A stretch of DNA of 64,000 bases from Neckera pumila (lineage: Eukaryota; Streptophyta; Bryopsida; Hypnales; Neckeraceae), in NCBI GenBank assembly GCA_963969595.1, contig OZ018413.1, forward strand, positions 2,501-66,500. Direction: 5' to 3'. A program made the translations under genes and the position numbers. The notes under the pieces were generated by a model, which worked only from the letters and a program-made list of their open reading frames with translations, did not search any database and had not been told where the DNA came from. Positions 1 to 64,000 of the stretch are shown here, piece after piece. Numbering within the stretch: position 1 is the first letter of the stretch; the number at the start of each line of letters is the position of its first letter.

Positions 1-777
1 AATCCCAGCCCAAAAAAAGTATGTCAAAAATTCGGGAATGCCCATGTAACCCTAAACCCTTTCGATCGACAAAGGGGGTGTCGTACAACACTTGACATAC
101 TTCGGTGCATCGATTTATGAACGCATCATCCATGCAATATTTCAAGTTTGCCTTGTAGAAATGTTGGTGATGGTTGTGTTGTTCTTCCGAGAAGACCTTG
201 TTGATGTGGCACCACTCTATGTAATTAACACAATGCCCAAAATCCCATGGCTAAGGTACTTCCTCCCAACCTTTGAAGGCTAATTTTTTAGGGTTCCGTA
301 AAACATGCCACCTCTTTTGATGTTTGTTTCCTGGTCGTAGTCGGTCCTTATCTCACTGTTCCTTTGACGTTCTTGCCGATGTCTCCATCCCCTGGAAAAA
401 TTGGAAAAACTCCTCATACAAATCAAAAATGACCCTGCACACGCCTACAACCAGCTCAATGAAGAGGTGGAAGAGTTGGGAAATGCAGGGCGGGTACGAA
501 TGAAGGCGGGTATGGCTTATATAGTGGTCTATGGGATACGTCGGGGTGGGGACGTCCACGCGTCAGGACGGGGACTACTTAAGGGCGTTCATTCTCCTCA
601 TTTCCTTGCCAAATCTCTGTCCTATGCCTCATGTGCTAGTTCCTTGTGGTCTATGCAAGTGAGTTTGGTAGGCGGTAGGGCTTGGCCCACATACCATACC
701 TGATTTTTTTGTTTTTTGTTTTAAAATTGCATGTTTGGAGATTAATACAACAGCTCGTTCCAGAAGTTTTTTTTATT
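1..777. other. Upstream region of kinase-like pseudogene, no firm gene
   Basis: Short open stretches occur on the plus strand at 92-283 and 401-703, but I recognise no domain in either. They lie just upstream of and on the same strand as the kinase-like reading frame, so they could be degraded 5' exons of that gene. A run of T followed by TAG just before the ATG at 778 could be a splice acceptor. No function can be assigned. Confidence 0.25.
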
Positions 778-2301
778 ATGGTAGGAGAAAGGAGTGGGTC
801 CTCGGAGAAACGTCCGGTGTTTGTAGACTTGGATGATGTTTCTGAGACCATACTTCCGTCTACAAACACGTCAATGGCCTCGGGTTCATCAAATCCTTTG
901 TCATTAGCCCAAAAAAAACGCAAGAATCCACCAAATCCCCATATGCCCCCAAACGAATATGTGGTCGAAAGTAGAGCAATAGCTGTTGTGTTCTACACTC
1001 AACGATCTTCAAAAATGTTGATGAGGGAGTATTTGGCATCGAACGAAGAAGGATACCATAAATTGATTCTCGACTTGCAAAGGGAGTTGGAGTTGAAGTT
1101 TGAAGAATCTGAGAGATTCAACAATTTTTCAGATTATTGGTTGCACTCGGACTGGCTTGATAAACAAGTGATTGCGTTGACCACCAATATTGTAACAAGT
1201 TGGTGTTACCATACACGTAAGAAAGAAGATTGTAGTGACTGGGACATGGAGGATAAAGAGTTAGTTACCAAATTGACCATGATCCAGAAGTTTACTCAGC
1301 AATATTCTTCTTTGCGCAAAAAAAAACAGCCACCATGGAAAGCGACAATCGAAGACGAGATACAAGCTCATTGCGTGAGTGGAACCTTTAAGGCTTGAAA
1401 ATTCAGTGAAAGTGATTGCCATGCCAGGACAGAAAGCAATTGGTACATATGGGACCGTCAAGAAGGTGATGCTTACAAAATTGAAGAATATTCCCAATTG
1501 GGTCTTTTTTGCCGAAAAGATTTTAAAAACCCTAAACAAAAAGGAGAAGTGCCAAGCAATTATAAATGAGGCGGAGGGGTGTCCGGTGAAGCATCTTGGC
1601 ATCATTAGACTTGCATACCTGCATTCTAAAACAATGGAAGGCTATATGCTCTGGTGGATTGGGGAGTCTTTAATTTCTTTCTTATCCAAATACAACTCAA
1701 AAGTGAGCGAATTAGTGGAAGTGGATGAGATTGTACATCAGCAAGATACCAGCTTGACGAAGGAGGAACTTGGATGGATGGCAACTTATCGCAGAAATCG
1801 AGTGAACTTGGCACTATTGTTGCTTGTTATTGTGGGGAAGTGCCACAATGCACGGTATATACACAACGACATATCTCTGTCCAATGTTCTGCTCCATTTC
1901 GATCATTGGAAAGTTAATACGGTGTACATTGGGATTTGCGATAGGGGGCTTTCTGGCCGAGTTATAGAAAATGAGCCATCAAGGTATGGTTATCGCACCA
2001 TGAAGACCCTTCATAGGGAAAAAAATGGGTGAAAGTTTGCAACCCTAGAATTGTTCTATATATATGGAGAGGAGGGCTCAACGAACTCGCTTCAAGTCAT
2101 GCAACGAATACACTTGTATTCCATGGCTGCTGATGCATATGCGACGGATGGATAGCAAATCAAATTTGGAAAGAAAAATGGAATCCAAAGTTTTTTACGA
2201 CCAAAAACCTGGAGCAGCATAAAAACTACCTGGAGCAGCATAAAAATACAAAGTATTGGCATACTTTGCAATTGCCAAACACCTCATATATAAAACCATA
2301 A
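778..2301 (+). pseudogene. Atypical protein-kinase-like gene, decayed
   Basis: Two overlapping plus-strand frames (to 1398 and from 1379) belong to one gene broken by a frameshift near 1380. The first part is charged and unrecognised. The second resembles a protein kinase fold: a glycine-rich start (GTYGTVKK), a lysine in a short strand (FAEKIL), and a catalytic-loop-like HNDISLSNVLL in which the HRD arginine is replaced by asparagine. A DFG-like site reads ICDRG. After a TGA at 2030-2032 the same frame continues (ELFYIYGEEG, then LYSMAADAYAT) to a TAG at 2153. A further one-base shift at about 2150 reopens the frame (WIANQIWKEKW) to a TAA at 2299-2301. A direct duplication (LEQHKN twice) lies in this tail. 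At least two shifts and one stop make it a likely pseudogene. The kinase assignment is inferred from motifs only. Confidence 0.55.
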
Positions 2302-5160
2302 ATGTATACAATAGTCAAAACCCACGTATATATAATTTGTTTTTTCTTCCTTCAGTGCAATTGGATCACTTGTGTCTTGTGTGAATTGATCATTGATGAA
2401 TGTGTAGGAAGCAAGCATTTTTGAATGGAAAAGGGCATGGGCATATGGTAAATGTCTTTGGCATTTTAATTAGAAAATATCATTAAAAAAATGAAAACAT
2501 TTACCATTAAATTGAAAGAAATAAAGTGTATTGAATATCGTTAAGAATATTTAATTTTTGTATTTCAACATCGTGTTAAAGATTGATTGATTGATTTAGA
2601 GAATATGTAACTGATTTACGAAGTTATTTCAAGCTTTTTTTTTTAAATAGAAAGATTTTCTTGGGTTTATCTTTTGTTAGTTAAACCCTGATATATATTA
2701 GACTATGTCACCCTAAACGCCCCAAAATTGCTATTTTTAGTATAAGCACAAATTTTAGGAAAAAAAACATTTCAGATGCATGTAACCGTAGGATCTTCTA
2801 ATACATTTGTTTGAGAAGATGTGGGAAGAATTTTAGAAATTTCTACTGTGTGGATTGCAAGATATTAGCAATTGAATTCATAGAAACCCTCTTTTGCCCA
2901 TGCAAAAATCTAGTTGGCTACACTTAAGAAGGTCACATTTGTACCTACAAAATTCCTAAATGGCGGTTAGTCTTTAAGTCGACTCTTCAACATAAGTTCG
3001 GTACATGTTCATAAAATTTCAAATCATTTGGAATTGTACAACATATAGAAAAAACTTTGTAAATAGGAAGAAGTAAGAATGATTCTAAGTATTAAATTGT
3101 TAATAATTTTTTTATAGAATTGCAAAATGAAAATTGTAGTAGTTGTAATGTTGGAATACACAATTTACATTCATTTATTTATTTTTTCCCAGAAATTGTG
3201 ATAATAGAATTCAATTAAGGACTCTAGAGTTTGTTTTAGGAGTTTGTCCGTAACTACCCGCAAGCTAAAATTGCTCATAACTTTCATCTCATAAATAAAA
3301 AGGAAATGATTCAAAGCTTCCCACATATACATAAGTGTAAAGAACAGATTTCAAGTTTTAACTTTTTTTTAAAAAGTGATTCTTCAGAATTTTTTAGAGC
3401 TACCATGGTATATTGAAAATGACACATCATATAATAACTTTTTAACCGCGTGGTCAAAAGCTCTGGAAATTACTAGACCTTGAAGCTACTCCTCAAGCAC
3501 ATGTTGTGTGAAAATTTCAAAAGAAAACAAAAAAGTCCATTTGTAGTGAGTTGTCTAAAATTGCTATGTTGTCAAAAAATGTAGCTTGGACGTTTAGGGT
3601 TTAAGCTTCATAAAATTCTGAAAAGTTCAACTTAATAGAAACAATTTCTGTGGTGTTGTGCACTTGTTCAAGTATTTCCACAATCTAACTATGCATTCTT
3701 TCAATTTTTTTTTTTTATTAGAAGTTTAGAACCATTGGTATATAAATTAATTTAATTTATAGAAACAAAATTCAGTTGGAAAGTGGAAAGTAGAAACCCA
3801 ACCCTTTTACATTTTATAACCAAACTTACATAACAACTTAGGTACTCATTGAAAATACTTGTTTCTTCATTTTGAATGAAGTGCCAAAGTTGCAATATAA
3901 TATGTTCTAGTGGTGCTTTAAATTTCAACATTCATCTACATATTGGATAGAAAATATTACATTAGCACATATCACGTCATTGATTGTATTTTAATCCATT
4001 GTTTGGCGATTTTAACCAAGAAGTTTCTTAATTCAAGTTTTCTAGAAAAAAAATTATTCAGAATCTTTTGCAACTTTTTACCAATATTATCTTATCTTGG
4101 TGCAATATGGCACTAGAAAGCACATAGAGGTCCTAATTGAAAGTTTTTTGGTAATGCCAAAAATGACATTAATCCCTAAATGCCCAAGACAACAAAATAG
4201 GGTATCGACAATATTGTGAAGTTAACCTCTAAAGGACCATCTATCCCCTTGGAGGACAAATTGGGTCTGGACAAGTTCCTGTAGTTTTAACTTTTAGTGA
4301 AAGTTTTTGGGATTTTTTGAGGTTGTCAATTGTGTGAGAGCTTTGTGGATATAAATTTTTTTTTCAATCATGGCTTGGAAGCAAAAGTTATAATACAGTA
4401 AGCAAAATTAGAGTTTGGCAGGGGGCCAAAAAAAATCACAAAGAGTCAAAATAGATTTTACAATTATTTTCCCCTACAAGATTATATTTTTTTCTACATG
4501 TTAAACTTTGATTCATTCTATTTGGACTACTTATGAGAAAGTTATAGACAATCATAGTTCTTCTGGCAATCTAAGCATCTTTTTGAAAAAATAAGTTATA
4601 GAACTCATTTTGGAATGCAATTTTTAAAATTTTACAAAAAAAATTGTAAGATAGGGTTTAGTTTGTATGTTAGAACCATCCCACCATTGGGATTATTGTG
4701 TTCCAATTACCTCTTGAAGCTATTAACGGTATAATATTCCTTTGAATCTTGACCGTACTGTTACTTATCAATTTTTAATGTGTGAAAATTAAATGTTTTT
4801 TTTAATAATCTTCTTTACCCTAGATTCTCAATTTGACTATTCAACATAAAATGTTAGGAGAATATGATCTTTAGTGCAATAATTTTAAGTGAAGAAGATT
4901 CAAAGCCAAAAGATCTACTTGAACAAGGTGCCAAAAAAATTGTTTTTTCCACTTTGAATGCAAAAATCTTGCAATCTACGTGGCAAAAGTTTCTGAAATT
5001 TTTTCCACACATTCCTGTACTAGTCTAGTATAAGATCCTATGGTTAGATATGCAAAAAAGAAAACATTTCTAAAGTTTTCTTGGCTTTGCAATAGAAATG
5101 GCAGTTTTGAATGTCTTCTGATGGAAGAAATGCCTTGGTCCTTTATTAGGGGTTAAATAA
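2302..5160. other. AT-rich intergenic DNA, no gene seen
   Basis: About 2.9 kb of AT-rich sequence with no coding frame of any length and no recognised RNA gene. Short phrases such as 'ctatttttagta' and 'cctaaatgccc' recur elsewhere in the window (for example 17.3 kb and 43.2 kb). This suggests old dispersed repeats rather than unique DNA. Confidence 0.5.
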
Positions 5161-5300
5161 ATCCGAACCAAATTTCTACTTTTAGTAGTGTATATTTTTG
5201 AAAGGTTCTTCTTAAAGTCTACTTTTAGCATCAAAAATCCAATCTTCAAAACAAATGGTTACGATTTTTCTATTCAAGATTTTGTGCAAGGATAACCATT
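5161..5300 (+). repeat. Dispersed repeat, inverted copy near 43.1 kb
   Basis: The stretch running from 'acttttagtagtgtatattt' to 'ctattcaagattttg' reappears on the opposite strand at about 43020-43160, with many small differences. The similarity stops close to the start of the GC-rich minisatellite at 5330. It is therefore an old interspersed repeat, possibly cut by a later insertion. The family is unknown. Confidence 0.55.
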
Positions 5301-5329
5301 GCAATCTTGACTTCACTGAATCCGTCCAT

Positions 5330-5490
5330 GCCCCTACCTCTTCTTTACGCGCCCTATCTCACATCCGCGCCCCAACTTCTTCCATTCCCGCCCTGTCTCA
5401 CGTCTGTGCCCCTACTACTTCCGTCTGCGCCTGGCCGCTGACGTTCGCGCTTCGACGCTGAGGTTCGTGCACCTACCGCTTCCGTCTGCG
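5330..5490 (+). repeat. GC-rich 39-bp tandem repeat
   Basis: Units begin at 5330, 5369 and 5408 (39, 39 and about 41 bp), and a degenerate unit runs on to about 5490. Each starts with 'gcccc(t/a)ac' and ends with 'cacrtcygy'-like sequence. In one plus-strand frame the repeat translates as a 13-residue unit (APTSS..ALSH..). It is strikingly GC-rich against an AT-rich background and lies 5' of the hAT-like remnant. It may be a minisatellite or a subterminal part of that transposon. Confidence 0.6.
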
Positions 5491-6352
5491 CCCAACGTCC
5501 TGCTTGGCAGCCAAATGGCGGCAACAGGGCAGCCACGTGGCTATTTTTTGGCTTATGAGAAAGTCAACTATGTGTTGACTACATCGGACGGGCGGGACCT
5601 CTACCGGACGGGCGACGGACGTCCGCCCAGTATGACAACCCTGAGTGGCCCCCACTACCTGGTGATAGCGACCTTTCACACTTGGTTTTTGATTATGGAG
5701 ATACTCACGTTTTTGCAAGATGCCATGGTAAATTGACAGGGGTGCATATCTATATCACAAAAGAGGAGAACAATTGGATGTAGAACAACATTCAGCGCCA
5801 ATTTTCAAGCAAGTTCTCTCCCCTTTTTTTTGGAGTTGTTTTGCATTTGGAGTCATAGTTTATGTTTAGGATTATTGTTTCCAAATTTTTTTTGTTCTCT
5901 TCATTCCAAATTTATTTTTTTCCAATTTTTTTTGGTTATCTTGTTTCTATTTTTTTTTGTCATCTTTCCTTTTTTTGGTTCTCTTTGTGTCTGTATTGTC
6001 TGTCATGTGGCAGCACAAGTGAGGTAGCAGAGTTGGTTCTTCATTAAACCTTATCTATCTTGTTTTCAAATTGTTTTTGGGTATATTCAGCGTTTACTTC
6101 TTTTGGGTTGAATGTTTGAAAATTGAAATGGTAAGTATACTTAAGCAATTCCTGAAACTAACCCTAATATAAATTGAATGCAAGAAAGTGAATGCTTTTC
6201 AATTGATTGCTTGAAATTGAAAGCTTCATAAGAATCTCAATTGAATGGTAAGTGATTAAACTTGAATTAGAAGGCAAGTGTACTTCCATATTTCAATTTC
6301 CTTTGATGCTTGTAATCCATGTATTGATGCTTGGGTTTTAACTTGTGCAGAG

Positions 6353-6970
6353 ATGGCCCAGTCACTTTCCGATAAACTAGACCACAAGTTCCCTCAACAA
6401 GAGCTAGTGGATGCATTTGGGATAATATATCTCCAGTATTGGTAGCAAGATGGTGTTAACAAGAATTTTGGCCATCACTTAGTGGTGCTGAAAGAGTTCT
6501 ATGCAAAAGCCAAGGTGGTAAACAAAGGGCAACCTCTGTGTGCTGGTGGTCTCCCCTATATTGTGTCAAAGATGCTCTGAGCATCCAATCTTGACAACCA
6601 ACAAGGCCTCTTCAAGATAACGATGAAGGCAAATACTGAAGTCACTTGTGGCCCACCCTTCCACATCAATCCCGTCATTAAATTGTGGCGGAAACTCTTC
6701 CAATCACGGCATTTGAGTAAGCTGATTTTAGAGTATTTTAAGGTTGCTGAAATAGGTTCTTGCTTGGTTTTTGGTTCAGTGGAGGATGAGAGGTGCTTCT
6801 CTACTCTTAAGTTCCTAAAATCTTGCCAAAGAAACAGGTTAGGGAAGCACCTATCCCTTGTTGTGCGCATGTTTGGCCAAAATTACTTTTCACTTAAAGA
6901 TTTCCCTTACACGAAAGCCATTGAGTCAAGGAAAAGTGCAAAGAAGGTTGGTTGGCAAGGGAATGTATAA
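6353..6970 (+). pseudogene. hAT-type transposase C-terminal remnant
   Basis: A single plus-strand frame runs from the ATG at 6353, just after a 'tgtgcag' acceptor-like site, to the stop at 6970. It is interrupted only by in-frame stops at 6443 and 6578. The C-terminal third holds the motif series SVEDERCFSTLKF, RNRLGKHL and VVRMFGQNYF followed by FPYTKAIE. This matches the C-terminal dimerisation region of hAT-superfamily transposases and related zinc-finger proteins. The catalytic N-terminal half was not recognised upstream. Two stops and the missing half indicate a non-functional copy. Confidence 0.6.
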
Positions 6971-8450
6971 ACTAGAGGAGTAGGACCAATATCCTCACCA
7001 TGGAAATTTGTTTTCCTTAGTTTTCATGAGGTTAGGCTTGCCTTGTAACTCAAGTTTTCTTTAACACAAGAAAGAGCAGATCTTGTTGCCCAAGACTGCT
7101 GCAATCTATTACCCAAGACTGCCGTGACTGAGGCTTGACAATGGAAGCGTAACATTGGAGCTTAGGGGAATCATTGTGTCATTTGTAACTCTTTTTTAAC
7201 CCTTTGATGTGTCTTGTTTATCTTGTGGTATATGCAGAACACAAACACTGCAATTGGGCACAGTGGGCAGTTTAAAGGGTTCAATTCCCTTGTTTGTGAC
7301 ATTTATATTTCTCATATAGGACTTAGATTCTCAAAAAAGAAGTTTGTAATTGTTCTATTCAAATTTAACTAAAATAGCCCTTTGACATTTTGAACTAAAA
7401 ATGGCATTAGCCCATTACCCAACAAACTGTTTTATTACTTGGCAATTTAGCGACATAAAATAAGAAAGAGTAGCTTTCACTTTTGCACCAAATTCCTCCA
7501 CATATAGCAAATTGTGCTCTAGCACAAAAAAAAATTTAGGCAAACTTCAACTTCTTAAATTTCAAAATATCTCCCTATCCCCACCAACAGAATTAGAGGT
7601 CGCTAGAAAAGCTCCCTAGCCTTGGACGGCTAGAGCCTATTGGCAAATTTAAAAAACAAGTTCTAAGATCGCAGATAATTACCATGATATAATAGGCAAT
7701 GTTAAAAAAATATGTGTAGTGCAAAAAACTCACTTCATGAGAATTTCAAGATTTCTGACCCTATCAAGGAAGGTCTAAAAAAATCCTTTTCTTATATAAG
7801 CTTGCAATCTACACAATGAAATGGACTAGAAATTTCTACATTCCTATAGTAGCCATCTAGTATACTTTCATATAAATAAATTTCAAAAAACAAACTTTTT
7901 ATATTGTATTTTTTCTCAATGCTTTAAACATGATAATTTTTGACAACTTATTAAATATACTCTCAATCCTATAGGCATTAACTTCCAAAATTGACACCAA
8001 GGCTAGAAACAAAAATCAAGTTACCTAATTATAAGCACAATAGTTAAAGCAACTAGAGTAAACTTGCTACTGGAAAAAGATAAAAACTTACATGGTCTTC
8101 TTCTTGAAGGACTTCAAAATAATCATTTGATATTTCCATGTAAAAAGTCTTCTCAATAAAGAATCCTTAGATTTTGATGTTGCCAACAAAAGGATGTAAG
8201 TGAATGGTAGTGCTACAATCACTTCTATGGCTAAATTTGCCAACCCTTAGTTTCATATTCTTCACAAAAACAATAGATGAAGAAAATGCAAGAGGTGACA
8301 ACCTCTATGAACATGTTCCTGGAGTCATTTCCAACCAATGCAATAGTTCTCAACCAATGATCAACACCATAACATATTCACAAATGATGAAAACTACACT
8401 GAAGAGCTCCAAACAACATAGGCTACTACTAGTCAAGATTGCCAACCTCG
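6971..8450. other. Intergenic DNA 3' of PPR locus A
   Basis: No gene is seen. From about 7975 the sequence aligns with 36210-37076 downstream of PPR locus B, for example 'ttccaaaattgacaccaagg' against 'ttccaaaattcacaccaagg'. That part belongs to the segmental duplication and probably includes the 3' UTR of the minus-strand PPR gene. The open stretch at 8204-8506 is antisense to the PPR end and is not supported as a gene. Confidence 0.5.
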
Positions 8451-11400
8451 TCACCAATAATCACCACAAGTACACACACCATTTTGGAAGTGGTGAAAGC
8501 GATTAGCATCCCTCACAACAATCTCTCGATCAATCGCCTTGGAGATAAACTTGGTTGCTGTATGGCAATCTAAACACACTCGGAGGTTCTTGAACACCCG
8601 AATTGGCTCTCCAGGAGGTGTCCGCATGAGTCCGTAAGCAATAGCCAACTTCTCACTATGGGAGCAAAGAGCAAGTTCTTTCTCCTCCTCATCAATGGAC
8701 CGCAACACTAGCCGGGTATCAGGAACGTACCCTTCCGCCTTAATTCTCTCACTCAATCTCCTCAGCTCAGCATAGATCTCCTTCGCTTCTGAGTGAGAAG
8801 TATCCCCTACCACGAAGTGGTGGACCTTGTTATCAACTTCAATCCAGCTACGCCCTGGCTCCTTGCGTATACCTCTCTCCTGCATCATAGTGCGCACCCA
8901 CAACACCTCCTCCCACTTGCCAGCTGCAGCATAGATATTCGAGAGAAGCACGTATGCAGAAGCATTCTTCGGTTCCAACTTGAGCCACTCACTAGCGGCA
9001 AGTTTGCCCAACTCCACATTACCGTACGTTCTACAAGCACCAAGCAAGGCTCCCCAAGTTGCACAATTTGGTTCCACCGGCATGTTGTCAATCAAGAGCT
9101 TTGCTTCCTCCAAGTGTCCTGCTCGGCCAAGAACATCCACCATGCAGGTACAAGCCAATACAGTAGGTTCGATGCCATAATCTTGTGTCATAGCCAGAAA
9201 ATGTCTACGGCTCTCATCCACAAGGCCAGCATGACTACAGGCCGACAACACAGCAGCGAAGGAGACCACATCAGGCTTCACACCGTCTGCAATCATATTT
9301 TTGAACAATTCCAGGGCTTCGTGCCCACATCCATGGTCTGCAAGTTCACCAATCATCACGTTCCACGTGATCAGGTCACGATCCTCCATCCGGTCAAAAA
9401 CTAGCCGAGCATCATCCAAACTCCCACACTTTCCATACATGTGGACAAGCGCATTGCCCACACGCAAATTCGACTCAAGTCCCGCTTGGAGGACATGCAT
9501 GTGAACCTCCTTCACCCACTCCAAAGCCCCTGCGCTTGAACATGGATTCAGAATGCTCGCAAACGTGAATGCATCGGGTTCCAAGCCTTCCCTTTGCATT
9601 TGCATAAACAGCTCATATGCTTCTTGCCCACATCCATGTTCGGCAAGTCCACCAATCATCACGGTCCACGTAAGCAGGTCACGATCCTCCATCCGGTCAA
9701 AAACTAGCCGAGCATCATCCAAACTCTCACACTTTCCATACATGTGGACAAGCGCATTGCCCACACGCAAATTCGACTCAAGTCCCGCTTGGAGGACATG
9801 CTTGTGAACCTCCTTCACCCACTCCAAAGCCCCTGCGCTTGAACATGGATTCAGAATGCTCGCAAACGTGAATGCATCGGGTTCCAAGCCTTCCCTTTGC
9901 ATTTGCATAAACAGCTCATATGCTTCTTGCCCACATCCATGTTCGGCAAGTCCACCAATCATCACGGTCCACGTAAGCAGGTCACGATCCTCCATCCGGT
10001 CAAAAACTAGCCGAGCATCATCCAAACTCCCACACTTTCCATACATGAGGACAAGCGCAGTGCCCACACGCAAATTCGACTCAAGTCCCGCTTGGAGGAC
10101 ATGCCTGTGAACCTCCTTCACCCACTCCAAAGCCCCTGCGCTTGAACATGGATTCAGAATGCTCGCAAACGTGAATGCATCGGGTTCCAAGCCTTCCCTT
10201 TGCATTTGCAAAAACAGCTCATATGCTTCTTGCCCACATCCGTGTTCGGCAAGTCCACCAACCATCACGGTCCACGTAAGCAGGTCACGATCCTCCATCC
10301 GGTCAAAAACCAGCCGAGCATCTTCCAAACTCCCACACTTTCCATACATGTGGACAAGCGCAGTGCCCACACGCAAATCCAACTCAAGTCCCGCTTGGAG
10401 GATATGCCTGTGAACCTCCCTCACCCACTCCAAAGCCCCTGCGCTTGAACATGGATTCAGAATGCTCGCAAACGTGAATGCATCGGGTTCCAAGCCTTCC
10501 CTTTGCATTTGCAAAAACAGCTCATATGCTTCTTGCCCACATCCGTGTTTGGCAAGTCCACCAATCATCACGTTCCATGTGATCAGGTCACGATCCTCCA
10601 TCCGATCAAAAACTAGCCGAGCATCTTCCAAACTCCCACACTTTCCATACATGTGGACAAGCGCATTGCCCACACGCAAATTCGACTCAAGTCCCGCTTG
10701 GAGGACATGCCTGTGAACCTCCTTCACCCACTCCAAAGCCCCTGCGCTTGAACATGGATTCAGAATGCTCGCAAATGTGAATGCATCGGGTTCCAAGCCT
10801 TCCCTTTGCATTTGCATAAACAGCTCATATGCTTCTTGCCCACACCCATGTTGTGCAAGTCCACCAATCATCACAGTCCACGTGAGCAGGTCACGATCCT
10901 CCATCCGATCAAAAACTAGACGAGCATCAACCAAACTCCCACACTTTCCATACATGCGGACAAGCGCATTGCCCACACGCAAATTCGACTCAAGTCCCGC
11001 TTGGAGGACATGCTTGTGAACCTCCTTCACCCACTCCAAAGCCCCTGCGCTTGAACATGGATTCAGAATGCTCGCAAACGTGATTGTATTGGGTTCCAAG
11101 CCTTCCCTTTGCAATTGCAAAAACAGCTCATATGCTTCTTGCCCACATCCGTGTTCGGCAAGTCCACCAATCATCACGTTCCATGTGATCAGGTCACGAT
11201 CCTCCATCCGATCAAAAACTAGCCGAGCATCAACCAAACTCTCACACTTTCCATACATGTGGACAAGCGCATTGCCCACACGCAAATTCGACTCAAGTCC
11301 CGCTTGGAGGACATGCTTGTGAACCTCCTTCACCCACTCCAAAGCCCCTGCGCTTGAACATGGATTCAGAATGCTCGCAAACGTGATTGCATCGGGTTCC

Positions 11401-12474
11401 AAGCCCTCCCTTTGCATTTGCATAAACAGCTCATATGCTTCTTGCCCACATCCATGTTCGGCAAGTCCACCAATCATCACGTTCCACGTGATCAGGTCAC
11501 GATCCTCCATCCTATCAAACACTAGCCGAGCATCAACCAAACTCCCACACTTTCCATACATGTGGACAAGCGCATTGCCCACACGCAAATTCGACTCAAG
11601 TCCCGCTTGGAGGACATGCCTGTGAACCTCCTTCACCCAGTCCAAAGCCCCTGCGCTTGAACATGGATTCAGAATGCTCGCAAACGTGAATGCATCGGGT
11701 TCCAAGCCTTCCTGTTTCATTTGGAGAAGCAGTCCATAGGCCTCCTGCCCAAATCCATGCTCTGCAAGTCCACCGATCATTGTGTTCCATGAGATCACGT
11801 CGTGTTCCTCCATTCGCCAAAAAACTACTCGGGCGTCATTGATACTGCCACAATTTGCATACATGCGAATAAGCGCATTGCCCATACGCACATCTGATTC
11901 AAGCCCAGCATGTCTTAGACACGCATGAACGTCTTTGCCCCACTGCAAAGCTGATGGATCGGCACATGCCTTCAGGATGCTCGAGAAAGTAAATACATCT
12001 GGCTGGACCCCTTTTTGGCACATTTGATTGAAAAGTTCCATTGCTTTGTCAGCATGTTTGTGCATTGCATAACCTCCAATCATAATGTTCCAACTGAACA
12101 CGTTCTTGTTCACAAGTTTATCAAACACTCCACGTGCAGCCTCCAATTCTCCACACCTGATATACACGCTCACTAGGTTGTTTGCCACATATGTATTCTG
12201 CTCCATTCCACTCTGGTTGATGTAGCCGTGAACCTGCTTCGCGACATTAACATTAAGGTTTTTCTCCTTCAAGCACCGTCTCAAAACTTCAACATATATA
12301 AACGAGTCGATGGCCATGCCTTGTTCTAGTCCATTCTTCAAATTACCAATTGCTTCAGTCGTGCTTCTTGCAGTTTTCAAGGACATACTACCGCCACCAC
12401 CCGGTACAATATGCCTCGACTCTCTTGCAGTACTAGGCACAATGCATCCTCTTCCATTGTAGCCCTCAGATAGC
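8451..12474 (-). CDS. PLS-class PPR protein with E and DYW domains, locus A
   Basis: An intronless minus-strand frame encoding a large PPR protein. Numbering from the GTG at 12438-12440 gives 1329 residues. The first in-frame ATG is residue 19, but the frame stays open upstream to an AG acceptor at 12475 (see the fusion finding). N-terminal PPR motifs (about 30-248) are followed by eight near-identical 101-residue PLS triplets (about 249-1057), each made of 35, 33 and 33 residues. E motifs then lead to a DYW domain (about 1196-1329) starting GRSWIEVDNK. The deaminase HxE signature is H1261/E1263 (HSE), the zinc cysteines are C1289 and C1292, and the protein ends CGDYW. Such proteins usually bind organellar transcripts and edit cytidine to uridine. 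The zinc and catalytic residues look intact. No transit peptide is visible at residue 1 or 19, which fits an N-terminus supplied by upstream exons. The target RNA is unknown. Confidence 0.93.
9273..11696 (-). repeat. Eight-copy 303-bp tandem array inside the PPR gene
   Basis: Equivalent positions ('gaatgctcgcaaa') occur at about 9553, 9856, 10159, 10462, 10765, 11068, 11371 and 11674, spaced exactly 303 bp. Each unit encodes one PLS triplet of 101 residues (L-type 35, S-type 33, P-type 33). Copies differ at only a few positions. The eighth triplet in protein order (lowest coordinates) diverges at its end, where it joins the E region. Near-identity and strict phase point to recent unequal crossing over or gene conversion. 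Confidence 0.95.
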
Positions 12475-12801
12475 CTGATTCATCAATACAGTCTTCATAA
12501 GAAAACCCTTAGAAGGAAGAACACTGATACACAAAGTGGAAAGGGCGCAAGACCACTAATGCCCTGTACTCACATATCTCAATATGAACAAAATTGCATC
12601 CATCCATTTGAATTCTTAATATCTCTCACCTACATAGCAATTCGTTGCAAATCATTCCACTTTAAGTGCACCCAATAACCAAAAGGAAGAACAGAGCATA
12701 TTGCACACACAAAAATCCTTAAACCCACCCAAAATCGCATGTTTCTAGATGCACCTACTCTAGTCACTAGACAAGGTAGCCAACTCAATTCCTAAAGTTA
12801 C
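12475..12801 (-). other. Predicted 327-bp phase-2 intron joining OSB and PPR exons, locus A
   Basis: On the minus strand the PDF-motif exon ends GAG AG and is followed by GTAACT, a strong plant donor (intron from 12801). The acceptor reads gaatcag (AG at 12476-12475), after which the PPR frame is open. The leftover AG plus the first G of the next exon makes AGG (Arg), leading in frame into LSEGYNGRGCIV and the PPR sequence. If unspliced, the PDF frame stops at once (TAA 12800-12798). Confidence 0.65.
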
Positions 12802-13326
12802 CTCTCTCCTTCTGTTGTGTCTTGAGAATCTTTGGAGCGATAATCAACAGGAGGGTGCATTTTCCCTTTGCTTGTCAAGCTGACCACGGCCTTTACCCAT
12901 GGTGGAGTTGACCAGCCATATATCCAAAGTGCTTTCCTTGACACCTTATGCCTAAAGTCAGGTGATCTAGGATTCCTCTGTAGGCACCACAACTCATGAT
13001 CAGGTCCTACAAAACTGTCTCATATTCATTTTGCATCTAACAATCAATATTCCAGGAATATTTGTTGATGACACTGCAATGATCTGAGCAGTGTTCACTC
13101 CACTCAATGACAGCAAACAACGCAATTTCATACTTGTTGCTTTACGAAGTGCCCACAAGTGCCCAATCATGGCCTTGTACAAGCAAGAAACGTCCCGTCA
13201 CTTGTTGAGCCGAGTATTGTATCCGCTTTCTTTTATCTAGTCATACCTTGTCAGCTCTGTTGTCCCACCACTGCGTAGGATCCGCGAAGTACTCTTTCCA
13301 AACTTCTTCAACCGACTGTAGTTCAC
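12802..13326 (-). CDS. OSB-type PDF-motif exons upstream of PPR, locus A
   Basis: Two minus-strand exons are supported: 13247-13326 (80 nt) and 12802-12977 (176 nt). They are separated by a 269-bp intron with a GTATGA donor and a ctacag acceptor. The spliced product reads EVWKEYFADPTQWWDNRADK, then RNPRSPDFRHK and KALWIYGW..PPWVKAV. This matches the PDF motif of plant organellar single-stranded-DNA-binding (OSB) proteins, with the conserved WWDNR, PDF and ALW elements. OSB proteins act on single-stranded DNA in mitochondria or plastids. The splice phases agree (0, then 2). The usual OB-fold domain was not recognised in the upstream exons. The last exon is predicted to splice on into the PPR frame rather than end the protein. 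Confidence 0.75.
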
Positions 13327-14293
13327 CTGAAGCCACCGCAACATAACATGCTTTACCCATGTCAGTCACCTTCTCACCAGGAGAGGCAAACTCTTTCTGT
13401 GACGATGGGCATATGATACATACCTGAAGCATTGGAATTCGAAGGTGACCTCTTCCAAACTGATGAAAATGGTGAACACCGGATTGGTCCACTGCCTCGT
13501 ATGTGAGAGGACAAGGGCAGGGATAAAGAAGGGTAGATAGGCCATGGAGACCTGAAGACTGAGATTGCACAGATATCCTGGGTACACAAACGTCAACACT
13601 CTGTTAATAAGCAACTTCGTACCATTCAAAGCGCTCTTCCCATCAATAGCGGGGTTTAGGGTTCAGTCAACCAGGTTCATATCCGGTTACGTTCGGAAAA
13701 ATGTGACAACCTCTTTATCAAACATTGCTGTACAGGAGACCTCATGTTTCGACACATTTGTTGTCAGCATGACCACAGTAGTCCAACCCATGTCACAAGC
13801 CATCCGACCGCTTAATTCACTCACCTGTGCACCACCTAGTCCACGCACCGAAAAAAAGCTTCTCTGTTCTCTCCTGCACTGCAATTGTTGTCTACAATCT
13901 AAATCCCACGACACCAATTGAGGTGGCAGTCCCATCACTGTCCGACTGCATTACAGAAACCAATTCACACTAACTGTTACTAAGAAGAACATCACAAATA
14001 ACAACGCCGGAATGGACCTCAGAATTGAACCTGTGGACAGAAACACATCAAATTGAGAAGAAACTGCATCTGCGAAAAATCTGCTACTACCTCCTATCCT
14101 GAAAACACGGCACAATAAACAAAGTCCACAAACAAAAACCGCATACCTGACGCTTCCGGCGGCCAAATGAAGCAAGACAAGCTGCCCAAGGACGGCAAAC
14201 CTCCACTGCAGCTTGACGAGGAGCAGCTCCGTCTACGGGATCAATCAATTGCTGAGGCAAGAATCCAACATAAACCCATTGATTAGCATACAA
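13327..14293 (-). other. Putative 5' exons of OSB-PPR gene, locus A (tentative)
   Basis: Several minus-strand open segments are conserved in both loci and may be exons. One is about 14147-14293 (QQLIDPVDGAAPR, then CRPWAACLASFGRR). A second is about 13840-13938 (GLPPQLV, DLDCRQQLQ, GGAQ, followed by a GTGAGT donor). A third is about 13420-13590 and ends before a GTATGT donor. For the third, the frame giving SNSNAS joins the PDF exon in phase 1. The true start codon, the exon order and any OB fold or transit peptide could not be fixed. Locus A lacks 4 nt present in locus B near 14297. Confidence 0.35.
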
Positions 14294-14830
14294 CCCCAGT
14301 CAACTGACTTGACTATTAAGAAACAACCATCGCTTCAAAGAGGGTCATCAAAAACTTAGGTTCAAACTAAATTACAGTTCTCCTTCGATATTATGAATGA
14401 CAAGACTCATTAAACTTAGATCGTTTGAACGACATGTATAGAAATATGAATGAAAACCTATCAGAATTGGTCATAACACATCCATGAAACGCAACAGGGG
14501 TCAGAACCCAATCCCCAACCCAGCCAGATCGCTCAATCCGGTTCCCGAAATGTGTTTTCGACTTGTCTCGTTCCCTACCAGTCTGACACAACTTTGACTT
14601 CCTCCCTGCTGTTCGCGCTGCTCAATCTCCTGCCCCATGGTGCACACGTGCACACCCCTATTCTGACATATGACGATACCTCGTATTGAGTGAATATGAC
14701 AGGAATCAGCATATGTGGCACCGATTTGGAGCACATCGTTCAAATGTGAAGCAAACAAAGGTGATAGCAAAGTCGCTTTCACTCTGCAACACAAACGTGA
14801 GTTCTCAATCGGTTCGGTACATCTTACCGG

Positions 14831-17800
14831 CCCTGAATCCAGGCTGCTGCCACTGAACTCTGTTGCAGCTCACACCACATCTATAGTACACACTTTGAGC
14901 AGTTCTTTCTAGCTTTGCCGGGAATAAGTACTAATCCGGAAAGACATGAATCAGTGTTCTTCTCTTGCAGGCCCAAGCTTCTTTCAAGGTTCGAAGACTG
15001 GGAATCACGCAGTCATCAGCATTGAATAACTTATAGCTATGCTGATTGCCACGGACCGCAAGATACCACGAGTTCCCAATTCCAAGTGGAATAAATTTCC
15101 CCAAGCGAAAACCCTAAACCCTAGTTCGCGAAACGGCTCATTTCTTCTTGCTCAGTCTGTGAAACTCCCATGCCAAGAAAAAACGGGATGAATCCGAGGA
15201 CCTGCTATTTGAATTGCACTGCACTAATTGGGCAGCAAGATATCATCAAATTAATTACTCGCGCTCCACAAGCTCCGAAGGAACAAGCGCTACTCTACTC
15301 TCCTGTAGTCAGTTTAAGAGCAGGAAAGGTCGATATAACGTTTCTCCGAAAGGTCAACAGCTGGCATCTCGCCTCCGTCCTACAGTTTCCATCCCACTCC
15401 CACGAGCTCAAATTAAAATGGCTCCAAACCAACTGCCAGAGCAGAGTAACAAGTCAGAATCCCACTACAAATCCTGCACAAGCGGGCATTGCAGTACTAC
15501 TTCCCACATTCAGTCATCCTAACACAACAGTACGAGAAACCTCCCTCCTTGAGCCCTCAATTCACCACAACAGCCATACGTGCACCCGCAACAGACTGCA
15601 GCATGCAGCACCCTAGCTCTGCACAAGCTCGCAAGCTTGGGATCAAGGAGTCCCCAACCTCTCTCACCATGCCCATTCCTGCTCGAAGCTTGCTCTGATC
15701 TCCCTCCTTGGCGGAAACGGTAGTTCCGAATGCCTGATACCCTTGACGCTTCTCGTCTTTTCTGGGCCCCGAACATCAATCGAAACAGGTTATTGTGCCG
15801 GTGTTGTTGCACTCAGCCCTCTTTAATGTCACATCCTCTAAATAATACTGTATATCAGGGTCCGTTCTCTTACCAAGCGTTTGGGAGCATATATAAGGTA
15901 GAAGATATATCCATTGTGGTCACCATGATAAGAAACCCATGTTTTACAACTCTTCACCTAAAACGCTGGTTTTTTATAGTGCACCCTCTCAATTGGAATC
16001 TAGTGAGCTTTCCAATTGCACTTGTTTTTATTCTAATGTGGTCAAAAGTGTAAGGTGACATAATAACTAACAAGATAGTGGTACATTGAAAGTGAAAGTA
16101 TCATCATATTAATGCCAAAATAGCATCAAAGAAATATTTTAGTTATGTTCCTACAATTTTAACACTAAGAAAATCCAAAATGAAGATTTTGTTAGTAGTA
16201 AAATGTTTTAAATATATATGTAAATAATAATTATGTAATTACACTAGTGATTTAATTTTGTTTTAGAACTATTACAATGACTTTTTAGTATATATCTATC
16301 AATTAAGTGTGATCATACTAAAAACAATTGAAATTACTGAATTAGTGGTAGGGACTTTTTGTAAACATAATAGTCTTCAAACTCTCAACAATTAGATCTA
16401 AGAATAAATCACAACAATCAATTGGGACAACAACGATGGAAGTACAATTTTAGCATTGACTCTTCACAAAGACAAAGACAAAACTATTAAAATGTTGCTT
16501 TTTCATTTTAGTGATGAACTTTTCTTATAGAAATCCAAATCCACTTAATAAATGGATTTGACCTAAAAGTACCAAAGCATTAGAAGAAATTTGAGGGTTG
16601 CAAAGGGCCGTTTCAAGGCTGTTCCAACAACTGGGAACAGTCAAATATTAAAAAAATTAAAAAATATATATGTTAAAATATTATTTAAAATATTTAAAAA
16701 ATATTAAAAATATATATATTTGAAAAAAAAAAATTAATTATTTTCTGACGTGGCACTTTCATGACTACGTCAGATTATTGTTCCCAGGGCGTTCCTAGAG
16801 TTCCCAGGGCTTGATAACTCACAGTCTTTTGGAGGCTTTAAAATTCTTTTAATGGTAAAAACAACTGCTACTTAACCAATAGCTCAGATTAATATTTGAC
16901 TATAGAAAAAAACTTAACTCTAAAAAATACCCAATAGTCACTAGTATGTCTACTAACCAAGTAGTGTATTTAAAGCAAATACAACAAGGCAAAAGGAAAT
17001 TAGAGGAATATTCAATTAACAATATCTTCTTTCTATATCAAGTACACTCTTGTAACTTTAATATTAACAATGCAAGAAAATGGGGTCACTCAATAGCAAC
17101 AAATAGATATTAACAATGCTCTAAATTATTACAATAAAGAAAGTGGCATTAGGACTATACTTCTTCACTAAATTCTGGTTTAAGCTTGTCCATTCAACAA
17201 GATTGAGAATTAATTAGATGCTATGACTCTGTGATTGATGAACTTTATCGTGTTGGTAGATTAGGTGATTTAACCCCTAAAGGATGAGCCTGCTATTTTT
17301 AGTAATATAGCAATTTTGAACAGGTACCTAGGACTAGAGATTTTCATATTTTAAGCTGAAATTTTAATACAAGGTGGGGACGAGGAATATCTTTCATGTT
17401 GTGAGTGAAATTCTACCATAAGGCAAAATCCATCCACAAAATTGGGCTGAGGGGAAGAATATGGGACCCTAATCTATACGCCTCAAAGCAATGGATACCT
17501 ATAGCCAAAATCACTATTAAATTCTCAAGTAGGGCAACTGAAATGGGCTAATTTAAACCCTAATAGAGAATTTCAGCACCAAATGTCACTACTAAAATTC
17601 ACCACTTTTTCATGCAATGACCCAAATGGATTCACAATTCACTTTAGGTGTCAATCTTTACTCTAGAACCCAAATTTCCTTCAAAACCACAAATAGAGCA
17701 CCAAAATGGGTCCAAAATGAGCCCTAAATGGGATCAAACCTAAAATTCCAGCACATCAAAATCCACCTAAAAACATCTAAGTCTAATCATGCATTGACCT

Positions 17801-18104
17801 TGTTATACTTCTCTTAAGGTTCCTAGCTCACTACTAACCTTCACCCCCTCCTTTTAGGCAAATAATTGTTTACTTCTATTTCCTCATTCACACATCCCAA
17901 CCCTAATTTTACCCCAATTAGGGTTGTGCTTCTACATTTGACCTAAAATCCTAAAAATCAAATTCAAACATTCATGCATTCATTTTTAGACACTCAAATC
18001 ACATAGCTCAAAAGAAATGAACACGTTCATAGATGCAATGAAAATTGCAAGTCAAATAAGTACAAGCTTAAGAGAAATGTAACCTCGAAGTCCATTGAAG
18101 ACCA
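14831..18104. other. Intergenic DNA between locus A and repeats
   Basis: No convincing gene. The GC-moderate part up to about 15800 may contain the promoter or 5' UTR of the minus-strand OSB-PPR gene. From about 15850 the DNA is very AT-rich. Around 16610-16810 there are related phrases ('ccaacaactgggaacag', 'ttcccagggcg') that hint at a small degraded element, with no clear ends. Confidence 0.4.
15109..15124 (-). promoter_or_regulatory. Double telo-box
   Basis: The plus strand reads aaaccctaaaccctag, two AAACCCTA telo-box units in tandem. In plants these occur near transcription starts of genes for translation and organelle biogenesis. It lies about 0.8 kb upstream of the first putative exon of the minus-strand OSB-PPR locus A. 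It could mark that promoter, or equally be a chance interstitial telomere-like motif. Confidence 0.4.
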
Positions 18105-18460
18105 ACTGCCACTACAATGGCCACCCCATCTTTGTCCATGCTTTGATTTCAATGAGCTTAGGCTTTTTGAAAATCTGACTCTATGATCTACCACCTCTCC
18201 AAATTTCAGCCTCATCGCAACTATTGTTCGTTGGATATCACCCCCCAAAGTTGGCAGTCTTGGTCGCCATTGACAGCCAACACTCTTGTAGTAAAATCCC
18301 TGCCGTGTCTTCGTCCTTGCTTGTATTTTAGTGAACCTAGGCTTTTTGGAAAGCTGACTCTACAATCTACCACCTCTCAAAATTTCAGCTTCATTGCAGC
18401 TACTGGCTGTCGGACATCACCCCCCAGAGTTGGTAGTCTTGGATTCATGAGGCAGCAGCC
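18105..18460 (+). repeat. Direct duplication of about 180 bp
   Basis: Two adjacent related copies. The phrase 'aggctttttg(a/g)aaa' followed by 'tctaccacctct', 'aatttcagc' and 'atcacccccca' appears first around 18150-18255 and again around 18335-18430. Copies are offset by roughly 180 bp with scattered substitutions. A long open stretch at 18183-18695 overlaps it but has no recognisable domain and is not called as a gene. Confidence 0.6.
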
Positions 18461-19239
18461 TCCTCTCACTCAAACTCCACTTTTTTTATCCAATTGCTCT
18501 CACAAACAAGTGAAAACCTACTCGACAAATTGCTTACAATCATATCCTAACTCATATCCCTTGTCTTCCTACCATCTTTTGTTCATTTCCATCACATTTT
18601 TGCATCAAACTTTCAAAATATACATGCACACAAAAGTCGAGAAAGAAAGAGCTTGGAACCCTAATTTTGCCTATATCCAACACTCCAACGACTAATTTCT
18701 CTAATCACATTCATCCCACCTTAATTTACAATTAAATTGCTAATTTACTGTAAAATGCGCTAAATTAGTGTGCTACTTTAATGCAAACCCCCCTGTGAGT
18801 GTTTATAATTCCACCCTTAAGTCAGAAAGTGGCACATGGATTCTAGCGGCTTTTAGAATGGAGATTCACTACTGGGTGTGTGATTCCTAATCAAGTGTAC
18901 GCCTTCCAAGCAATGGACACTTTGTTGTATTTCCTATTTTGTATTTTCTTATTGGCAATGACTAACCAGGTCAAACAACTAGTACCTAAGGCCAAATTGT
19001 AGCTATGATAACCAAAATTGAGGGCCAATCTGAATTAGTCAAGTAGAAAAATAAAATAGATTGAGACATAGGGCTTACCTTATCCTTTCCAAAATAATAA
19101 AGAAATCTAAAAATGGACACTCCTAATAGAAATTATCAATGGATGTAGTTTTGTTTTTAAACTAATCTATGAACTTCATCCATCAATACCTTATGATCTA
19201 ATAATCTAACTCTAATCTACCACAATAACTTCCTTAATA

Positions 19240-19632
19240 TCTTTTTTAAGCTTCCCACAGTAATTGTCCTGGTAACTTCAAATAGCTATTTTTAGTAACT
19301 TCTAAAATTACCACATAACTTTTCTCAGTAATTTCAAACATTACCATAGTAACTTTTTCTAATAACTTCAAACATTACCACAATAATTTTTCTCAGTAAT
19401 TTCAAACATTACCATAGTAACTTTTTCTAATAACTTCAAACATTACCACAATAATTTTTCTCAGTAACTTCAAACATTACCACAGTAATTTTTTCCAGTA
19501 ACTTCAAACATTACCATAGTAACTTTTCCCAGTAACTTCAAACATTACCACAATAACTTTTCCCAGTAACTTCAAACATTACCACAGCAATTTTTTCCAG
19601 TAACTTCAAATATTACCACAGTAATTTTTTAG
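19240..19632 (+). repeat. 34-bp AT-rich minisatellite
   Basis: About eleven units of roughly 34 bp built on 'taacttcaaacattaccaca' followed by 'gtaattttttccag', with the first units more diverged. Copies alternate between 'ccacaataatttttctcag' and 'ccatagtaactttttctaa' variants, suggesting a higher-order dimer in the middle of the array. No coding role is seen. Confidence 0.85.
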
Positions 19633-19754
19633 TGTACTACAATAAATGACAAAAAAATCAACCAAATTTGTTATCTAATCGTTATGACGACACTTTTTGT
19701 CAAAGGAAGTCACTTAAGAGGGGCTTCTTTTCCCTCTCTCTCTTTCTCTCTAGT

Positions 19755-19835
19755 CTATGAGTGCTGCGGAAACAACAACAATGACTTGTAGAAACAACTC
19801 TCTATTCAATTGTTGTTTCCGAGAGGCTCTCATAG
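19755..19835. repeat. Inverted repeat / hairpin
   Basis: The left arm (19755-19778) begins ctatgag and ends ggaaacaacaa. The right arm (19810-19835) is its imperfect reverse complement, beginning ttgttgtttcc and ending ctcatag. The loop is about 31 nt. It could be a foldback element or a transcribed hairpin. It lies directly after a CT-rich tract ('ctctctctttctctct'). Confidence 0.65.
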
Positions 19836-21750
19836 CTCTTGCCGTTCTTAATAAAGCAACAATCAATTCCTACACGAATTCAACAAGGTTTGCAAGTCAA
19901 AGCTTTGCCGTCAAAATGATTAAAGGCGAAAAGTAGATGATTCTAGACCTTGAAAATTAGGAATGGGCGATAGCTTTGCCGTATGGTGGGTTAGCACCAA
20001 ATTTTCAAACAAAGATTAGTTAGTAATTGACTTTAGAGAGTTGGTTCCAACCCAACTTCTCTCACTTAGCAATACTTAGTACGTGGACCTTGAGAGTTTT
20101 GGTTCCAAAATCTCTCCAAATAACATCAATTTGTACTCAAGGAGCAAGTACAAGATCACAGCAATAGACTAAATGCAAGCTTTTAAAGGATTCTAACGAA
20201 TGGAATTGCCAGAATTTGGTTAGAACGTCCTTAGGATTAGTACAAAACTCAATAATAAAAGGAAACAAGGAATTTAAGAGATCAGTCTTCTAAAACAGAA
20301 TTACAAATTTGCTACGTGAAGGGACCTCTACGTCCTTCAAGAGAAGCAAAAATGTGGCTCAAATGGCCAAAACTTAGAGCAGAGAACGTGCCAAAGGTTT
20401 GGCACAAGAAGAGAAGAGGGATTTGGCCACAAGTTGGCCAAACCTTGAAAACAAAGAAAGAGGTTGATAGTGAGAGGGAGGGAGGCCCTTTTAAACCCTC
20501 TCAAGGTCTTGGGGCGCCCTCCAAGCAAGCTTAGAGAGCCTTCCAAGTAAGTCTTGGAGACTTGGAGTGCGCTCCAAGCGTTCTCAAAAGTCAACTCTAA
20601 CTACCTAGGGAAAACTAAATTACTTCTAACTTTCTACTCTACTGCTGTGATCACTCTAACTTTTGGAGAAAAGCTCCAAATGCCAAATGGATTGTAACAT
20701 CACGTTCAGAAGACCCAAATTAGTCTAGGGGATCCTCTACCTCCTTCTAGGCTAATTTTGCCCGTAAAAATCACTAACGGTAACTTCAAAGAAAATGTCA
20801 AAACTCCAACTATTGGAATTTGCATTTTCCAAGAAATCTGTCTGGCTAGGGTTGTTTGGAAGGTTCATGGGAGCAAGAAAGCACTCTTCATTTGCAACAT
20901 TTGGACACCATGAATTTCTAGTACGCCAGTCAACCCGTCGCCAAGTTGTAAATTTTTATTAAATTCAATGTCGTTGCTGATTCCGGTACTTCTGACTATC
21001 AGAAAGTCTTCAAACTTGACAAGTCGCTTATTGGATACACAAAACTCTATCCTAATTTTTAGTAAGATTTTACTGCACTCTGGATAAGTTCTATGAATTT
21101 ACCATCAGTTTCAAAGGCGATTGACTTCTCGTGGAGTCATCATGGAGTTTTGTAAAATCCCAAAAATTTTGGGGCAACCTTTTGAGAATTCCCACAAGCT
21201 AAGGGCAAAACCAAATCTTCCATAATACAATTCATAAGGAGACTAAAATTAAACACTTCTTAATAATTTCCACCCGGGGGGAAATTGTTCTAGTACCGGG
21301 GCTTATTGTAGATGATCAGCTCCTAAATTGACCTCTTGGCATGCTTTTATCCTAAAAGTACCTTTATATATGTTCCAATCACCTCGTCCTTTGTCTACTT
21401 TGCATTTTGGCTTGATATTCTTGTTATCTGCAACTTAACACAAACTAATCCAAATTCTCTATGAACTGGATCTAAACTCTTGGAAACCTATTAGTAGACT
21501 CTTCTACTTAGCTAGGTTGTTGCATGCTGTTTGCAAGCTTAGTTTCACATGGACTAGACACTAGGTCTGGCTAACTCTCACATTCTCACTTCTCTCCGAA
21601 AGGCTAATCTACTCTTTTAGACTCTCAATTAGGGCCTAAATATGAAAAGACACAATATTTTGTACTTCCCACGACTTTAGGAGGACTCCTCACAGACTTG
21701 GTAGGGACTTCTATCAAATCCCTCTCAACTACTTATTTCATGCTATTTGC
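19836..21750. other. Repeat-derived intergenic DNA, no gene seen
   Basis: No coding frame with a recognisable domain. The stretch near 21265-21310 ('cccggggggaaattg', 'ccggggcttattgtag') has a purine-rich run next to a possible element end, reminiscent of an LTR-retrotransposon polypurine tract. No internal genes or paired LTR were found. Confidence 0.35.
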
Positions 21751-21986
21751 ATAAAATTGGACCAAAAGACTAATATAAATTACGGTGTCAATGGGGTAGA
21801 CTTCCCAGCAAAGCAGGCAGGAGGTGGTACAAGTGACCATGCAATAAATCTGGACTTTGAACCTATTTCAACAATGTTAGAACCTCCGTGCTTTGATGCA
21901 ATATTGTGCCCTAGTGAAAAGGCAGGTGAGTTTGGATTTTGAGGCAACTGATTATCTAAAGAGAGCAATGTTTTAAATTATAGTGT

Positions 21987-22265
21987 TTGTACCTACAAGT
22001 GTCTGAATGGCTCCTATTAGCTTTCTCAGCGCAAATTTGCACCCCACTGGATTTTGTATCCACAGCCATGGAGGGTATGCTAATTGCAATGAGTCCAGCG
22101 GAGGCGAGTCCAGCAGAGGTGAGTCCAGCAAAGGCAAGTCCAGCAAGTCCAGCAGAGGGTACAAGTGGTAAAAGATATTCTTTTAGTGTCAAGAGGGCTT
22201 GTGATTCATGTGTAGATGATTCTAGCATGAGAAAGAAGGCTATCAAATCATGTGCATCCAAATAG
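21987..22265 (+). CDS. Hypothetical small ORF with SPAEA repeats
   Basis: A 92-residue frame containing a 15-bp tandem repeat at about 22092-22156 that encodes SPAEA-like units (SPAEA, SPAEV, SPAKA, SPA). A basic, cysteine-containing tail follows (VKRACDSC.DD). The frame continues past its TAG as basic sequence (RQSLSKNKSFRRHEC), so this may be the end of a larger decayed frame. No domain is recognised, and it may be repeat DNA only. Confidence 0.2.
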   Translation: MYLQVSEWLLLAFSAQICTPLDFVSTAMEGMLIAMSPAEASPAEVSPAKASPASPAEGTSGKRYSFSVKRACDSCVDDSSMRKKAIKSCASK

Positions 22266-22744
22266 AGTAGTGATGTGTACAAAGCCACAAGATTGTTTAG
22301 ACAGTCTCTTTCAAAGAACAAAAGTTTTCGTAGACATGAATGTAGGAAAGGAGACTTAGAGCCAGAAATTATTGCTTTACAGGTTGAAATAGTACTAAAG
22401 GTGGTAACTAGGAGCAGGGTAAAGAACAATTGAGGCAATTGGTCCCTTGGACATGTAAAATTTTTGCTCATTTAGTGCAACTGCTCTTTTTTTACACATG
22501 ATTAAATTTATTGTGTGAGATGCATAAATTATCTATCACTTTGTGGTGCAAGAGTATATGATATATGATACGTTGCGAAAGAAGCTGAAATTGTAACTTC
22601 TTGTGCTTTGCACCTCTAGTGCATTGAGAATTTGGTGAGAAAAAACTATGATTGAAGTGTCCAAAGTTGAAGCACCATCAGCTACTGAATAACCTGATTT
22701 AATAACGCTGGTGAATATGTGAAGCAATATCATATTCAGCAAAT

Positions 22745-23007
22745 GAATTCTTGCAAATACAAGCACTTAGGATTCCAGTTGGAGAATTCAGTGCGATTCC
22801 AGTTCATGAATCAACTCTTGCAAAGACAAGCACTTAGGATTCCAGTTCCAGCCTCTGGGCAATTCCAGTTCGTGAATCAACTCTTTCTCAGACAAGCACT
22901 TGGGATTCTAGTTCCAACCTCGGGGCGATTCCAGTTTGTGAATCAACTCTTTTTTAAACAAGCACTTGGGATTCCAGTTCCAGCCTTCAATGCAATTCCA
23001 GTTCTGA
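22745..23007 (+). repeat. 66-bp tandem repeat, in frame
   Basis: Three to four units of 66 bp, each beginning 'attccagttc(a/g)tgaatcaa' and containing 'acaagcactt(a/g)ggatt'. Because 66 is a multiple of three, one plus-strand frame stays open and reads a 22-residue repeat (FQFVNQLF.RQALGIPVP). It could be a minisatellite or the remains of a repeat protein. Confidence 0.75.
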
Positions 23008-23754
23008 TGAACTTTGGCGTGGAGAGTACTGAACAACTTTGGTGATTTTGAAGTTAAAGATTTCTTGTGAACCATATATATATGTTGTAAACATTTCCAT
23101 TAAATCTCCATTATGAATTTTTAAGGGATCATGCAAATTAAAAATTTGAATAAATTACTTCTATTTTCTAGGTGAAAGGCAATAACACAAAGAATAGGTG
23201 GTAAATATGATATTGCAATGAAATGTAGGTATGGTTTGAAAATGCAAAAGGCTTGTATACCTACTTTCTCACCATTTAGATCAAGACATAATATATATAT
23301 AACATAAAGATACTTAATGAATTTGCGGCTTCCTCAATCCTAAATCTATTCTACATTGATTTTTAAATTAATTTCTAATGTAATTTGGCTCAATTCTTTG
23401 AATTATAAGGTTTAGGAGCATACTAAATGTTCAAAGATAATTCAGTTATAGAATTGACAAGACCCTCAAAGTAGGTAAAGGTCCTAAATCAACCAATTTT
23501 ATTGACCTTTTTAATGACATGAAGAAATAATGTGTGCAAATATAATTTAATTACAACCTTCTAATTATCCCATATTGTTTGGTAATTACAGGCAGACTAA
23601 CTATAAGAGGGCTTCTTTGTCATAGTCAAACAACCCTGGAGACCCAATGGACTGTCCTCTCACGCTCTGCAAGTGTGGGAGGAAGCTCGAATTGGTCTCC
23701 GGGCCCCCCCCCTCCCTCTTTTGTTTCAGCTTGATTTTGATGTGGTCCATGCTC

Positions 23755-24240
23755 TTTAAAATTACACGTTGCTATAAATCAAAAATTGGTTCTGTTAAAT
23801 AAAATGGGAATGTGAAGTGTCTTTGGCTCCAATTTCCCATGATCCCTAAAATTACACACTAGTATAAATCATGAATTGGTGTCGTTAATTTTGTTAAATA
23901 AAATGGGAATGTGAAGTGTCTTTGGTCCAATTTCCTATGATCCCTAAAATTACACACTAGTATAAATCATTAATTGGTGTTGTTAATTTTGTTAAATAAA
24001 ATGGGAAATGTGAAGTGTCTTTGGCTCCAATTTCCTATGATCCCTAAAATTACACACTAGTATAAATCATAAATTGGTGTTGTAAATTTTGTTAAATAAA
24101 ATGGGAATGTGAAGTGTCTTTGGTCCAATTTCCTATGATCCCTAAAATTACACACTAGTATAAATCATGAATTGGTGTTGTTAATTTTGTTAAATAAAAT
24201 GGAAATGTGAAGTGTCTTTGGCTCTAATTTTTATGTTATA
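23755..24240 (+). repeat. 98-bp tandem array, about five copies
   Basis: Units of about 98-101 bp start at 'ccctaaaattacacactagt' and run through 'aaataaaatgggaatgtgaa' to 'ccaatttcctatga'. The first and last copies are more diverged. It lies in AT-rich non-coding DNA. Confidence 0.85.
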
Positions 24241-24546
24241 TCAAAATGGCCCATAATCCCTAAAACTACACAGTAATTGAGACCATCAAATGGTAGAAGA
24301 AAAAGGATTGACAAGTGTCCAAACTAATTCATACCACTTAGTGGTGGGACTAAAATGGAATTCATACTTGCCCAACTATTTGATACGGGCACTTAGTGGT
24401 GGCACAAAATGAAAGTGGTAAGTGCCCAAATTAATTGATCCATTTAGTAGTGGAGAAAAAATGTGTGCTATAAATCAATTAGGATAAATGATTACCAACA
24501 ATATCAGATATAGATTGAAATAATTATAATAATGGTTGATTTCAAA

Positions 24547-24854
24547 GGTGGCTCGGATTTTTGGTAGAAGACTCTTGAATTCTATATATCAAGCTTTGCA
24601 AAGCACCGCTTTGCATTCCACCGTAAATCCAAAAATCAATTTTTTGTTTGGAACAATCTAAATTTCTGATGATAAAAAGTGGTAGTTTTGGGAGTCTCTA
24701 CCTTAGGGTCCACCTGAACATTTCAAATTCCAAGAGCATGGCTAATTGGATCTTTCTTACTTGGATCTTTCTTAATTGATATTGGCATCTCAAATTTTGA
24801 ATCACTAATAAAGAGGTGCAAAGCAGCACTTTTCTACCAAAAATCCGAGCCACC
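24547..24854. mobile_element. MITE-like element with 24-bp terminal inverted repeats
   Basis: The left end (24547-24570) starts ggtggctcgg and ends ggtagaag. The right end (24831-24854) is its reverse complement at 23 of 24 positions, ending ccgagccacc. The 308-bp interior is non-coding. A second, partial copy of the right end ('ctaccaaaaatcc') lies at about 24886. A target-site duplication could not be fixed, so the superfamily is open. Confidence 0.7.
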
Positions 24855-25293
24855 TTTTAAATGGGCTGTGGCATCTGATGAGCTTCTACCAAAAATCCAA
24901 GCTAGCTTTTAGATTGGTTGTGGCATCCGATGAGCCCTGAAGGAATTCTGACAGCATATACATACGGATGAAAATCTCAACAGCACTACTCCAAAACGAT
25001 ATAAATGATATTGATTTACTGCGGTGCTTTTATGGCTGTTTTAATTCCAGTTCTCACACGGATGTGACTAGAAAGCAACCCCAAATGCCTAGACCCCTGT
25101 CTTAGTTCTCAGTCTTTGTTATTGAATGCAGTATTAGTCATTGAAAGTAAAATCAATTTACAGAATTTAGAATCAACATTCAGGCATTGAACCAAGTCTT
25201 TGATGTACAAGTGTTGGAAAACTAAATTGTATTGACTGAATCATATTAAGTAAAAATATGGTGAAAAGGACAGATTACAAGAACATTGAACTT

Positions 25294-25823
25294 CTAGTCC
25301 AGTAGCACAGCACCCCTCAGGGCCTCATCAATAATCTCTTTGACATCTATCTTCAATTCAAATCCTGATAAACGACTCTTGATAGGATGTGCTATAGGTG
25401 GCAAACTAAATTTGGAACTAAGAACAATGTACTATAAACTGTACTTGGTTCTCTGTCATTCCTTAGCAAATAAATTTGACTCCCTTTTTCGAGCCTTTCA
25501 TACCAATTTCCATTGAAAACAATATTTCCAGGGACATAGGTGTTCTCATTCGGGTCAGTGAAAGCTTCTTCAACAATGTACGTTCCCTTGACAACAATCA
25601 TGAGCCACCATGGCTCTTCTTCAAGTGGTGCACGTACAGCAATATTGTCCCCCACGCACAAGCCATCTACAATCCACTCTCCATCAGTGCCAGCTTCAAC
25701 CTACTTGTTTGCATCATAAAGTCTCCGAGCTTGAAATGGAGCTTTGGGTCTCAGCTTGAACAAAGTGAACTTTGGCACATGGTCAATTTGATAGCAAATA
25801 TATTGGGTCTCATATCCTAAACA
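25294..25823 (-). pseudogene. Unknown transposon-associated ORF, broken
   Basis: The minus-strand frame at 25392-25661 (GDNIAVRAPLEEEPWWLMI, then VEEAFTDPNENTYVPGN and NWYERL) continues upstream across a stop (KFTLFKLRPKAPFQARRLYD). It also continues downstream after a frameshift near 25415 (SSKFSLPPIAHPIKSRL, then DVKEIIDEAL) to a TAG at 25294-25296. The pattern recalls accessory ORFs next to transposases in bryophyte genomes, but I cannot name the family. One shift and at least one stop suggest decay. Confidence 0.4.
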
Positions 25824-26518
25824 GACATAGCAAAAACAAGACAAGTGCCAATATTAGATAAGTGTTGAGTCTCTAGCAGTCACTGAACAACATTGATGGT
25901 TAGACATGCTGCCCGGCACCCGTTCAGCTTGCTTGGTGTCCCTCCTATCTACACTATCCAATCCAATTTTGGAAATCAGCCAAAAAAAATTTATGTGTCT
26001 CACACCGGGCACATCAAGGCCCTGTATGCACCTTCACAGCCTACTCATTTAAGAATTGAACAATCTCAACAGCACTTTGTAGCTTCCTCCCATCTGCTTT
26101 TAGCTACTCTGTACAGATCTCTCTCTTTAGAAAGGCACCTGCACCATCTACTTCCCCCTTCCCATGCCCAGAACCAAAATAATTCCAAGACATTTGGCAA
26201 CCATCTACCAATAACCTCATATTCAGTATTTTGGGAGTTTTCCAGTGAAATGGGAGTCTTTTGCCAATGACATGGGAATCTCTGGAGACATATAAGTGGG
26301 AAAGAAAGAAGAATTTCAACTACACAACACCTAAAATGGAATGCAACGGGACCCAAAACGAGTTTGGAAATGAATAATCCACAAATGATGTGCAGAATTT
26401 GCAGTGTGCATTACTATTAATTTGAAATAGTCATCAAATGTACACGTATTTGTCACATTTTCACTATCCAAATCCGACACTTAAGCAAAGAAATTACAAA
26501 TAACACCATTCGTAGGTC

Positions 26519-26604
26519 CACTGTAAACACTTGCACGAGCCGCACTTGTTATTTAAGCGCTTCCAAGAGAATCAAGTGTTGTCCATGCAAGTGTTTAGAC
26601 AGTG
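26519..26604. repeat. Inverted repeat with about 20-bp arms
   Basis: The left arm 'cactgtaaacacttgcacg' (26519-26537) pairs with the right arm 'catgcaagtgtttagacagtg' (26584-26604). A nested inner pair (cacttg and caagtg) extends the stem. The loop is small enough for an RNA hairpin or a foldback transposon end. Confidence 0.6.
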
Positions 26605-26640
26605 CTGTCGGAGAGCGGAGCAGGAACCTAACTAAAGTTT

Positions 26641-27800
26641 TTAACCAACTGCCCACGAAACCCAAGAGTCCTACGCAGGGTAGAAGAGTTGGAAAGTAGG
26701 TAGGTAGATAGGTAGGAATGTAATTTTTGTAAGATAGTTAGGACCGGATCGGATGTTGACCTGGTCTGGCTGGTTAGAAACGGACTCGAATGTCCAGCGC
26801 GGATTTCTGGGGGCCTTTTGCCTTCTAATCAAGTTGTATATAAGTTAGCCCCTACTTGGAAGCTGCGAGTCTTTTCGCCCAAATTTTGTGTATGTCTTCT
26901 CTTGGCCTCTTGTTGCGTGTCTCTCCCGTGTGTGGTAGGGTTGTGTGGTGAGGAGTTAGGAAGGCGCATGCTTGTGCGGGTGTGATTTCTCCCTTTGGTG
27001 TTTTTGTTTTGATCTTTAATACAAGTGAGCGGGTTGTAAAAGAGTTGGGAATGGATTTCAGTTCCTTAGCATCTCTAAGGTTTAGGATTCCGGGCAAGAC
27101 AGCCATTGTTAGGCTAGGCGGATAGAGAGGGATTCCTTAGTCGCTCTAGAACTCATGGGTGGGAAATCCGGTTGAGTGTTCAATCTCTTGAGAGATCTCA
27201 CCGCCTTAGTTGGCAAATGGAAGGACTTTAGTTGATGTTGGAACGGACGAGTTCACTTGCAACCGCCTGGCTTCATACAGACGGAACGTGGCGCTAAGAT
27301 TGTTGTAGTATGAAAGGGTTGTACGGGGGGTCTTTGTGTGACGGGTGATCCGGAGAGTTTTCTAGATTGCTGTGAAGGATTAAACCGGATCCGGATTAGT
27401 GTAGGAATTGGAAAAATAGAGAAGTGGGTCTTCAGCCACTATAAATCACGGAAGGAGCGACGGGCCTGCCACTCTCAAAAGCAAGGGGCAAACCCTCTGA
27501 TGGTGAAACAAAGGTAAAACTAAACCGGATGGGAATAAGAGCAGATGTGAGTTGATCAGACCAGATCGGAAAGTTGACCGGAAAGGAAAAGAGAGTCTGA
27601 TTGTAATTTTCGATGTTGTTGTGTTTCCGATTGTGGTGTTAGAACCGGAAGAGGAAATATTGGTATTGACTTAGCTTAGAGACCAAATAAGGCTAGATAC
27701 TTCATAGAATCTCGCGGGTTTGATCTTCAGAGTCACTTTGTTATACTTTAAAGTGTTTTTTGGTAGTGTAACTGAGAATTTGCTTGCCTTGTGCTGCGAC
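26641..27800 (+). repeat. Retroelement 3' region / LTR-like segment
   Basis: The start ('cccaagagtcctacgcagg', then a run of gtaggtag and 'accggatcggatgttgacc') matches 30690-30810, which directly follows a gag-like frame ('cccaaaagtcctac', 'gaccggatgttgatcc'). Later parts ('agacagccattgttagg', 'gcttgccttgtgctgcgac') match the 3' flank of the gag-like ORF at 53.3-54.1 kb. This is therefore the downstream part of the same retroelement family without its ORF. It may be a solo LTR. Ends and a target duplication were not established. Confidence 0.5.
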
Positions 27801-29933
27801 AAGAGCTTACCTTACATCCAGGTCCTCAAAGTTAACCAGGTCATCTAGTCTCTTCACCTGGTTGGAGCTGCAACTTTCCAGACTAATCAAATTCTCTTGA
27901 AAAAACAAAACAAACAAACCATTTGAGTTGCAATCATCCTGTTCTGGATCTCACTTACAAATATTTGGAAACTAGAAGCACTTATCTCTCAAGTTGTTGC
28001 AACAAATACTTCACAAAGTTTAGAATTTGGATAGTTATAGAAGTAAGGATTTGGAGACCCCAAAAAGTCAATATTAAGCTTCTAACCAAGCATAGTTGAC
28101 TTTATCAGCCACGTTTTTAATTAGTTTAGAAGAAAAAAAAAAAAAATGAAATAAAGAGTAATTGGACTTTGGGAATTGTTCCCAAATTAGTATTAGTAGG
28201 AAAAACTCGACAAAGTTTATTTCTTAGTTGATTGACTTTTATGTCATTAGCAAAAGTTTTATTAGATTAGATTTAATAGGATTAGATTTGTTTTCAAAAA
28301 TATCTCCAAAAGAAGGAAAATACAAAAAGAATCGGTTTTTTCTTTTATTGAAGAAAAGAAAAAGAAAGACGACATGGATGCTACCTTCGACTACAACAAG
28401 ATCACGATGACGGTAAACGAGGATGGCATCATTGAATCCGCGATTTTTGGAGTAAGTTTTAAAAATCCTTTCTTTTATTGTTTTGTTATTTAATTGTGCT
28501 AATTAGTAAATTAGATTAGGATTGTTAATTAGGATTAACATTGTGGAATTAAGAAGTTGGAATGCAATTTAGAACATTAAGAACCACAAGAAATAGGAAT
28601 TGAAATTTAGAATTAGATAGGAAATTTGAATAGCTTCTAGAAAACAATTGCAATTAGGAATAGGATAAAAATTCCAAAAGATAAAAGAAATTTGAAATTT
28701 AGATAGAAATTAGGAAACAAATTAGAAAGAATTATACAAAACCAATTTATCAAGGAGTTTAAAATTTACAATAGAAAATTGACTCAAATTATTAAGAATT
28801 TAACATAATTTCCAAATAGCTATCGTACTAGAAATTCCCAACATTTATTTTGAATAGGAAATAGTAGTAAAAGTAGGAAGGAAAAAATAGAAGTTAACCA
28901 ATAGAATTTCTTTTAGGTTATTTAAATTTAAAGTAAAAGTGAAAACCAAAGATCAAAGTAGAAATAGTTTCCGAATTTCCAAAGTAAAAAAGAAATTACG
29001 GAAGAATTTTGGTGAACCAAATAACGGTCGAAATTCAGTCGTAAGATAACTTTTATCAAGGAAGTCAAAATTATTTTTATTTTACCTATAAGATAAAAAT
29101 CAAATATTGATAGTAAAACCAATTCACATTAGAAGTAGAAAGTAAAAAGAAATTACATAAGAATTTTGATGAACCAACACGATCAAAATTCATCAGTAAA
29201 ACCAATTAACTAAGAAGTAAAAAATTAGGAACTTAAGGTAAAAAAGAATTACGTAAAATTTTTGATGAACCAACACGGTCAAAATTCCTCAGTAAATTAC
29301 CTTACATCAAGAAGTCAAAAGTAGTTACATTTTTACCACAACAAGTATAGAAGTAACATCTCTAAAGTAAAACTATTTAATTTAGAAACAAGTTGAATTT
29401 GTCTTCTATTAGTAAGGATAAGAACTTATAAAAAATTACCCAAAAGAGATTAATTAAAAATCACTTTAGCCCCAATTATCCGTTAGGAATTTAGATTAAC
29501 TTTAGCTTTCTTCACCATTTGGAAAGGGTAAACTAAACCTTAGCTATTAAACCATTCTGTTTATTTGCTTCTAGGCTAATACCAATTCAAAGTTTGATTG
29601 TTAATCGATCATAGTAAAAACCATCTGAACAATACTAACATCTTTTGGATTTTATAACAGTTAGAAGTGGACAAAGCTAACACTAGGAACAACATCGAAA
29701 GATCTATTGCTTGAAAGGCGTAATTGGATTATACGTGTTGACATCCAATAGAGTTTTAACTACAACAAAAACTAGAACCTGGCCTTGTGTACACTTTATT
29801 CCAAGGGTGGGAATAAAGCACCCACAAGGAGCGTTTCAGGCGGAGCAAGCGACTGAAGACGACGCCTCTTTGCGGAAGAAGAACACTTCTTGGAGGGAGA
29901 TCTACTCCAGATAAGGGACCGGAAGTAGAGAAA
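27801..29933. other. AT-rich DNA 5' of gag-like ORF
   Basis: Very AT-rich with short repeated phrases ('attttgatgaaccaacacg' at about 29163 and 29260). A possible short exon starts at the ATG 28374 (ATFDYNKITMTVNEDG) and runs into GTAAGT. It could be a 5' exon of the retroelement ORF downstream, but no other evidence supports it. Confidence 0.35.
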
Positions 29934-30723
29934 ATGGAATCGGAGGAATCGGATCCAAATGATCCGTTCAATAAATTGATCAGCATCTTCTGTAAAATAC
30001 GAGCGGATTGGGAGATCAAGAGAAGGACCCTCTCTAGTATCGGAGATCTAGTGGATGCGTCGATAGACAGCGAGCTATCGGAGAAGGTGGGGTTACGCAT
30101 CACCAATCCGGCCAAACACAAGAACCAAGAAGTAGAGATTTGTCGACTTCAGGAGGAGGTCGACGTGTTAAAGGCAGAGATGTTTGCCTTTCAAGGAAGA
30201 TAAGGCTGCCGTCCGGGAGATGGCGGAAGTAACACGGAAGGTAGTGGAAACAATGAAGGACACTCTGGGAGAACCCGAATCCGCCGCCGTCAAGGCAAAA
30301 CTATTTGACAAGGGAGTACACAAGGAGAAGAAAGTATCCGGTTCCCGGATAGTTCGGATCTTGACCAATTTTACCGAGCGGGTGGAAACAGCAATGGTGG
30401 CGGCACAAGAGGCAGCAAATTGGATGGAGGTGAGCAGCCAAAAGTTGACTAGATCCATGTACTCTAGGGAGGTTCATCTTTTGGATCTCTCGATGCCGGA
30501 TTTGTTTCTGGGTGGACCTAATATGAGGGAGGGTAAGGATCAGACTCCCTAGTCAAAGAAGAGTGAACAAGGACCTAGACCTGCACCTGACACAACAATT
30601 CATCTGGATTCATCGCCAGGGTCAAATCTTTCAGATCCTACAACTGGAGAACGGAGCCAGAATTTGCAAGATGTCTTTGAGAGTTTGCCACCACAACCCA
30701 AAAGTCCTACATTGGGTCAGGGG
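29934..30723 (+). pseudogene. Coiled-coil gag-like retroelement ORF, frameshifted
   Basis: Frame 29934-30203 (DPFNKLISIFCKIRADWEIK, then VEICRLQEEVDVLKAEMF) continues after a one-base shift at about 30185 in another frame to 30552. Reading on past that stop gives LQDVFESLPPQPKSP. The protein is charged and coiled-coil-rich. It is followed directly by the LTR-like segment at 30690-30850 that is shared with 26641. This places it as the C-terminal part of a gag-like ORF related in layout to those at 50.9 and 58.3 kb. No zinc knuckle, protease or polymerase follows. Confidence 0.45.
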
Positions 30724-30851
30724 ATTGCATAGTAGGTAGGAATTATTTTTGTTAGGGATAGGATGGACTGGACCGGATGTTGATCCACTTCGGCCAGTTA
30801 GGGTCAGATCGATAGTTTCGCACGGAGAACTTTTCCTCAATTCCTTCATTC

Positions 30852-31844
30852 ATGAAGTCCTTCATGGATTTGGATTCCATCCCCACTATCCTTCACCTCA
30901 TTGAAGAGGTGCCCAATTTCAAGGGATTCATTGCAGGTTCGTTTGTGGATGGTGATGACGTCCTTGTTGGGCTCACAAAATCGCACCAAATAAAGTTCTA
31001 TCTTTATTCAACATAATGTCCTGTCATGAAGTACAAGCTTTTTTGCACGGACGCCGATTGGTTAGGGGAAGACGGAAGAGGCATTAAGTTGTGGAAAAAA
31101 GATGCTGAAGGGCAAAGTTTGTGGCCACGCGGTTTGCCGTTGCCTGTTCCCATGAAGATAATGAAAGGCTTGGAAGACATTGTGAAAGGTGTGTCGGGAT
31201 TTGTGAAGTACTGGGACAATTTATGCAATGCAGACGTTACCGGGGAGTATCAAAGATGTTACGAGCATTTGGTTAAGTATTGGCGTGGCGTGAAGGTAGC
31301 GTTGATGGAACCGTTACCTACTTTTGATGTTTTGAAGGACGGTTTCTGGCCAACTACTCGTATTCAAGCAAGTCGAGTGGATCAATTTGACGATAATGGT
31401 GAGGATCGTGAAGAGTTTGGGGAAGATGAAGCATACGTCAGACCATTGAGTGGTCGCCCAAACCCATCGTTCAGAGTAGCTTGAGATTTGTTCAAAGGCT
31501 ATTTTGTTGTAGTTCATCCCGCAGATGGTGACTCTCATCCAATTTGGATTGCAAAGGCATTGTCTGATCTGAATTCGAATCCAGAGAATCCAAATTGTGT
31601 ATTCATTCAATACTTTTGTCCAACATCAAAGAATCAAGATGTTCAAGAAAATTATACTGGGTGGGATAGCAAAAAAGGTCTGCGTTGGAGGGTGGATGAA
31701 ACTGAACCACCGGTTTAGCAACATACAGATGCTCTTATGACAGCGTAGAAGTCCAGGATTCAAAAAGATAGTGTGGAGTGTATGATCAAGATCCCAGCTA
31801 TACAAATTGAAGTCATCAACCAAAGTTTGGCTTCCTATAATTGA
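30852..31844 (+). pseudogene. Unknown ORF with four in-frame stops
   Basis: One plus-strand frame is recognisable for 330 codons (FMDLDSIPTILHLIEEVPNF ... LFCTDADWLGEDGRGIKLW ... GYFVVVHPADGDSHPIWIAK ... IPAIQIEVINQSL). It is broken only by stops at 31014, 31482, 31716 and 31746, with no frameshift. Its middle part (HPADGDSHPIWIAKAL) is compatible with a short chromatin- or DNA-binding fold, but I do not recognise the family. It abuts the truncated retroelement segment at 30850. With the SWIM fragment downstream it may derive from one larger transposon. Confidence 0.4.
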
Positions 31845-32209
31845 GAAGCCAAAACCACGTATGTGCATATGTGGCATGTTTGGTTTTGTATTTGACATCC
31901 GCATGTTGTGTGTAGTGGATGGAATTTATATATTGCAATACGTGGCTTAGTTTTGAATGTTGTTGGTTTAGATTTATAGTTCAATATTGCTTGTATGTTT
32001 TGGAAAGTTCATCTTGTTTTTTAGAAACAAGAGAATTCATTTTCAATATTAATCTATTTTATTAATGTACTATTGTGTTTTATTTATTTATTTATTTTCT
32101 ACTTTGGAGTATTAATTTACTTGGATTTCAAGCACATATGTTATAAAATCTACAAACATTTCATTTGAAAGTGTGATTCAATGGAAAAAGGTAGTGGATA
32201 TAACCACTT

Positions 32210-32420
32210 TGTTTTGGATAAACGTGTATTGCATTTGTCACATTCTGGATAGGGGGCCGGTTGATTGTTACAAATTTCCTACCTGCATAAGTCACTAGCA
32301 GTACCAAGCCATGCATATCTCACGGGCACTTACACGAATTCAATGGGAATTGAACCCGGACTGCCTAAATGAGATAAACAATCCCTTACAACCAACCATA
32401 GAGCTCATGACTTGGTGTTC
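32210..32420 (-). mobile_element. tRNA-derived SINE candidate
   Basis: On the minus strand 'ggttggttgtaaggga' (possible A box) is followed about 35 nt later by 'ccgggttcaattccc', a good Pol III B box that matches a tRNA T-arm. Downstream sequence ends near 'ccggccccctatccag'. No complete tRNA cloverleaf is present, so a SINE fits better than a tRNA gene. Ends and target duplications were not established. Confidence 0.4.
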
Positions 32421-32694
32421 TGAAGATGGCATGATCTGAATGTATATTCTTGAAAACATTGAACCTGAAATTCAATCTCAATTTGTTTCAAGTCTTTGTA
32501 TGTTACTACACTCCTATTTTAATGGAAACTGAACTTCAAAATGGACAATATTATTTTGAGAGGGACCAAAACTCCCAAAATTTTGAATATAATGTTACCT
32601 CTCAAAATAATATTTTATAATAAACTGAACTTCAAAATGGACAACATTATTGCTTGCCCAAAGTGCCAGAAGCATGGCTTGTTTTGACTGGGAC

Positions 32695-33266
32695 AGACCT
32701 CAATTGAGAAGAAACATTGTTGTTCCAACATGCGGGTTTTCATCTCCAAGAGCATCCTATCTTGTCACCACATCAACTCTTCAACATGTTGAAGATATTT
32801 AAAAGTGTGTTGTATGATCAACCAACACCACAGAATGCAAATGCGTATCTGACAGTTAGAAACAACAGAAGTATACGGCAAATTGCAAATATACCAACAG
32901 CGGAATAAGTGGGAGAGTGCTGGCAACATCAAAGGCCAAATAATTGGAGTGACATTACTTCCTTTTTCAGGACTAGGTGCTATTGTGCCGCTAGAGACTG
33001 GGTCAAACCATGATAGACATTTGTCTCAATTTAAAGTGGGTATGTTCCCAACTTGCACATGCCCAGACTTTGTGAATATGTCCATTTCTGCTATTGGTGG
33101 TTGTCAGCAATATGTGAATTGCAATCACTTGTACTACCTATATCGATATTTTTGCAAGGTGGACATTCATGATCACAAGTTCATTCACGCACCTAGTTAT
33201 AGCTTCAATGAGCTCAAGGTTCTTCTAGTTCAAGCAGAGATCATCATTGTTCCAAAATACGCATAG
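32695..33266 (+). pseudogene. SWIM zinc-finger fragment
   Basis: A plus-strand frame from about 32880 to 33266 carries FPTCTCPDF followed about 20 residues later by YVNCNHLYYLY. This is the CxC...CxH pattern of a SWIM zinc finger, common in MULE-type transposases and related plant proteins. An upstream frame (32717-32908) joins after a frameshift near 32890. The N-terminal catalytic part is missing. It is probably a transposase remnant. Confidence 0.5.
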
Positions 33267-33479
33267 TGTCATTCTTCTATATACTTAATCATATTGTATT
33301 AATTTGCAATTAGAATGCTTTGAAAAATTTGAAATATAAAATGTTTATGCATTCATGAAGTGTAAAGTACAAATCATTGTTCATATATTCAAAATTGAGA
33401 AGGTATGAATGCCCAAGACTTGCATCAATGATCTCTAATTCAATAACAAACACATGATTATTAAATCTTTATCTTGTTT

Positions 33480-34240
33480 TTTGTTTTGTTTTTCAAAATA
33501 TAAAACATGTTATTTTTCTATTTTTTTATTCCATTACTTTTCCAATTGTATTTCTATTTTTTTACATTTTTTAAAAATTGTTTTCTTTGTTTATGTTTTT
33601 TTTCAAATGTTTTTCATGAATGCTTTTTAATTTCTTTTACATTCTTCTCGTACAAATTATATTTTTCTAAGGACATCTACTACACCTTATTTGCCCTAGA
33701 GGTGCGGTCAGTGTTCTAGTTTGGGATATATTTGCAAAAAGTCCATGACATTTTGCAATGACTGAATAAAGTCTAAATTTCATATTAGCATGGAAGGATT
33801 TTTTCTCCATTTGAAATCAAAAACCTTTTGATTTTTTTTTTTCTTTTGGTTATTTTCATCTATATCCATTGTAATTCTATTCTTCCTCCATTTTGTTCCA
33901 ATTTTGTTCCACATTTTATTCCCTTCATTGTTCATTACTTTTTGGAATGTTTCTATATTGTTTTCTTTAATTCTTTTAATTATAATTTATGTTATTGTAG
34001 AAGACATCTTCCACACTTTTTTTCCCAATTTATTTCACTATAACTTCTTTTACCTATTTTCAATATTATGTACTTGTTAATTGTTTCTCTGATTTTTTTA
34101 GTTAATCTTCTAAAATATGTCTTATCCATTTGTTTCATTCATGTTTGTTTTGGGCTTGAATCCTATGCCCCAGTTTATATTTTGTTTTTCAATCAGAATG
34201 ATCACTCTTTTAGGTTGGGATATATTTGCGAGAAGCTGAT
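33480..34240 (+). repeat. T-rich duplicated segment
   Basis: Two T-rich blocks end in the same phrase, 'tttgggatatatttgcaa' at about 33719 and 'gttgggatatatttgcga' at about 34214. Both contain 'ttctatttttt' and 'ttccattac'-like runs. The second copy is about 490 bp after the first. The hydrophobic ORFs predicted here (for example 33507-33719) are poly-T artefacts. Confidence 0.35.
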
Positions 34241-34289
34241 GAAACTTGAGGTTGTTAATCTGAAGGCCCTGGTTAAAATCCTGTGAGGC

Positions 34290-35336
34290 CCAAAATTATA
34301 ATAGAGGGTGTGATCCCTAAATTGAGCTTAGTATTCAGAGTTTCTATACAACTTGTGTACTAAATAAATCCTAAAATCCACTTTTGTTATTATTAGGGTT
34401 TTTTGCTAAATTTGTGCCACAATGTTCTATCAATAATTTGTAATCGCATGAAAAGTTGAATTGCAATGAGTGATGAATGTGTTGAACTGGATACAAAATT
34501 ATGAACGGCTTTTTATGGCAAACAATGGCAAATCTTAAAGCAAAGAAGTTTTTTTAGGAAAATCCAAGTTTAGAAAAAGTGGTCATAGGTCCTAAAACTT
34601 ATTATATTTAGTAGGTTTTCATCTATTACTAAAAGAAAATAAATGCGACATTTTTTTTATTTTTTCCCTACAAAATCAAATTGAGGGCTCTAGGCTCACA
34701 AGCTTGCCGCACTAGGCTCACACGCTAGCGTCATTGCCATTTGTAGAAAGATTTTGACTTCAGACTTAGAGTTAAGAAAATTTTGTGTTGAAAAATTAAG
34801 TTGAGAGTCTTGGAAAAAAATTCACGAAAGAAAATACTTGATTTTCATTCTTTAAAATTCTTCAATAGAAGTAGATTCAAGATTGAAAAAGAACTAAATC
34901 ATTAATAATTCTAAGATGAGATTGAAACACAATAATCCTAACGGTGAGATTATACTAGCAAGAAAACTTAATCTTGTCCAACATTTTCTTTTGAAAAGTT
35001 GTGAAAACTGCATTCAAAAATGAATCCTACAAGTGTTTTTCTAAAAAAAACTCTAGTTGCCTATGTATTAAGATTGTCCATAATTTTTTCATAATATATC
35101 CAAATGAGATGAATCAAAGCTTCACATTTAGGAAAAAAAATATAATCTTCTAAAAAAAAATTTAATTTTTTTTTTGTTTTTAAATGTTTTTTTTGGTATT
35201 GTCGACTAAATTCACTTTTAGGCTTTTGTGGTATAACTTTTATTCCCAAGAACCAATTGTAACAAAAATTATCTTCCCACAAAGCTAATCACTTTTATCT
35301 ATCTCATGAGAAAGTTTCAAAAAGTTTAATAAAAAA
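34290..35336. other. AT-rich intergenic DNA, no gene seen
   Basis: No coding or RNA gene recognised. It contains homopolymer runs of A and T. A local inexact duplication ('cctaggctcacaagcttgcc', 'ctaggctcacacgctagcg') lies near 34690-34730. Confidence 0.4.
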
Positions 35337-35345
35337 TTGAGTTAT

Positions 35346-35830
35346 GCTCAATGCATAGACTCAATGCCACTCAATGTATTGTTGGAGTGCCAGTTCCACG
35401 GATGTTTCACAAATCTTGCACTATTTGGTCACTTGTTAAAGGGGTTGCATTATGGCTCTATTGGATTATGCATAATCATCTTGTTTTTGCTCAAGATCCT
35501 TGGCGGACACAACTTCTATACAAAGTTTTATAGGAGACATTGTTAGATAATGGACGAGTTGCTCTTCTTAAAGTAGTATTTATAGCTAGGCGTAGCCTTC
35601 AACATTCTGATAGAATTTGGTCTAATTTTGATTGCATTTGGCTTCACTCTATGGTGCTTGCCAGTAGGATTAGTAGTTCAATTAGTTGGAGCAAGGAAGG
35701 ACCCCCTTCTTGTTTTTTTCTATCCTCTTTTCCATACTCTTTTTTTCTTCATTTGTCCAGCCTTTTGGCTTGGTTGTTACTTTGACTCTTTTTAATAGAA
35801 TGGTTCTCCATTTGTAATCAAAAAAAAAAA
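35346..35830 (+). mobile_element. 5'-truncated LINE with poly-A tail
   Basis: The open frames resemble the zinc-binding C-terminal end of plant LINE reverse transcriptases (CTIWSLVKGVALWLYWIMHN, then LWETLL-like sequence with a stop, DNGRVALLKVVF). The element ends in a poly-A tract at about 35820-35830. The sequence ttgagttat occurs right before it (35337-35345) and right after the tail (35831-35839), a 9-bp target-site duplication. Together these are hallmarks of target-primed reverse transcription with 5' truncation. Confidence 0.75.
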
Positions 35831-37076
35831 TTGAGTTATAGGAACCTATTCAAAATCCATTTGCTTCTCTGAAGAGACAATGTAATTTCTAGGGGCTGAT
35901 AGGATATAAATCAATTGAACAACAAACTGAGCTGTCACTTAAATCTTGAAAATGGATTATTTTCCAAAATTGAAGAGTCTAAAACACATAAAAATATGTC
36001 AACAAGCTCCTTCAAAAATTGAGTGCAAATAGGACATAGCATCAAAGACAATCTAATCCAAAAAACACAAGAAAAGAAATGAAGAAATAACAATGATCTC
36101 TAAAGTAACTTGAATTACAATAAAATTACATCCGAAGTTGGAAACTCTTATTTTTCTTGAAAATAGAGCACCAATAATTATACATCTTGTAGACTATTAC
36201 CATTTGGCTACAATAATAACTTCCAAAATTCACACCAAGGCAAGGACTAAAAATCAAGTTACCTAAGTAAAAGTACAAGAACTACATTCAGAGAGTAGAC
36301 TTGCCTATTGAGAAAAATTAATTGTTTGCATGGCCTACTTGAAGGACTTAAAAATATTTGTTTCACATACTTCCTATTGAAATCTTGAAAAAAAATCTTT
36401 AGATTTTGTAGGAAGGATAATTACTGTGTGATGGTCCAATGGTCAATTTTCCATCCTTAGACTTTGTATTCTTCAAAAAATCCAGAGGTAAAGAAATTAC
36501 ACATATAACAACCTCTATCAATACCCCCTTCAAGTCATTTCCAACCAATGCAATTGTTTTACAATCTAATCAACATAAGGTAGAAGAACCTATTTCGGAT
36601 AACTTTAGCATTTCAATGCATATGATTTGGTAAAGTCATGGAGGAATTGATTTATAGTATTCAAAAATAAAGTTGCCAAAAATGCTTAGAAAAATAGAAT
36701 TTTTTCTCTTAGAATGAATATTTTATTGAATATAAAAGTAGATTTTTCATCCAGACCCTTTCTGATTTAATAGACTCACCTATACTAGTTACCTTTGGCA
36801 CTTTTCTCTAAGCCAAGAAAGGAGAGAGACGAATGGGCGAGAAGGTACAAATAGAGAATCTTTCTCAATAACCACTCTATTCAAATGCTATCCACAATTG
36901 GTGACTCTATGAAACCAGAATGGAAGGCCTATCCAAAATAGGTTCCTCTACCTTAACTATATTTACAAACCATGACAATTACAATGAAAATTTTCAGATT
37001 ACAATTAAATGCAAAATCATGGTCAAAAGACTCAGAAAACAAGATAGCCAACAATTGGTCAAGATTGCCAACCACA

Positions 37077-39585
37077 TCACCAATAATCACCACAAGAACA
37101 CACCCCATCTTGGAAGTGGTGAAAGCGATTAGCATCCCTCACAACAATATCCCGCTCAATGGCCTTGGAGATAAACTTGGTTGCTGTATGGCAATCTGAA
37201 CACACTCGAAGGTTCTTGAACACCCGAATTGGCTCTCCAGGAGGTGTCCGCATGAGTCCGTAAGCAATAGCCAACTTCTCACTATGGGAGCAAAGAGCAA
37301 GTTCTTTCTCCTCCTCCCCAATGTTCCGCAACACTAGCTGGGTATCAGGAATGTACCCTTCGGCCTTAATTGTCTCACTCAATCTCCTCAGCTCAGCATA
37401 GATCTCCTTTGCTTCTGAGTGAGAAGTATCCCCTACCACGAAGTCATGAACCTTGTTATCAACTTCAATCCAACTACGCCCTGGCTCCTTGCGTACACCT
37501 CTCTCCTGCATCATAGTGCGCACCCACAACACCTCCTCCCACTTGCCAGCTGCAGCATAGATATTTGAGAGAAGCACGTATGCAGAAGCATCCTTCGGTT
37601 CCAACTTGAGGAGCTCGTTAGCGGCAAGTTTGCCCAACTCCACATTACCGTACGTTCTACAAGCACCAAGAAGGGCTCCCCAAGTTGCACCATCTGCTTC
37701 CACCGGCATGTTGTCAATCAAGAGCTTTGCTTCCTCCAAGTGTCCTGCTCGACCAAGGACATCCACCATGCAGGTGCAAAGCTCCACAGTAGGTTCGATG
37801 CCATAGTCTTCTGTCATAGCCGAAAAAAGTCTACGGCCCTCATCCACAAGGCCTGAATGACTACAAGCTGACAACACTGCAACGAATGAGATCTCATTAG
37901 GCTTCACACCGTCTACAATCATAGATCTAAAGACTTCCAGGGCTTCATGCCCACAGCCATGTTGCGCAAGTCCTCCAATCATCACGTTCCAAGTAATCAC
38001 GTTCCGCTCCTCCATCTTGTCAAAAGCCAGGCGCGCATCATCGATACTGCCACACTTTGCATACATGTGCACCAGCGCACTGCCCACACGAACATCGGAC
38101 TCGAATCCGGCTTCACGAGCATGCCTGTGAACCTCCTTCACCCACTCCAAAGCCCCTGCGCTTGCACATGCATTCAGGATACTCGCATATGTAAAGGCGT
38201 TTGGTTTGAGACCTTCCCGTTTCATTTGGAGAAACAGTTCATATGCTTCGTGCCCACAGTCATGCTCTGCAAGTCCACCAATGATCACGTTCCATGAGAT
38301 CACGTCGTGCTTCTCCATTCGTCCAAAAACTACTCGGGCATCATCGATGCTGCCACACTTTGCATACATGTGCACCAGCGCACTGCCCACACGAACATCG
38401 GACTCAAATCCGGCTTCACGGGCATGCATGTGAACCTCCTTCACCCACTCCAAAGCCCCTGCGCTTGCACATGCATTCAGAATGCTAGCATAAGTGACTG
38501 CATCCGGCTTAAAGCCTTCCCGTTGCATTTGCTGAAACAGTTCATATGCTTCGTGCCCACAGCCATGCTCTGCAAGTCCTCCAATCATCACGCTCCAAGT
38601 AATCACGTCCCGCTCCTCCATCTTGTCAAAAGCCAGGCGCGCATCATCGATACTGCCACACTTCACATACATGTGCACCAGCGCACTGCCCATACGCACA
38701 TCGGATTTGAATCCGGCTTCATGGGCATGCCTGTGAACCTCCTTCACCCACTCCAAAGCCCCTGCGCTTGCACATGCATTCAGGATACTCGCATATGTAA
38801 AGGCGTTTGGTTTGAGACCTTCCCGTTTCATTTGGAGTAACAGTTCAAATGCTTCGTGCCCACAGCCATGTTGAGCAAGTCCTCCAATCATGACGGTCCA
38901 AGTAATCACGTTTCGCTCCTCCATCTTGTCAAAAGCCAGGCGCGCATCATCGATACTACCACACTTTGCATACATGTGCACCAGCGCATTGCCCACACGC
39001 ACATCTGATTCAAGCCCAGCATGTCTTACACACGCATGAACGTCTTTGCCCCACTGCAAAGCTGATGGATGGGCGTAAGCCTTCAGGACGCTGGAGAAAG
39101 TAAATGCATCTGGCTGGACCCCTTTTTGGCACATTTGATTGAAAAGTTCCATTGCTTGTTCGGCACGCTTGTGCTTTGCATAACCTCCAATCAGGATGTT
39201 CCAACTGAACACGTTCTTCTTCACAAGTTTATCAAACACTCCACGTGCAGCCTCCAAGTCTCCACACTTGATATACACGCTCACTAGGTTGTTTGCCACA
39301 TATGTATTCTGCTCCATTCCACTCTGGTTGATGTAGTCGTGGACCTGCTTCGCCAAATTAACTTTAACGTTTTTCTCCTTCAAGCACCGCCTCAAAACTT
39401 CAACATACATATCCGAGTTGATGGCCAAGCCTTGTTCTAGTCGATTCTTCAAATTACCAATTGCTTCAATCGTGGTTCTTGCACTTTCCATGGGCACACC
39501 ATCGCCACTAACCTGTACAATATGCCTCGACTCTCTTGCAGTACTAGACACAATGCGTCTTTTTCCATTGTGGCCCTCCGATATC
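37077..39585 (-). CDS. PLS-class PPR protein with E and DYW domains, locus B
   Basis: Intronless minus-strand frame of 824 residues counted from the GTG at 39549-39551. The first in-frame ATG is residue 21. Upstream the frame is open to the AG acceptor at 39586 and reads ISEGHNGKRRIV. It is the paralogue of the 1329-residue protein at 8451 and shorter by exactly 505 residues, that is five PLS triplets. Three closely similar triplets lie at about residues 248-550 (ASILNACASAGALEWVKEVH each time). E motifs and a complete DYW domain start at about residue 691, with HxE at H756/E758, CSDC cysteines at 784 and 787, and the terminal CGDYW. It is predicted to be an organellar RNA-editing factor with different RNA specificity from locus A. 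No transit peptide is visible at the nominal start. Confidence 0.93.
37903..38811 (-). repeat. Three-copy 303-bp tandem array in PPR locus B
   Basis: Equivalent phrases ('gcttgcacatgcattcag') occur at about 38161, 38464 and 38767, spaced exactly 303 bp. Each unit encodes one PLS triplet of 101 residues. The copies are more diverged from each other than those in locus A, so the locus B array looks older or less homogenised. Confidence 0.9.
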
Positions 39586-39914
39586 CTGATTCATCAACAC
39601 AGTCTTCATTAGAAAAAACTTAGAAAGAAGAACACTGAAACGCAAAGTGGAAAGGGTGCAAGACCACTAATGCCCTGTACTCGCATATTTCAATGTGAAC
39701 AAAATTGCATCCATCCAATTTATTTCTTGATATCTTTCACATGCATAGCAATTCTTTGAAAATCATCCCACTCTTAAGTGCATCCAATACCCCCAAAGAA
39801 AGAACAAAGCATATTGCATGAACAAAAATCCTCAAAATCACTCAAAATCACATATTTCTAAATGCACCTACTCTCATCACTAGACAAGGGAGCCAACGCA
39901 GTTCCTAAAGTTAC
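39586..39914 (-). other. Predicted 329-bp phase-2 intron joining OSB and PPR exons, locus B
   Basis: The PDF exon ends GGA AAC AG followed by GTAACT (intron from 39914). The acceptor reads gaatcag (AG at 39587-39586). AG plus the following G gives AGG (Arg), then ISEGHNGKRRIV in the PPR frame. Donor, acceptor, phase and size match the intron of locus A (327 bp), although the exon sequences have diverged. Confidence 0.65.
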
Positions 39915-40429
39915 CTGTTTCCTTGTGTTGTGTCTTGAGAATCTTTGCTGCAAAAATCATCAAGAGGCTGCAGTTTGCCTTTAGTTACCACATTGAGCAT
40001 TGCCTTCACCCATGGTGGATTTGACCAGCCATCTATCCAAAGCGCTTTCCTGGCCACCTTATGTCTAAAGTCAGGTGATCTTGGATTCCTCTGTAGGCGC
40101 CACAACCCATGATCAGATCCTGAAAACCTGTCTCATGCTCATTTTGCATCCAACAATCAACATTCAAGGAATATTTGTTGTTGATATTGCAATGATCTGA
40201 GCAATTTTCAGTGCACTCTTGGACAACAAACAACGCGATTTCGCACTTGGTGCTTTACTAAGTGCCCATGGCCTTGTACACGGAAGAAATATCCCCGTCA
40301 CTTGTTGACCCGAGCATTGTATCCACTTTCATTTATCAAATAGCCAAACCTTATCGCCTCTATTGTCCCACCACTGCGTAGGATCCGCAAAATACTCTTC
40401 CCAAAGTTCTTCAACCGACAATGGTTCAC
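39915..40429 (-). CDS. OSB-type PDF-motif exons upstream of PPR, locus B
   Basis: Two minus-strand exons of the same sizes as in locus A: 40350-40429 (80 nt) and 39915-40090 (176 nt). The product reads ELWEEYFADPTQWWDNRGDK, then RNPRSPDFRHKVARKALW and IDGW..PPWVKAM, the PDF motif of organellar single-stranded-DNA-binding proteins. One oddity: the donor after the first exon is GTTTGG, where locus A has GTATGA. Splicing may be weak here, and read-through gives VWLFDK and a stop. Reading frame and key motif residues are otherwise conserved. Confidence 0.7.
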
Positions 40430-41400
40430 CTGAATCCACCGCAACATGCTCGTCCATGTCAGTCACATTCTCACCAAGAGCGGCAAACTCTTTCGGTGAA
40501 AATGGGCATGTGATACATACCTGAAACATTGAAATTCGAAGGTGGTCTCTTCCAAACTGATGAAAATGATGAACACCTATTAGGTCCACTCCTTCGTATG
40601 GGAGAGGACAAGGGCAAGGATAAAGAAAGGTAGAGTGGCCATGGAGACCTGAAGCCTGTGATTGCACAAACATCCTGGGCATACAAATGTCAACACTCTG
40701 TCAATGAGCAACTTCGTACCATTTAAAGCACACTCTCCCCATCAATACCGGCGCTTAGGGTCCGGTGAACCATGTTCATATCCGGTTACGTTTGGAAAAA
40801 TGTGACTACATCTATATCGAACATTGCTGTAAAGGAGCACCCATATTTCGACACATTTGTTGCCAACATGACGACAGTAATCCATGTCACAAGTCATCCA
40901 AGCGCTTAATTTACTCACCTGAGCACCAGCTGGTCCACGCACCAACAAAAAGCTTCTCTGTTCTCTCCCAAACTGCAATTGTTGTCTACAATCTAAATCC
41001 CGCAACACCAATTGAGCTGGAAATCCCATCACTATTTGCCTGCATTACAGAGACCACTCGTTGACTGTTACTAAGAAGAACTCGCAAAGACTAACGCCGG
41101 AATGGACCTGTGAAGAGAAACACATCAAATTGAGAAGAAAATTAAGGGAGTGAAAAATCTGCTACGAACTCCAAATCCTTAAACCCCTTAACACAAAATA
41201 AATTAAGTCCACAAACAAAACCGCATATCTTACACTTCCGACGGCCAAATGAAGCAAGACAAGCTGCCCAAGGACGGCAAACCTCCACTGCAGCTTCACG
41301 AGGAGCAGCTCCGTCCACAGGATCAATCAATTGCTGAGGCAAGAATTCAAGATCCACCCATTGATTAGCATACAACCCCAGCCAGTCAATTGACTTGTCA
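40430..41400 (-). other. Putative 5' exons of OSB-PPR gene, locus B (tentative)
   Basis: Conserved minus-strand segments matching locus A. About 41250-41400 reads DWLGLYANQW, then LPQQLIDPVDGAAPR and LASFGRRK and is followed by a GTAAGA donor. About 40930-41030 reads GFPAQLVLRDLDCRQQLQ and RSFLLVRG. About 40510-40690 precedes the PDF exon. The first can join the second with a TTG codon across the junction in both loci. The start codon and any OB fold remain unresolved. Confidence 0.35.
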
Positions 41401-41570
41401 CACCCCTATTCTGACATATGACGATACCTTGTATCGAGTGAATATGACTGGAATCAGCATGTATGGCACCGATTTGGCCGTTTCCAGCACATTATTCATA
41501 ACTTAAGCAAAGGTGATGGCGGAGTCGTTTTTGACACTGTAACAACAATTATTTCTGCCATAAATTAGCT

Positions 41571-43019
41571 AGAAACCCAAGTGTGAAGAGGAAAGCTTCA
41601 CCTGAGTTTGAATTGCTACTCTAGCGCAATCCTACGAGAGCAACATACCCAGACAGATTTCAAGCACCAAATGGAACCCCCCTGCTACGTTTTCCCCTAT
41701 CTGAGATACGAGACGCCCGTCTTCTTCTAACACTTTGCTACTCCACATAGTCTATAAGCTTCGAAGGCACAAATATTCTAAGATTCCAACACGCCTTATC
41801 CCCAAAGCAACCTCTCTACCCTCACGCACTTAAAATTTTAGCTACAAATTAGCTACAAACAGGATCCCACCCAAGATCATTGCCCCAGACGCTTGCCCAA
41901 TTTGCAAGCTCCCACAGTACGAATAAAATCCTCAAAAGGAGCAACAGAGATCACACAAAAATCTGCAGTACTACTACAACTACAGCTTCTACTACTACTA
42001 CGGTGAGCAATCTACAACGAGGGGCCACTGCACGCAGCAGGGACAGTTACAGCTAGTGCCAGCTTGATTTGAGCTTTCGCTCGTCCTTGCAACAGAGAAA
42101 TCTCTCCCCCCTGCAACCCAGTGGCGAGAATTCGGGACCAAATTGGGTGAGCAACTAATCACAAACAGAGGAAAGTGCACATGATCCGCGCAAACCGCAA
42201 AGCTCCTCGCGCTATCATCACCAACCCTGCGTGATAGTCTAGGTTTGGCCACAAGAAGCTCCAAGCTCCAAGCGTGCATTCGATTCACAATTTCAAAACG
42301 GAAAGCAATCTGGACCCCAAGAATCATCCCCAAATGAAAGCGTACTCGCCCTTTGCAACAAACGTTCAGAGAATGTGTGTAGTACCAGCGATTCCTTGCG
42401 ACGAGAATCCCAGAAAACTAACGGACGCAGCAAACAAGAACCAGGGGATTCAAGGCAAGAAGAAGAAGCAGAGCAGCCCTTCATGCGCGCGGGCCTGGGC
42501 GGACCAACTGATCCCTGCCCGGCATTCAACACTTCTTTGACAGGACTGCTTTGAACGCCAAGCGAGGCTGGGAGGGGTCGGAAGCCCCCTTCACATTAAC
42601 CCCTATATGCCCAAGCCTTGTTTTCAGCTTCTTGGAATTTGCTCTAAATTGAACAAAATGCCAATATTTTGATAAGTTGTATCAATTTGTATTGAATTGT
42701 AGCCGCACAAATTCAAAGTAGACATGTTAGAGATCTCATAGAAAAAGAAAAGACAACAATATCACTTATGGAGCAAAAGATTATAATGATTGACCATGAG
42801 AGTGTTAAAACTACACAAATCTTTCAATCTTCTTTTCACAAGTCAAATCTAAAAGGTTGGTGATTAAAAAATTATGTGGTTAAAGGGCCTAACATATATA
42901 ACCGTAACCAATTTAGAGCTTCTTAAAATCTACTCTATAATTTTTTTTAATGAATTTTGAATGTGATTTTTCCTCCAAGATCTAGTGTATTTGAGGCTCA
43001 TTTCCAAGAACTCTCAAAA
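41571..43019. other. Intergenic DNA 5' of locus B
   Basis: No gene is recognised. The part up to about 42580 is relatively GC-rich, with open stretches on both strands but no domain. It could hold the promoter and 5' UTR of the OSB-PPR gene. After 42600 the DNA becomes AT-rich. Confidence 0.35.
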
Positions 43020-43250
43020 CTACGGGAAGTCAATGGGTACTCTTGAACAAAATCTTGAATAGAAAAATCACTATCATTTATTTTCAAGATCAAATTTTTG
43101 ATGCTAAAACTAGACTTCAAGATGAACTTTTCAAAAATATAAACTACTAAAAATAGCAACTTGGTTAGGTTTTATTTAACTTCAAAGTTTTGCAAACACC
43201 ACATTTGGGTGCTTTGGGCATTTAGAGGTTAAAAACAAAATCAGAATACA
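43020..43250 (-). repeat. Dispersed repeat, inverted copy of 5161-5300
   Basis: The minus strand reads 'gctatttttagtagtttata' through 'ctattcaagattttg', matching 5161-5300 on the plus strand. Here the repeat continues upstream ('cctctaaatgcccaaagcac'), showing sequence missing or diverged in the other copy. Confidence 0.55.
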
Positions 43251-43269
43251 AATCACAGGAGAAAAGGAG

Positions 43270-43690
43270 GCACAATGAAGTGCCAAGTCCTACCTCCAGA
43301 ATTACAAAATAGCGGTGTCCATTCCGCACAAAATAGAGATTTAATGCTTGCTAGATTTTCTTTGCTTTTGATAACTGAATGGAATTGCTTCCAAAGAGCC
43401 ATCCTTGCATAAAGAGTAGATGTCCAAGTAGAACTAATAATTTTACTTATACTAATCTCCTGAGCTGCATATTTCTTGCTACATCTATCAGTCCAAATGT
43501 GCCAAACAAGAATAGTGACAAGACTTTGCTACTCAGCAACTATGAAAGTTTTCAGCTCTACAGGATGTCTTCTTGCAAAGGAGAAGTTCCGCCAAAGCAT
43601 CAAGACAAAATATTTGACTTTCACTTGTTATTAGCCTTTTTTAGGGTGTTTGTCCAATCCAATTTTGTTTTTTTAGAGTATAGGGTTTGA
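43270..43690 (-). mobile_element. LINE 3' fragment (reverse-transcriptase tail)
   Basis: The minus strand translates as ILVWHIWTDRCSKKYAAQEI, then ISSTWTSTLYARMALWKQFH and a tail ending FCAEWTPLFC...GRTWHFIVPP. The spacing of W-H-I-W and the trailing region resembles the zinc-binding C-terminus of plant non-LTR reverse transcriptases. It contains a stop upstream and lacks an obvious poly-A tail. Confidence 0.4.
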
Positions 43691-43756
43691 TGCTCTTGTC
43701 GTATGCACACTAAAACTCACTCCCTGTTAATTGCTCCTGGCTCCTTTTGGCTCCTT

Positions 43757-44090
43757 CTATGGTCTTCTGGCTGCCTCAAGGTTTTGGTTTTCCGTGCCAA
43801 TGGCAATTTTTGTCCCCTTCATGACATTTGTTACATTCACATGCGTGTTTGTTCTTACCACAAGGTAATTTGATAGTATTTCAGAGACAATGTTTTGGCA
43901 CTTGTTGTCCAAACCCATCTCCATCATGTATGGGTATATGAAGACATTCAATGGCACTACAAGCATCATACATGGCACAAGTATGGTCCATAGCAAGCAT
44001 GATCCATGCCCCTTGTATGTGGCTGCAAATATAGTGTTTCAAAGTTGAATTTGAGGGCATCGGCTAGGATTTTAGGGTTTAGGGTTCTAT
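43757..44090 (-). other. Unrecognised cysteine/histidine-rich fragment
   Basis: One minus-strand reading (MDHTCAMYDACSAIECLHIP, then a stop, then CECNKCHEGDKNCHWHGKP) has many Cys and His residues that could bind zinc. I do not recognise the family. It may be a decayed transposase fragment. Two telomere-like units (tagggtttagggtt) lie at about 44072-44085. Confidence 0.25.
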
Positions 44091-44194
44091 TGGTTTAGGT
44101 TTAAATTCTCCTTTTGTAGTTTACATCAATATATTAGTAGGTTTTAGGATGAGATTATTTAAAGATTTAGCTTTCCATGAGTTAGGCTTCATTT

Positions 44195-44701
44195 CCATCC
44201 TAAGGAAACCAAAAAATACACCACCTTTTTGTTTATCCTTTTAGTTTTAGAGAAAAACAACCAATATACTACCCAATTTTTTTTCATTTTCATTTTTAGT
44301 AGAAACCAAATATACAATACCCATTTTTCCCCTTAAATTTGTTGTAGGGAAAACCAAAAATGCACTACCCATTTTTAGGACCTCTTTTTATTTTGAGGAA
44401 GAGCCACCAGTACACTACAAATTTTTGTATATGTTCTTCAATTCTAAAGGAAACAACAAATACAATAAATAATTTCTATTTAGGTCATTTTCAGAATAAA
44501 CAACCATTGTGCTACCGATTTATTTTTTCCATTTTAAATGAAAACAAGCACTACAATACCCATTTTCTTGTCCTTTCAATTTATAGGTGAGAAAACCAAT
44601 ACAATACCCATTAATTTTCCTCTTAAATATTAGAAGAAACCACTAATATAATGTCCTTTTTTGGACTACTGAATTTGTAGGGGGAAAAACTAGTACACTA
44701 C
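44195..44701 (+). repeat. 47-bp satellite, left block
   Basis: About ten diverged units of 44-50 bp, each containing 'aaaccaccaatatactaccc'-like sequence followed by a T-rich run and 'gactttaatttctagggaaa'-like sequence. The array is interrupted at 44701 by the CACTA element and resumes at 49468. Confidence 0.75.
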
Positions 44702-45916
44702 CACTACTAGAATTGCGTACCCTAATCAACAAAGGATCTACTTATTCCTGTTGATTTGGCAATTTTTTTATTTTGCTCAGTTGGTTTGGCAATTCCAAAA
44801 ATTTGAAATCAACAAAAATATATAGATCATCACATCCAAGTGCTTGTTTGCCACGTCAACTGCAATCATGGCACCCCATGACTTTTGTGAAATCTGGCTT
44901 TCCTGTTCCCAACATCCTACGGGTCCTTGAGTCCTCCACATAATGGCCACTCGGGCGTCCCCTTAGCAAGTCATTGAGTTCCTTTAACCTAATTCCAGAT
45001 CTTGACACCCAAACGTCTTTAGGCGAGCTTTCAATGCAAAATTTGAAGAAATTTTGGGTTCTAACAATTCCTCACTCTTTCGTCCCAAGTTTTAGTCCAC
45101 GTTTTTAGGAGGGCGGCCTTTTGAGCGGCGAGGTCAATTTTTGAATTTTGAGCTTGAAAATTAGGTTAAAGGACCAGATTCTTGAGACGCATTAGGCCGC
45201 AATAAGCAAGGAGTGGAAAAGATTCGATAAAATTAGCTCTCAAACAAATCAAACCAATAGAGGTCAAAGCTTTCAGGAAGGGAGGGTTTTTTTATTATTT
45301 TTGTTTGCAGCTGCGGATTCAGGGATGGCGCATAGGGGATCCCGATAGGGGCTACTTTGCAGTGAAGGATTGATATTGCGGCTAAGTGATCAAATCAGGT
45401 TAGTCACTAAATTGAGAATTCAAAATCATAGTTGTAAACCCTAGACAGCTCCGATATTCCAGGGAATGCACCATTCTTATTAGAGCTAGCTCTTATCAGC
45501 GAAGTTCTTAGGGTTTTTTCTTCTCAATTCCATAATGATGGCTAATATGTTGCTGTAAATGTGTACAATCCACAAGACGTCATGTATTGCCCTGGTAGTT
45601 GTTGCATAGACTTACAAAGTATTCCATATTTGTACATTTGAGTAGTATTTATTGATAACGGTTTTGGATTAGAAATCGCCTCTAAATATTTGTCATTTGG
45701 TTTAATTTAAAGAGTGGTATGTTTGGGGTCCTAGATTGGTGTTGCTAGCAAAACTGGAGCCAAAAAGTCAATTATCCTCAATAGCCTGTTCCATTTGACA
45801 TCAATCAATGCAGTGAGAATTGTGATTGATGGAGAAGATTGTGATTAAGACAACATTGGTGTTATTGGCATGTCAGCAGGCCGGAGCCTCAAGGCATTGC
45901 TGAATAACCTACCTTC

Positions 45917-47870
45917 GTGGGTGATATTGATACGCTTGAATGTCGTGCCAATGTTGACTCAAGGCCTAACATGGAAGCAGGTATGGTGACTACGGAGGTT
46001 TTTGGCGAGCTTCCCAGTAGTAAGAGTGATGAAGAGTGCTCTATTCCTAGTGCTGACACCCTTGAAGTGGGGGTTCCCATGCTAGCAAATAACAGGACCA
46101 AGGATGTTGCCCATCCGGTTTTAAACACCAACGGCCATGAGCATACAGTCCTTGTTTTCTTGGTGAATGATCATGTCATTAGAGATTGTAGCGTTAGGCA
46201 AGTGGATCCAGATGTTCCTGCCGGTTGGGATTTACAGATTAATAGCTCACCAGGCCTAAGTTTTGATTCCTTACAAGCTAAGAAGCATTTGCTGTCAATT
46301 GACCCTGTGGAATTAGATATGGAGGAGGGGGGAATTTCACCTTTTGAATAAGCCAAATTGTTCAAGGGGATATTTCTATATCTGAGATTCCTCGCAACTC
46401 TACACCGCCACTGACTCAAGAGGTTTCGACTAAGGTTGACTTGCCTTTTGAGGAGGATGAATTCCCCTCTAGTGATGATCACAACAACATCTGTGAGGGT
46501 TGTGAAGTTGGAGGTGAATTATTGTATGTTACTTCCGCATCCTTCACACCTGCTTCATCATCCTCATTAATGTAAGTTTTCTTTTTCTAAGAATTTGCAC
46601 TGATGTCCTTCAGCTATGATGTCTTGGTTCTGTTTCATTCGAAGAACTGAAATCAAATATGTTTAGATTTGGAAAACAAACTATATGATGGTGAAGGTTG
46701 CAAGGTTGTCTACCACAAAGAATGCGTGGATCCCCTTTGTAGACTATTCCTACTAGCAAGTGGTACTGCCCTGAATGTGAGAAGCAAAAAGTTGAAAAAA
46801 TCTGGTCTGTCTACAACGTGGATGAAACTTCCAAGCAAAGAGCTAGAGCTCCCGCTAATAGTTCAAATACTTCCAGTCCGGAGAGTGATAGTGAAGATGA
46901 CATGCCATTAGAAGCTTGGTTCAAAAGTTCATTACAGCGGCCTGATGGCGAGGTTGCTATAAGTGATCTTGACAAAGCATCTAGAAATTGTGCTAGTATA
47001 AAAAACACAAACCTGAAGAGCGATAGTGTGGAGTATCTTGTGCAGTGGAAGTCTCATTCACATGCGCATGATAAATGGGTTTTGGAGAAGGAACTAGAAA
47101 AGCAAGCGTAAAAAGAGCTTGCTTGTTTCAAAAAATTGTTGCAACTAGGCCAGGTATAACGTCCTCAATAACATCTTTCTCTGTCGTTCCTTGCCCCCTA
47201 AGCTTTAGATAGTGCACGTAATAAAAAATTTATGTTTTAAGTTTAGGGAAATAGTTAACCCTGATTGTGCTTGGTTTTTAATGCCTAGATAAAATACAAT
47301 TCTGAGTGGGCGGAACCAGAGCGTGTAATTCAGAAACAGCTGACAAGAGTGACTTGACAACTTAAACGGTGGTGGAGAAGGAAAACGTTTCTAACCATAG
47401 AATAGCAGAAATTGAATGGTTTGTCAAATGGAAGGGTTTGGGCTACAAGAATTGCACTTGAGAGCCTTTTGGTGCAAGGGTTCTTGCCACATCCAAAGGG
47501 ATTGAGTTCCTTAAAGAGTATGAGAGGTGGACAAACGTTGCAAAGCAACGTGCCAGACAAGAAAGCCAAGAAGAGGTTAGGCTTGGTTGAATACATCCTA
47601 TTTTGAACGTCAAAGCACCTTAAAGCTGAAACTCTGACATTTCGATTGACTTCTGACTCTTGCCTTGATTGTCTCTTCAGGCAAAGAGCCGAGTTCAAGG
47701 TGCATTGAAGGCCTTGAAATGCCAGCCTGAGTGGATGATTCGACCGGAGTAAGAGCAGTTGGGTGCCTATAACAAGTTACTAAAAATGTGGCATTCCAAA
47801 AAGAATGGCATTATACTATACAAGGCCAATCAAGTAGAACTTTATCCTGAGTTTTAGATAGGGTTTTGAT
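45917..47870 (+). pseudogene. CHD-type chromatin remodeller fragment (PHD + two chromodomains)
   Basis: Plus-strand exons with introns. An acidic N-terminal region (45917-46351) is followed by a PHD finger split by an intron (NNICEGCEVGGELL at about 46480-46527, then DGEGCKVVYHKECVDPL and, after a frameshift, WYCPECEKQK). Next come chromodomain 1 (VEYLVQWKSHSHAHDKWVLE, about 47030-47110) and chromodomain 2 (EWFVKWKGLGYKNCT, stop at 47459 where Trp is expected, then EPFGARVLAT). The last exon (47690-47856) reads QPEWMIRPE, a stop, then EQLGAYNKLLKMWHSKKNGI, where the SNF2 helicase should begin, and then ends. Order and motifs match plant CHD3/PICKLE-type remodellers. The helicase is missing and several stops and shifts occur, so this is a captured, non-functional copy. 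Confidence 0.7.
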
Positions 47871-48581
47871 TGTTCATTAGTGTGATTGCTAGATTTTTTT
47901 TATCAACTATCAGAGTTTTCTCTTTGATTCCTCTAGATTTTTCCCGCATATGTTTATCGCGAGAAAATGCCTTGAGTCTGTCCTTTGCACTCATTGATCC
48001 GTGGTCCGTAGTACTAATTTTCTTTGTCAATGTTTATACTATGCTTTATGTTTATGTTCTGTTTGATTGCAGAAGAAGATAGTGATGACAATATTCACAA
48101 TCGTTCCCGATTCACAATCATTCCTCCGAGCTCTTTCCTTTTCAGAGGAAGTATTTGGTAATCATACAATTTTCTACTCTCCTCACATATGTAGTATGAT
48201 TTTTGTGTTTAAGAGATTAGCCTTGGGCATTCCTTTTCATAATCTAAAGCTTTAGCAAAATTGTGCAAGAAACCAGCACAAAGCTTTAGTTCAATGTCAA
48301 GGTCTAGTTGCATAAAATGATTTCAGATTGATGTGCTTGTTAAACTCTGCTTGGTTAGCATTGTATTTGAACTTGCAAGCTTGTTGTTGTCTGTCCTAAA
48401 GATTTGCAACAAGAATAATTGTCACGTAATTTGATAGAATTGTTTGGGTTGCACTATCTGTAGGGATAATTTAGACCCAATGAATTGTGCAAGCGGCTCC
48501 AAATTGTGGGAAATTCTTGAAATGTGTCGTCTAAAAAAAAGCAATGATATTTGACGGTTGTCTGATGTCTTGTGTCTACAG

Positions 48582-48672
48582 AATTTTCTTTTCACCACCA
48601 AGGATGAGCATGCCCAGCTGAAAACCATTGATTTTGGATTGTCCAATTTTATCAAGCCGAGTGAATCCTTGT
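48582..48672 (+). pseudogene. CDPK-related kinase exon fragment
   Basis: A single exon-like piece follows a 'gtgtctacag' acceptor and reads NFLFTTKDEHAQLKTIDFGL, then SNFIKPSE. It contains the end of the catalytic loop and the DFG motif typical of CDPK-related kinases (CRK). No other kinase exons are recognised nearby with confidence. It lies inside the CACTA element downstream of the CHD fragment, as a second captured piece of host coding sequence. Confidence 0.6.
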
Positions 48673-49467
48673 TCTTTTGGCTCCATTCTTTGTTGTTTAT
48701 TGCCCTTCAGCCAGGTGTTGGATGCCATGAGTAGTATCAAACTATCATAGGATTATCCCCATGCGGAGGCTTCTATATTCTAATTGAAATAGATGTACAA
48801 TCGGATTGTAGTGGTTTGTTGAGCATACGCAGCTAGCAATTTGTTTTGGAAGGAGCTCCCTCACATTGGTGCTCAATGTTCTGGTCTGCAGAATGCATTT
48901 GGGCCGAAGGATATTTGGTTGGAGATATCAGTGAGTAAAAGCTTCATAGATTTGGGAATATTTATTGAATTAAATTTTTTCATAGATCTAGGCTTTTTCA
49001 TAGATTTGGGCTTTTTTATAGATCTAGACTTCTTTATAGGATTTAGATGCTTTGTTGATTTGGCTTTTTAAAATGTATAAATTTTTATATGATAACAAAG
49101 ATGCCAATTTATGATGGTATATTTTATGATCTTATTATACATTTCTAAATCAAAATCCACAAAAGAAGATTTGCATTGTACTACTAATTTGTATATTTTT
49201 GAAACATTCAATTTTGTACATACAAGAATTTTTAAAATAAATACATTATAAGATCTTCTCTAAGAGACATTCTACTTTTTCCATGTCAAAGTCTATATGG
49301 AAGCTTATACTGACGTGGCACTCTCACAAAAAAATATATGCTGACATGGCAAGTTCAACACAATTGTGTTGATTTTTGTCCAAATCAAGCTCTCCTAATC
49401 AACTGGACATCTCAGCAGAAGTTAGTTGATTTTCATGTTGATTAGGACGTGCATTTTTCTACTAGTG

Positions 49468-49850
49468 TACCCATTCTTTTGGACTTTAATTTATAAGGAA
49501 AACAACCATTATACTACCCATTTTTTTCTTTCCATTTGTAGTGAAAACCACCAATGTACTACCCAATTTTTTGAACTTCAATTTAAAGGAGAATCCACCA
49601 ATATACTACCCATTTTTTTGGACTTTAATTTCTAGGGAAAATGACCAATATACTACCCATTTTTGTAGACTTAAATTTGGAGGGCAAAACAAGCAATACA
49701 CTAACCGTTTTTGTAGACTTTAATTTCTACGAAAAACAACCAATATATTGCCCATTTTTTTAGACTTTAATTTCTACGGAAAATGACCAATATACTACCC
49801 ATTTTTTTGGACTTCAATTTCTAGTCTAATTTCTAGATGGAGATTGAGAC
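49468..49850 (+). repeat. 47-bp satellite, right block
   Basis: About eight units of roughly 47 bp, for example 'accaatatactacccatttt' followed by 'ggactttaatttctagggaa'. These are closer to one another than the units of the left block. Together the two blocks are one array split by the CACTA insertion. It ends where the gypsy integrase fragment begins. Confidence 0.8.
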
Positions 49851-49857
49851 CCTGTGA

Positions 49858-50262
49858 GTGATGGCATCCAAAAAGGGAAACCAAGTTCCGAATTCAAAGT
49901 TCTGGTTATTGGCGATTGAGGATCTGGAGGAAGCTCGCAGCAACGCTTTGGAGCGCACAATCACTGTCCAACACAAAAGAAAGAAAGACTTTGACGCCAG
50001 ATTGCCAAAGAATTATGGAGTATTGGGAGGAGGATTGGTGTTGCTCTATGACAACCGTTATGAAGAGTTTCCGGGGAAACTACATACAAGGTGGATGGGA
50101 CCATATCGAGTAAGTCAGATCTTTTCCAATGGCTCACTCTAGCTTGAGGATCTCTAAGGAGATTGGCTTGACACTTGGACCAACGGATCTAGGATCAAGC
50201 ATTATAATCTAGAGGAATTCTTTGATCCAGATTCAGATCCGGATGAAGACAATCTAGTTTAG
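49858..50262 (+). pseudogene. Ty3/gypsy integrase C-terminal fragment
   Basis: The frame reads EDLEEARSNALERTITVQHK, RKKDFDARLPKNYG, then GKLHTRWMGPYRVSQIFSNG. This is the C-terminal GPY/F-type module of Ty3/gypsy integrases. Beyond a TAG at about 50140 and a TAA at about 50155 the same frame continues (GDWLDTWTNGSRIKHYNLEE, then FFDPDSD) to a TAG at 50260-50262. Both internal stops sit where Gln codons are expected. A TGA also precedes the first codon in frame. Only the 3' tip of pol remains. Confidence 0.75.
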
Positions 50263-50948
50263 ATTTATGACTCTTACTTTAGTGTTTGCAGAGACGCTCA
50301 CATTTGAAACTGAGGTGATGTGGGAGCATGAAAAGTAGAATTAGTCTTATTAGTGGGAAATATAGAGGAAGTAATTAGTAAAGGTATTTTTTTTTTGTTT
50401 ATCCAAGGGTAAGTTGAGAATCTTAAACAATTAACCTTCCTGAGTAATAGGATAATATTAATAAGATAATTAAGTTAACCGGTGGTTAAAGTTTCCTGTA
50501 CTTTGTTAGAAAAAGAATCGGATTAGGATTTGGAATCATCCCCATAAACCGGGACCGGATACCAAAAAATTCCGGAGAAGTAGCGGAACATCTACTGGGA
50601 ACCAAGCTAGCGGATGTAGGATCCAACAGCCATACCGAGAATTAGGGCTGACCGTTTAATGATCAGATTTACCTGCACGCAGGAGGATAACGGATATCCT
50701 AATCCGTCGGCCGCCCATTTTAGGGAAGTTCTAGGGTTGGGAACTCCCATTGTCACTTGTGCGTTTGAGTTTAGCTAGTGTCTGAGCGAGTTGTAGAGCC
50801 TTTTGCAATTGAAGGTGTTTGAGGAGGATGGATAGGTTTCTGTTTCCTTGAAAAGAAGAGCGAAAGAGAATCTTTACCCAGCAGGAAACTGCTCGGGATC
50901 CTTTGAGAGGAAAGTATTGTATGAGTGGATTGATTAGGAACTTGAGCA

Positions 50949-52721
50949 ATGGTGAAGGCTGAGGGAAGCGGGTCGGAGTCTCTCAAATTCAAGGTGATAC
51001 ATCCGGTAATCCCGAAGGACGCAATGGAGCGGAAACATCTGGAAGAGGATTTGGGGCAGATTGGTGTTGCTGCTTTCCTGAAGAAACCGTGGAGCCTGAA
51101 GGACAAGGACATGGTGAGGAAGCTCTTGAAGCCGCAGTCAAACGAAGGGGTGAAGACCGCGCACGCTCAGCCTAAGAAGTAGACAATCGAAATGTGGAAG
51201 AAGGTATATGACTTTCCGCATGCTGGAGAGGGGCTAGCTTCACGGATAGTCAGAATTGCGGAAGGTAAATTCGAGAACCTCCCTCATCCTAAGGATGGCT
51301 ATGCAATAGCAGATTGTAAGTCACCGAGGGAAAGGAGAGTCTTAAAGTTTCTGGTTCCCATCCTATATCCGGAACGTCCGAACCGGATCACAGTCACTTG
51401 GGCCCACACAATCTTTGAAGCTCTAAGTGGTGATAGGAAAGTATTCTGGGCAGGAGTAGTGAAATAACTGGTCCAAAAAATGGTCGATGCTTTAGGTAGT
51501 ACAAAGCCGACCTCAATAGGGCCATTCTTGTTCCATTTGTATGAGTACCTAGAGGTGCTGTGGAAGAAGGAGGAAGTCACCCTGAAGGCGGCTTCTGTGA
51601 TGTGCAAGTTCAATATCACTGCTCCCTTGAAGAAAGAGAATGAGGAAAAGATGAAAGAAATGGATGAGGAATCCGAAAGAGGGTCATCGAAGGGGAGAGG
51701 ATCTTCAGATAGGATTCCGACCTCTGAGAAGAAGAAAGGGTCTCAGAGTGAGAGGGAAACTTCCGCAAAATCGGAAGAAGAGACAGAAAATCCTTAAGGA
51801 AAGATTATTGAGAGTCTGGAAAAGACAAGGGAGGATTGGGATGCTGAGAGGAAAGCAGTGAAGAAAGTTTGCCAACTGCTTGGAGGAATCGCAATATCTG
51901 ACTTTTAGACTTGGTAGAGGAATTGATTGGGCAGAAGGATCTTGATCAGCAGAGAAAAGAATTTAAGAAATTGGCCGATGAGAATGAATCCATCCGCAGG
52001 AAGTTAGAGGAAAGTGAGGCCGAAAGGAAGGCAGAGCAGAAGAATTCCACTGAGTTCAAAGAGACCCTAAAGAAGATTAAGAAGTTTATCTAGAATTCTC
52101 GGGATGTTCTCAGCAAAGCCAAGTGCTTTGACGAGGGAATCCAGAAATCTGGAGATGAGGCTACGGTCAGGGCCATCCTAGTCTATGCTGAGTATGCGGA
52201 TAGTGTGGACTGGATATTTGACAGTATCCGGAGAATTTTACAACAAGCGGGTGTACTTCCGGACACTCCAACAAAGTCAAGGAAGAGCGCGGAAGAGAAG
52301 GCACCTGCAAAACAGAAGTTAGAAGGAGGTGAGGGTTCGACACTAGGGCCTGGATCCAAGAGCACCATCAAGAAGAAATAGGATGAGTTCCGGACTCCGC
52401 AAGGTAAAGGTGCCAAACCTTCTCCAGTGAAGACCAGTGGGGTGAAGTCGAAGTCAACCATCAAACGAGCATGGGAGGAGTCATCCAAAAGTTATCATTC
52501 ACGGGAAGACGAGTTGCCCAGTTAGTGAAGAAGCTGACTTGGAAGTGAAAGAGGAGGAAGAAGAAGAATTTGATGTGGCAATTGTTCCTCCACCAGACAA
52601 GAAAGGAAAGGATGCAGTTAAGGGTAAGGTGGCAACTAAACCTCCAATCAGCAGGAAGCAGCCATCGAGAAAGGGGACTTCAAAATCTGAGGAACCTTCT
52701 CCGAAGAAAGCTAAGGAGTAG
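50949..52721 (+). pseudogene. Gag-like retroelement ORF, plus-strand copy
   Basis: A frame starting VKAEGSGSESLKFKVIHPVI continues through LKKPWSLKDKDMVRKLLK, a TAG at 51180, MWKKVYDFPHAGEGLASRIV and RRVLKFLVPILYPERPNRIT. A coiled-coil, Lys/Glu-rich tail runs to 52721. Stops lie at 51180, about 51465 and about 51796, and frameshifts near 51905 and 52520. It is clearly homologous to the minus-strand ORF at 58280-60210 (LLRKPWNLKDEAMVHEIV, LEFLVPILYPEKPTRLTS). No protease or polymerase follows. I infer a gag-like protein of a retroelement family from its neighbourhood (integrase tail, LTR-like flanks). The family name is unknown. Confidence 0.55.
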
Positions 52722-54160
52722 AAGTAGATAGGAATTTTACTTAGGATAAGCCTAGGAATAGTGAGAGGAATTTACAGTAAAGTAAAATATAGTTTAGTAA
52801 GTTTTGATTAGGAATTAGAAGTTACTTGGGAGTTGCTTTTCAGTTGCATGCACCTGGACTGGCAGTCTTCCGAGTTTTTAGGATCTGAGATCTACATTTT
52901 GCGGATCGGTTGGGTTGGTAGGAAGTCAACTTAGAAGGATAAGGAAAGACGCATGTCATTCCTTGGTCCTTTATTTTGGATTGCTGGGGACCTTTAGGGT
53001 TTCCCTTGGTTTGGTATTTAGGGGTTGAAAATTAGTTTCAACTCCGGACGTTTTCATATTCTTGTTTTCCTATTCAATTTCTGCAAAGAAAGTTTGGATT
53101 TACACTCCACAAGTATTGGTCTGAAAAGTCTTGGTCTTGTGTTTAGGAGTTAGGCGGTGTTTTGATCATTGCTGGTTCAGGTAATTTGGTAGTGAAGATT
53201 TGAGGAGAGGAGTCGTCCCCGGATTTGGTCCGGATTTGCGTCCGAGAGTATTGAGGACTAGTTCTCTAAAACTCTGTGTAGGAGGAGGAAATTCCATTGG
53301 CTGATGTTTCTTGGGAGTCTTCTGAGTGAGACAGCCATTCCTAGGTTAGGTGAATTCTTGAAAAGAAGGGCAAACGCTAGCTGACGTCTGAGAGGTCTTG
53401 CTGTAACTGGAAGAGAGGAACTGGAAGGTTGGAGGAATCTCCTAGTTAGCGGGGTACCACATACTCCTCTTTGGATTGCATCCAAGTTGGTCTGTCATTG
53501 TAGTAACGTGGAGATTGTAGGGGTTTCTTGAGTGACCTGCTGGCGCGGATTAGTTTCCGGGTTAGTTGTGAGGAAGAACTTGCGTCCCATTCTTTTCTGT
53601 CTTTTTGTTATTTTCCTTTTAGTGAAGTCTTCAATCACTTTAATCATCTGGAGGGTAGGATTTACGCATCCTTTCTAAATCTAAAAGCAGACCCCTCCGT
53701 ATACGAGGTTAAACTTCTATTTTTTGTTATTAAGTTTACAGGGTACGGATCCGGATTCGAAAGAGGAACAGGATTATGACACCCCTTCCGATTCTGCATC
53801 CACACTGCTGGCTGATAAGTTGTTGATCTAGATAGAAAGAGGCACAAGATAATGACACTCCTCCATGTCTGGTGAAGTGGTATGAAATTGCATGAGTTGA
53901 TTGAGAGAATAATTTAAGAGTACTGGGGTATAAGAGGCAGTTTCCAGGTTTCAGTTTTGAATTTCTGTTGTCTTGGGTTTGGGTTTCCTAATCCTAATCC
54001 AAATATATTAAGGAAACTACAGTAAAATCCTTTGAGAACAATACACGGGTCCTCTTAAGTGTTTTGTCATCTAAAACGCCTAAAGGTAGGATTTGTGCTT
54101 CCTTGTGCTACGACAGCAATTCTAGTTGAAAGGGACCTGTTTGACTGCTTAGAATCTCAT
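52722..54160 (+). repeat. 3' flank of gag-like element (LTR-like)
   Basis: The sequence after the ORF ('ggagtagaagtagataggaa', then 'gagacagccattcctaggtt' and 'tgtgcttccttgtgctacga') matches parts of the 26641-27800 segment in the same order. This suggests a shared 3' terminal region or LTR. A matching upstream LTR could not be shown by eye. Short open stretches here have no recognised domain. Confidence 0.4.
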
Positions 54161-54376
54161 AGAACCGTTTTTTGAAAAAGAAATGCAAAGATAAGCAAGG
54201 GTCTGCCTCCCGTGGATATGAAAGAGAAGGATCCTGTGATGCTTGGAAGGCGCAAGCTCTAATTTGCACTACATGCATTGAATGATACCTTTCTCTTATG
54301 ATCGCCTATTGTGGAATTTGGCTCAGGGTTGCTGCACTAAAAGGGACCAACTCCAGTCGCAACCACTGAAAGAGCT

Positions 54377-54760
54377 TTGTTGTGGAAGCAAACATCCTGT
54401 GCATGTACTTTGTCATCCGCATACAATTTCCTGTGCGGGGTATGCTCTATACGTGGAGTTGACAACACGGAATACAGCCGACTAGATGTAGCGGCTACCC
54501 GCTTCAAAAGAGATGGCGAGCAAATAGGGGTCCTCATTGGCCCTCAACTAGGTGGATTGTCCACTACATCATCCTCCACATTCCCCTTTGAAAAGTTGAT
54601 GGCCGCCAATGTTGCATCAGCGGCGGAGCAGAAAATATACGGCCTCAAATATGAAGAAGCACCCTCCGGCATGCAACTCCCTCTAGTCGAGTCAGACCTC
54701 CTTAAGAGTGAGACCTTCGATCTAGACAACAAGCTCCTGGTCAACGGTTGCTTGCATTAA
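54377..54760 (+). CDS. Hypothetical ORF
   Basis: A 127-residue plus-strand frame ending NKLLVNGCLH. The central part (RLDVAATRFKRDGEQIGVLI, then FPFEKLMAANVASAAEQKIY) looks protein-like in composition, unlike the surrounding AT-rich DNA. No domain is recognised and no start context or introns could be confirmed. It may be the last exon of a decayed gene. Confidence 0.3.
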   Translation: MLWKQTSCACTLSSAYNFLCGVCSIRGVDNTEYSRLDVAATRFKRDGEQIGVLIGPQLGGLSTTSSSTFPFEKLMAANVASAAEQKIYGLKYEEAPSGMQLPLVESDLLKSETFDLDNKLLVNGCLH

Positions 54761-55319
54761 AAAAGATGCATGACGGATCCTCCAACCTGAAATCAATGTA
54801 CAAGAATATAGAACAAACCAAACATTTTTCCATGATCCATGGATAATTGCAAAAGAACCAGAAGACATTACAGTAGCACAGAAGACAACAAAACATTCTA
54901 TAAAGAGACTAAAAATTCAAGTGAGTAAAAATTTCAGCTTTATATCATTGCAAAGAATAAAATCTACATAATGCTCATCATTTACACTATACACAATCAG
55001 TTCCACTCATCCAATGCGGCACGGAGAATTCCCATATTCCCTATGGGCTCTTGACCTTGATCACTAAGTTCATCCTCGGAAATACAAAGTGTAACTCAAA
55101 TTTCCTGGCCGACTCTCTCATTCCATCCCAAATTACGTCTGCTTTATACAGGGTTGTCTTCCTTGACATCGCAACAGGCGCGACAACTAGACGTCACACG
55201 ACATCTAGTAGACCCCTCGCAACGTCCAATAAGGTCAAAATTACCTTTGACTTTCCTAAAAGTTATCCCCCTTTGACTTACGCCACCTAAATGCCATGTG
55301 GCATCTGTGTAGCACATTT

Positions 55320-55700
55320 TGGGGCGCATGCGGATGTGGCAAGTGCGGGTTCAAGGCGAATGCGGATTCAGCGACCTTGGGTAGGCGACTGCGGATATGA
55401 GGCAACCGCGGATAAGGAGAACACGGATAGGCAACTACTGTTTGGGCGACCGTGCGTGTGGGGTTGGGTAGGCGACCGTATGTCGGGGTGAACAAACCTT
55501 GGGCGATTGCGGGTGGATAAGGGTAACCCAAAGTCGCCCACTGAAACCCGCACTTACCCTCCCAGGACCTAAGATTGCTTTTCAGCAACCTAATGTCGCC
55601 TTCTGTTATACGAGATTGCCCAATTTAGACCCGCACGCGTTTAGTTGATCCAAGGTCGCCTTACGCGCGGTTGCTTCATTTGCAGGCGCCCTCCGTAATT
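55320..55700. repeat. GC-rich imperfect palindrome with repeated GCGAC/GCGGGT motifs
   Basis: The left half repeats 'aggcgac' and 'tgcggat/gcgggt' motifs. The right half carries the complements ('gtcgcc', 'acccgc', 'aggtcgcctta') in reverse. Symmetry centres near 55530 ('gggtaacccaaagtcgccca'). It is unusually GC-rich for the window and lies directly upstream of the ORF at 55758. It could be a promoter-proximal region or a transposon end. Confidence 0.5.
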
Positions 55701-55757
55701 TGAGCTTGCACCGCCTATAAGTTCACTTGCCCATGCGACATATGACAACTTTTTTCA

Positions 55758-57250
55758 ATGTTGAGGCTTTCGGTCTTGCATCCTTATGTGGCTGCATGCG
55801 TTATCTTCAAGTTGAATATTCACTACTTCTTGAGTTCTTTCACGCCACTTGTTACCGCAAATATCGTTTTTCCAATAAATCCAATGGCTACTGCAGGAAA
55901 CAGTGATGGGTCAGTTTCTCATTTGCCCACTTCACACAACACTTTTGGTGTTGTTAGGAAGGCTGTCAAAGATAAGGGCCGGAAGTGCAAAGGCACCACT
56001 CACCAAAAGCGATGGCACATGCTAAATAGTGTGGATCACCTCGCTTTTAAAGGCTGGAACGAAAAGAAAGGGCCGTGGATAATGCAAATCTGCAAAGATT
56101 ACATTGAATGGTGCCACATTGGAAAGTTCTTTCCAGCATCGTATGAGGATTCCGATGGCACGCGAGCCCCAAGAGTAGTACGAGTTAGGGAGCAACCTGT
56201 CGCGTCCACCAAGGTTCAAGTTCAAAATGTCGAGGCTGCTTCATTATTACGGAGACGGAGAATAAAACATCCCCCGAAGGTGCGGTGCTCCACCAACCAA
56301 ATTGGACCTGCATCACCTTCAACGACCGTTTTGCAACCATCATTGGCACCACCGAGTGCAAGCAATGTTTTTTACTTTGGCCCCAACGATGACACGTCTA
56401 TGGAAGCAGTTGTCCATGCTCCCATTCCTCAATCACAAGCAGCTGTCGCTGACAACACTATAGCTCTATGTAAGGCCCTTGATCTCTTGAAGGCCAAAGA
56501 CACAACAATTGCTTCACTGCAATCGGATATCTAAAAACTGCAATCTGATTGCAATTAAAAAAATGCTCTCATTTCTTAGCAGTCCAAAGCTTTGCAACGC
56601 CTCCAAGAGAAGGAGCATGAGATGTTGACTTTGTTGGACATGGACAATGCCTTTGTCAAGCACAATCCACATCAATTGGACAAGGTTGTAGGGGACCTCA
56701 CAAGCGACATCCTTCACCATTCACCTTCTACCAAGCATATCAAGCGTTCTTTACTTCTTCCAAATGCAACTCTTGCTACCATTACGGAAGACAATACTAC
56801 TGCCATGACTGATCAACTCCAAGGGACCCAGGATTCACTTTCATTTCCTGCAATTCCACATCCCGTACTATCCGTGAAAAAACTGGGTCTTCAAGAGGAA
56901 AACAATACACTTACCACGCAATTGGCACAATTGGCGGCCACATATTATCATTAGAAAGTCGCGTGCATTCTTTTGGTGGATAAATCACAACAAATTGCTC
57001 AAGAGTTGGATAAAGTTTCAAAGAACTTTGTTGCAAATGCTCCAAAACAAGAGAACGGACTCACATCTTGGGCATTGCTTGATAACATGTTTCCTAGTGA
57101 CATGCCCACGTTGGAGTTGCCTGGAAAGACTACTGTAAATTGGAAAGAAATGGGTTGGGACCATGAGAATCAAAAGTGTTGTACGTGCAATCTAGCCGTA
57201 AGGATTTTTTATCCACAATGTTGTGCTAAAATGACACGAGTTATCGTCCC
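55758..57250 (+). pseudogene. Coiled-coil ORF, 5' part of a split RING-protein gene
   Basis: One plus-strand frame is readable for about 1.5 kb. It has a basic N-terminal domain (QKRWHMLNSVDHLAFKGWNE, then MQICKDYIEWCHIGKFFPAS), a low-complexity middle and a coiled coil (ALDLLKAKDTTIASLQSDI and onward). The end is Cys-rich (NQKCCTCNLAVRIFYPQCCA). In-frame stops at 56532, 56556 and 56577 (TAA, TAA, TAG) and 56952 (TAG) all fall in Gln-rich coiled-coil context, with no frameshift. The ORF is cut near 57260 by an inverted gag-like element. The plausible continuation is the RING ORF at 60609. I do not know the family's function; a transposon-encoded origin is possible. Confidence 0.45.
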
Positions 57251-57259
57251 AGGGAATTC

Positions 57260-60200
57260 CAAGATGATGCTGCACATTCTAAGTTTCCGGATTCTCTTTT
57301 CTCTTCAATCCAATCACCTATTCACTTCTTTCCGGAACTTTTAACTATTCGGAATTTGATCCGGATCCGGTTCTATCCGGAATCCGATTTCCACTTCCAA
57401 ATCAATATGGTTTCTTTCACCTCTGTTTCACCCTCAGAGGGTCCGCTTTGATCTTTCAAGGGGTAGGAACTTCACCACTCTGGTTCTCACACTCACTAAA
57501 CTTGACAAACACAAACAAACACCCAAATATTTAAAGGAGTTGCAATAGGGAAAGAAGATCCGGATCCTCACAACTTCCTAGACACCCGATCCGGAAAGCA
57601 GGTCAATTAGGACTCAATCCACTCCTTACTACAACGACAGATCACAGGGTTCCGGAACCTACCGGGGGTTATTTGTTAAGTGCTAGACTATTCCGAGGTT
57701 GGCAGACCTTCCGGGAGAGTGGCGACTTCCTCTGGGCGGGCGCTTCCCTCCGCACGGGTTGACAGCCGGACTCACTTTCGCTACTCAATCAACCGGATCA
57801 CCGTTATGATAGTTTAAAGGCACTGTGCACTTCTACTCAGTCAAAAATCTAACACTATCTCAAATGTACCTTTCAAATGGAAGCAACTACCCAAGATCCA
57901 GATTCCTCCTCACCCATCTTCCCTCACACTCTAGTACAGTCACAAGCATTCAGACCAACACTTGAACACGAAGATGAAAATCCGAAAGCTCACTCAGCAC
58001 TTAGATTAAAAGAAATGAATGGAATACAAAATGAAAATCTGCTAGGAGGGAATCCCTACACACGGAGCTTGCCAGCCCTTAAAAATCCATAAAAAGCCAA
58101 CACCTAAAAGCCAAAAAGCAGCCCGAAAATCCGGGCAGCCAATCATAGAACCCCCCGAAATACCCGAAAAATCCACTGCCGGCTCGTTCTAAAAAGAAAT
58201 CCGGAACCAGGGTCCCAAGCGCAGAAAAACCGTTTCGGAACTTGAATTCAAATCCTAATTAAAAATCCAAACATCCTAACTAACTACTTCCTTCGCGACT
58301 TCTTTGAACTGCTGCTGCCTTGGGTCCCCCCTGTCGTCTTCGTGGGAGTGTTCCAGACACTTGCCCGGTCTGGATTGGATGCCGGATCAGTGGAGTTGTT
58401 GTGACTTCCGTTTCCTCGTCATCGGATAGGACTAACTCCCTATCCGACTCCATCTCAATGGGTTGCCCCAATGAAGCTCCAACCGGATCCTCTTCACCGC
58501 CTTCCTCCTCTTCCTCAAATGCTTCCTCCATGTGGGTGAAGTCTTCCGAATGTGTCTGGGCCGGATTCTCCACCACAGGCATCTGGCTCATCAAATCCGT
58601 CCGAATCGGAGAAACCAAGACCGTGGATCCTATGTTCCCCTCTGGTACCCTTGTCGTGCGTGGAGGGAACGTGACCAGGACCGTCTTCACCGGAATTTCC
58701 TGAATCACTTGAGAACCCGAACCCTTCTTGGCAACATCTGCGGTTAACTTCTCTCTCCTTCGTGACAGACCCGCCTGACCTGCACACTGAGTCGTAACGT
58801 CCTTCAGCAAGGCTTGAAGACCTTGCTCCAATATGGGAGTCCTTTTGGCGGGGATCGGTTTGGCCAGAGTCCTCCACAACTGCGCACTTTGAACTTCCAG
58901 AAATTTGGTGAAGTCCATGACTATTGGATCGAGAAAGCCCAACAGCTTCTTCATCTCTGCCAACACGTTCTCCATCTTGATCTCATAATCCACCAGGATC
59001 TTGAGGATCATGCTTCTGGTCACTACACCCTCTTGAACTAACTTATCATTGAAGCGCGTGTGATTTGATCCGTGGGCTGTCCCACCAACTCCATCACTGC
59101 CCTCACTACATGCATCGCATATGACTCTCTCTTGGATGCAAACTTCAAGGCTTCATCCGCAACACCCAAACGGGTCTGGAGTTGGATCTTCTCCTCCTCC
59201 AATTTCCGGATGTGCTCCTCCTTCCTATTGAGCAGGGTCGGATCTGGACGCTTTCTAATCTCCCCCAAAATCTTGTCCGACTCCACCTTCAATTCATCCG
59301 ATACCATATATATAAAGTCCGCCAATTCCTCGTACCATTTTCTTGCCTCCTGGAACCACTCCACTCCAAAATCAAATAACTCGTTCCCCCCTAGGTCTGA
59401 GAAGGTCCGTCTCGGTTCCTCCGTTTCCGGAACTTGCTGCTTCCCTCTTGAATTCGGGTCAGTCAACTTCCGTCTCGAAATTTCCGCCCTCTCTGTCCTT
59501 TGTGGCGTCACTTCCAGAACTGCTTCCTCGGCCTGCTTCTCCGGATCCGGAGTCAGACTGTACTTCAACATCTCCTCGGCGACCTTGTAGTCCTTGGTTT
59601 CCTGCTCGCTCACGATCCCGTTGTGGTAGTAAAGGTGGAAGAGGTAGGTGCTGATCGAATTGGACTTGGCCCTCTGCACGCCATCCGCCAGTTTCTGCAC
59701 CACGGCCTTCAATATTCTTCCCCAATGTACCAGCCTGTCCTCCATCACTCCGAAAATGGTGTTGCCCAACGTGCTGGTGAGCCGGGTCGGCTTTTCCGGA
59801 TACAGGATCGGAACCAGGAACTCCAGCACTTGTCTCTGCCTCAGATCAATGCAATCGTGAATCACAAATCCTTCCTTTGAATGGGGTAGATTCCGGAACT
59901 TCCCTTGAATGTAACTGTCATTCCTCGAGGTATAATCGGAACCTGCCTTCCGGAATGAGTAGACTTCTGTCCACATCTCCTCGGTCCACTTTGTCGACTT
60001 CCCTCACTCCATCAATTTGAACTGATTTGGAGCTCTAGTTACGATCTCGTGGACCATCGCCTCATCCTTGAGATTCCACGGCTTGCGCAGCAACCCCGTG
60101 CATCCCATGCTGTCTAGATCGACTTCCAAAAGCACCCGCGCCTTCGGATCCGTAGGTATGACCGGATTGAGTCACTTGGCCGTAACTGCCAGTCTGCAAG

Positions 60201-60600
60201 ATTCCTCCATCCATGCCGACCGAATCCTACAAACCCGGTGCAATCGGCACCCTCCTCTCCTTCTCTCCCTATCCGATTCTAACTCACCACTCTTTTACTC
60301 AGCTAATGCGCGCTCCAAACCTGCAAGCACACACGCATCCTTGAGCGGAAGAAAAAGAGAGAAGAAATGGAGGAGAACAACTTAAGTAGCCGGCCAGCGA
60401 CCGACACCCGTTGGAATGGCCCATAAATGCGCCGCCTTTTGCTAACGGAATCCTAATTCCCGGACCGGAACCTAGGTCATAGGTTTTCTGAATCCGGATC
60501 ACCTTCCGGATTACGGATCCCGTTAAGATTCATTCCTTACCCATTTTACAGTTTTTGATAGGCCGAAATTTTCCTAGTTTCCTGATTTGGCTAACTGTTC
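57260..60600 (-). mobile_element. Inverted gag-like retroelement splitting the RING-protein frame
   Basis: This block carries the minus-strand gag-like ORF (58280-60210). On its 5' side are 'ccggat'-rich sequences resembling those upstream of the plus-strand copy (50500-50760), and on its 3' side about 1 kb of non-coding DNA (57280-58270). It separates two plus-strand ORF parts that look like one gene. Exact termini and target duplication were not found, so the borders are approximate. Confidence 0.5.
58280..60210 (-). pseudogene. Gag-like retroelement ORF, minus-strand copy
   Basis: It starts at an ATG at 60208-60210 (EESCRLAVTAK), then a stop, NPVIPTDPKARVLLEVDLD, LRKPWNLKDEAMVHEIV, and a TGA in place of a sense codon just before KSTKWTEEMWTEVYSFRKAG. 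The long frame 59976-59038 follows and ends at a stop caused by a small indel near 59045. The other frame (NDKLVQEGVVTRSMILKILV) continues to 58280. The C-terminal half is acidic and Pro/Thr-rich (MEEAFEEEEEGGEED), with coiled coils before it. It is better preserved than the copy at 50949 and keeps the Trp codon (59986-59988) that is TAG there. No protease or pol is encoded. Confidence 0.6.
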
Positions 60601-60608
60601 CGGGTTAC

Positions 60609-61406
60609 TACTTCCGTAATTTGAAAATTGTCTTGGACTACACCAAATGCCCCATATGTCTAGATCCATTTGGCCCCAAAAGAGGGTGGGCACTTGGATC
60701 TTGTAGACACATGTACCATCCGCAATGTCTCATCACACAATGTTTGATTAGACGACGTTGCGTGATATGTTCAGCACCATTTCATGATCGGTTGTATGCT
60801 TTATTCAGCTTGATGACGTACATGCCACCTTCTTGGGAGCACAGTCTCAACACGACAACAAATTCTAAACTCTAGGGGCGAGACTTGCTTTGGAGTTGGC
60901 AACAAGGGCTACATGATCAAGAATCTAGAAATTTGAGCTCCCAATTGAACAGGGAGACAGATCCCAAAGAAATTGCGGCAGTTGCACCGAGGTTGATGGG
61001 AGCAGGTCTACAACATGAAGGAATGAGATCATTCTTCTTCCAATGCCTCGGAGGTTATTTTGATAACGGCTCTGCAACTTTCAAGTGGGGTCCTCATCCA
61101 GAAGGTCATCGATGGGATTTAGATAGGAAGAGGATGGCCAATCAAAATGAAAATGCCTCCGTTGAAGACTTGACTAGTATGGCTTACCTGGACTCTATAT
61201 ATGGACCTTACTACCAAAGTCAAGCACTCGACTATCTTTTGGAAGCACACTCTCCGCAAACAATGAGAACCCTCCAAGCTCTGAAGGACTCTAATGTCTT
61301 GGAATCCATTTTGAACACGGATGGACCAGCATCACGAACTCGTACAAAGCACAAGCTTGGGATGGAGAGTCATCCAATTACGAACGTGGCAAAGGAAGCG
61401 GTTTAG
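60609..61406 (+). pseudogene. RING-finger ORF, 3' part of split gene
   Basis: One plus-strand frame carries a RING-H2-like zinc finger: TKCPICLDPF, GSCRHMYHPQC and RRRCVICSAPFHDRLY. The ligand pattern is Cys-x2-Cys, Cys-x-His-x2-His-x2-Cys, Cys-x2-Cys. A PPSWEH motif follows, then, after an in-frame TAG at 60873 (where Trp may be expected), LLWSWQQGLHDQ, FFFQCLGGYFDNG, FKWGPHPEGHRWDLDRK and MAYLDSIYGPYYQSQALDYL to the stop at 61406. RING proteins usually act as ubiquitin ligases. Here the domain sits in a long protein with an unnamed C-terminal region, possibly of a bryophyte repeat family. The upstream half is separated by the retroelement. Confidence 0.55.
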
Positions 61407-64000
61407 TAACTAACGAAATTGTTATCAACTGAATGTTTGCAAGAATTGTTCACTTGTAGATCAGTTTTGCGTAATAACAAAAATCCGAAGTGGCTCAATA
61501 ATATAGGGTCATATAATATCCATGCTCGCCTAGTCAAGTAGTATATAGTGCTTTAGTATTTCTTTTTCATTCCACTTCTACGGCTTTGTATTACAATTTT
61601 GTACTTATGCAAAGCAGTTTTATAATGCTTTGATATTATATAATAATTTATAATGCTTTGATTTTGTATAATAAATACTACCTTTATTGCTTCACATGAT
61701 TGTGCATTTTTGCGGTAATATATTCATCAAGAAAGAAATTGGTGCTCTTATTCTTTTTCCAGAAATTATCAATTGTAATAGACTAATAATAATATAGAAG
61801 GGCCTTTCTATTTCCATCAATCCATGTAGTTATAGAGAAATTAACTTCCAAGACTTGAAGCCAAACTAAGTAAACAATGCATGTTCTTCTCATTCTTGAT
61901 TTCTTATATAGGAAAGAGGAAACGGTCCAAAAAATGAAAGGATTTCATTTCAAAAATATATATATTGGAACGCAATAATGGAATAAAATAGGTGTTATTC
62001 TTTTTATGAAGCGAAATCTCCACAATTTTTTAAAAAAATTATAGGAACATAATTATGCCATAAAATGGGTGCTACACTCTTTTTGGAGGGATCCAAGAAA
62101 GTTTCAACTGTTTTCTCTAAAATTAATGACTCTTGCAATTTTATTAAAAATCCGCGGGAAATTGAATTACTTTAGAAAATGGAAGTCTTTCTTATTAAAA
62201 TAATTCATACATGAAGAAAGACAATGAAGAGGAATATGATTCTTCTAAAATAAGTAGAAGAACATAATAATGAAAGAAAATCAGTGCTCTTCTGCTTATT
62301 CAATAAATAACCCTTCATAATAAAAAAATCCAAAAGGATTCTTATTCTTATTAAAAAAAAAAGATTTGGATAGTACTAAATGGAAATGACTATTTTTTAT
62401 TTATGAATAAATAACATTCATTCATAAAAGAAAACAATAAAGACAAATTGCCTTCCAAAAAAAAATTCAATCAAACATAATATTGATAATAGTGAAACAA
62501 AATGGGTGCTCTTCTGATACAACTATACAAGAAATACTTATTTGCAAATCTAAAAATGGAATGGGATTAAGGCCTTCACTTTCTTCCAACAAAATTTGGA
62601 AATAGTATTAAAAATTGGAAAGGGTGTTCATTATTTTAAAAAAAAGATTTGGAACCTCCAAGAAAAACAAATAGCAAATTAGCAATAGCATTTAATTTAA
62701 TCAAAAACTGGAACATAATAACATAATAATGAAAGGAAGTGACTAAGTGAGTGCATTTCTTTTTATGTACACAAGAAGTCGGGAATTGTCTACAATTATT
62801 TAGAAAAGTAATAAGTATTTTTTTTTGGTTTAAATATTGAAAACATAATAACCTAAAAAGAAAAGTCCTTTTGGAAATAAAGAAAAAATATAAAAAAGGT
62901 TGTCATTCTTAAAGATATGTATATCAAAACCTATTAACAAAAGAAAACAAGCGTTTCCCTTCTCATATCGTAAATTTTACTTCAACTATCAAAAAATGAA
63001 TGACGGTTTAGGGTTATAGGAAAAAAACATAATGAGAAACTCAATTGAGTATCTTTTGCTCATGAATTTCATTATCCTAAATCCGTAAACAAATAAGGCT
63101 ATTTTTCTGCCAAAAAAAACTGAAAACAGCCAATTCCATAGCAAAGACTACCAAAAAGTTGGAATTTTCTTCTTCTTTTCATATCTAAGCGGAGGATCTT
63201 ACATGTAAGTTGTATGACAATGTGTGGAAAATATTTAAGAATTTTAGACCGCATGAATTGCAACATATTTCCATTTGAACTACATATGTGGTGGTTCTCT
63301 AGCACATTGTGGGACTAAATTTCCTAGATATGAACATTATGCACTTTAATTTCATGCACTACAAAGTTCTGACCTTTAAATCTTTATATTTTATAGGGGA
63401 GAATTGAGTTGAGAGTCTATCAAGGAAAAGAAGATAAAATAAAAATTATTTTCATTATTAAGAAATTGTTAAATACAAGTAGCCAAGTAGGTACAAGATA
63501 GAAGGATAATATGGACTTTTGATGTCCATTATATTGAATCAAAATTCAGTAATTCAATAATTTTGAGATTATTCTAGCACAAAAACTATACCACGTGGAC
63601 CTATTTTATTTTATTTTTTGTAAAATTACATTCATAAATGGATTCTACACATTATTATATTCAAAAAGATGCTCTAAGTGCCCAAAAAATAAGATTGCCC
63701 ACAACTTTGTCAGAACAAATCCAAATGGAATGAATAAAAGCTCTTCAGTTAAAAAGAAATATATTGTACGATGGGAAAAAATAATTTAAAAAAAGTGCAA
63801 AATTTTGTTGGCTGTCCCTTCTCCCCTATTTTGAGCTTTTGGGGGCACAACTTTTGTTTACGGCAGAGGATGATAAAAAAATGATATTCCCAAAGAGATT
63901 ATAAGTTTTCCTATCTTCAAAAAAAGTTGTAAAAAGTGATCACGAGAAGAACTCAGCCCGTACGTGCCTGCTTGAATTCCCAAATGTCCTCTGAATGGAT
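61407..64000. other. AT-rich intergenic DNA, no gene seen
   Basis: About 2.6 kb of very AT-rich DNA with poly-A and poly-T runs. Short phrases such as 'aacataataatgaaa' and 'aaatgggtgctcttct' recur irregularly, pointing to decayed repeats. No RNA gene or coding frame with a recognisable domain was found. Confidence 0.5.

Follow-up and report, generated by a model that had tools for sequence, protein, structure and literature searches.

Does the stretch at 12475-13326 of the 64,000-nucleotide Neckera pumila window (the whole stretch of DNA analysed here) belong to a gene whose single product joins a PDF motif to a PPR array and a DYW domain, and if so, what might such a protein do? This stretch corresponds to exon 3, intron 3, exon 4 and intron 4 of locus A, a minus-strand model (13935-8451) of five exons that join into 1514 codons with no internal stops and with all introns bounded by GT-AG. 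The protein read from it has a leader, one PDF motif, about 30 PPR motifs and the E, E+ and DYW regions, in that order. The sequence statements of the original prediction all hold in this model: the PDF exon (12977-12802) ends in phase 2 exactly at its GTAACT donor (AG/gtaact at 12802); the 327-bp gap to the AG acceptor upstream of the PPR frame is intron 4 (12801-12475, ending ...gaatcag/G); that frame is open upstream to the acceptor, opening at 12479 just past a stop; and the AG+G junction keeps the frame, yielding ..DTTEGER-LSEGYNGRGCIVP... The two 5' exons (13935-13825 and 13577-13424) had been overlooked.

Exon 1 (13825-13935, minus strand as are all features of this locus; 111 nt, ending in phase 0) holds the start codon and the beginning of the leader (MGLPPQLVSWDLDCRQQLQ...GGAQ), and residues 30-68 of the Ceratodon protein P0005 align to 13941-13825. 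Exon 2 (13424-13577; 154 nt, phase 1) continues the Ser/Arg-rich leader, which by composition count contains 17 S, 10 R/K and 5 D/E in residues 1-92. The PDF motif is divided between exon 3 (13247-13326; 80 nt, phase 0), which encodes its first half (VEEVWKEYFADPTQWWDNRADK), and exon 4 (12802-12977; 176 nt, phase 2), which encodes its second half (NPRSPDFRHK..ALWIYGWSTPPWV) and a linker. Between them lies intron 3 (12978-13246, GT-AG), with a second AG 11 nt downstream of its acceptor that would lead to a stop after ..ADKIT; skipping of exon 4 would place a stop after ..ADKAI. The donor and acceptor motifs of intron 4 (12475-12801, 327 nt, gtaact...cag) recur at locus B, and retention of this intron would bring a TAA within the donor into frame, ending the protein at ..GER. 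Exon 5 (8451-12474) encodes a linker, the PPR motifs in P-L-S order, E, E+ and a DYW domain ending in CGDYW, followed by the stop. Exons 1, 2 and 3 are joined in one frame by protein P0123 (96.5% identity over 115 residues of the A model), and the Ceratodon protein P0029 is collinear with exons 2-5: its residues 48-99 align to 13580-13425, 99-130 to 13339-13244 and 131-188 to 12974-12801, and the alignment passes from exon 4 to exon 5 (12476-12288) at residue 188, which lies at the 12802^12474 junction.

An HMM built from 10 PDF motifs of non-PPR proteins (the OSB-type P0128 and P0138, the multi-PDF P0122 and P0125, and P0139) matched four of the 2086 six-frame window segments of at least 20 aa, with E from 8.3e-13 to 7.5e-7. 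They correspond to exon 3 and exon 4 at each of the two loci (8.3e-13, 1.9e-11, 3.9e-7 and 7.5e-7), including segment 13603-13244 for exon 3 of locus A (E=3.9e-7) and exon 4 of the same locus (E=1.9e-11); the fifth-ranked segment reached only E=0.47. The spliced models scored 72.7 bits (A) and 77.4 bits (B), with one motif each. The PDF motif in exons 3 and 4 exceeds chance. Among nine aligned N-termini, all picked as PDF-bearing and including the window, Ceratodon and Diphasiastrum sequences, 16 of the 17 invariant columns fall within the motif, and both window models retain all 16 residues. Two proteins carry several such motifs and no PPR, namely P0122 with four, for which a sequence search against solved structures gave no match, and P0125 with three, which bears the EukProt label Skav, presumably a dinoflagellate.

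Pfam identified in exon 5 of locus A the families PPR_2 (5.3e-165, in 15 stretches), E_motif (3.6e-20), Eplus (3.1e-6) and DYW_deaminase (1.3e-42). The units are 35, 35 and 31 residues long and form P-L-S triplets, as in the PLS class, and the E and E+ regions are followed by a DYW domain that keeps the deaminase signature (CSHSEK..CLDC..CTCGDYW). The PPR array of locus A (9316-11890) is a near-perfect 303-bp tandem repeat, one P-L-S triplet, in 8.5 copies (94%), and that of locus B (37942-39013) has a 303-bp repeat in 3.5 copies (86%). Several relatives in ENA are 824, 925, 1026, 1127 or 1228 aa long, in steps of 101 (other lengths also occur among the relatives listed), and these steps likely reflect gain or loss of whole PPR triplets. 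In PPR proteins, the residues at position 5 and the last position of the motifs set which RNA is read; these residues differ between A and B, and the two loci should, by this code, read different RNAs. The A1 sequence matched 16 designed PPR-type chains among solved structures, through C-terminal positions only.

The OSB label attached to this locus in the original prediction was not borne out. OSBs are described in the available text of two papers as proteins with an SSB-like domain and a PDF motif (PMC4166229, PMC6963530). The single motif at each of A and B falls within the one to three PDF motifs expected of an OSB. An SSB-like OB fold was not found at the loci: Pfam returned no families at E<=5 from six pieces of A and two of B, a tblastn search of the entire window with two OSB OB regions gave scattered matches with a best E of 2.4 (a search that a very divergent or unlisted exon could escape), and PF00436 is absent from the precomputed domain lists of five PDF-bearing Ceratodon proteins. 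OSB identity for locus A was rejected on these grounds. The window loci have the PDF motif in common with the OSBs (AtOSB1-4, Calypogeia P0128 and Diplodiscus P0138), whereas P0128 has an SSB-like PF00436 domain (E=6e-20) and P0138 a match below the cut-off (E=5e-4), and neither shows any PPR. Exon 5 of locus A resembles the Physcomitrium PPR-DYW factors (PpPPR_43, 45, 56 and others), which likewise have a PLS array followed by E1-E2-DYW (PMC9459714). The extra domains named for Physcomitrium PPR proteins in the available part of that review are RRM, LAGLIDADG, SMR, NYN, CBS and SAP, and PDF is not among them.

No description of PDF and PPR together was found in the open-licence literature, in line with the earlier remark that such a fusion was not known as described; in the consulted portion of a replication review, the two mentions of "pentatricopeptide" concern RNA polymerases (PMC6963530). 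The architecture is nevertheless already in databases, even if undiscussed, through public Ceratodon and Diphasiastrum gene models. The PPR query found 4167 relatives, and the following counts rest on the 120 listed. In five of the six Ceratodon proteins among them, PDF and PPR-DYW occur in one annotated protein (the exception is P0056). The five predicted Ceratodon purpureus PDF-PPR-DYW proteins are M758_8G001900 (P0029), M758_12G068300 (P0005), KC19_1G285400 (P0024), M758_7G001800 (P0059) and M758_3G008300 (P0095). Like locus A, they have a leader, one PDF motif, a linker, a PPR array and a DYW end, and all five align to the window models through the PDF motif and linker; they differ from it in PPR copy number and sequence, and as listed they are named "hypothetical" or "DYW domain-containing", with the PDF motif unmentioned. 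Collinearity with the window exons extends over exons 2-5 in P0029 and includes exon 1 in P0005.

Both proteins seen from the lycophyte Diphasiastrum complanatum have PDF and PPR as well: O6H91_21G059000 (P0101), reached by the PPR query, and O6H91_04G050500 (P0121), reached by the PDF-region query, which among candidates of similar length matched only P0005, P0024 and P0121. P0121 resembles locus A in its N-terminal PDF motif, PPRs and DYW domain but differs in that the PPRs follow almost directly after the PDF motif, whereas P0101, with an N-terminal PDF motif and PPR, does not end in a DYW domain. In a further set of 22 relatives, 21 have a PDF motif and four have PDF then PPR in one chain (P0129, P0133, P0136 and P0137); because such records resemble unspliced calls, we take these four as intronless frames. 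Together with the lycophyte PDF-PPR-DYW protein, these single chains argue against a mere gene-model artefact, which we reject as a general explanation. Proteins in ENA from the PPR query start at a Met in or near exon 5 and are uninformative on a PDF exon upstream.

The claim that one gene encodes both the PDF motif and the PLS-DYW part is thus upheld by the same order in Ceratodon, the same junction in P0029 and the other single-chain PDF-PPR proteins, and we consider it very probable that the PDF-PPR-DYW fusion is real. Splicing from 12802 to 12474 in Neckera pumila itself is inferred from these relatives. Predicted DYW editing factors that bear the PDF motif at their N-terminus are thus seen in two moss lineages, those of the window and of Ceratodon.

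This paralogue, locus B (37077-41029, minus strand, 1009 aa), has the architecture of A in exons at 41029-40919, 40674-40521, 40429-40350, 40090-39915 and 39585-37077, with GT-AG introns and a spliced frame without internal stops. Exons 1-4 are equally long at the two loci (111, 154, 80 and 176 nt), while all four introns differ in length. Identity between A and B is 88.3, 87.0, 86.3 and 83.0% in exons 1-4 and 85-88% in introns, so that these exons are not more similar than the introns are, and their differences are spread evenly over codon positions (26, 22 and 26). Gap events number zero in the 521 nt of exons 1-4 and eight in 915 aligned intron bases; at the intron gap rate, the chance of no indel in the exons is P=0.011. 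The PDF core, with limits set by the analyst, has 14 differences of each kind, synonymous and nonsynonymous, compared with 22.4 nonsynonymous expected without constraint (P=0.0004), and dN/dS is 0.195. This ratio is low because the synonymous rate (0.368) is well over the intron rate (0.137), against which the nonsynonymous rate (0.093) is not clearly reduced (P=0.084). The A-B comparison supports a kept reading frame, but by this measure the PDF residues are no more than weakly constrained; the stronger sign of constraint is the set of 16 residues invariant among the nine PDF-bearing proteins. Exon 5 shows, over its first 130 aligned codons (12474-12086 versus 39585 downwards), about 31.5 nonsynonymous and 3.5 synonymous differences, an excess with P=0.041 in one of five stretches tested, possibly reflecting diversifying selection or chance.

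For the function of this five-exon, presumably nuclear gene, we tentatively propose, at a little less than even confidence, an organelle-targeted C-to-U editing factor of the PLS-E-DYW type whose N-terminal PDF motif would clamp single strands irrespective of their sequence. Since a PPR array lies on its RNA with the N-terminus towards the 5' end, the PDF motif would sit 5' of the bound stretch. The protein would be imported into mitochondria or plastids, where the PLS array would select the RNA target and the DYW domain deaminate a C, while the PDF motif, between leader and PPR array, would clamp the single strand 5' of the PPR-bound RNA, which would either strengthen binding or hold the factor on RNA still being transcribed. 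A PLS array with a DYW domain is the make-up of a site-specific C-to-U editing factor (PMC9459714, in the text consulted). The proposed ssDNA binding, and with it the original idea of two activities joined in one protein, draws on AtOSB1, whose PDF motif alone suffices for ssDNA binding according to the relevant passage of PMC6963530, and on the preference of AtOSB1 and AtOSB2 for ssDNA over dsDNA or RNA (PMC4166229, likewise in part). By analogy, the PDF motif of locus A could hold either extra RNA, for higher affinity, or nucleoid ssDNA, so that the factor stays where transcription takes place. The preference for ssDNA over RNA argues against a pure RNA clamp, the weak constraint between A and B weighs the clamp down in favour of a structural role or two separate products, and the absence of PDF from the extra PPR domains named in the consulted Physcomitrium text (PMC9459714) also counts against a clamp on an editor.

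The same AtOSB data would be consistent with a fusion in which the PDF motif tethers the protein to nucleoid ssDNA, such as a displaced strand, an R-loop or a recombination intermediate, so that editing would take place on nascent RNA with no contact between the PDF motif and the target RNA. The sufficiency of the AtOSB1 motif, the ssDNA preference and the intact state of all 16 alignment-invariant residues in both window models point this way, and the silence on PDF in the available account of Physcomitrium editing factors points against it; we regard such a tether as unlikely, though with an appreciable chance of being correct. Equally, the PDF motif of a genuine fusion could do no more than cap the PPR solenoid structurally or act as a spacer for import, taking no part in nucleic-acid binding. 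This would fit the weak constraint on the PDF exons between A and B, as well as the state of the motif in the liverwort Calypogeia, where one of the 17 relatives listed passes the independent PDF profile (P0116, E=4.8e-4 among 143 sequences) in a match without the W-F-P-WWD half, and P0104 retains a fragment. Invariance of the 16 residues from the window to Ceratodon and Diphasiastrum, albeit among PDF-bearing sequences only, speaks against a purely structural part, which we likewise hold to be improbable but worth serious weight. In a predicted structure of P0126 (17 rows; mean pLDDT 71.6, pTM 0.47), a helix, short strands and a further helix lie ahead of the first PPR helices; Foldseek with this model gave no match at E<=0.001, and its top rows were mostly PPR- or TPR-type chains.

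A more doubtful alternative to the clamped editor is that one transcription unit yields two products, a short PDF protein and a separately translated PPR-DYW protein, with the fusion minor or absent. A TAA overlaps the intron-4 donor at both loci (ending ..GER at A and ..GNR at B), and P0124 and P0134 terminate where this donor stop does. The stop is uninformative, as a phase-2 exon ending AG/GTAA always gives AGG TAA, and P0124 and P0134, on short contigs (lengths 821 and 1084), resemble unspliced calls, with P0124 running through intron 3. P0123 (135 aa) reflects spliced RNA, from a transcript or, less likely, a retrocopy, because exons 1-3 are joined exactly as predicted, and it ends in ..ADKIT. 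In the window, use of the AG 11 nt inside exon 4 (12967-12977) as acceptor gives exactly ..ADKIT and half a PDF motif, and this AG appears to serve as acceptor in P0123, a near relative, truncating the motif. The start of P0143 is a GTG within exon 5, as retention of intron 4 would predict; the contigs of P0143 and P0123 have the same stated size (2152) and may be one and the same. Alternative or incomplete splicing thus apparently occurs in a near relative of the window gene, and the end of P0123 and the start of P0143, neither of which shows the fused frame, count against the fused editor and would suit two products. Given the fusions in the Ceratodon models and the other PDF-PPR chains, we judge this explanation quite improbable. 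Finally, a putative targeted DNA C-to-U mutator, in which the PDF motif would open organellar ssDNA to deamination by the DYW domain, is very improbable indeed: its sole basis is a motif that binds ssDNA elsewhere next to an intact deaminase signature, and DYW domains are not known to act on DNA.

Beyond mosses, a moss-and-window profile that includes the linker matched Calypogeia P0116 (i-Evalue 1.7e-15) and P0104 (2.5e-5; Z=1000, 36 N-termini), while 720 shuffled control sequences gave one match (full E 2.5). These matches suggest PDF-PPR remnants in this liverwort, and the lycophyte counterpart would be either homologous or independent. Among the 120 listed of 4167 relatives, the single Physcomitrium protein, the four from Cryptomeria and the one with a Gb_ label all fail to pass the PDF profile. 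A tree of 39 rows (43 were chosen, of which P0037, P0085, P0096 and P0006 were dropped for having no DYW end; P0101 was not entered) scatters the PDF-bearing rows, with nine changes, at least six of them forced by starred branches. As 312 of 500 shuffles gave values as low, the PDF label is unclustered and the tree gives no date for the fusion. P0121 groups with seed-plant rows on a long branch of unsure place, and the lycophyte fusion may therefore be independent.

A bolder and rather unlikely interpretation makes PDF-PPR-DYW an ancestral design of land plants. The common ancestor of bryophytes and lycophytes would already have had it, mosses would have retained and multiplied it, it would have decayed in one liverwort or more, and Physcomitrium and the seed plants would have lost it; the PDF motif would couple the editor to nucleoid ssDNA, making site-specific editing co-transcriptional. 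According to the part of PMC9459714 consulted, DYW proteins are the only key player of editing so far known in Physcomitrium. A class of DYW proteins that shares a motif with organelle DNA-maintenance proteins would offer a novel means of anchoring an editing factor or making it stronger, could tie editing to the nucleoid and could supply a useful component for engineered editors. The fusion, should its age match what the relatives suggest, would also be a character by which to follow how editing factors arose early in land plants.

Elsewhere in the window, an inverted repeat with arms of 150 nt (5152-5301 and 43031-43180, 85% complementary, 37.7 kb apart) is perhaps a dispersed element. A kinase-like open frame lies at 1379-2032 (Pkinase E=3.5e-5, below the Pfam cut-off), and tandem repeats occur at 19289-19630 (34 bp), 23793-24230 (98/198 bp) and 49468-49824 (47 bp).
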